Source: Candidatus Doudnabacteria bacterium
GTDB taxonomy: Bacteria > Patescibacteriota > Doudnabacteria > UBA920 > O2-02-FULL-48-8
Length of the DNA: 37,628 nucleotides
Direction: 5' to 3'
Assembly (NCBI GenBank): GCA_016199215.1
Contig: JACQHB010000004.1
Coordinates: forward strand, 1 to 37,628
Below, piece after piece: positions 1 through 37,628 of this stretch. The position numbers and the translations under genes are program-made. Each line of letters starts with the position of its first letter. Within the stretch, counting starts at the first letter, position 1. Under the pieces are notes generated by a model, which saw nothing but the letters and a program-made list of their open reading frames with translations, ran no database searches and had not been told where the DNA came from.

Positions 1-35
1 CAATTTGGCTTCAAAAAAATTGAAAAGTTGTTTAG

Positions 36-111
36 TGGTGCACCCGGCAGGGATCGAACCTGCAACCTTAGGTTCCGCAAACCTACGCTCTATCCATTGA
101 GCTACGGGTGC
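36..111 (-). tRNA. tRNA-Arg(GCG), CCA encoded
   Basis: Reverse strand GCACCCG TA GCTC AATGGATA GAGC G TAGGT TTGCGGA ACCTA AGGTT GCAGG TTCGATC CCTGC CGGGTGC A CCA; full cloverleaf, anticodon GCG. Confidence 0.95.
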
Positions 112-575
112 TAAAATTTGAGTTTTCTGGCGATTGAATCGGAAAACGATTCTTCACGATCCAGGTCTTCGATCAAATAATTCTTAAGGGCCATCTTTAC
201 CGCTAGCGGATCTTGAGACCCGAGTTCCAAAGTCACAAACCGGTTAATATAGGCACTGGTTTCAAAATTCAGGGTTTTTACCTGCGGCGGGGCATATACG
301 ATCCAGAAGGTTTTTATGGTTTTGTAGGGATAGACAACGTCGCCAACCACAATTCCGTTTGGAGTTATAATATGGGTTAATACTTTCGGTTTTTTGACTG
401 CAAAATAAGCGCTGAGTGCCGTCAAAAGGCCGAAAGTAATGATTGTTATTATGCTTTTTTGGTAAACCGCGTACGCGATCAGCGCGAGGCAGACGACTCC
501 GAATATTATAAACCAGGATCTGGGTTTGTCATGCTCTTTAAATTCCTGAGCTTGCCAAGAAATATTGTCGGACAT
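111..575 (-). CDS. Hypothetical membrane protein (two predicted TM segments)
   Basis: 154-aa ORF with hydrophobic stretches WFIIFGVVCLALIAYAVY and IITIITFGLLTALSAYFAV; stop overlaps the tRNA-Arg 5' end by 1 nt. Confidence 0.8.
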   Translation of the reverse strand: MSDNISWQAQEFKEHDKPRSWFIIFGVVCLALIAYAVYQKSIITIITFGLLTALSAYFAVKKPKVLTHIITPNGIVVGDVVYPYKTIKTFWIVYAPPQVKTLNFETSAYINRFVTLELGSQDPLAVKMALKNYLIEDLDREESFSDSIARKLKF

Positions 576-589
576 GGATTTTGTATTAT

Positions 590-677
590 TGGCGGAGAGT
601 GCAGGACTCGAACCTGCAAGTCCCTTGCGGGACCCTGGTTTTCAAGACCAGTGCCTTACCATTCGGCACAACTCTCC
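590..677 (-). tRNA. tRNA-Ser(TGA), CCA encoded
   Basis: Reverse strand GGAGAGTTGTGCCGAATGGTAAGGCACTGGTCTTGAAAACCAGGGTCCCGCAAGGGACTTGCAGGTTCGAGTCCTGCACTCTCCGCCA; long variable arm, loop CTTGAAA. Confidence 0.96.
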
Positions 678-756
678 AACTAGATAATAATAATTATAAC
701 ATTATATTGTGGATAATACAATTTGCTTCAGTATGCAATACTGATATACTTTATTT

Positions 757-1104
757 ATGAGAACAACACAAAGAAAGGGCGATATTGCTGTTTCAAGAGC
801 TATAGCGAGATTTACATCTATGGGTTATGATGTTTCTTTGCCTTTTACAGAATCGGCATCTTATGATTTGATCGTGGATACTGGTCAAGAAATCGTCCGG
901 GTCCAAGTTAGATATTGCGGAGTACATGAAGTAGCTCTTCGGAGAATACACTCTAATTCAAAAGGTTATGTTGTTAAGAAAACAAAGAACGGTGCTTATG
1001 ATTGGCTTTATATCTATAAAAGTACTGGTGAAGAATATTTAATAAAACAGTGTTTGGCAAATCGAAATTCGCTTGTTCCAAAACCAGAATATTTAATAGT
1101 ATAA
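757..1104 (+). CDS. PD-(D/E)XK group I intron endonuclease-like protein (PDDEXK_5 / I-Ssp6803I-like)
   Basis: 115 aa; GDIAVSRAIARFTSMGYDVSLPFTESASYDLIVDTGQEIVRVQVR resembles the PDDEXK_5 core (YDLIVD ... VQVK/R). Confidence 0.75.
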   Translation: MRTTQRKGDIAVSRAIARFTSMGYDVSLPFTESASYDLIVDTGQEIVRVQVRYCGVHEVALRRIHSNSKGYVVKKTKNGAYDWLYIYKSTGEEYLIKQCLANRNSLVPKPEYLIV

Positions 1105-1108
1105 AGAA

Positions 1109-1135
1109 AAAGCCGCGTTTACCGCGGCCTTTTCT
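1109..1135 (+). terminator. Intrinsic terminator after the PDDEXK gene
   Basis: AAAAAGCCGCGTTTACCGCGGCCTTTTCTT hairpin plus T-rich tract. Confidence 0.7.
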
Positions 1136-1174
1136 TCATATGATTTTTCCGTCTTCGCGCAAGGCTTCGACGGA

Positions 1175-1200
1175 TCCACCATAGCTTTAGCGAAGGTGGA
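1175..1200. repeat. Palindromic repeat, TTCGCTAAAGC family
   Basis: TCCACCATAGCTTTAGCGAAGGTGGA; same core as 4620-4645 and 17495-17520. Confidence 0.7.
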
Positions 1201-1262
1201 CAGCCCCCCATTTGGGGTTGGTTTCTTAAAAAGGCTGATCATTAATTACCGTCAATCGGCCA

Positions 1263-1298
1263 CCCGATCATTCGATCGGGCCCGGTCGAATGACCGGG
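1263..1298. repeat. Two abutting perfect 7-bp hairpins
   Basis: CCCGATC-ATTC-GATCGGG followed directly by CCCGGTC-GAAT-GACCGGG. Confidence 0.7.
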
Positions 1299-1339
1299 TA
1301 ATTAGCAAAAATTTATTTGTTCCATTCCTGGAACGCTTA

Positions 1340-1481
1340 CCCCGTATATCAACTTCGATAATGGTCGGGGTTAGCTTTTGCTTACTGCTGTAGCCTGTGT
1401 ATCCGTTTTAGTATTTTTAATCTTGAAGCTTTTGTGTATTCGACCATTGAATTGCAAAAGCATCGAAGTTGTATTACGGGG
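1340..1481. mobile_element. MITE-like element C (142 bp, 20-bp imperfect TIR, 4-bp direct repeat CTTA)
   Basis: CTTA|CCCCGTATATCAACTTCGAT ... ATCGAAGTTGTATTACGGGG|CTTA; no ORF. Confidence 0.6.
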
Positions 1482-1482
1482 C

Positions 1483-2415
1483 TTACTGTGATTCCGCGGA
1501 AGTAGGAGAATCGACCAAGGTAATTTCTAAGGCGAAAGTCTTGTTGTCTTTAGTCTGTCCTCTGACGCTCACGACCAAATCAATTTTAAGCTCATCCGCC
1601 TTGATATTCACATATGAGGTATCGGAAGATAGATAGAATTTTACCGCGCCGATAGAGATTGACGTATCAGAAACCGCGGTAAGCTTGCCCGTTGCCGTCA
1701 CTTCATCCAGGTTGATTGGGTTATCACTTTCAACCTGCAAGCCGGCCCTTTCGATATTTTGTAATGCTTCTTCCTTGCTGATTTTGGTAACCTCGACTGC
1801 TTTTTCCAGTTCGAGTCTGACTTCTCCTTCTGTATTGATTGAAGCGGTCTGCAGTTTAGTATTTAAATCTTTAAGTTTGTTAACAAGAGCTGCCTTTGGT
1901 TTTGGAGATGAGGCGGCGGCTGTTGCGGTTTTTTGCAGATCTTTCACGGTTTCGGCCACGATTTTTTGGGTTTCTTCATTTGAAAGCCTGCCTTCTTCGT
2001 TCTGCTCCAAAATTTTCTCCAATTCCATAACACGATTTTCCGCGAACTTCAATTGTAAATTGGCCTTCTTTGATTCGTCCCTTGTGAGTTTAAGTTCGAT
2101 ATTTTCAACAATTCTTTTGAGTGGATAGATTGTCTGTCCGGGGCTGCTTTGAAGCGCGGCGATTGCCGTGCCCATTGCCAGGCTTACCAAAATCAACCCA
2201 GTTCCTATAAGGCCGGCTGTTATTCTTAATGTTCTGAAAGACCCTATGAAGTATGAAGCAAACCTTTGTTCTTTTTCTGGTTCTGCCACACGCGAGATTT
2301 TATCCATAATTTTGCTTCGAAGAATAGCAAAATCCGGCAAATCAAGCCTTGCCTTAGGCACCAAACTAAGTTTCTGGATTATTTCCTCGTCAGTTAATTT
2401 ATTGGATTTAATCAT
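1483..2415 (-). CDS. DUF5667-like membrane protein, putative anti-sigma partner
   Basis: 310 aa; one TM segment, then SSPGQTIYPLKRIVENIELKLTRDESKKANLQLKFAENRVMELE; overlaps the sigma gene by 4 nt. Confidence 0.75.
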   Translation of the reverse strand: MIKSNKLTDEEIIQKLSLVPKARLDLPDFAILRSKIMDKISRVAEPEKEQRFASYFIGSFRTLRITAGLIGTGLILVSLAMGTAIAALQSSPGQTIYPLKRIVENIELKLTRDESKKANLQLKFAENRVMELEKILEQNEEGRLSNEETQKIVAETVKDLQKTATAAASSPKPKAALVNKLKDLNTKLQTASINTEGEVRLELEKAVEVTKISKEEALQNIERAGLQVESDNPINLDEVTATGKLTAVSDTSISIGAVKFYLSSDTSYVNIKADELKIDLVVSVRGQTKDNKTFALEITLVDSPTSAESQ

Positions 2416-2960
2416 GTCTTCTTTTTTCGATTAAGCAAAGTCTTTAATTTAAGGATTGCTCTGTGCTGGATTACTCTTACCGATCCTTCGGTTTTATTCA
2501 TCAACAACGCGATTTCTTCATTCGTCAAATCTTCAAAGAATCTATACCGGATGATCTGCTGTTGGTCTTTTGGGAGGCTTGCGACCAGGTCAACAATTTT
2601 CCGCTGTTCAATATCCAGATTCAGTTCATCAATCGCGCTTGCTCCGTCCTCCAGAAGAAATTCCTCCACTTCATCCAGGCAGACCTGGCTCTTCCTTACT
2701 CGGTAGTAATCAATGATGTTGTTTTTGGCTATTTGATAAAGCCAGGTGCTTAAGGCTTTTGCGGAGTTGACTTGGCTTATCTTCAGCCACGCTTTGACAA
2801 ATGTGTCGGAAAGGATGTCTTCTGCTACTTCTTTATGCCCGGTCCGGAAGAAGATAAATTTGTAGATCGGCTCGGAATAAAAGTCATAGATCCGGGCGAA
2901 CGCCTCCTGATCAGCCGATTTTGCTTTATTAAAGGAGATATTTAATTCTTCTTCTGTCAT
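2412..2960 (-). CDS. RNA polymerase sigma factor, ECF (sigma-70) family
   Basis: 182 aa; FARIYDFYSEPIYKFIFFRTGHKEVAEDILSDTFVKAWLKI (region 2) and LPKDQQQIIRYRFFEDLTNEEIALLMNKTEGSVRVIQHRAILKL (region 4). Confidence 0.93.
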   Translation of the reverse strand: MTEEELNISFNKAKSADQEAFARIYDFYSEPIYKFIFFRTGHKEVAEDILSDTFVKAWLKISQVNSAKALSTWLYQIAKNNIIDYYRVRKSQVCLDEVEEFLLEDGASAIDELNLDIEQRKIVDLVASLPKDQQQIIRYRFFEDLTNEEIALLMNKTEGSVRVIQHRAILKLKTLLNRKKKT

Positions 2961-3047
2961 ATATTAAGACGGATTAGGCCACGTTTTGTTACAGTGTCAA
3001 TTCAGGACAATTTGAATTGTAACATAAAAAAGGCCATTTAAAGAAAA

Positions 3048-3076
3048 TTGACCCTATGTCCAATCTGGGATAAAAT
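3048..3076 (+). promoter_or_regulatory. Sigma-70-type promoter upstream of the tRNA-Ser half copy
   Basis: TTGACC - N17 - TAAAAT. Confidence 0.7.
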
Positions 3077-3092
3077 ATATAAGCTTTTATTG

Positions 3093-3128
3093 TGGAGAGT
3101 TGGCCGAGTGGCTTAAGGCAGCGGTTTG
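3093..3128 (+). pseudogene. Truncated tRNA-Ser(GCT) 5' half (36-bp direct repeat)
   Basis: TGGAGAGTTGGCCGAGTGGCTTAAGGCAGCGGTTTG, identical to 3429-3464, stops after G34 of the anticodon. Confidence 0.95.
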
Positions 3129-3177
3129 TGTCCCTACGGGACATCTCCCGAAGGCAGACTAAACTTCCAAAGCAATC

Positions 3178-3423
3178 ATGTTCTGCGTATACTTTTTGAA
3201 AAGCTTAAAGAATAACGATCTTTACATTGGCTCATGTGAAGACATAACTGTTAGACTAAATAGACATAATCGAGGATTGGTAAGATCGACAAAGGCTTAT
3301 AAACCCTGGTATTTGGTAGGTCAAGAGGAATACAATTCTCGGAGCGATGCGGTAAGAAGAGAGAGATCTTTAAAAACCGGGCAGCAGAGAGAACTTTTAA
3401 AAAAGAAGTATAGAGATTTTTAA
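3178..3423 (+). CDS. GIY-YIG nuclease domain protein (small, UvrC N-terminal-like)
   Basis: 81 aa; FCVYFLKSLKNNDLYIGSCEDITVRLNRHNRG ... RSDAVRRERSLKT. Confidence 0.9.
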   Translation: MFCVYFLKSLKNNDLYIGSCEDITVRLNRHNRGLVRSTKAYKPWYLVGQEEYNSRSDAVRRERSLKTGQQRELLKKKYRDF

Positions 3424-3429
3424 TGTCAT

Positions 3430-3521
3430 GGAGAGTTGGCCGAGTGGCTTAAGGCAGCGGTTTGCTAAACCGCGGGGATCTAAAAAGTCCCGCACAGGTT
3501 CGAATCCTGTACTCTCCGCCA
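3430..3521 (+). tRNA. tRNA-Ser(GCT), CCA encoded
   Basis: GGAGAGTTGGCCGAGTGGCTTAAGGCAGCGGTTTGCTAAACCGC ... GTTCGAATCCTGTACTCTCCGCCA. Confidence 0.96.
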
Positions 3522-3540
3522 CATTTTCAACTTTGAACTT

Positions 3541-4512
3541 ATGAATATCTATCCTAAAAAATTACTGCCTGGTGATGAGGTTAGAGTGATAGCCCCTGCT
3601 AAGAGTTTCAAATCTTTTTTTCCTGAAGAAAAAAGAACTCATGCAATACAAAAACTTGAAGCATTAGACTTGAAGGTAAGTTTTGGTAAATACGTCAATG
3701 AAGTAGATGAATTTGAATCTACTACCGTTGAGCATAGATTAGAAGATTTACATGATGCTTTTTCTAATAAAAATGTAAAAGCAATTCTAACTGTTTTAGG
3801 AGGTTCAACTTCCAATCAGCTTTTGAAGTTTATTGATTATAAACTGATAAGAAGTAATCCAAAAATATTATGTGGACTATCTGACATAACAGCTCTTGCA
3901 AATGCGATTTATTGTAAAACAGGATTAGTTACATACTCTGGTCCACATTTCACTCTTTTTGGTGCGGATAAGGCTGTCGAGTATACAATTAATTATTTTA
4001 AAAAATGTTTATTCTCCGAAGACGCTTTTGAGGTAATGCCATCAGAAACTTTCTGCGATAAGAGATGGGATGCCGAAGAAATAAAAAACGAAGGCTATTG
4101 GACAGTCAACCAAGGAGAAGTTCAAGGAACAATCCTTGGCGGCAACCTTTTAACTTTTAAGTATTTGCAGGGCACTGATTTTGCTCCTGACTTAACTGAT
4201 AGTATTTTATTTTTGGAGGACAACGATAAAGAAAACTTTCGAGCATTTGAAAATCAATTACAGTCCCTAATAAATCAACCTGATTTTATTAAAATCAGAG
4301 GTATTATAATTGGTCGATTCCAGAAAGGCAGTGGAATGACAAAGGATTTGCTAACTAAGATTGTAAGAACTAAACGGGAGTTGGACAACATCCCAGTCGC
4401 TGCAAATATTGATTTTGGCCATACTACACCTACGATCACTTTCCCAATTGGCGGAGAAGTTGAGCTGGTGGTTACAGAAATAAGCCAGCGTATTAATATT
4501 GCTAAACATTAG
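3541..4512 (+). CDS. S66 family peptidase (LD-carboxypeptidase / MccF-like)
   Basis: 323 aa; LLPGDEVRVIAPAKS, LTVLGGSTSNQLL, KILCGLSDITALANAI, SGPHF. Confidence 0.85.
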   Translation: MNIYPKKLLPGDEVRVIAPAKSFKSFFPEEKRTHAIQKLEALDLKVSFGKYVNEVDEFESTTVEHRLEDLHDAFSNKNVKAILTVLGGSTSNQLLKFIDYKLIRSNPKILCGLSDITALANAIYCKTGLVTYSGPHFTLFGADKAVEYTINYFKKCLFSEDAFEVMPSETFCDKRWDAEEIKNEGYWTVNQGEVQGTILGGNLLTFKYLQGTDFAPDLTDSILFLEDNDKENFRAFENQLQSLINQPDFIKIRGIIIGRFQKGSGMTKDLLTKIVRTKRELDNIPVAANIDFGHTTPTITFPIGGEVELVVTEISQRINIAKH

Positions 4513-4619
4513 TATTGTAGAATTATTTTTGAAGTGTCAAACCATTCCGGATAAGCTTTATACATAGCCCTCAATTCCAGTATTATTTATCAATAATTAA
4601 GAAGTTAAGAAGTTTTTTG

Positions 4620-4645
4620 CCGACCTTAGCTAAAGTTTCGGCGGG
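4620..4645. repeat. Palindromic repeat, TTCGCTAAAGC family (degenerate)
   Basis: CCGACCTTAGCTAAAGTTTCGGCGGG. Confidence 0.65.
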
Positions 4646-4714
4646 CCGCAGTCGGTTCAAAGTTCCGGCAATCGTCCCCGCCAGAGAATTAGTAATTGCC
4701 GTTTCTTACGAACT

Positions 4715-4918
4715 ATGAAAGAAAATATTTTAACAATCGTTGTCATAATCATCCTTACTGGTGCCTTGTATTTTATTTTTCGCAGAGGTGGATCAAGTCC
4801 GCCCCGTCAAACTATTTCAAATTTTGGGGAATGTGCCAAAGCGGGTTATCCGATAGGGGAATCCTTTCCCCGGCAATGCTGGACTCCTGACGGCAAGCGT
4901 TTTGTTGAAGGCCAATAA
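4715..4918 (+). CDS. Small membrane-anchored protein with Cys motif
   Basis: 67 aa; N-terminal TM, C-terminal NFGECAKAGYPIGESFPRQCWTPDGKRFVE. Confidence 0.7.
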   Translation: MKENILTIVVIIILTGALYFIFRRGGSSPPRQTISNFGECAKAGYPIGESFPRQCWTPDGKRFVEGQ

Positions 4919-4933
4919 TTCCGATTATAAAAA

Positions 4934-4990
4934 AAACGAACCGCTTGATCGACGCCAGTCTTACGACTGGCACACGACCGAGCGGTTTTG
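4934..4990 (-). terminator. Intrinsic terminator of the 5007-5822 gene
   Basis: Minus strand CCGCTCGGTCG ... GCCAGTCgtaaGACTGGC ... CGATCAAGCGG followed by a T-run. Confidence 0.8.
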
Positions 4991-5006
4991 AAAACGATGT
5001 GCGCCG

Positions 5007-5822
5007 TTAGGAGCGGGGTGCAGAAGTTGAAAAGTTTTCCGAATACTCGCGCCGATATTGGGCGAGGTCGGTCTTCTCGATCTCGTTCAGTGGACGCCCC
5101 TGGTTGGTCTTCGCTTGACGATCCAGCCAGTTGAGCCGCTGGATGTACTTTGTCCGGCCTCCCCAACGATCTGCCCGTGCCGTAATCGAACTCGCCGCGA
5201 CGTATGGCGAAGTGATCGCGGACAGCTGGGGTCTTGGCGTCGTAATGTTGGGAACCCAATCCTTCGGCGGCATGACGTCGCGAGCCAAGTCGACCGGAAC
5301 GCCGAGGACTCCATTCTTGTCATGCAGGAACACGACCCCTTTATTGCCTGAAGGGTCCACAGCGTCCTGCAGGACCGTCAACATGGAATTCAGGTCCGTC
5401 CGCGACATCGTCGTCGCAGCCTGGGACGCTACCATCTCCCTGGCCTCGACTCCCGGGTCCAGCTTGTCTGCCAGCTTCCGTAAGGTCTTGCCATAGAGAC
5501 GGCTGGCCGTGGACATCTCCTCTGCCAGCTTGCCCTGTGAGGGGTTGTCCTCGACAGCAGCCGAGGCGCTTTCGTAGAACGCGGAGAGCGATTCCTGCGC
5601 TCCCTTGGTGTCTCCGTTCTTGTAAGCTTCCTCCAGCTGGCTGAACGCCTTGTGCGAGGCGTCGCCGGGCTTGCCCTTGCCAAAGAGCGAGTAGACCCGG
5701 CTGACGGCCTTGCTGCCGCCCGCCGCGTATGTGGCGGCGCCGCCGGCGATTCCGAATACCAGCAACGCCAGCAACAGGATTCCAAGTACCTTGGCAATCT
5801 TCCTTGCGGTTCTCTTGATCAT
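5007..5822 (-). CDS. Hypothetical membrane-anchored protein in a GC-rich cassette
   Basis: Starts MIKRTARKIAKVLGILLLALLVFGIAGG; perfect SD AAGGAGG 6 nt upstream; GC-rich codon usage unlike its neighbours. The track's 5906 start lies upstream of this SD. Confidence 0.8.
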   Translation of the reverse strand: MIKRTARKIAKVLGILLLALLVFGIAGGAATYAAGGSKAVSRVYSLFGKGKPGDASHKAFSQLEEAYKNGDTKGAQESLSAFYESASAAVEDNPSQGKLAEEMSTASRLYGKTLRKLADKLDPGVEAREMVASQAATTMSRTDLNSMLTVLQDAVDPSGNKGVVFLHDKNGVLGVPVDLARDVMPPKDWVPNITTPRPQLSAITSPYVAASSITARADRWGGRTKYIQRLNWLDRQAKTNQGRPLNEIEKTDLAQYRREYSENFSTSAPRS

Positions 5823-5939
5823 TGTCTGCCTCCTTCTAGGCTGTGACGAACAAAATTGGCGTGAAAAAATCAACCGCACCACGCGATTGACCGTAAACCT
5901 TAGCATATAATCTTGGTCTTTGTCAATGCCCTTAGTTGA

Positions 5940-6680
5940 TTATCCGTGAGCGACTGCGATGGCCCACACCTCAAGGGCTTTGTTTTTTTTCAAAAGTTTT
6001 GCGATTTCGTTCATGGTGGCGCCTGAAGTCACCACGTCGTCAACCAGCAGGAATTTTTTTCCCGCGGCTGCTTCAGACGTTTTAATCGCGAAAGCGTTTT
6101 CTAGATTGCGTTTCCGTTCATCTCGTGTCAGTTTTATCTGCGGTTTCGTATTCTTGGCCCTTGATACCAGATTTTCGTCGATTGGAAGATTGAGCCTGTC
6201 GGCAACAATTTTGCTTAAGAGCTGGGCTTGGTTAAAACCCCGCCAGGCAAAACGATTTTTATGAAGTGGGATGGGAATGATTGTAAATTCGGAAAAGTAA
6301 TCAGATAAATTCAAACTGACGATTTCATCTGAAATAATTCTTCCCAAAGATTCAGCTAAGTCAGAAACAAATTTATATTTAAAAATTCCTATCAGATTAT
6401 CAACGTCTTGGTTGGAATAGGGAAGAGCGCAAACAAGGCCGTCAACCGTGTTTCTTGTAGTACAATCCGGATGGGTTTTGCCAAAAGCCGAGGGCAGTTG
6501 GCAGACAATGCATTTCTGATGCGGCACCTTGGGCAGTTTTTCAAGGCAATTCTGGCATAAAAAAAAGCCTTCCTTGCCGCAGACAACGCAGGAAATAGGG
6601 AAGACTAGGTCTATGGTTGATTGTCCCAGTGTCTTTAAGAAACTGTTAACTTTTAACCATTGACCATTAACTGCTCGCAT
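5940..6680 (-). CDS. comF: ComF family amidophosphoribosyltransferase-like protein
   Basis: 246 aa; CVVCGKEGFFLCQNCLEKLPKVPHQKCIVC zinc motif and FLLVDDVVTSGATMNEIAKLLK. Confidence 0.92.
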   Translation of the reverse strand: MRAVNGQWLKVNSFLKTLGQSTIDLVFPISCVVCGKEGFFLCQNCLEKLPKVPHQKCIVCQLPSAFGKTHPDCTTRNTVDGLVCALPYSNQDVDNLIGIFKYKFVSDLAESLGRIISDEIVSLNLSDYFSEFTIIPIPLHKNRFAWRGFNQAQLLSKIVADRLNLPIDENLVSRAKNTKPQIKLTRDERKRNLENAFAIKTSEAAAGKKFLLVDDVVTSGATMNEIAKLLKKNKALEVWAIAVAHG

Positions 6681-6731
6681 TTTTGTTTTCGTTAATAGTT
6701 AAGAGTCAATAGTTATTGTTATAGTTATTGT

Positions 6732-9269
6732 TTAAACTTTAGCTATATCCACCTGTTTTATCTGCACAAACTGTCCGTTCATGCTCACCTTAACGTCATT
6801 GCCCTCATTGACTTCGCCCGAAATTATTTTTTCAGCCAGCGGGTCCTCGACTAGCTCTTGTATCTTTCTTCGGACAAACCTCGCCCCTTGGGCGGGGTCG
6901 TAGCTTTTTTCGGTGATAAACTTGACCACGTCCTTGTCGAACAGCAAATTAATTTTTTGCTGTTTGGCCACATGCTCGGCCAGGATGTTGAGTTCAAGGC
7001 TGACTATCTTTTTAATTTCATCAATGCCCAATGGCCGGAACACAAGAACCTTGTCGATTCGATTCAGCAATTCGGGCCGCATAATTTCTTTAAGCGAACC
7101 AAGCACTTTTTCTTTGACCCGGTCATACTGTTCTTCCGCTTTTTTGCGCTCGTCATTCATCAGTTCGAATGTCCTGTCCTGGGAAAAGCCAAAGGCGTTG
7201 GCCTGGCGGTTGAGGTCTGTAATGCCGATGTTGGAAGTCATAATTATGATGGTGTTGCGGAAATTGACATGTTTGCCCTGGGCGTCAGTAAGCATTCCTT
7301 CCTCCAGAATCTGCAGCAAGATATTAAAGACGTCAGGATGGGCTTTTTCGATTTCATCAAACAGAATTACGGCGTAAGGCTTGCGGCGGATTTCCTCGGT
7401 CAGCCTGCCGCCTTCTTCGTATCCGACGTAGCCAGCCGGGGCTCCGATCAGCCTGGCGACATTGTGTCGCTCCATGAATTCAGACATATCAACTCGAATC
7501 ATGGCGTCTTTATCTTCAAATACCTCGGCAGCCAAAACTTTGGCGGTTTCAGTTTTACCCACGCCGGTTGGACCTAAAAAGAGGAAAGAGGCGATTGGGC
7601 GTTTGGGCGAAGCAATGCCCGCTCGGGATCTTCGGATCGCCGAGGAAATGATTTTAATTGCCTCATCTTGCCCGATAATGCGGCTCTGGAGGATTTTTTC
7701 CAGATTGGTCAGTTTTTTTGCTTCGGTCTTGAGCAGCTTATTAAGAGGAATTTTGGTGATCATTGAAACGGTTCGAGAAATATCCTCGCCCGTGATTTCG
7801 TTTATGGTTAAAGGTTTTTTGGTAGCGATTTTTTGATATTCCATTTTTTGCTTCTTCAGCTTGTCTTCCTGCGATTTCAGATGCAACGCGGTCGTGAAAT
7901 CTTGCAGCATTACCGCCTTGGTTTTTTCTTCCTCAAGTTTTTTGAGCTCGTTTTCAATTTTTTTCACTGTCCTCACCCCGCGGGACTTGTTGCTGATCGT
8001 TTTGGTGTAAGCCGCTGTCTCGTCAATCAAATCCAAAGCCTTGTCAGGCAAGAAGCGGTCGTTAATATAGCGCGCGGACAAATCGACAGCCGCTTTGATT
8101 GCGTCATCCGTGATCGTGAGGCTGTGGTGCTTTTCGTAGTTCGGCCGAAGTCCGGTAAGGATCTGCATGCTTTCTTCCATGCTTGGCTCTTCAACCAGGA
8201 TTGGCTGGAATCTTCGCTCAAGCGCGGCGTCGTGCTCAATATGTTTTTTATATTCAGTCAGTGTGGTTGCCCCGATCACCCGAATTTCGCCTCTGGCCAA
8301 GGCGGGCTTCAAAATATTGGCAGCGTCCAAAGAGCCGGTGGTGGCGCCGGCGCCGACTATGGTGTGAAGTTCGTCGATAAATAAGATTATATTGGGGTTT
8401 TCCCGCACTTCATCTATCACTTGCTTCAATCGCTGCTCGAATTCTCCCCGGAACATGGATCCCGCGACAACCAAGGCCATATCCAGGGCGATGATTTTTT
8501 TATCCAGCAACGAATCAGGCACTTCATGCTTAACAATTGCCAAAGCAAGGCCCTCAACAATTGCCGTTTTGCCCACTCCCGGTTCTCCGATTAAAACAGG
8601 ATTATTTTTGGTTCTTCGGTTCAAAATGGAAATCAGGCGTTCGATTTCGGCTTTGCGTCCAATCACCGGATCGATTTTGCCGCTCCGAGCTTTCTTGGAA
8701 AGGTCTATGGAAAAATAATCCAAAGCCGGAGTTTTCCCCGCTGAGACCGGTTTTTCGTCCAAACCGGCAAGGCCGGGCTGCATCTGCTCGTCGGAATTAA
8801 GCAGGTCGGGAATGCGGGAAACGTTTTCGAAGATGGCCTGGAGGTTTTTCCGCACTTCGCTTACCGAAACTTTCATGCTCAAAAGAATAGACTTGGCTTC
8901 GTCGTTTTCCATATCCGCGATGCCGTACAGGAAATGTTCGGTCCCGATAAATTGGTACTGGTAGCGGGAGGCGACTATGGCGGATTTTTCAATGACCTCC
9001 CGAAGATTATTGGTCAGCCTTGGCTGCCATTTGTCCGATATGTTGTTTTGGTTGAGTTTGACAATCTCCTGCCTTATGAACTCGGATGTAATTCGATTTT
9101 TTCGCAAGAGTTCAGAAGCAAAGGAGGAATCCTCTTGAAGGATCCCATACAAAAGATGCTCGCTGCCGATATGGTCATGCTTCAGGTCTTCAGAGATTTT
9201 TTGCGAGGTGATTAAGGCGTTTTTTGCCCTGGACGAGAGCCGCTCTAAGATGAAGGAGAAGTTATTCAT
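6732..9269 (-). CDS. clpC: ClpC-type AAA+ ATPase
   Basis: 845 aa; Clp-N repeats, Walker A GEPGVGKTAIVEG and GPTGVGKTETAKVLA, central coiled coil. Confidence 0.95.
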   Translation of the reverse strand: MNNFSFILERLSSRAKNALITSQKISEDLKHDHIGSEHLLYGILQEDSSFASELLRKNRITSEFIRQEIVKLNQNNISDKWQPRLTNNLREVIEKSAIVASRYQYQFIGTEHFLYGIADMENDEAKSILLSMKVSVSEVRKNLQAIFENVSRIPDLLNSDEQMQPGLAGLDEKPVSAGKTPALDYFSIDLSKKARSGKIDPVIGRKAEIERLISILNRRTKNNPVLIGEPGVGKTAIVEGLALAIVKHEVPDSLLDKKIIALDMALVVAGSMFRGEFEQRLKQVIDEVRENPNIILFIDELHTIVGAGATTGSLDAANILKPALARGEIRVIGATTLTEYKKHIEHDAALERRFQPILVEEPSMEESMQILTGLRPNYEKHHSLTITDDAIKAAVDLSARYINDRFLPDKALDLIDETAAYTKTISNKSRGVRTVKKIENELKKLEEEKTKAVMLQDFTTALHLKSQEDKLKKQKMEYQKIATKKPLTINEITGEDISRTVSMITKIPLNKLLKTEAKKLTNLEKILQSRIIGQDEAIKIISSAIRRSRAGIASPKRPIASFLFLGPTGVGKTETAKVLAAEVFEDKDAMIRVDMSEFMERHNVARLIGAPAGYVGYEEGGRLTEEIRRKPYAVILFDEIEKAHPDVFNILLQILEEGMLTDAQGKHVNFRNTIIIMTSNIGITDLNRQANAFGFSQDRTFELMNDERKKAEEQYDRVKEKVLGSLKEIMRPELLNRIDKVLVFRPLGIDEIKKIVSLELNILAEHVAKQQKINLLFDKDVVKFITEKSYDPAQGARFVRRKIQELVEDPLAEKIISGEVNEGNDVKVSMNGQFVQIKQVDIAKV

Positions 9270-9270
9270 A

Positions 9271-9412
9271 TCAGGTACTGAAAATTTGATTAATAGTTAA
9301 TAATAATTATAATAATCTGATATTTTGCCAGTTGCTAGATGTTAAGTTAATTAATTGTTTTTTTAAGCTGTTTCGTTGGAAACGAAACAGCTATCAAATT
9401 TCTAGTACCTGA
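9271..9412. mobile_element. MITE-like element A (142 bp, 19-bp TIR, 4-bp direct repeat CATA)
   Basis: CATA|TCAGGTACTGAAAATTTGA ... TCAAATTTCTAGTACCTGA|CATA; same ends as 25531-25667. Confidence 0.8.
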
Positions 9413-9463
9413 CATAATGGGTTATACTATAGTTATTATATCAGGAAAGTCAATGGACATGAA

Positions 9464-9569
9464 TCCCGTTAGAAAATTACATGCTTTAGGCTATATAAGC
9501 TGATTTAATGGGGATTATCCTTGTGTTCATCTGTTCATCAGTGAATTAAATTAATATTTCTAAACGGGA
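9464..9569. mobile_element. MITE-like element R1 (106 bp, direct repeat TGAA)
   Basis: TGAA|TCCCGTTAGAAA ... TTTCTAAACGGGA|TGAA; same ends as 25423-25489. Confidence 0.7.
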
Positions 9570-9982
9570 TGAATATATACGAGAAAGCTTTGAGTTTGTT
9601 AAAGATTCGGCCCCATCATTCGGCTGAATTGACCAAAAAACTTTTGCTGCGCCGCTTCAAGAAATCCGAAGTCGAAGCAGTCATTGGAAAGTTAACCCAA
9701 CAAAAACTTCTTGACAATGATCAATACGCACAAACTTATTTGGACAATTTGATCAAATACAAGACCCTGGGCTTTTATGGGCTTAAGGCCAAGTTAATGC
9801 AGCGGGGGGTTGCCGGGCAGGAGGCGGAAAATTTGCTAAAAGCAAATTTTCCGCCTGAGAAAGAACGCGAAGTTGCTCTACGCCTGGTGGAACGCTCAGG
9901 CAAGATGGGTAAATTAAAACTCGCCCAAAAATTGGCGAGAAAAGGATTCAGAAGCGAAATAATCAGAAGTTCATTTGGTTGA
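9569..9982 (+). CDS. recX: RecX family regulatory protein
   Basis: 137 aa; ALSLLKIRPHHSAELTKKLLLRRF ... QKLLDNDQYAQTYLDNLIKYKTLGFYGLKAKLMQRGV. Confidence 0.88.
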   Translation: MNIYEKALSLLKIRPHHSAELTKKLLLRRFKKSEVEAVIGKLTQQKLLDNDQYAQTYLDNLIKYKTLGFYGLKAKLMQRGVAGQEAENLLKANFPPEKEREVALRLVERSGKMGKLKLAQKLARKGFRSEIIRSSFG

Positions 9983-10862
9983 GTTTCGCAATCCGTTCCT
10001 TGATAGGCGGGTGGGTTTGGAAAAGTCCGGCAAACCAACCTATGCGATCCCTGTTGTCCACGTGTTCCTTAAGCGGATTGACGATGTATAAGTGGGCCGT
10101 GGCTTTGTTGGCCACTTCCAAAGGTTCGTGGTCTGCCGCGATTTTTTCCAAAGCAGAAGCAAGGCCTTGCGGATATCTGGTAAGCAGAGCCCCTGAAGCA
10201 TCGGCAAGATACTCTCTTCGCCGGGATACCGCCAATTGGATCAAGGTCGCGGCGATGGGGGAAATAAGAGCTAGGATCAAACCCGCGATTGCGAATATCG
10301 CTCCTGCCTGTCCGTTATTGCGCCTTCTTCCATGGAAAGATATTCGAAGCAGCCAGTCCGAAAGCAAAGTCACAACACCCACCAGCACGACTATGATAGT
10401 GGAAAGACGAATGTCATAATTGCCGATGTGCGAAAGTTCATGGGCCATAACCCCTTCCAATTCCGGTTTTGTCAGTTTAGACCTAAGCCCGGTTGTAATG
10501 GCAACCACAGCGTGTTGAGGGTTTCGTCCTGTGGCAAACGCGTTCGGCGCGGTATCTTCAATCAAGTAGATTTTTGGGGTAGGCAAACCAGCTCCTATGG
10601 CTAAATTCTCAACTGTCCGGTAAAGTTCTGGGTCATCAACGCGTTTGACTTCTTTGGCGTGGGACATAGCCAGCACGATTTTGTCAGAATAAAAATAGCT
10701 GGTCAGGCTTAAGACAATTGAAATAGCCACCGCTATCGGAAGCAGAGCCGGTTCGCCCGCGTAAGCGGCAAATACGTAACCCAAAGCAATGATCAGCACG
10801 AGAAAGAATGTAAGAAACAGCGCTGTTTTTTGTTTGTTACGAGAGATTTCTGTGTAAACCAT
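9963..10862 (-). CDS. htpX: M48 family zinc metalloprotease HtpX
   Basis: MVYTEISRNKQKTALFL; catalytic MAHELSHIGNYD; likely start MVYTEI, since upstream MNFEFHT is repeat-derived. Confidence 0.93.
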   Translation of the reverse strand: MVYTEISRNKQKTALFLTFFLVLIIALGYVFAAYAGEPALLPIAVAISIVLSLTSYFYSDKIVLAMSHAKEVKRVDDPELYRTVENLAIGAGLPTPKIYLIEDTAPNAFATGRNPQHAVVAITTGLRSKLTKPELEGVMAHELSHIGNYDIRLSTIIVVLVGVVTLLSDWLLRISFHGRRRNNGQAGAIFAIAGLILALISPIAATLIQLAVSRRREYLADASGALLTRYPQGLASALEKIAADHEPLEVANKATAHLYIVNPLKEHVDNRDRIGWFAGLFQTHPPIKERIAKLNQMNF

Positions 10863-10863
10863 A

Positions 10864-10965
10864 GTATGAAATTCAAAATTCAAAGCTCAAAATTCAAATA
10901 AGATTTAATAATTACTTAAATTTTAAAATATATTTGTGCTTTGGATTTTGTGCTTTGAAATTAAA
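10864..10965. repeat. AT-rich inverted repeat AAATTCAAAATTCAAAG / CTTTGGATTTTGTGCTTTG
   Basis: Same family as 17150-17247. Confidence 0.7.
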
Positions 10966-11509
10966 ACTGGACGTTCACTGGTTGGCCCTCAACACCTTTC
11001 TCATCTATATCAAAGAAAGGCTTGACGCTAAAACCTAACATGCCGGCAAAAAGATTGGTTGGGAATGTCTGCAGTTTAGTATTAAAGTCCCGGACATTGC
11101 CATTGTAAAACCGCCTGGAAGCCTGGATTTTGTCTTCCGTGTCAGTCAAATCCGATTGCAGCTGCAGAAAGTTTTGGTTAGCCTTAAGATCCGGATAGTT
11201 TTCCGCTACCGCGAACAAGGACCGAATCGTTTGGGAGAGCTGGTTTTCGGCCGCGAGCTTCGCGCTGGGATTTGGCGCTGCCATGGCAGCAGCCCTGGCG
11301 TTGGTTACTTTTTCAAACAGTTCTTTTTCATGTCCGGCGTAGCCCTTGACGGTGTTGACCAGGTTGGGGATGAGGTCATACCGTCTTTTTAGCTGGACTT
11401 CGATGTCGGACCAGGCTTCGTCCACCCGGTTTCTTGAACGAACCAGGCTGTTGAACATCACGATCAGCCAAAGGATGAGCAAGGCCAGAATTATGAGCGC
11501 GTAAATCAT
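10961..11509 (-). CDS. lemA: LemA family protein
   Basis: 182 aa; NSLVRSRNRVDEAWSDIEVQLKRRYDLIPNLVNTVKGYAGHEKELFEKVT. Confidence 0.95.
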   Translation of the reverse strand: MIYALIILALLILWLIVMFNSLVRSRNRVDEAWSDIEVQLKRRYDLIPNLVNTVKGYAGHEKELFEKVTNARAAAMAAPNPSAKLAAENQLSQTIRSLFAVAENYPDLKANQNFLQLQSDLTDTEDKIQASRRFYNGNVRDFNTKLQTFPTNLFAGMLGFSVKPFFDIDEKGVEGQPVNVQF

Positions 11510-11604
11510 ATTTTCCTTCCCGCCTGCCGCTAGGCAGGTCTTTAAGGTTGGCTACATATATGTTATAATATAGCCGATTTCTATACCTGTAATATATAGT
11601 TTTT

Positions 11605-11889
11605 ATGGCAATTTCACAAGAAGAGGTCGAACGAATCGCCCGATTGGCCAGGCTTAAGTTCGACGGACCGGAAAAAACCAAGTTACAAACGGAATTGTCC
11701 GCGATTCTTAATTATGTGGATCAGCTTAAAGAAGTTGAAGCCAAAGTTTCAGAAAGTGAATTTGAAACAGAAGGAGCCAACTTGATGCGGGATGATGTGG
11801 CAGAAGTTTTAATTGACCGTGAAGAACTGTTGGGCAGGGCGCCGACGAGAGAAGGAAATTTCTTCAAAGTAAAATCGGTCTTAGACTAA
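11605..11889 (+). CDS. gatC: Asp/Glu-tRNA amidotransferase subunit C
   Basis: 94 aa; ISQEEVERIARLARLKF ... MRDDV. Confidence 0.95.
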   Translation: MAISQEEVERIARLARLKFDGPEKTKLQTELSAILNYVDQLKEVEAKVSESEFETEGANLMRDDVAEVLIDREELLGRAPTREGNFFKVKSVLD

Positions 11890-11907
11890 TTTTATCTAAT
11901 TTTTTTC

Positions 11908-13359
11908 ATGGAATTAACAGATATTACTCTCAAAGAAGCTTCACGAAAATTAGCAAGTAAGGGAATCTCGGCTAGAGAACTGGTGGCGGCGTTTCTAAAT
12001 AGGGTAAAGCAAGTGGATAAATCGGTCCACGCTTTTTTGTCAGTCTATGAAAACGAAGCGCTGGCTTGCGCAGACGAGGCGGATGGCAGGATTTTAGATG
12101 GGACCAGCTTTTCACTCACAGGGATTCCTTACGCTGTCAAAGATTGCATATTGGTTAAAGGCGCTAAGGCTACGGCTGGATCAAAAATTTTGGAAAACTA
12201 TATAGCTCCTTACGACGCCACAGTCATAAAAAAACTGAAGGATCAGACGCCTGTAATGATAGGCAAGACAAACATGGACGAATTCGCCATGGGTTCTTCC
12301 ACGGAAAATTCGGCCTTTGGACCAACCAAAAATCCTTATGATTTAGACAGAGTTCCGGGAGGGTCTTCCGGAGGTTCAGCCGCGGCTGTTGCAGCGGGTG
12401 AAGCTATTTTTGCTTTGGGTTCGGATACAGGGGGATCAGTAAGGCAGCCTGCGGCCTTTTGCGGAGTCGTTGGTCTTAAGCCAACTTACGGCAGGGTCTC
12501 AAGACATGGATTAATGGCTATGGGATCATCCTTGGACCAGATAGGCGTGTTTAGCAAGACAGTAGAAGATTGCGCCATAGTTTTTGGCCAAATCGCGGGA
12601 ACTGATGAAAGGGATTCTACAAGTTTGCCTCAACCGGTCCCTGATTATGTAAACTTATTAAAGGAAGATTTAAAGGGGATTAAGGTGGGCATGCCAAAGG
12701 AGTATTTTGGCGACGGGATGGATAAGGAAGTGCGAAAAGTGATTGAGGATTCCATTAAAGTTTTTGAAAGATTGGGAGCAATCATCGAGGAGGTTTCTTT
12801 GCCCCATTCCAAATATGCCTTGTCTGTTTATTATGTGATTATGCCCGTGGAGGTTTCTGCCAATCTTTCCAGGTACGACGGGATTCGTTATGGCCTTTCG
12901 CTCCCAGGACAAACTTTGGAAGAAGTTTATTATAATACCAGGTCTGAAGGGTTAGGATCGGAAACCAAAAGACGGATCATGATAGGGGCCTACGCTTCCT
13001 CTGCTGGTTATTATGACGCTTATTACAAGAAAGCGATCCAAGTGCGGCGGTTGATTCGTCAGGATTTTGTGGAAGCTTTTAAAAAGGTGGACATCATGGT
13101 TACTCCCACAAGCCCAAACCGGCCGTGGAAATTTGGAGAAAAAAGCAAAGATCCGCTGCTGATGTATTTGGAAGACATTTTTACAGTTGGGCTAAATGTT
13201 GCCGGAGTTCCCGGGATAAGCGTTCCTTCAGGAGTGCTTGAGGACGGATTGCCTGTGGGGCTTCAGATAATCGCCCCGCATTTTGCCGAGGAAAGATTGT
13301 TTGCCTCAGGCCACGCTTTTGAAAAAGCGCTTGATTTAAAAATAAAACCCAAATTATGA
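11908..13359 (+). CDS. gatA: Asp/Glu-tRNA amidotransferase subunit A
   Basis: 483 aa amidase signature; VPGGSSGGSAAAVAAGEAIFALGSDTGGSVRQPAAFCGVVGLKPTYGRVSR. Confidence 0.98.
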   Translation: MELTDITLKEASRKLASKGISARELVAAFLNRVKQVDKSVHAFLSVYENEALACADEADGRILDGTSFSLTGIPYAVKDCILVKGAKATAGSKILENYIAPYDATVIKKLKDQTPVMIGKTNMDEFAMGSSTENSAFGPTKNPYDLDRVPGGSSGGSAAAVAAGEAIFALGSDTGGSVRQPAAFCGVVGLKPTYGRVSRHGLMAMGSSLDQIGVFSKTVEDCAIVFGQIAGTDERDSTSLPQPVPDYVNLLKEDLKGIKVGMPKEYFGDGMDKEVRKVIEDSIKVFERLGAIIEEVSLPHSKYALSVYYVIMPVEVSANLSRYDGIRYGLSLPGQTLEEVYYNTRSEGLGSETKRRIMIGAYASSAGYYDAYYKKAIQVRRLIRQDFVEAFKKVDIMVTPTSPNRPWKFGEKSKDPLLMYLEDIFTVGLNVAGVPGISVPSGVLEDGLPVGLQIIAPHFAEERLFASGHAFEKALDLKIKPKL

Positions 13360-13850
13360 AAATTATTCTAACCATCTTGTTATTTGCCTTGCTAGTGCCT
13401 ACTTTTGCTTTTGCCCAGTCCAGCACTAATCCTTGCAGTAAGAACACGGCTGATTCTGGAATAGTAGCCCTCCCAAAATGCATAAACCAGATTTACACCT
13501 GGTCTTTGGGAGCCGCGGCTTTATTGGCGCTGTTGATGATTATTTTAGGGGGCTATTCAATAATGACAGCCCAGGGCAACGGGGAACAGGCAACAAAGGG
13601 CAAGGAATATATTTACTCGGCTGTCATCGGCCTCCTGCTTTTATTTACGGCTTACCTTTTGTTAAGAACCATAAATCCGGATTTGGTCAATTTCCAAATT
13701 AGCGGACAATGTTTGGATGGCGCTGGAAATCCTGTTAATGCCGCTGACCCCGAAGCTTGCAAAAATGCTGGAGGACGGTGGGATCTTTTTAAGCCAGTCC
13801 TACCCTCCAGCCCTTTGCCAGGCACAGGCACGCCAACTCCATTGCCATGA
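13356..13850 (+). CDS. TrbC/VirB2-like pilin-type small membrane protein
   Basis: Signal peptide plus two TM segments; YSIMTAQGNGEQATKGKEYIYSAVIGLLLLFTAYLLLRTI. ATGA overlap with gatA, overlaps gatB by 4 nt. Confidence 0.7.
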   Translation: MKIILTILLFALLVPTFAFAQSSTNPCSKNTADSGIVALPKCINQIYTWSLGAAALLALLMIILGGYSIMTAQGNGEQATKGKEYIYSAVIGLLLLFTAYLLLRTINPDLVNFQISGQCLDGAGNPVNAADPEACKNAGGRWDLFKPVLPSSPLPGTGTPTPLP

Positions 13851-15328
13851 AATACGAACCAATCATCGGACTTGAAGTCCACGTCCAATTAAAGACCAAA
13901 AGCAAAATGTTTTGCTCTTCTAAAAACGCGGAGAGCGATATTCCGAACGTGAATATCTGCGAAGTTTGCACTGCCCAGCCAGGGACGCTTCCGGTGATCA
14001 ACAGGGAAGCGGTGCGCAAGTCGATTATGGTCGGGCTTGCCCTTGATTGCCAGATTGCTGAATTTGCCAAGTTTGACCGAAAAAATTATTTTTATCCGGA
14101 TCTGCCTAAGGGATACCAGATTTCCCAATTCGACTATCCCATCAATGGGAAGGGAACATTAACGATAACTGTTAACAACAACGAACGCGCCATTGGGATT
14201 ACCAGGGCGCACTTAGAGGAAGACGCGGGTAAGCTGGTACATCCAGAGGGCAAAAACTACAGCCTGGTTGATTACAATAGGACAGGAGTGCCGCTTTTGG
14301 AAATAGTCAGCGAGCCTGACATACGCGGCTCGGAAGAGGCAAGGGTTTATTTGCAGGAATTGCAGAATATTATGAGGTACCTTGGCGTATCCGACGCGGA
14401 TATGGAAAAAGGGCATCTGAGGTGCGATGCCAATATTTCAATGCGCAAACAAGGAGAGACAAAACTCCCGCCGTATAAAGTAGAGGTGAAGAATATGAAT
14501 TCGTTTAAGGCGGTGGCCGCTGCGATTGAATTTGAAATCAAAAGACAAGCGGAAATTTTGGACGAAGGGAAAACCCCTCCTCAAGAGACGAGGGGATGGG
14601 TGGATGACAATGGAGCTACAGTTTCAATGCGGAGCAAAGAGGAATCTATGGATTACAGATATTTCCCCGAACCTGATCTTCCGGTTTTGCATTTCGAAAA
14701 AACCTGGATAGATGAAATCAGGCGCGAGCTTCCGGAATTGCCCAATGCCCGCAAAGAACGATTTATTAAAGAATACAACTTGCCTGAAAAAGACGCGCGG
14801 ACTCTGGTAAGCTACAAGGCCCTTTCTGATTATTTTGAAGCGGTTGTTTCAGAATTCGACGAGTGGCTTGCGGCAGAACACATTAAATTTGACGCCGAGG
14901 ACCATGCAAAGCATTTAAAGCTTGCTTCAAACTGGGTTCTGGGGCAGTTTTCGTCTTTGCTCAATCAGAAGAGTATTAACCCGGGGGATTCAAAAGTTAC
15001 GCCTGAGAACTTTGCTGAGCTTATCAAGCTGATCGCAACTGGCAAGGTTTCTCAGCTTGCGGCCAAGGACGTGTTCGCCAAGATGTTCGAGACAGGCGAG
15101 GACCCATCGAATCTTTTGGAGTCAATGGGTCTTGCCCAGGTTTCAGACGAAGGTTTGATTCTGGATGCTGTCAAAAAAGTAATTTTAGAGAACCCAAAGG
15201 GAGTAGAGGACGCGAAGGCAAACCCAAAGGCATTGGGCTTTTTGGTCGGTCAGGTTATGAAGGAATTGAAAGGCAAGGGGAATCCTCAAATAATAAACGA
15301 ATTGTTAAAAAAAGAACTACTTAGCTGA
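13847..15328 (+). CDS. gatB: Asp/Glu-tRNA amidotransferase subunit B
   Basis: 493 aa; YEPIIGLEVHVQLKTKSKMFCSSKN. Confidence 0.98.
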   Translation: MKYEPIIGLEVHVQLKTKSKMFCSSKNAESDIPNVNICEVCTAQPGTLPVINREAVRKSIMVGLALDCQIAEFAKFDRKNYFYPDLPKGYQISQFDYPINGKGTLTITVNNNERAIGITRAHLEEDAGKLVHPEGKNYSLVDYNRTGVPLLEIVSEPDIRGSEEARVYLQELQNIMRYLGVSDADMEKGHLRCDANISMRKQGETKLPPYKVEVKNMNSFKAVAAAIEFEIKRQAEILDEGKTPPQETRGWVDDNGATVSMRSKEESMDYRYFPEPDLPVLHFEKTWIDEIRRELPELPNARKERFIKEYNLPEKDARTLVSYKALSDYFEAVVSEFDEWLAAEHIKFDAEDHAKHLKLASNWVLGQFSSLLNQKSINPGDSKVTPENFAELIKLIATGKVSQLAAKDVFAKMFETGEDPSNLLESMGLAQVSDEGLILDAVKKVILENPKGVEDAKANPKALGFLVGQVMKELKGKGNPQIINELLKKELLS

Positions 15329-15702
15329 TGCTTAAATTAACCCTGGCTCTTGGCGTCGCGTACTATCTTATTGGGGCAGTTGTCCACTGGTTTGGTCTGA
15401 CTTTGTTTCCATTTTTTGACGCCAGGCTTTATACTTCTTATCAAGACTCGGTAATAGCAGTTGCGGCTTTGGTCATAGCAATGTTCTTGTTTGTTATTGC
15501 CAGGGATCCTGTTAAAAATATTGATACATTGAAAATTGTAATACTGGCAGCTTTTCTTGGCTCCATCTTTAGCATTGCGATTGTCTGGAAAGTTGATTTT
15601 GACTCTATCGGAGCTCCGGATAAAAAGCTTCAAACAATTGTTGAAGGAATTATGGGCTTTGCTTTTGCCGGGAGCTTGCTTTATTTTTATCCTAGGAAAT
15701 AA
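15328..15702 (+). CDS. Hypothetical multi-TM membrane protein
   Basis: 124 aa, four hydrophobic segments; start overlaps the gatB stop. Confidence 0.7.
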   Translation: MLKLTLALGVAYYLIGAVVHWFGLTLFPFFDARLYTSYQDSVIAVAALVIAMFLFVIARDPVKNIDTLKIVILAAFLGSIFSIAIVWKVDFDSIGAPDKKLQTIVEGIMGFAFAGSLLYFYPRK

Positions 15703-15703
15703 T

Positions 15704-15732
15704 TTGACTGTTAACCAAAGCTAATATATTAT
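15704..15732 (+). promoter_or_regulatory. Sigma-70-type promoter
   Basis: TTGACT - N17 - TATTAT; predicted start falls about at the ATG of the mini-ORF at 15739. Confidence 0.75.
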
Positions 15733-15738
15733 AGGCTT

Positions 15739-15810
15739 ATGACAGCAATTTACGGAAAAACCAAGAAGACTAATACCTCTTATCCGAAGAGGTTTGAGTT
15801 GCTGTTATAA
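15739..15810 (+). CDS. Putative 23-aa leader peptide MTAIYGKTKKTNTSYPKRFELLL
   Basis: Short ORF inside a hairpin-rich leader directly downstream of the promoter. Confidence 0.4.
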   Translation: MTAIYGKTKKTNTSYPKRFELLL

Positions 15811-15878
15811 CAGATCAAAATCAAGCAACATCAGCCCTCTTCGCTAGGAAGGGGTTTTTTGTTGCTAAGGAGGATGCC

Positions 15879-16196
15879 ATGGCGGTTCATTGCCAGGATT
15901 GTGGGTCAACGCTTACGGTGCTAAAACCGGTGGTACACGGAGTGATCCAAAATTCAATCATTCGGTTGGGAGGAACAATAGACAAGGGGTTTCGATTTCT
16001 GATTGGCAAGCCGCGACAGTTGCCAGTAGACGTTATTGTCTATTGTCCGAGCAAACGATGTGCTCAAGACAACCGCCGTTGTCCGCGATGTGGCGGTAGG
16101 AACAGTCGGTGGCTCACGTCTTCAGATAGGACGCAGGCCAAGCACGCCTGCCCTCGCTGCCGGCAACCTTTTTACGAGCCCTTATCATCCGCATGA
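15879..16196 (+). CDS. Zinc-ribbon protein with several CxxC motifs, GC-rich cassette
   Basis: 105 aa; HCQDCG, CPRCGG, CPRCRQ; SD AAGGAGG at 15867-15873. Confidence 0.8.
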   Translation: MAVHCQDCGSTLTVLKPVVHGVIQNSIIRLGGTIDKGFRFLIGKPRQLPVDVIVYCPSKRCAQDNRRCPRCGGRNSRWLTSSDRTQAKHACPRCRQPFYEPLSSA

Positions 16197-16215
16197 TACG
16201 GGCTCTTCGTCTTTT
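16180..16215 (+). terminator. Intrinsic terminator of the zinc-ribbon cassette
   Basis: GAGCCCttATCATccgcATGATacGGGCTC followed by a T-rich tract. Confidence 0.75.
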
Positions 16216-17149
16216 AGAAAAATTTTTTGATCAGTTTTTCCGCCTGCTTACTGTTTTTGATCCATTGGATTCTGCTGTCACGCTTAAACCAGGTCATTTG
16301 CCTTTTCGAGAATTTAATGATCGCGCGGAACAGTTGTTCTTTCATTTTCTGATAAGTTAGTTTTCCAAGTATATACTCAGATATATACCTGTACTCCAGT
16401 CCCAATTCAAAAAGACGCTTGTGAGAGACTCCGGCCTTGAGGAGTTTTTTTACTTCAGAAACCATTCCTTGTTTTAGCCGGCTTTCCAGTCGGATTTTGA
16501 TAAGTTTTTTAAGTTCTTCCGGGGCTTTTTTGATGCCAAGGATTAAACAGGGTTGAGGGTTGAGGGGTGAGGGGTGAGGGACAGGACGGCCTGTTGCTTT
16601 AACGATTTCAATTGCCCGGATCAGGCGTCTTGGATTGTTTTTATCAATGTTTTTTGCCCTCTTTGGATCAAATCTTTTCAGCATTCTGAAAAGTTCTGCC
16701 AATGATTTTTTTGCGAGCTGTTTGCGCAACTTTAGGTTTGGTTTGACTTCAGGAATCTGTAAATTATCAATGACAGAATATATGTAAAAAGGACTTCCAC
16801 CGACCAAAAAAGGAATTTTATTTTGTCTCTGAATTTGCTCGACCGAGCGAAAAGCGAGACGCTTGAAATCCGAAACCGTGAATTGCTTTTTCGGAGAGGC
16901 AATATCTAGCAAGTGATGCCGTACTCCTCCGGAATAGATCCCCGCTTTCGCGGGGGTGCTCGATTTCGCTGATTTTTTGCTACGCAAAAAATGCGAAATC
17001 GGCACTTTGCCTGTTCCTAGATCCATTCCCTTATAAACTTGCCTGGAATCGACCGAAATAATTTCGCCGGAAAACTTCCGTGCAAGTTTGATGGCCAAGC
17101 TGGATTTGCCGGAGCTGGTAGGACCTAAAATAACGATAAGCTTGTTCAT
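16214..17149 (-). CDS. miaA: tRNA dimethylallyltransferase
   Basis: MNKLIVILGPTSSGKSSLAIKLARKFSGEIISVDSRQVYKGMDLGTGK; two repeat-derived in-frame insertions. Confidence 0.95.
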   Translation of the reverse strand: MNKLIVILGPTSSGKSSLAIKLARKFSGEIISVDSRQVYKGMDLGTGKVPISHFLRSKKSAKSSTPAKAGIYSGGVRHHLLDIASPKKQFTVSDFKRLAFRSVEQIQRQNKIPFLVGGSPFYIYSVIDNLQIPEVKPNLKLRKQLAKKSLAELFRMLKRFDPKRAKNIDKNNPRRLIRAIEIVKATGRPVPHPSPLNPQPCLILGIKKAPEELKKLIKIRLESRLKQGMVSEVKKLLKAGVSHKRLFELGLEYRYISEYILGKLTYQKMKEQLFRAIIKFSKRQMTWFKRDSRIQWIKNSKQAEKLIKKFF

Positions 17150-17247
17150 AAATCCAAAATTCAAAAATCAAAGCACAAAGTTATTTAAGAATTTAATATT
17201 TTAAATTATAAAATTATTTGGATTTTGAATTTTGTGCTTTGGATTTA
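17150..17247. repeat. AT-rich inverted repeat (CAAAATTCAAAAATCAAAGCACAAAG ... CTTTGTGC family)
   Basis: Left arm AAATCCAAAATTCAAAAATCAAAGCACAAAG, right arm TTTGGATTTTGAATTTTGTGCTTTGGATTT. Confidence 0.75.
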
Positions 17248-17369
17248 ACTATAGCCATTGCGGAGAATTTGTTTGGCCGCTTCAAAGAAGCGCCATGCAC
17301 TTTCATCCTCGGTCTTTTCTTGATCTCTCGCCGTTCAGATTTCAGATTATGTTCGAGTTTTTTGCGCAT
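17214..17369 (-). CDS. Small basic protein, 51 aa, not in the ORF track
   Basis: Minus-strand ATG..TAA: MRKKLEHNLKSERREIKKRPRMKVHGASLKRPNKFSAMAIVKSKAQNSKSK. Confidence 0.55.
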   Translation of the reverse strand: MRKKLEHNLKSERREIKKRPRMKVHGASLKRPNKFSAMAIVKSKAQNSKSK

Positions 17370-17378
17370 TTTTGTAGT

Positions 17379-17425
17379 TAGCTGATTTATCAGCTCTGCA
17401 AAGTCGATAAATCGACTGACTACAG
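17379..17425. repeat. Double-hairpin repeat (GTAGT ... GCTGATTTATCAGC ... GTCGATAAATCGAC ... ACTAC)
   Basis: Related copies at 19249-19297 and a half copy at 19377-19402. Confidence 0.75.
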
Positions 17426-19228
17426 GCTTTTTGTTTTTATTTCTTCTTGAATCTTTTCGGCAAATTTTTCAAGCTTCATTGCTCCCAGATCCTTCCCGCC
17501 TTCGCTAAAGCTTCGGCGGGCAGGTTGGTTCCTTGCTCGGACAGCAACGGTGCCATCCTTGACTTCTTTTTCCCCAACCACAAGCATATAAGGAGTCTTT
17601 TGCATTTCTGCTTCCCGGATCTTTTTGCCAACCGATTCATTTCGATCATCAACTTCAACTCTGACGTTTTGTTTTTTCAAGGCCTCAGCCACTTCCTTGG
17701 CGTATTTATTCTGCTTCTCCGAAATTGGCAACACAATTGCCTGGACAGGGGAGAGCCAAACCGGAAACGCACCGGCATATTTTTCTATCATGAAGGCCAT
17801 AACACGTTCGAGCGCGCCAACCGATGACCTGTGAATCACTATTGCCTCTTTCTCCTTCCCGTCTTTGTCGATGTACTTAAGATCGAATCTTTTGGGCATG
17901 ACGAAATCATACTGGACTGTGAAAGCTGTATTCTCCTTCCCTAAGATATCTTTCATTTGTATATCAATCTTCGGCCCATAGAACGCGGCTTCCCCTTGGC
18001 CTTCAAAGAATGGAGCTTTTCTGCTTATCAAGACTTTTCTTAATTCATTTTCAGCATAATCCCAAGCTTTGTCGTCTTTATAATATTTTGAATTTTTGTC
18101 AGAGCGGTCACCTAGCGATAGTCGATAGCGAAAATCAACACCTTTTTTAAGTCCTAATGTCATGGCTACGTCTTCAATCAGGTCCAGAGCACCATTTATT
18201 TCGTCATTAGCCTGATCAGGCCGGCAAATGATGTGGGCGTCAGCAAGGCAAAAAAGTCTTACTCTGAAAAGACCTGTCAGTTCTCCTGATTTTTCATATC
18301 TGAATTGCTTGGCGAGCTCCGCGAACCGGATGGGTAATTCTTTATAGCTTCTTGGCCGGCTCAAATAAAGCTGAAAGTGATGAGGACATGTCATCGGCCG
18401 CAGGATAAGCTCCTCTTCATCAACTTTCATTACTGGGTACATTGTGTCTTTATAGTAGGGGTAATGGCCGGATTTTTTATAAAGATCAGTCTTAGCAAGA
18501 TCAGGTGTGTAGACGTGCTTATAGCCACGCTTTAGTTCTTCGTCAACAATGTATCTTTCGAGTTCCCTTCGGATTGTGGCTCCTTTTTCGGTAAACAAAG
18601 GGAGTCCTTTGCCCACTAGATCGGAAAAGACAAAAAGGTCAAGTTTTTGTCCCAGAATGCGGTGGTCTCTTTTTTCCGCTTCTTCTTGCAATCTTATGTA
18701 TTCTTCAAGGTCGGACCTTGAAGCAAAAGCGATTCCGTAAATCCGGGTCAACATCTTATTTTTTTCATCACCGCGCCAATACGCGCCGGCGATCCGAGTC
18801 AGCTTGAAAGCCTTGGGGTCGATTTCTTTCGTCGACTTTACATGCGGACCGGCGCAAAGGTTGTCAAAGAATCCGGATTTGTAAAAACTGACGTTTTTTT
18901 CTCCGGCTGTCTTCAGATCTTTAATCATTTCAGATTTATAAGGATCCTGTTTGTATAACTTCAAAGCCTCTTCAAAACTCATCTGATGCTGTTCAAATTT
19001 GATATCTTCCTTGATCAGCTCCCGCATTCTTTTTTCCAGCTTGGGCAAGATTTCCGGGCTGATTGATTCCGGCAGGTCATAATCCTGGTAAAAGCCGTCA
19101 TCAATGGCAGGACCCACCCCCAAACCGACTTGCGGATATAATTCGCTTACCGCCATGCTCATTAAGTGCGACAATGAGTGGCGGATTTTGAATAATTGAT
19201 CTTGCGGTTTTTCTGATTCGTTTTTCAT
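17420..19228 (-). CDS. thrS: Threonine-tRNA ligase
   Basis: LFKIRHSLSHLMSMAVSELYP, class II motifs, anticodon-binding C-terminus. Start ATG 19228 preferred over the track's TTG 19240. Confidence 0.97.
   Translation of the reverse strand: MKNESEKPQDQLFKIRHSLSHLMSMAVSELYPQVGLGVGPAIDDGFYQDYDLPESISPEILPKLEKRMRELIKEDIKFEQHQMSFEEALKLYKQDPYKSEMIKDLKTAGEKNVSFYKSGFFDNLCAGPHVKSTKEIDPKAFKLTRIAGAYWRGDEKNKMLTRIYGIAFASRSDLEEYIRLQEEAEKRDHRILGQKLDLFVFSDLVGKGLPLFTEKGATIRRELERYIVDEELKRGYKHVYTPDLAKTDLYKKSGHYPYYKDTMYPVMKVDEEELILRPMTCPHHFQLYLSRPRSYKELPIRFAELAKQFRYEKSGELTGLFRVRLFCLADAHIICRPDQANDEINGALDLIEDVAMTLGLKKGVDFRYRLSLGDRSDKNSKYYKDDKAWDYAENELRKVLISRKAPFFEGQGEAAFYGPKIDIQMKDILGKENTAFTVQYDFVMPKRFDLKYIDKDGKEKEAIVIHRSSVGALERVMAFMIEKYAGAFPVWLSPVQAIVLPISEKQNKYAKEVAEALKKQNVRVEVDDRNESVGKKIREAEMQKTPYMLVVGEKEVKDGTVAVRARNQPARRSFSEGGKDLGAMKLEKFAEKIQEEIKTKSL
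17495..17520. repeat. Palindromic repeat inside the thrS coding region
   Basis: CCCGCCTTCGCTAAAGCTTCGGCGGG encodes part of NQPARRSFSEGGKDLG. Confidence 0.85.
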
Positions 19229-19248
19229 AAGTTTTTCCAAATATTCGC

Positions 19249-19297
19249 AGTCAGCCGATTTATCGGCTTTACTTAGGCTGATGAATCAGCCAACTAC
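19249..19297. repeat. Double-hairpin repeat, second copy
   Basis: CAGTCAGCCGATTTATCGGCT ... AGGCTGATGAATCAGCCAACTACA. Confidence 0.7.
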
Positions 19298-19305
19298 ATT
19301 AAAAA

Positions 19306-19466
19306 TAAAAAAAACCAAGCAATTCTGCTTGGGGTCGGGTCATTCAACCCGACGGTTCCACCCAATGCTTTAACTTTAAGCTGATAAATCAGCTGACTAC
19401 ATCGATTAACGGCCGAAGTTGCCGTAACGGCTCCGCGGTTGGTGAGCCCGCATCCATGCCCTTAAT
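19306..19466 (-). promoter_or_regulatory. Threonyl T-box leader of thrS
   Basis: Minus strand TTGGG-[TGGAACC]-GTCGGGT-TGAATG-ACCCGAC-CCCAA antiterminator with 7-nt T-box bulge, overlapping terminator CCAAGCagaattGCTTGG plus T-run. Confidence 0.85.
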
Positions 19467-19472
19467 GCTGCA

Positions 19473-19501
19473 ATTGTAGCTTTATTTGGGGAAGTTGGCA
19501 A
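19473..19501 (-). promoter_or_regulatory. thrS promoter
   Basis: Minus strand TTGCCA - N17 - TACAAT, embedded in the end of the polymerase gene. Confidence 0.65.
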
Positions 19502-22500
19502 CTTCGAGGCCTATCAATTCTTTAAGTTTGGCTTTGAAGTCATCCGAAGGATTGACCCGAAAGGCGGTTTTGACTTTTTGGTTTTTGATCATCAGATCCA
19601 CAGAAACACCTCCGGGAAAAAGCTCAAAAATTTTTTTAAGCTCCAGGAACATCTGGTCATTGGCGTCCTCAGGTATGGGGATGGTGAGTCCGATAGGGGA
19701 CGCGGCCAGCGGATTTGTTGACAAGGAAAGTTCCTTGATGTCGTCAGCCAAAAATTTTGTTATACCGTCTTTGTCCGAAACTTTGCCGCTGATTAAGACA
19801 ATTTTTTCCTCAACTACCAAATCTTTGTGTTTTTGGTAAACGCTGGGGAAAACCAGAACCTCGACAGATCCAGCCAAATCTTCCAGTTCTATGAATGCCA
19901 TGAGTTCCCCTTTTTTTGTGATAATTTTTTGGACTTTATTGATTATGCCTCCGATTATTGCCTGGCCCCGTGTTTGGTCAAGCATTTTGATCGGCTTTGT
20001 TTTCTGTTTTAAGAAGGCGGCGAATTCGTCAAGCGGGTGAGCGGTGACGTAAAGCCCGAGTAATTCTTTTTCCCAAGCCAGCTTGTCTTTTTCCGTGGCG
20101 GGCTCAACTTCCCTCATCTTCAATTTCGCGGCGGGAAGGTCTAGATTGCCGAACAAGCTGGTCTGTTTTTCATCGATTGACCGAGTATGGTTTCTTGCGA
20201 ATTCCAAAACAGCTTCCGTGTTTCCGAGCAGCTGGTTGCGCTCGCCAAAAGTGTCCAAGGCTCCGGATTTAACCAATGCTTCCCATGATTTTTTGTTGAA
20301 ATTTCTGGTGTGGGTCCTGGTAATGAAATCTTCCAGATCTTTGAATTTATCATTGGCCTTGCGCTGTTCAATTATGTTTTTGATCACGTCTGAACCCAGG
20401 TTTTTGATCGCGTTGAGGCCAAATCTGATGTGACCCTCATCAATCACGGTAAAATTCGCGAGGCTCTCATTGATATTTGGAGGCAAAACTTCAATCTCAA
20501 GGTTCCGGCATTCCTCAACCGCGTCAACGATTGTCGGCATATCGCCTGATTCCGCGGTCATAAGCGCCGCCATAAATTCCACCGTGTAATTGGCTTTCAT
20601 GTAAGCGGTCTGGTAGCTGACCACGCAATATGAAGCGGAGTGCGATTTGTTGAAGCCATAGGCGGCAAAGGGCTCGATCCAAGCCCAAATCTGGGCCGCT
20701 TTTTCCTTGCTCCACCCGGAAGTCTTTATACAGCCATTAATGAATTTTTCCTTTTGCTTGGCCATTTCAGCCGGAATCTTCTTTCCCACCGCTTTCCTGA
20801 ATTTATCGACTTCTTCCCAGCTGTAGCCGGCAAGATCGTGGGCAATCGTCAAAAGGTCGTCCTGATAAACCAAAATTCCGTAGGTCCGTTTGAGAATTTT
20901 TTCCAAAGAAGGGTCCATATACTGGATCAGGCGGGGATTGTGCTTGCGTTTTATGTAGTCGGGAATAAATTGCAAAGGCCCCGGCCGGTACAGAGCTATC
21001 ATGGCCATAATGTCAAAAATCGTGTTTGGCTTAAGTTCTTTCAAATATCGGGTCATCCCAGAAGACCCAAGCTGAAACACGCCAAACGTGTGTCCGTCGG
21101 AAAGAAGCTTGAAAGTTTTTTTGTCTGGATGCGGGAGGTTGTAAATGTCAATGACAATGCCGTGGCGTTTTTTGGCGATTCTGACCGCCTCTTCCAGAAT
21201 GGACAGGTTCCGAATGCCCAAAAGATCGAGCTTGACCACCCCGATCGCCTTGCTGCCGCTGGCGTTTACGTCCAAAGCATACATGTCGTATTGGGTGGTG
21301 ACGCGATCGCCGTCCGGTTCCAACTGCAAGGGCATATAGTCGGTAAGTTCCGTCGGCGTGATTACCACTCCGGCGGCGTGAACCGAAGCGTGCCGGGCAT
21401 TGCCTTCAAGTTTTCTGGCGATATCCAGGATTTTTTTTGTTTCGGGATCTTTTTCGTAGGCGTCTTTGAGGTCAACGTTTAGGTCAAGGGCTTTGTCCAA
21501 AGTCATATGGAAGCCTTGTTTTCCAAAAGGCACCATTTTAGCAATCTGGTCGCATTTGCTGTAAGGCACTCCCAAAGCCCTGCCGACATCGCGAATCGCG
21601 GCCCTGGCCATCATGGTTCCAAAAGTAATGATTTGCGCGACCTTGTCCTTTCCGTATTTGTTGGTGATGTACCCGATCACTTCATCCCTTCGGTTGTCAG
21701 CGATATCCAGATCGATATCGGGCGGGGTAGGGCGGTGTTCGGTTAGAAACCGCTCAAACGGAAGTTCGTAATAAATCGGGTCCACGTTGGTGATGCCCAA
21801 GATCCGTCCCACGATACTGCCTGCGGCGCTGCCTCTTGTGTTGGTGATAGCGCCCACGCTGTGGGCTCCGTCTACGACATCAGCCACCATCAGGAAATAG
21901 GTATCGAATCCGGTTTTGACGATAATATCCAATTCGTAGTTGATCCGACTCATCACAGCCTCTGGAATTTGTCCGTCCTTGCCGTAGTATGCCGCCGCTC
22001 TATTAAGGGCAAGCTCGCGGAGATATTCCGCGGTAGTCTTGCCTTCCGGAACTTCAACTTTCGGGAAGTATCTCTGGTTGGTTTTGATTATAAGCTGGCA
22101 GTCTTCCGCGATCCGGACCGTGTTTTCTAAAGCTTCCGGCACATCTTTGAATTTTTCAGCCATTTCTTGAGCGGATTTTAATGACAGGTCGTATCCTCTC
22201 ATGTCGATCCGGTCCTCTTCGTTTACGGTTTTAGCCATCCCAATACAGAGCAGGGTATCGTGGGCTTCCGAATCCTGCTCGTTGATATAATGAGTGTCAG
22301 CGGTTGCGACCAAATTCAGATTGTTCGCTTGCGCCAATTTTATCAGCTTATTATTTAGGTTGTCTTCCCGCGGGTTGGGGTTTCTGCTGTTTCTTTGGAT
22401 TTCAATATAGAAATTATCCGGCGTGAATATCGCGAGGTATTTTTGCAGAACTTTGGCCGTTTGCTCCTCGGAATTATTTGAAGCTGCCCTGGCAACCTCG

Positions 22501-22925
22501 CCGCGCTGGCAGCCTGACAGCGCGATCAGCCCTTCGGAATGTTGGCTTAAAACAGTTAGGTCTATTCTTGGTTTATAGTAAAATCCCTTGATGTGGGCCA
22601 GGGTCACGAGCTTCATGAGATTTTTGTATCCCTGCTCGTTTTGAGCCAAGAGAGTCAGATGGAAATAATCAGCGTCAATTTTGCCTTCTTTGTCTTCCAT
22701 GTTTCTTGGGCTGATGTAAACTTCGGCTCCGATGACAGGTTTGATCCCGGCGTCTATGCATCCGTTGTAGAATTCTATTGCCCCGTGCATTACCCCGTGG
22801 TCGGTTAAGGCCAATGCCTCAAAACCCTTCTGCTTGGCTGCCGCGATCAGATCTTCAATCTTAGGCAGGCCGTCCAAAAGGGAATAGTGCGAATGGGCGT
22901 GGAGATGAACGAATTTTGTGTCCAT
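19482..22925 (-). CDS. dnaE: DNA polymerase III subunit alpha
   Basis: MDTKFVHLHAHSHYSLLDGLPKIEDLIAAAKQKGFEALALTDHGVMHGAIEFY; PHP domain; FERFLTEHRPTPPDIDLDIADNRRDEVI. Confidence 0.97.
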   Translation of the reverse strand: MDTKFVHLHAHSHYSLLDGLPKIEDLIAAAKQKGFEALALTDHGVMHGAIEFYNGCIDAGIKPVIGAEVYISPRNMEDKEGKIDADYFHLTLLAQNEQGYKNLMKLVTLAHIKGFYYKPRIDLTVLSQHSEGLIALSGCQRGEVARAASNNSEEQTAKVLQKYLAIFTPDNFYIEIQRNSRNPNPREDNLNNKLIKLAQANNLNLVATADTHYINEQDSEAHDTLLCIGMAKTVNEEDRIDMRGYDLSLKSAQEMAEKFKDVPEALENTVRIAEDCQLIIKTNQRYFPKVEVPEGKTTAEYLRELALNRAAAYYGKDGQIPEAVMSRINYELDIIVKTGFDTYFLMVADVVDGAHSVGAITNTRGSAAGSIVGRILGITNVDPIYYELPFERFLTEHRPTPPDIDLDIADNRRDEVIGYITNKYGKDKVAQIITFGTMMARAAIRDVGRALGVPYSKCDQIAKMVPFGKQGFHMTLDKALDLNVDLKDAYEKDPETKKILDIARKLEGNARHASVHAAGVVITPTELTDYMPLQLEPDGDRVTTQYDMYALDVNASGSKAIGVVKLDLLGIRNLSILEEAVRIAKKRHGIVIDIYNLPHPDKKTFKLLSDGHTFGVFQLGSSGMTRYLKELKPNTIFDIMAMIALYRPGPLQFIPDYIKRKHNPRLIQYMDPSLEKILKRTYGILVYQDDLLTIAHDLAGYSWEEVDKFRKAVGKKIPAEMAKQKEKFINGCIKTSGWSKEKAAQIWAWIEPFAAYGFNKSHSASYCVVSYQTAYMKANYTVEFMAALMTAESGDMPTIVDAVEECRNLEIEVLPPNINESLANFTVIDEGHIRFGLNAIKNLGSDVIKNIIEQRKANDKFKDLEDFITRTHTRNFNKKSWEALVKSGALDTFGERNQLLGNTEAVLEFARNHTRSIDEKQTSLFGNLDLPAAKLKMREVEPATEKDKLAWEKELLGLYVTAHPLDEFAAFLKQKTKPIKMLDQTRGQAIIGGIINKVQKIITKKGELMAFIELEDLAGSVEVLVFPSVYQKHKDLVVEEKIVLISGKVSDKDGITKFLADDIKELSLSTNPLAASPIGLTIPIPEDANDQMFLELKKIFELFPGGVSVDLMIKNQKVKTAFRVNPSDDFKAKLKELIGLEVANFPK

Positions 22926-22964
22926 AAAAGTGGTTAGTGTGTTATAATTAAAACATAACAGGAC

Positions 22965-23083
22965 GCTCGGCACAAGTTGAAAAAATTATCGGTCGTCGTC
23001 TCGCTAACGCTCGACGCGACCTGCGTTCTCGGCCGGATGTTGCCGGCCTGCGAAGGCTAATTTTTTGCAACCTGTGCCTCGCT
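22965..23083 (+). repeat. Three-way-junction repeat, copy 1
   Basis: GCTCGGCACAAGTTGAAAAAATTATCGGTCG ... CGACCTGCG ... CTGCGAAGGCTAATTTTTTGCAACCTGTGCCTCGCT. Confidence 0.8.
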
Positions 23084-23099
23084 AAAAAAGAAAAAGGAA

Positions 23100-23927
23100 A
23101 TGAGCTTTTTTGAAAATGAAAAGATCCAGGAATGGCTGATTGTCCTAAACGACAATTTGCGCACCACGAAAAAAATTTGGGTTTATATTTTGGCCGCGGT
23201 TTTGGTTTTGGCCATTCCTCTGGCTTTCGGTTTCAAGGCGCTGTTCTTCAAATTGACGTTTAAGAATTATTCAGGTCCGGCAGTAAACCAGCCAATGGTG
23301 AAAATCGAGCCTTTGCAGATTTTGGAAAAAAAAGTTTTAAAGCTAAGCAACAACAATTATTCGGGATTTATCAGGTTGAAAAACATGAATTTGGATTGGG
23401 GAATGCCGGAGCAGACCTATACTGCTATTTTTAAAACTTTAGGCGGAACCACCGCGGCCACGGTATCTGGAAAAACATTTATTCTGCCGGCATCGGAAAA
23501 GTTGATTGTTTTTTCTAAATTTTCAAGTCAGCAGGAGCCACAGGTTTTGGATTTTTCTCTGGGGGAGGCAAAATTCCTCCTCAAGCCCGAAATGCCTCCA
23601 ATTGAGCTTTCCGTCAGCAGGGTGGAACTCGCCAATAAAAGTTCGGAGTTGACGGTTGGCGCCGCGGTCTTCAACAAATCGCCGTTTAGACTAAGCGCGG
23701 TGCATCTTTACGCGTTGGTATATGATAAGAATAATGAAATAATCGCGGTAAATTCCACCAGCGTCAATGACGTAAATTCTTTGGAAACCCGTTCATTCCA
23801 AATGTATTGGCCAAAAACAATGCCAGACGCGGCCAGGGCTGAGATTCGGTCGGAAGTGAATATTTTTGACCGGGCTTTGTTCTCGACCCAGCCAGGGAGG
23901 TCCCAATTTGAAACTGACCCAGATTAA
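23100..23927 (+). CDS. Hypothetical single-TM protein
   Basis: 275 aa; one N-terminal TM, extracytoplasmic domain. Confidence 0.8.
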   Translation: MSFFENEKIQEWLIVLNDNLRTTKKIWVYILAAVLVLAIPLAFGFKALFFKLTFKNYSGPAVNQPMVKIEPLQILEKKVLKLSNNNYSGFIRLKNMNLDWGMPEQTYTAIFKTLGGTTAATVSGKTFILPASEKLIVFSKFSSQQEPQVLDFSLGEAKFLLKPEMPPIELSVSRVELANKSSELTVGAAVFNKSPFRLSAVHLYALVYDKNNEIIAVNSTSVNDVNSLETRSFQMYWPKTMPDAARAEIRSEVNIFDRALFSTQPGRSQFETDPD

Positions 23928-25005
23928 ACATTTCGACGCTATCAATTTCGGCAGCAGCGTTTTGCTGCTGCTTTTAGGTTTGCTGATGATTTACTCCACG
24001 ACCCTGGAAAGTACTGGCAATCTTCTGCCCAGGCAGATGATTTTCGCGGTGCTTGGGCTAATCGGGATGTTTCTTTTGGCTTTTTCAGATTATCGGGATT
24101 TGAAGAAGCTAACACCTTGGCTTTACCTCCTGATTATTTTGGCTTTAGGTTATGTCCTGTTTTTCGGTTCAGCAATCCGCGGTTCAAGCCGTTGGGTCAA
24201 TCTTGGCTTTTTCCAGCTGCAGCCCGCGGAGCTTGCCAAACTTTTTATGGTGATAGTTATGGCGAAATTCTTGGACAAGCACGGGGAGAAACTAAAAGAT
24301 TTCCGCTACGTCCTGCTTTCCGCCGTTTATATCGGGATTCCCGCCCTGTTGATCCTGGCCGAACCCGATCTTGGTTCGGCTCTGGTTTTGGCAGGGACTT
24401 GGTTTGCCATGCTGTTGTTTTCACCGATGAAAAAAAAGCATTTGGCAATTTTGATCGCGATATTAATTCTTGGCCTGGTCGTGGGTTGGTTTTTTGTCAT
24501 GCAGGATTATCAGCGGCAAAGGGTATTTACTTTTATTAATCCTGATGCGGATCCCAAAGGCAGCGGTTATAATGTAATCCAATCGATTATTGCCGTGGGT
24601 TCCGGAGGCTTGTGGGGCAGGGGATTGGGGCGGGGGTTTCAGTCCCAGCTGAAGTTTTTGCCGGAACGGCAGACAGATTTCATTTTCGCGTCCACAGCCG
24701 AAGAATTGGGCCTGCTGGGAAGCCTTGCCGTTATCGGATTATTCTGTCTGCTTTTTTACCGGCTGGTCAAAACTATAAAAACTTCCCGGGACAATTTCGG
24801 CATGTTCCTCGCGCTTGGAATATTTTTTATGTTTTTTATTCAGGTTTTGATCAATATTGGGATGAATATTGGAATTCTGCCGGTTACCGGGATTCCTCTG
24901 CCCTTGTTAAGCTATGGCGGAAGCTCGCTTTTAACCACATTTTTGGCGCTTGGAGTCATCCAAAGCATAGTCCGGCACAGGAAAGCCCTGAAATTTGGAG
25001 GTTGA
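23908..25005 (+). CDS. rodA: RodA/FtsW/SpoVE family peptidoglycan polymerase
   Basis: SSRWVNLGFFQLQPAELAKLFMVIVMAKFLDKH ... GIPLPLLSYGGSSLLTTFLALGVIQSI; TTG start after GGGAGG preferred. Confidence 0.93.
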   Translation: MKLTQIKHFDAINFGSSVLLLLLGLLMIYSTTLESTGNLLPRQMIFAVLGLIGMFLLAFSDYRDLKKLTPWLYLLIILALGYVLFFGSAIRGSSRWVNLGFFQLQPAELAKLFMVIVMAKFLDKHGEKLKDFRYVLLSAVYIGIPALLILAEPDLGSALVLAGTWFAMLLFSPMKKKHLAILIAILILGLVVGWFFVMQDYQRQRVFTFINPDADPKGSGYNVIQSIIAVGSGGLWGRGLGRGFQSQLKFLPERQTDFIFASTAEELGLLGSLAVIGLFCLLFYRLVKTIKTSRDNFGMFLALGIFFMFFIQVLINIGMNIGILPVTGIPLPLLSYGGSSLLTTFLALGVIQSIVRHRKALKFGG

Positions 25006-25051
25006 TTGATTGACTGATTTTTTAGCAGTCTTTATTATTAGCTTAAGGAAT

Positions 25052-25408
25052 ATGGCAAGATTTGATTTCAAAAGAATTGTCGAATGGCTGTCGTTCGTGC
25101 TGCGGTGTCCGGTTTGCGGGCATAAATACAATCCGGAACGGACCCGGATCATCGACACCAAGGACGAAAAACCGCAAGCCTCCGCCAGCCTCTTGATTCA
25201 CACTGACTGCGATAGCTGCAAAAGCTCCGTGGTGTTCAGCATCGCCATTGACGGTCCTGAGATTTTTTCAATCGGCATGGTTACGGATTTAACCTCGCAG
25301 GACACCTCCAAATTCAAAAATAAAAACCCGATTAACGCGGATGATGTGCTGGCAACGCACGAGTTCTTGAAAGAGTTTAACGGAGATTTCAGGGAATTGC
25401 TGAAGTAA
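25052..25408 (+). CDS. Hypothetical zinc-ribbon-like protein
   Basis: MARFDFKRIVEWLSFVLRCPVCGHKY ... HTDCDSCKSSVVFS; AAGGAA upstream. Confidence 0.75.
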   Translation: MARFDFKRIVEWLSFVLRCPVCGHKYNPERTRIIDTKDEKPQASASLLIHTDCDSCKSSVVFSIAIDGPEIFSIGMVTDLTSQDTSKFKNKNPINADDVLATHEFLKEFNGDFRELLK

Positions 25409-25422
25409 TTAGCGCCTCTTTA

Positions 25423-25489
25423 CCCCGTTAGAAATCCGATGCTTTTTTTGGCATAGGCAGCCGGACTTGATGGCTTATTTCTAACGGGG
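25423..25489. mobile_element. MITE-like element R2 (67 bp, direct repeat TTTA)
   Basis: TTTA|CCCCGTTAGAAAT ... ATTTCTAACGGGG|TTTA. Confidence 0.7.
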
Positions 25490-25530
25490 TTTACAAAATA
25501 GCACGAAAGTGCTATTTTATTATGGCTATG

Positions 25531-25667
25531 CCAGGTACTGAAAATTTGACCCGCAATATGTTTTTTAAGCAAGAAGCCTTAGTCAAAAACATATTGCGCT
25601 ATAATTTTCGGCCAGGCATAAGGTCCATCTAGATGGCCGAAAATTAAGTCAAATTTCTAGTACCTGG
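25531..25667. mobile_element. MITE-like element B (137 bp, 19-bp TIR, direct repeat TATG)
   Basis: TATG|CCAGGTACTGAAAATTTGA ... TCAAATTTCTAGTACCTGG|TATG. Confidence 0.8.
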
Positions 25668-25668
25668 T

Positions 25669-26349
25669 ATGCAAATCACCCTCACAGCTGCAAAAAGAAC
25701 TATTTTAGGCAAGTCTGTTTCCAAGCTTCGAAAATCCGAAAAGCTTCCGGCTGTTGTTTACGGCCATGGTTTGGAAACGCTTCCTTTGGAAGTGGACGAG
25801 AAAGAATTCCGCAAGGCTTTTAAATCCGCGGGGGAAAACACAATTGTCTCCCTGCACCTTGACGGCAGGCAGATCCCGGTGATCATCCATGACGTCCAGA
25901 TGCATTATTTGAAAGACCACCCGATTCACGTGGACTTCTACGCGGTAAGGATGGATGAGAAGCTAAAGGCGGATATTCCAGTTCGATTTGTGGGCGAATC
26001 AGCCGCGGTTAAAGCGATGGGCGGAGTATTGGTTAAAAATCTTTCGGAAATTGAGGTTGAATGTCTCCCCTCAGACCTGCCTCAATACTTTGAAGTGGAT
26101 ATTTCTTTTCTTAATACTTTTGAAGACTCGATCAGAGTCTCTGACTTGAAAGTGCCGGAAGGGGTCAAGGTGCTTGCGCCCGCGGAAGAGTTGATAGCGA
26201 ACGTGGCAGCGCCAAGGACAGAAGAAGAACTGAAGGCTTTGGAAACTGAAGTCAAAGAGGACGTGGCTTCAGTGGAAGGCGTAATCAAGCCTGAAACGGA
26301 AGTTAAGGGTGAAGCCGAGGCGGAGGAGGCCGAGAAAAAACAAGAGTAA
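25669..26349 (+). CDS. rplY: Ribosomal protein bL25 (CTC family)
   Basis: 226 aa; TILGKSVSKLRKSEKLPAVVYGHGLE ... HPIHVDFYAVRMDEK. Confidence 0.95.
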   Translation: MQITLTAAKRTILGKSVSKLRKSEKLPAVVYGHGLETLPLEVDEKEFRKAFKSAGENTIVSLHLDGRQIPVIIHDVQMHYLKDHPIHVDFYAVRMDEKLKADIPVRFVGESAAVKAMGGVLVKNLSEIEVECLPSDLPQYFEVDISFLNTFEDSIRVSDLKVPEGVKVLAPAEELIANVAAPRTEEELKALETEVKEDVASVEGVIKPETEVKGEAEAEEAEKKQE

Positions 26350-26358
26350 TTCTAATAA

Positions 26359-27336
26359 ATGGAACAATTAAGTTTGCCCTTAGTTGCCAAAAAGAAAAAG
26401 GAACAGTTGCTCACGAGAAGAGAATCAATCGTTCTCTTGCTGGTAGCAGCTGTTTTTTTGTTGTTTGCGCATCCGAAACCGCCTGCAAAGCAAGTCTTGG
26501 GCGCCCAAACAAACACTGGTCCAGCGCCTGCTGGATCGCCTCAGCCGCAAGCGCAGCCGGTAATTCCTGGTTCTGCCGCGCCTCGCGCCGAGAGCAAGGC
26601 TGGGAAGGGATCGGCCCAAACCTTATCTTTGCCAGTCCTGATGTATCATCATGTTGCGCCAGTCCTTTCGTCAGCCAACGCGCTGGATAAGGATTTGACT
26701 GTTGCTCCCGCTGATTTTGACGACCAGGTTAAATTTTTTAAAGATTTGGGGTATCAATCTGTGACCCTTAAACAAGTCTACGAAGCCCTGTCCCAAAATT
26801 TGGAATTGCCAAAAAAATCAATAGTGTTCACGTTTGATGACGGATACGAAGACGTTTTTTATAACGCTGTTCCGATCCTTTCCAAATATGGATTTGTGGG
26901 GAGTTTTGCTGTTGTCCCGGGTTTTCTAGGCCGGCAAAATTACGCGACCTGGGACCAGGTAATGTCCGCTCATCAGCAAGGGATGGAGATAGTCTCCCAT
27001 ACGATGAATCACGCGGATTTATCGTCTGGCAAGTATACGGCGGAAGATCTTAAAACAGAGCTTGAGGGGTCGAAGCTTTTTTTGGAGAGCAGACTGAGCC
27101 ATCCCGTGGACATTCTGATATATCCCTATGGGAAATATAATGCCAGGGCTATGAAAGCTGTGAAAGCCGCCGGGTATAAGATCGCTTTTACGACTGAATT
27201 TGGGACGAGTCAAAGTTTGTCTAATGCCTTAAGCCTTCACAGGGTGAGAGTTCACGGGGGAAGCGGCGGATTATTTAAACTCAAGAAAGTTTTAGGCTTA
27301 AGCAGGCAAACCGCTGTTTCCCAGCCAAGTCTTTAA
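26359..27336 (+). CDS. Polysaccharide deacetylase family protein
   Basis: LPVLMYHHV, FTFDDGYEDVFYNAVPIL, SHTMNHADLS. Confidence 0.92.
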   Translation: MEQLSLPLVAKKKKEQLLTRRESIVLLLVAAVFLLFAHPKPPAKQVLGAQTNTGPAPAGSPQPQAQPVIPGSAAPRAESKAGKGSAQTLSLPVLMYHHVAPVLSSANALDKDLTVAPADFDDQVKFFKDLGYQSVTLKQVYEALSQNLELPKKSIVFTFDDGYEDVFYNAVPILSKYGFVGSFAVVPGFLGRQNYATWDQVMSAHQQGMEIVSHTMNHADLSSGKYTAEDLKTELEGSKLFLESRLSHPVDILIYPYGKYNARAMKAVKAAGYKIAFTTEFGTSQSLSNALSLHRVRVHGGSGGLFKLKKVLGLSRQTAVSQPSL

Positions 27337-28144
27337 AGATTTTTGTTTCGAATTTTGGCAAGTATTTCTTTGCCAGTTTTTTTATTTGTTTGGCTTGCCG
27401 CGGGTCGAATTCCAGGAAAATCGAATCTGCGAATGGACGAATCAACGAATAGCTGCGAATCTGACGAATTAAATTTTCAATTAAGGCCAGGCCTTGTTTT
27501 TTTGCGATCAAGGCTCGCCTGGGTTCAAACTTGGTTGACGGATCGGTCTGTTTGGCCAAATACGGCAGATTGGCGACAATAATATCGAAATTTTTGCCTT
27601 CCCACGGCTTAAGCAAGCTTCCGTGTTTGAAAGCAATCTTGACTTTGTGCAAGTTGGCGTTTTTTTGTGCGACTTTTAAAGCGGCTTTGGAGATATCAGA
27701 GGCAGAGAATAGGGTAGAGGGGTGAGGGGCGAGGGTTGAGAGTGCTTTTGTTAAAGAAATAATAATGCAGCCCGATCCTGTGCCAACATCGAGAATTCTC
27801 AATTTACAATTTACAATTTTCAATTTTTGTAAAACCAGCTCCACAAGGCACTCGGTTTCCGGGCGGGGGGTGAGCACGTTTTTGTCGACAAAAAATTTGA
27901 GGCCGTAAAATTCTTTTTGCCCGGTCAGATAAGCCACTGGCCAGCCTTGCGCTCGTTTTTCAATCAAGCCTAAATAATTGCGTACACGTTTACGTAGACG
28001 CAATTCGTGGTTTGCATGAATGTAAAGATGTTCTTTGGGTTTATTTAAGGCGTATGCCAAAAGCACCTCGGCATCCAAAGCAGGCGAGGTGCTTTTGTTC
28101 TTAAGTTTATTAATGCCGGTATTTAATATGTCTTGAATTTTCAT
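27281..28144 (-). CDS. prmC: Release factor glutamine methyltransferase
   Basis: DVGTGSGCIIISL, ANLPYLAK (NPPY-like), TPRPETECLVE; three repeat-derived segments. Confidence 0.93.
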   Translation of the reverse strand: MKIQDILNTGINKLKNKSTSPALDAEVLLAYALNKPKEHLYIHANHELRLRKRVRNYLGLIEKRAQGWPVAYLTGQKEFYGLKFFVDKNVLTPRPETECLVELVLQKLKIVNCKLRILDVGTGSGCIIISLTKALSTLAPHPSTLFSASDISKAALKVAQKNANLHKVKIAFKHGSLLKPWEGKNFDIIVANLPYLAKQTDPSTKFEPRRALIAKKQGLALIENLIRQIRSYSLIRPFADSIFLEFDPRQAKQIKKLAKKYLPKFETKIFKDLAGKQRFACLSLKLS

Positions 28145-28259
28145 GAAGAGTTAACCACTTCGAGCGATTAGCGAGAAGTCCCTCCTAAAACTTATAGGAG
28201 CGATCTCTCACTTCGTTAGAGATGGTTTAAACCTTTTTGAGTTTTCCAATCGCTTCTTC

Positions 28260-28793
28260 TTAAAATGGCCGGGCGATTTCTTTAGCCTTGGGTGCAGTGA
28301 TGCAATCAAACATCCAGTCGAACTTATTTTTAATTGCTTCCTTGCCTTGCAATGCAGTTCGTTCTATAAATCTATCGATTTTCCCTTTGTCTTCGAGAAA
28401 ACTAATGCTGTCGGCATCTTTTATTAAGTTCTGTTCATCTGTTCCGCCCGTCTCATGATTGGCGATAAGGACGCTGACTTTATTTATGAAATCTAACGGC
28501 GCGTTATTTTCAGCCAAAAATTCGGCGATTATTTCAGCGCCTTTTTTGGGATGTTGTTTGGTATAATATTCTTCCTGAAAATTTTTACCTTCGAGACTTT
28601 TTTCTGTTTCTCCCCTGAAGGCGCGCTCTATGTCGTGGGAATAAGCAGCTGACAAACAAGCTTCGTCTGCGTCCGGTTTAAGAATTTTTAACCAGTAAAC
28701 GGCTCTGTCAAAATGGTTCAACTCATGATGGGCTCTTTGGGCTCTGGTAAACTCCTGATCGACGAAGTTTTTTATTAAATCAAAATATTTCAT
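28260..28793 (-). CDS. DUF4202-like / HD-type hydrolase-like protein
   Basis: 177 aa; [17 protein letters not shown] ... [11 protein letters not shown] ... NHETGG ... [10 protein letters not shown]. Confidence 0.7.
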
Positions 28794-29872
28794 TTTGCTG
28801 CTGACTCTCCGCCAGAGGCGGATCCGCCTACCGCGGACAATTGTCGCCTTTGATCCTCGGCAATTAGGGCCTGGGTGATGGGCGCGAGGTTGCCGTCCAT
28901 AATTGACTGGATCTGGCTGAAGTTCTGGTTGATGCGATGGTCCGTGATACGGTCCTGGGGAAAATTATAGGTGCGGATTTTCTCGCTGCGGTCGCCCGTG
29001 CCGATTTGCGATTTTCTTTTGTCGCTTAGTTCCTTTCGTTTTCGCTCTTCGTCCAGTGCCAGCAGGCGGGCGCGCATCACATTCATCGCTTTTTCCCGGT
29101 TTTGCGCCTGGCTGCGCTCGTCCTGAATCACGACCATTGTTCCAGTGGGGATGTGCGTTAGGCGGATGGCTGAATAAGTTGTGTTCACGGACTGGCCGCC
29201 GTGCCCGGAGGAGGTGGTGGCTTCGATTTTCAGGTCTTTCGGGTCAATTTTGAAATCAACCTCTTCGATTTCAGGCATCACGGCCACGGTGACGGTGGAC
29301 GTGTGTACACGGCCTGATTTTTCGGTTTCCGGAACCCGTTGCACCCGATGCACGCCTGATTCATATTTAAATTTTGAATACGCGCCTCGTCCCAGGATTT
29401 CAAAAATAATTTCCTTAAAGCCGCCGATGCTCGTGCGGCTGGAGGAGGCAACGGCGATTTTATAGCCCAGGCTCTCTGCGTATCTCGAATACATCCGGAA
29501 CAATTCAGCGCCAAATAAGCCTGCTTCGTCTCCACCGGCGCCGGCCCGGATTTCAACAATAATATTTTTTTCGTCATAAGGATCCTTGGGCAGCATCAAC
29601 GCCTTGATTTCTTCGGCAAGTTTTGCCCTTTCCGCCTCCATGTTAGGCAATTCTGCCAATGCCATTTCCGCCAGTTCTGATTTGTCTAAAGCCAGCTTTT
29701 TATGCTCCGCGATTTCGCTTTCCAGCTTTTCCAGCTTTTGAATTTTTTCCACCACAGGCAAAAGCTCGGCTTGCCGTTTGCCAAGCTGAGATAGTTTTTT
29801 GGCGTCAGTGGTTTTAGCAAGCTCGTCTAAGATTTGCTGGTATTCGGATTTGATATGGTGGAAGTTATTCAT
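28790..29872 (-). CDS. prfA: Peptide chain release factor 1
   Basis: 360 aa; [30 protein letters not shown] motif [12 protein letters not shown]. Confidence 0.97.
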
Positions 29873-29967
29873 GGTTGATAATAATGCGAATCTACGAACG
29901 TTATCCGAATTTACGAACAGTTCGTAAATTCGTCTTAGGTTCGTAATTCGGATTAATTAAACAAAAA

Positions 29968-30011
29968 GCACGCCTTAAGCTAATTATAGCTTTTTGGCGC
30001 GCTTTTTAAAA
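29968..30011 (-). terminator. Intrinsic terminator after rpmE
   Basis: Minus strand AAAAAGCGCGCCaaaaagctataattagcttaaGGCGTGCTTTTTG. Confidence 0.75.
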
Positions 30012-30013
30012 CG

Positions 30014-30262
30014 TTAAGCCTTTGCCAGCTTTTTTGAGATTCTTTTGGATTTGATTTCGGCTGATTTGCCGGTGCGCTTTTTGAATCTATCAATAGTGCC
30101 GGCGATATCCAGCAAGTTCTGTTTGCCTGTGTAGAAAGGATGGCAGTTCGAGCAAATTTCAACATGGAGCTCTTCTCTGGTCGAGCCGACTGTAAAAGTG
30201 TTTCCGCACGCGCAAACAATTTTGGCGTTTGGAAAATATTGTGGATGGATGTTGTTCTTCAT
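30014..30262 (-). CDS. rpmE: Ribosomal protein bL31
   Basis: [60 protein letters not shown]; the track's start is upstream of this. Confidence 0.95.
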
Positions 30263-30341
30263 AGCCTCGGAATTATATCGACAATTGACCGCTGAGTCAA
30301 GATATGATAAACCTGTGCTGTTCCGAATTAAGGAGGAGAAC

Positions 30342-30890
30342 ATGGAGAGGTTGCTGGCCTTGCTGGTTGAGTGGCAGGATTTACGCGCGGAAGTGCGGCA
30401 ATCTATGGCTGCGCTTGACCAATGGATCATCGCGATTCTGGCGTTGCTTCTGATTTTCATCGCGGCATCCCGCTTGCAGATGTTCCAGGACGCGGTTGTG
30501 GCTGCTGTGATTGCCGGCTCAGTGGGCATGGTTTGGATCGGCCGAAACGACGTATTGATCCACCGCCCGGTCCCGGCAATTAAGCAGATTGAGGCTGAGA
30601 TCGATCGGATACTTGCGACGATACCAGCTGATCAGACAGTGAAAAATATCTTGTTTCGAGGGTGGGAATCTCACTACAAAGCCGAGATTAAGCGGGGAGT
30701 CAAAATCTTGATCCCGCTGGATGCCATCGCCGGCATTCTGATCTTCGCCTTGTTCATGCACGCCAACAACTCCGCCTACAACGGATACCTCGCCGAAGTT
30801 TGGTGGCGCGGATACTTGTGGTGGACGGCTTTGTCAGTCCACCTTGCGGGATGGGCAATCATCGCCGGCACCAAGAAGTTGGCTGAGTGA
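30342..30890 (+). CDS. Hypothetical multi-TM protein, GC-rich cassette
   Basis: [54 protein letters not shown] 30330-30336. Confidence 0.75.
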
Positions 30891-30907
30891 CCTCTTCCAC
30901 AATAGGC

Positions 30908-30940
30908 AGATAGGCGCGACCTGCGGTCGCGCCTACTTCA
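30908..30940 (+). terminator. Intrinsic terminator of the 30342-30890 cassette
   Basis: TAGGCGCGACctgcGGTCGCGCCTA then CTTCATTT. Confidence 0.65.
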
Positions 30941-31007
30941 TTTGCATATACGTCAAATTGACGATCGGCCAAAATACGTAGAAAGTTTTGATTCGGTTAT
31001 AAAAACA

Positions 31008-31040
31008 GTGACGGCGGCTCGCAGGGCGAGCCGCCGTTTG
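31008..31040 (-). terminator. Intrinsic terminator of the deaminase cassette
   Basis: Minus strand ACGGCGGCTCGCcctGCGAGCCGCCGT followed by CACTGTTTTT. Confidence 0.8.
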
Positions 31041-31044
31041 GAGG

Positions 31045-31515
31045 TCATTCGCCGTGGATTTCCAGCACCTCTTTGAAGGTGTGGTCTTCCACGGTTCCGG
31101 CGTGGTTGTGAGCGGTTAACACGATCGTATCATCGGATACGATCGGCAGCGATTTGAGGAGGGTTCGGCAAAGCCAGCAGGGGTGAAGAGTTGGAGGGGT
31201 TAATCCGCTTTTCTCGTCTGCCTGGGGTTCTCCAGCTACCGCCATCGCGATCACCCTGGTCCAGCCGTTGGACATCGCATAGCAGACGACCGTCTGCTCG
31301 GCGCAAGCTTTGGGACCGTCAGGCCGGGGCTTGACGTTGGCTGCCGTCAGGATCGAATAGTGGTCGAGGGTTGTTTGTCCCTCTGGCCGCCATACGAGGA
31401 TCGCGCAGCCAACTTTGAAGTCGCGGTAGGACGAAGCCATTTCCGCAACCTTTCGGGCTCGTTCAATCAGATGCTCCCGCATTTGATCGAACATCCGCAA
31501 ATGTTCTGCTTCCAC
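31045..31515 (-). CDS. Cytidine deaminase-like zinc-dependent deaminase, GC-rich cassette
   Basis: GTG start after perfect AAGGAGG (31521-31527); KVGCAILVW ... ACAEQTVVCYAM ... HPCWLCRTLLKSL (CAE / PCxxC). Confidence 0.85.
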   Translation of the reverse strand: MEAEHLRMFDQMREHLIERARKVAEMASSYRDFKVGCAILVWRPEGQTTLDHYSILTAANVKPRPDGPKACAEQTVVCYAMSNGWTRVIAMAVAGEPQADEKSGLTPPTLHPCWLCRTLLKSLPIVSDDTIVLTAHNHAGTVEDHTFKEVLEIHGE

Positions 31516-31710
31516 GCGCTCCTCCTTCGGAGTGTTGTTAGCCAGGGAATATGAGGACCAGATAGGGAAACATAAAAATATAGCAGACTTTTGGCAGTCT
31601 GTAAAGGCCTTGCTTATAAGAATATTATATGCTAATATTTGTAAGCAATTAATCTTACATGCTTTTGGATAGTTCAGTCCTGTCCCGCGCAAGCGAGATT
31701 CTGAAACTAA

Positions 31711-32505
31711 ATGAAGAAAGCAGAAGGGGAGAAGGCTTACAGCCTCTCCCAAAGAAAGGATAAAATTCCAGTGAGAGATATTACTTTAATGGAGATGTTA
31801 AAGGCGGGTGTTCATTTTGGCCACAAGACCAGCTTGTGGAATCCGAAAATGGCCTCTTACATTTTTACCCAGCGGAACAACGTCCACATCTTCGATTTGG
31901 AAAAAACCAAGCAGAAACTGGCAGCGGCTTTGGAATTTGCCAAAGATTTGGCAAGCAAGGGCGGGGTCATTTTGTTTGTGGGGACCAAAAGGCAGGCAAA
32001 GGAAGAGGTGAAGAAGGCAGCGGAAGCCTCCGGCATGCCTTACGTGGTAACCCGCTGGCTGGGAGGGACATTCACGAATTTCAAAACGATCCAAAGGACA
32101 GTCAAAAAGATGGAAAAGCTGGAGCGGTTGGTGGCCGAAGGCGAAATTAGTAAATATACCAAGAAAGAGCAGTTGATGATCAAGCGCGAGATTGAGAAGA
32201 TGAAAACTTTTTTCTCTGGAATCAAAGATATGAAGCGCCTGCCAGACGCCATATTCGTCCTGGACGTAAAGTTCGACAAGATACCGGTGAAGGAAGCTAA
32301 TCAAACAAAGGTAAAAGTGATAGGGCTGGTGGATACCAATTCAGACCCTACAGGAGTCGACTATATTATCCCGTCCAACGACGACGCGATTAAGGTCATC
32401 AGCTTGATGTCACAAGTTATGTCAGAGGCGATTGCGGAAGGAAAGGCCAAGTTCGCGGAAAATGTCGCGGTGCCTGCTGAAACCCAAACAGCAAACAGCA
32501 AGTAG
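31711..32505 (+). CDS. rpsB: Ribosomal protein uS2
   Basis: MEMLKAGVHFGHKTSLWNPKMASYIF; true start may be GTG 31771 (SD AAGGA). Confidence 0.96.
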   Translation: MKKAEGEKAYSLSQRKDKIPVRDITLMEMLKAGVHFGHKTSLWNPKMASYIFTQRNNVHIFDLEKTKQKLAAALEFAKDLASKGGVILFVGTKRQAKEEVKKAAEASGMPYVVTRWLGGTFTNFKTIQRTVKKMEKLERLVAEGEISKYTKKEQLMIKREIEKMKTFFSGIKDMKRLPDAIFVLDVKFDKIPVKEANQTKVKVIGLVDTNSDPTGVDYIIPSNDDAIKVISLMSQVMSEAIAEGKAKFAENVAVPAETQTANSK

Positions 32506-32528
32506 TAATAAGTAATAATAAATAGAAT

Positions 32529-33113
32529 ATGCAAATAACTTCAGAAGACGTAAAAAAATTAAGAGAGGCCACCGGAGCCGGCATGATGGATGCCAAGAAT
32601 GCGCTTGAAGAAGCCGGAAGCTTTGAGGGGGCCGTGACACTGCTTCGAAAGAAAGGCCATGCCGCGGTTGCAAAGAAATCGGAAAGAGTTGCTCACGAAG
32701 GCTTAATCGCATCTTATATCCATGCCGGCGGAAAAGTCGGAGTGCTTGTGGAGCTTAACTGCGAAACAGATTTTGTGGCCCGCAACGAGGAATTTGGGCG
32801 GTTGGCCAATGAGCTTGCTTTGCACATCGCCGCGGCTTCTCCAGTGTTTGTAAGAAGGGAAGAAGTTCCCGCTGACCTTATTGAGAATGAGAAGCAGATT
32901 TACAAGGAGCAGGTCAAGGGCAAGCCGGAAAACATGATCGAGCAGATTGTGAACGGAAAATTGGAAAAATATTTCGAGCAGGCCTGTCTCCTTGACCAGC
33001 CTTATGTGCGGGATCCGGAGAAAAAAGTCAAAGATTTGATTGCAGAAAGCGTGGGCAAGCTGGGAGAAAATATCCAAGTCAGAAGGTTTGTTAAATTCAC
33101 CCTGGGAAATTAA
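32529..33113 (+). CDS. tsf: Elongation factor Ts
   Basis: ITSEDVKKLREATGAGMMDAKNALEEAG ... LVELNCETDFVARNEEF. Confidence 0.97.
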   Translation: MQITSEDVKKLREATGAGMMDAKNALEEAGSFEGAVTLLRKKGHAAVAKKSERVAHEGLIASYIHAGGKVGVLVELNCETDFVARNEEFGRLANELALHIAAASPVFVRREEVPADLIENEKQIYKEQVKGKPENMIEQIVNGKLEKYFEQACLLDQPYVRDPEKKVKDLIAESVGKLGENIQVRRFVKFTLGN

Positions 33114-33931
33114 TGCACCTTTTTCTTTGGTTGGTTTTAATTTTTTCCGCCGCGGGCATTGCCGCATTTTTCCTGTCCAAAATCCCTGAAGTGGCCGGGC
33201 GGCCTGTCAAAGTGACTATCTCCGGACACGAGAGTATGTTTTCCTATTTGGCTTTAAAGCTTAGGTTGATTGGCGCCAAGGCTTGGCATTTTATTCTGGA
33301 AGCCAAAGACTTAACTCCTCCGGTAAAAACGTCCATAACCAGCCAAATGGAGAAGGTTAGACAAGTCTTTAGAGTAAGAATAAGGCGTTCTGAACAAGAT
33401 CAGGAATGGATGCCGGAAGTCGCGGAAGTGGCGGAAAGCAATGAGAATATTTTTCTTTTGGCGATAAAAAAGAATCCAACGGACAAGTCGGCATATGAAG
33501 GATTGGGCCGATTGTATCTTCAGGAAAAAAATTTTACGGAAGCGGGGGAAATTTTCCGATATCTGGCAAAGATTGATCCGGATAAGGATACCAATCACTC
33601 GAATCTCGGTCTTATCCTGTATTCCTTGCAAAAATATCCCGAGGCTGTTGTTGAATATGAGAAGGCTCTTTCTATCAATGGCAAAATACCTGCCCGTTGG
33701 ATTAATCTTAGCCTTTGCTTTATCGCGTCAGGCGATTACGGAAAAGCGATAAGGGCAATCAACAATGCCATAAGCTTGGACGAGCGGAACATTAACTATT
33801 TAAACTTGCTTTCGGAGATTTATTTGAAGGCAGGGAACAAAATGCGAGCCGAAGAGGTCTTGGAGCAGATTTTGCAGCTTGAGCCGACAAACCGGATTAC
33901 AAGAGAAAAGCTAATGAGATTGAAAATATAG
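33113..33931 (+). CDS. TPR-repeat membrane-anchored protein
   Basis: N-terminal TM plus TPR motifs (AYEGLGRLYLQEKNFTEAGEIFRYLAKIDPD). Confidence 0.85.
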   Translation: MHLFLWLVLIFSAAGIAAFFLSKIPEVAGRPVKVTISGHESMFSYLALKLRLIGAKAWHFILEAKDLTPPVKTSITSQMEKVRQVFRVRIRRSEQDQEWMPEVAEVAESNENIFLLAIKKNPTDKSAYEGLGRLYLQEKNFTEAGEIFRYLAKIDPDKDTNHSNLGLILYSLQKYPEAVVEYEKALSINGKIPARWINLSLCFIASGDYGKAIRAINNAISLDERNINYLNLLSEIYLKAGNKMRAEEVLEQILQLEPTNRITREKLMRLKI

Positions 33932-34038
33932 CTCGGCTTCTGAGCAAAAATTACCGGTCGTCAAAATCTGCTGATTTTTGCGACCTGCTTGCTCGCGCCG
34001 TTGCGCTGCGCAGGCTAGTTTTTATCAGAAGCCTCGCT
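33931..34038 (+). repeat. Three-way-junction repeat, copy 2
   Basis: GCTCGGCTTCTGAGCAAAAATTACCGGTCG ... CGACCTGCTTGCTCG ... GCGCAGGCTAGTTTTTATCAGAAGCCTCGCT. Confidence 0.8.
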
Positions 34039-34079
34039 TGTTGAAAAAGAGGGAAAATTTTGCTAAAATAAGATACCTT

Positions 34080-34154
34080 GCCAGCATAGCTCAGTGGTAG
34101 AGCAACGCTTTTGTAAAGCGAAGGTCGGGGGTTCAAATCCCTCTGCTGGCTCCA
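34080..34154 (+). tRNA. tRNA-Thr(TGT), CCA encoded, U73
   Basis: GCCAGCATAGCTCAGTGGTAGAGCAACGCTTTTGTAAAGCGAAGGTCGGGGGTTCAAATCCCTCTGCTGGCTCCA. Confidence 0.96.
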
Positions 34155-34161
34155 GAAATTA

Positions 34162-34286
34162 GCTCGTACGTTTACAAAAAACTACCGGCTGTCAAAAATT
34201 GCCATTGGAAAGACAATTTTTTGCAGCCTGCTTTCTCGGACGGATGAACCGTCCTGCGAAGGCTAGTTTTTTGTAAAGTACTCGCT
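34162..34286 (+). repeat. Three-way-junction repeat, copy 3
   Basis: GCTCGTACGTTTACAAAAAACTACCGGCTG ... CAGCCTGCTTTCTCGGACGGatgaaCCGTCCTGCGAAGGCTAGTTTTTTGTAAAGTACTCGCT. Confidence 0.8.
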
Positions 34287-34305
34287 TTAAAAAATTATGT
34301 AACGT

Positions 34306-34392
34306 GGGCAGATGGCAGAGCGGTCAAATGCACCTGACTGTAAATCAGGCGCCCTCGCGGCTACGCAGGTTCGAATCCTGCTCTGCCCACCA
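34306..34392 (+). tRNA. tRNA-Tyr(GTA), CCA encoded
   Basis: GGGCAGATGGCAGAGCGGTC ... CTGACTGTAAATCAG ... GTTCGAATCCTGCTCTGCCCACCA with long variable arm. Confidence 0.96.
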
Positions 34393-34442
34393 TAAAGAAT
34401 CCCGGAAAGGGGTTTTTTATTTGCAGGATTCGAACGGGTTGA
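34373..34442 (+). repeat. 70-bp direct repeat, copy 1 (tRNA-Tyr 3' end plus terminator)
   Basis: GAATCCTGCTCTGCCCACCATAAAGAATCCCGGAAAGGGGTTTTTTATTTGCAGGATTCGAACGGGTTGA. Confidence 0.95.
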
Positions 34443-34538
34443 AGTGAGGCAAGTCGGTGGGCGACGCAGCCGAACGATCGATTTTGATTAAGTATCAAAA
34501 TCGCAACCCAGTATAGTGTCGCATCAGCGACACTTGAA

Positions 34539-34608
34539 GAATCCTGCTCTGCCCACCATAAAGAATCCCGGAAAGGGGTTTTTTATTTGCAGGATTCGAA
34601 CGGGTTGA
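34539..34608 (+). repeat. 70-bp direct repeat, copy 2
   Basis: Identical to 34373-34442, offset 166 bp. Confidence 0.95.
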
Positions 34609-34712
34609 CAGACAGGCTCCGATAGAGGTTGTTTTCTTTTTCCCCGATTTATGCTATAATATAAATACTCAATAAATCCTTTGAGAAACATAAATTAATA
34701 TAATAATTATAT

Positions 34713-35123
34713 ATGGCAACTAAGATTTTGGTAGTGGAGGACGAGGAAATCCTTTTGACCGCGCTTACCGAAGAATTAAAGCAATCCGGATTTGAAGTGG
34801 TCGGAGCCAAAGACGGAGTTGAAGGTGTGGAGAAAGCCGCTTCAGAAAAGCCTGAGTTAATCCTGCTTGATTTGGTTATGCCAAGGCTTGACGGGATCGG
34901 AGCGTTGAAAGAGATTAAGGCCAAGCCTGAAACCAAGGACATTCCCGTGGTGATTCTTACAAACCTTTCCGACTATGACAAGATTTCGGACGCGTTGTCT
35001 TTGGGAGCCATGGATTATTTGGTTAAGGCCAATTACCGTTTGGAGGACTTGGTAAACAAAATCAAGACTGTGATTGAAAGAAAGCAATCGGGATCCCAAG
35101 CTCCTCAGCCGCCGGTGGTATAA
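34713..35123 (+). CDS. Response regulator receiver protein
   Basis: ILVVEDEEILLTALTEELK ... LILLDLVMPRLDGIGAL ... VVILTNLSD ... YLVKANY. Confidence 0.95.
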   Translation: MATKILVVEDEEILLTALTEELKQSGFEVVGAKDGVEGVEKAASEKPELILLDLVMPRLDGIGALKEIKAKPETKDIPVVILTNLSDYDKISDALSLGAMDYLVKANYRLEDLVNKIKTVIERKQSGSQAPQPPVV

Positions 35124-35132
35124 GTTTCATAA

Positions 35133-35402
35133 ATGCCAGACGAAAACAGCTACAAGAATTTAATCAACGATATTATCGCCAAGCAGACCATTGTGCTTGG
35201 GCCCGATATTGTGATTTTGAAAGCAAGAAATGTTCCCGGGCTTACGGTAGGAGATGACGGAAAAGTGCTTTCACTCCACGGCGATCCTCAACAGGTTTTG
35301 CAGAAACTGGTTGATGAATACATCGCGTTGTCAGGGCAGATCGTGAAAAATATTTTAAATCCAGTGCTTGAAAAATATCCCGATATTAAAATTTCAATTT
35401 AG
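35133..35402 (+). CDS. Hypothetical 89-aa protein
   Basis: ORF co-directional within the two-component cluster, tightly spaced. Confidence 0.75.
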   Translation: MPDENSYKNLINDIIAKQTIVLGPDIVILKARNVPGLTVGDDGKVLSLHGDPQQVLQKLVDEYIALSGQIVKNILNPVLEKYPDIKISI

Positions 35403-35411
35403 GAGGCTTAT

Positions 35412-35711
35412 ATGTCCGGCACAGAAACCGCAGTTATAATTCAGGGTTTAATCATCGCGATTATAGTCGGAGTGTTTTATAATTTTTGGGCGTCAAGCAA
35501 GGCTTATGGAGGAATTGTCGGCCGAGCAATCCGGTTTTTCGGGATTGGGATGCTGTTTATCACCATCTCGGTGCTTGAAAAGATTCTGATAAACTTCGGA
35601 GTGACAGACCAAACACCAAACTTGGCCTTGGTTCAGGATGTTTTGAACCTGATCGGTTTGCTCCTGCTGGCTCGAGGATTTTCCGTCCTGGCCTCCGCGG
35701 CAAAAAGTTAG
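35412..35711 (+). CDS. Hypothetical 99-aa membrane protein
   Basis: Three hydrophobic segments; AGGAGG 5 nt upstream of ATG. Confidence 0.8.
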   Translation: MSGTETAVIIQGLIIAIIVGVFYNFWASSKAYGGIVGRAIRFFGIGMLFITISVLEKILINFGVTDQTPNLALVQDVLNLIGLLLLARGFSVLASAAKS

Positions 35712-35732
35712 GCCTTTTAGTTAAAAACAAAA

Positions 35733-37517
35733 ATGTCCTTAGATAACCCAGTCCAAATATTTTTACCTTTGGCAATCTATACCATGATTGTCTTTGTTTT
35801 TATTTGGGTGGAAAACCGGCGCATCAAAGACCGCCTGCGCGTTAAAGAAGGCGAGATGACAAGGCGGATGTATGAGGTTTCAATTCTTAAGGAGCTTGGC
35901 GAACGGATAGGATACTCCTTGAATGTCCAGAAGATCGTTGACGTGATCACAGGCTCGCTGCGGCAGCTGATTTCTTACTCAACGGTGTCTTATCTGCTTT
36001 TGTCGGACGAGGGCAGGGTTATTTTCCATTGCGTGATGGAAGAATCCGTAAACCACCGTTTTATAGAGGAAATCAAAAACCGGCTGGTGACCGCTCTTTC
36101 AGCTTTGATCAACAGGGAAATCAAAACCGAATCAGTTGACGAGAGCATATCGGGAACCATAACAGACGAAAGCAATCGGGGAAGGATTAAATCATTTTTC
36201 AACATACCCATCGTGATCAACAACCAGCCTGTCGGCATCTTAAACGTGGCTTCAACGAAAGAAGGTCTGTATAAAGAGGAGGAAATGACGATTCTTTATA
36301 CGATCATGGCCCAGGCTTCTTCCGCTGTTTCCAAGCTCGAGAACATTCTTACGCAGGAAAAAGGAAAGCTTAATTCCATGGTTGCGTCCATGGCCGACGG
36401 CGTATTTATGGTTGATACTAGAAACCGGCTTTTGGTCATAAACCCCGCGGCCAAGGATATGCTTGGAATCAGCAAGCCGCAACCCTCAATTTTTGATGTC
36501 TTGGACGCGGTTGCTTCCAAACTCGATTTACGGACAAAAATCGAGGAAAGCATAAAAAACGATCGGCTGACGGTTGAGGAACAACTGCCGATGAACAATT
36601 TGGTCTTGCGGGTTTTGATCAGCCCGGTTAAAGACAATGAGAATAAGGCTTTGGGCGCCGTGGTCTTATTCCATGACATTACGAAAGAGAAAGCTATTGA
36701 GAAAATGCGCGAAGATTTTACTTCCATGATGGTGCATGAGTTAAGGAGCCCCTTAACCGGCATCCGTTCAATCGCGAATCTTTTGCGGGAAGAAAAAATA
36801 AAGAATGAGCAGGCGAAATATCAGGAATTTGTGGATTTGATCGTGACCAATTCCGCGTCCATGCTTGATCTGGTCAATGACCTGCTGGATGTCGCCAAGC
36901 TTGAGGCCGGCAAGTTTCAGGTTATGAAAAAATCCACGGATCTTACGAACGTGATCAAGCTTCGGGTAACATCTTTCCAGTCGCTTGCGGCCGAAAGCAA
37001 CCTGGAGATAGAAAGCAATATCCAGCCGGACTTGCCCGTAATGAATTTGGATGAAAATAAGATCGGGCAAGTGATCAATAATTTGCTTTCAAACGCGATT
37101 AAGTTTACTCCAAAAGGGAAAATCGTGGTTTCTGGTTTTATTGCAAAAAACGGGCAGGATCTTGCGGGGAAAGTCGCGGAATTCGGATTAATCTGGCCAG
37201 GATTGAAGCCGGATGTTCGATTAGATGAAGACGCCGCTATTGTCGCGGTCACGGATACAGGAATCGGCATCCCCGAAAGCCAGATCGGAAAGCTATTCAA
37301 TAAATTCACCCAGCTTGAGCAAACAGCCGCGTCAGAAAAAAAAGGAACCGGCTTGGGGCTTGTAATTAGCAAGGGTATTGTTGAAGCGCATGGCGGAAAA
37401 ATCACCGTCGTTTCAGAAGAAGGCAAGGGGACAACCTTTTACTTCTCGCTGCCTTTAGAAAATCCGAATATCGAATATCGAAATCCGAAACAAATTCAAA
37501 AGACTGAAATCCAATGA
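35733..37517 (+). CDS. Membrane-anchored GAF/PAS sensor histidine kinase
   Basis: 594 aa; MMVHELRSPLTGIRSIANLL (H box), NLLSNAIKFTPKGKI (N box), VTDTGIGIPESQ, GTGLGLVISKGIVEAHGG. Confidence 0.95.
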   Translation: MSLDNPVQIFLPLAIYTMIVFVFIWVENRRIKDRLRVKEGEMTRRMYEVSILKELGERIGYSLNVQKIVDVITGSLRQLISYSTVSYLLLSDEGRVIFHCVMEESVNHRFIEEIKNRLVTALSALINREIKTESVDESISGTITDESNRGRIKSFFNIPIVINNQPVGILNVASTKEGLYKEEEMTILYTIMAQASSAVSKLENILTQEKGKLNSMVASMADGVFMVDTRNRLLVINPAAKDMLGISKPQPSIFDVLDAVASKLDLRTKIEESIKNDRLTVEEQLPMNNLVLRVLISPVKDNENKALGAVVLFHDITKEKAIEKMREDFTSMMVHELRSPLTGIRSIANLLREEKIKNEQAKYQEFVDLIVTNSASMLDLVNDLLDVAKLEAGKFQVMKKSTDLTNVIKLRVTSFQSLAAESNLEIESNIQPDLPVMNLDENKIGQVINNLLSNAIKFTPKGKIVVSGFIAKNGQDLAGKVAEFGLIWPGLKPDVRLDEDAAIVAVTDTGIGIPESQIGKLFNKFTQLEQTAASEKKGTGLGLVISKGIVEAHGGKITVVSEEGKGTTFYFSLPLENPNIEYRNPKQIQKTEIQ

Positions 37518-37535
37518 TATTCGAATTTATAATCC

Positions 37536-37628
37536 ATGGCTAAAGAAAAAGATAAACCAAAAAAAGACAAAATCGGATCAATTCAATCGGATTTTGTGAC
37601 TCTGACTTCGCACCAGCTGCGCACGCCG
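37536..37628 (+). CDS. Second histidine kinase, 5' end only (truncated by the window)
   Basis: MAKEKDKPKKDKIGSIQSDFVTLTSHQLRTP; H-box-like SHQLRTP. Confidence 0.7.
   Translation, partial: MAKEKDKPKKDKIGSIQSDFVTLTSHQLRTP

Follow-up and report, generated by a model that had tools for sequence, protein, structure and literature searches.

A CTCG-ended three-way-junction repeat of Candidatus Doudnabacteria, probably a miniature mobile DNA element

The reduced genomes of CPR bacteria are generally assumed to leave little room for non-coding DNA; nevertheless, a structured repeat is spread throughout one family of Candidatus Doudnabacteria. The window analysed here, a stretch of 37,628 nt from one such genome, contains three copies of it. 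A first-pass annotation of the letters alone had described copy 1 as a novel structured repeat, predicted to fold into a three-way junction with CTCG at both ends, and had taken the changes among the copies as a sign of selection on structure, either as RNA or as extruded single-stranded DNA. The question raised by this locus is which of the two forms has been kept, and what kind of element it belongs to.

On inspection, the sequence, coordinates, stems and terminal CTCG motifs of copy 1 were as annotated. The CTCG motifs lie at 22966-22969 and 23078-23081, and helix P1 and the hairpins P2 and P3 are found between them (Table 1). The minimum-energy RNA fold of copy 1 is a three-way junction (z -5.1; 0 of 200 shuffles). 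Folded as DNA, it gives the three-way junction on both strands, with z -5.2 for the given strand and -7.0 for the opposite one. The stems proposed earlier also stand, with one small correction: in copy 3, the G that opens what had been given as GTACGTTTAC belongs to CTCG.

Table 1. Repeats of the window and the structural parts of copy 1.
Feature	Position	Strand	Description
Repeat copy 1	22965..23083	+	in the gap separating dnaE (-) from the divergent ORF at 23100 (+); 102.7 bits to the covariance model
P1, 5' side, copy 1	22965..22988	+	outer GC pair, CTCG with U/C mismatch loop, arm GCACAAGTTGAAAAAATTA; from fold and helices
P2 hairpin, copy 1	22991..23021	+	GGTCG...CGACC, bulged T (97% conserved), variable tip
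P3 hairpin, copy 1	23023..23057	+	GCGTTCTCG-GCCGG...CCGGC-CTGCGAAGGC, T/C mismatch and bulged T
P1, 3' side, copy 1	23058..23082	+	TAATTTTTTGCAACCTGTGC with terminal CTCGC
Third palindrome	25418..25496	+	ACCCCGTTAGAAAT.../...ATTTCTAACGGGGT, encloses two hairpins; folds as a three-way junction, z -6.8
Second repeat family, three-way-junction MITE	25527..25672	+	terminal inverted repeat CCAGGTACTGA..TAGTACCTGG, 4-bp target duplication (TATG here); z -11.8
Repeat copy 2	33930..34039	+	93 bits; preceded by a TPR gene (33113-33931) whose TAG stop overlaps the first bases; upstream of tRNA-Thr
Repeat copy 3	34161..34287	+	118 bits; between tRNA-Thr (34080-34154) and tRNA-Tyr (34306-34392)

Copies 1, 2 and 3 belong to one dispersed, non-coding family of elements of about 105-135 bp, referred to below as the CTCG repeat. 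The genome that carries the window (520 kb in 16 contigs, 79% complete) holds ten copies and a short deletion derivative on contig C10. The first-pass annotation had suggested a search of CPR genomes with a covariance model. Such a model, built from eight copies, has matches in each of the 14 genomes searched within the same GTDB family, with 1-15 copies per genome and 104 distinct copies, and in none of 84 genomes from other families of the order and phylum. A degenerate pattern run over 84,980 species gave 30 stretches, 28 of them in Candidatus Doudnabacteria; the matches in Xanthomonas and Anaeromyxobacter are due to chance and fail the covariance model. The repeat was not found in phage or plasmid collections by BLAST, and two viral pattern matches in IMG/VR likewise fail the model. 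The CTCG repeat is specific to one family of Candidatus Doudnabacteria.

Within this family, copies are more alike within than between genomes, and the nearest neighbour of a copy lies in the same genome for 54 of the 104 copies, against 10 after shuffling. Between close copies the outer arms diverge far more than the cores (0.47 vs <0.10). There are also type-B relatives (L253 and L254 in G013, L066 in G008), which share the shape and the ends and differ in their junction sequences (AAAAAAGACG..CTAAGTTCTCG or TGTTCG..TTCTTTTTTCG). Type-B elements sit in the same gaps where genome G002 has type A.

The compensatory stem changes noticed among the three copies extend to the whole family. In eight copies from the window's genome, 22 of 44 pairs have changed on both sides with pairing kept. 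Across the 104 copies from 14 genomes, double changes are seen in 41 of 44 pairs and 93.1% of cells are paired, compared with 70.3% after shuffling and 35-47% when the two sides are slid against each other; none of 500 shuffles reaches any of these measures. As the 104-copy alignment had been fitted to the model, covariation was assessed again on a MAFFT alignment made without regard to structure. There, 16 of the 20 top mutual-information column pairs (of 5,526) are pairs of the structure, and the remaining ones are register neighbours within P2. Thus, covariation, whose lack in a larger alignment had been named as grounds for giving up the structure, is present in both alignments, and the three-way junction is real. 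Apart from the helices, a set of unpaired pyrimidines is near-invariant: the T/C mismatch loop at the CTCG ends, a C at the junction, the bulged T of P2, and the T/C mismatch and bulged T of P3.

Helices selected as RNA tolerate G-U pairs and do not tolerate A-C. In the well-paired columns of the CTCG repeat, G-T mismatches (34) show no excess over A-C mismatches (52), and in P2 plus P3 the two are equal (23 vs 23). G-T accounts for about 1% of CTCG repeat pairs, vs 4.2% in 86 tRNAs from the same loci, where the pairs called by ARAGORN are standard pairs only and its zero A-C carries no information. Because G-T does not exceed A-C, it is reasoned that the structure is kept as DNA and not as a G-U-tolerant RNA, and the symmetry of the two mismatches suggests that inserted copies decay symmetrically as DNA. 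The evidence favours maintenance of the pairing at the DNA level. Of the earlier pair of options, selection on structure is upheld; its RNA half is disfavoured and its DNA half favoured by the mismatch counts and by the insertions described below. In a survey of the GTAG and CGTC repeats, the high frequency of G-T pairs was taken to speak for REPs acting at the RNA level (PMC3733652); the CTCG repeat is without such an excess. Covariation, usually taken as proof of RNA function, here appears to reflect DNA-level folding, and the repeat is a caution for the discovery of ncRNAs from metagenomes.

Comparison of orthologous sites bears on how the copies arose. At the site of copy 1, the same-genus genome G001 reads GTTATAATTAAAACACATATGAGC with the element absent, and six other genomes are empty too. 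The gap of copy 2 is empty in several relatives, and G013 has an independent insertion elsewhere in that gap. At the site of copy 3, the gap between tRNA-Thr and tRNA-Tyr measures 1-15 nt in six relatives, G004 has a terminator-like hairpin, and G005, G006 and G009 carry a different structured repeat (GGCGCAGCGWAGCGAGCAC ... GACCGYAGCACAAT..TTTGCGAAG; L211, L217 and L219), diverged in G009. Genus g2 provides a clean filled/empty pair at one site, and in its filled genome ATGGTATAAT follows directly after CTCGCTT. At two other g2 sites the sister genome has a diverged type-B element, once exactly flush with the same TGA stop. Copies are also nested in the P2 region of other copies, at its tip (L111, L080, L066). 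From the empty or differently occupied sites, together with the nested copies, it follows that CTCG elements are insertions; they are lineage-specific and have not come down vertically as RNA genes. The strong covariation and the energy z-scores would fit a structured ncRNA gene or riboswitch that stands alone and is passed on vertically. This reading is nevertheless very improbable in view of the lineage-specific insertion, the varied neighbouring genes, and the lack of an Rfam relative and of G-U tolerance. At the gathering threshold Rfam gives only tRNAs in the window, and with permissive filters nothing near the gathering score at the element; the description of the repeat as novel is supported.

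The boundaries of the inserted unit are well defined. Conservation breaks off abruptly at CGCTCG on one side and at CTCGCT on the other; a target duplication was not detected at the boundaries and lengths tested. An A-rich 3' tail was considered as part of the unit and rejected, as ancestral sequence stands directly after CTCGCT in the clean empty/filled pair. A palindrome of ~98 bp (GACGGGTCCTGCCGTGGTTTTTACC..CCACGTCACCCGTC) is itself inserted inside CTCG elements of G002 and G013 (L256, L259, L255). Another candidate origin is a MITE that a conventional DDE transposase mobilises through its terminal inverted repeats, like the family at 25527-25672. Such a MITE would have terminal inverted arms, intergenic dispersal and no coding capacity, as the CTCG repeat does, and a true MITE with 4-bp duplications is present in the same genomes. 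The missing target duplication, however, and outer arms that vary with compensation instead of forming a fixed terminal repeat make this origin quite unlikely.

The copies are not spread evenly over intergenic DNA. Forty copies lie downstream of a same-strand ORF in a gap of 40 nt or more, and 21 of these have their 5' end -2 to +4 nt from the upstream stop codon, compared with 1.4 expected under uniform placement; ORFs were called by length only, which leaves downstream starts approximate and does not affect stop positions. Where the neighbour is a tRNA, on whichever side, the 5' end of the copy mostly lies at a distance of 4-8 nt. The scored copies are sense after the upstream gene in 66 cases vs 26. 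Placement flush with stops reflects either directed insertion or selective retention of such copies. Similar placement is known for REPs, the ends of which often supply stop codons (PMC3733652), and many of which lie within 15 nt of stop codons (PMC12306157).

It is this placement that a cis-acting RNA element of the 3' UTR would explain. Transcribed together with the upstream gene, such an element would by its structure stop 3' exonucleases or slow down termination, and selection for this effect would keep it flush with stops. The sense bias and the stop-flush position agree with such a role, as do probable terminators downstream of several copies and the stalling of ribosomes by E. coli REPs located within 15 nt of stop codons (as cited in PMC12306157). 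Nonetheless we consider it unlikely: there is no G-U excess, about a quarter of the copies lie antisense to the gene before them or on the 5' side of a tRNA, and the orthologous genes are mostly without the element.

The reading of the CTCG repeat as mobile DNA is well supported. In full, the best explanation, to which we assign a probability of about 0.6, is that the CTCG repeat is a REP- or MITE-like, non-autonomous miniature mobile element of new, three-way-junction architecture, moved in trans by a putative enzyme. The single-strand mechanism is one that we infer from three features: covariation at the DNA level, extrahelical bases that are conserved, and the lack of target duplication. 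Together they suggest that an enzyme reads a folded strand. One strand would fold into the three-way junction, with a long P1 capped by CTCG on both sides, P2, P3 and the unpaired pyrimidines. A trans-acting nuclease or recombinase would recognise this folded single strand with its extrahelical bases, cut at the CTCG ends and join the element next to gene ends, as in REP/RAYT or integron attC systems. Pairing would persist because only foldable copies move. Sense copies would become 3' UTR, with a possible secondary effect on translation termination or mRNA decay, as exerted by REPs.

Several observations count against the mobile reading. No mobilising gene was found in the 14 family genomes, and no coding version, and neither excision nor a circular form has been observed. 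Y1_Tnp passes the cut-off in eight of the 14 genomes and falls below it in six, including G007, which has 15 copies. The only Y1 gene found in the window's genome (Y1_Tnp, 1180-1821, minus strand, L025, G000:C12) lies between palindromes of its own, GTGGAGGGCGCCCTCCAC, and the two together make up a separate RAYT-like system; a link of the CTCG repeat to an IS200/IS605 end, raised earlier as a possible identity, is thus not borne out. By coordinates, Y1 genes and CTCG elements do not adjoin in the other family genomes either. Owing to its patchy presence and its own palindromes, the Y1 transposase was rejected as the mobiliser. Half-element pattern searches did not find a coding or autonomous version: with few exceptions, the half matches are parts of whole elements. 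Those few comprise extended elements on G002:C4 and G002:C8, a P1-only mini copy at G000:C4:69774, one copy at the end of a contig, and a pair of isolated 5'-half matches; the member of this pair that was inspected (G007) is without the element structure. In addition, the divergence of arms relative to cores requires template switching or gene conversion beyond simple copying, and stop-codon placement could also reflect selection for 3' UTR function.

Known systems resemble the CTCG repeat in part. REPs of the GTAG and CGTC families, associated with RAYT, are likewise palindromes scattered between genes, mostly on the downstream side, and also carry a conserved tetranucleotide tag. However, a REP is a single hairpin of 20-40 bp with an unpaired GTAG or CGTC tag at one end, whereas the CTCG repeat is a three-way junction of 105-135 bp (104 copies) whose consensus ends, CGCTCG and CTCGCT, place CTCG on both sides. 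RAYT genes are flanked by REPs, while none of the Y1 genes checked in the family genomes is flanked by the CTCG repeat. Bacterial MITEs of the ERIC, NEMIS and RUP type share its size, intergenic location, lack of genes and insertion beside coding sequences; the CTCG repeat differs in having no target duplication, arms that covary instead of fixed terminal repeats, and a three-way junction. Integron attC sites are imperfect palindromes of similar size directly after stops, with variable complementary arms and conserved extrahelical bases, and the CTCG repeat resembles them in these properties; attC sites also fold at the level of one strand, as is proposed for the CTCG repeat. In contrast to attC, it lacks the R boxes RYYYAAC...GTTRRRY and the GTT ends, its ends being GCTCGG...CCTCGC, and its neighbours are housekeeping genes and tRNAs, not cassettes. 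The RPE and CGTC repeats of Rickettsia, which likewise occupy reduced genomes, are dispersed palindromes that have no transposase dedicated to them (PMC3733652); the CTCG repeat differs from them in tag, size and shape. No earlier description of it was found in the literature searched, and it has a new architecture, outside every family tested.

The three-way shape is not restricted to the CTCG repeat. The family at 25527-25672 (copies L263-L277) is repeated in G002 and G013, with some arm covariation. Its 4-bp target duplication is found in 8 of 14 copies (0 of 10,000 shuffles), which identifies it as a MITE of another kind than the CTCG repeat. Both in the window and in G013 (L255), the gene that follows takes its ATG from the 3' end of this MITE. 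The palindrome at 25418-25496 has no further copy among the fetched loci. The T shape therefore recurs in families with no evident sequence relation, through convergence, common descent or chance. These families (the CTCG repeat with type B, the 25527 family, the 25418 palindrome and the 98-bp palindrome) might form a class of miniature transposons read by shape, in which, for the CTCG family, a putative enzyme would read the folded single strand and place it at gene 3' ends. This proposal is speculative and rather unlikely. Since placement at stop codons is so precise and the shape recurs, the choice of target and the mobilising enzyme become questions that can be tested. One further repeat in the window, an exact 70-nt direct repeat (34373-34442 and 34539-34608, 166 nt apart), comprises the 3' end of tRNA-Tyr and a terminator, and resembles an attachment-site duplication or a tandem duplication.
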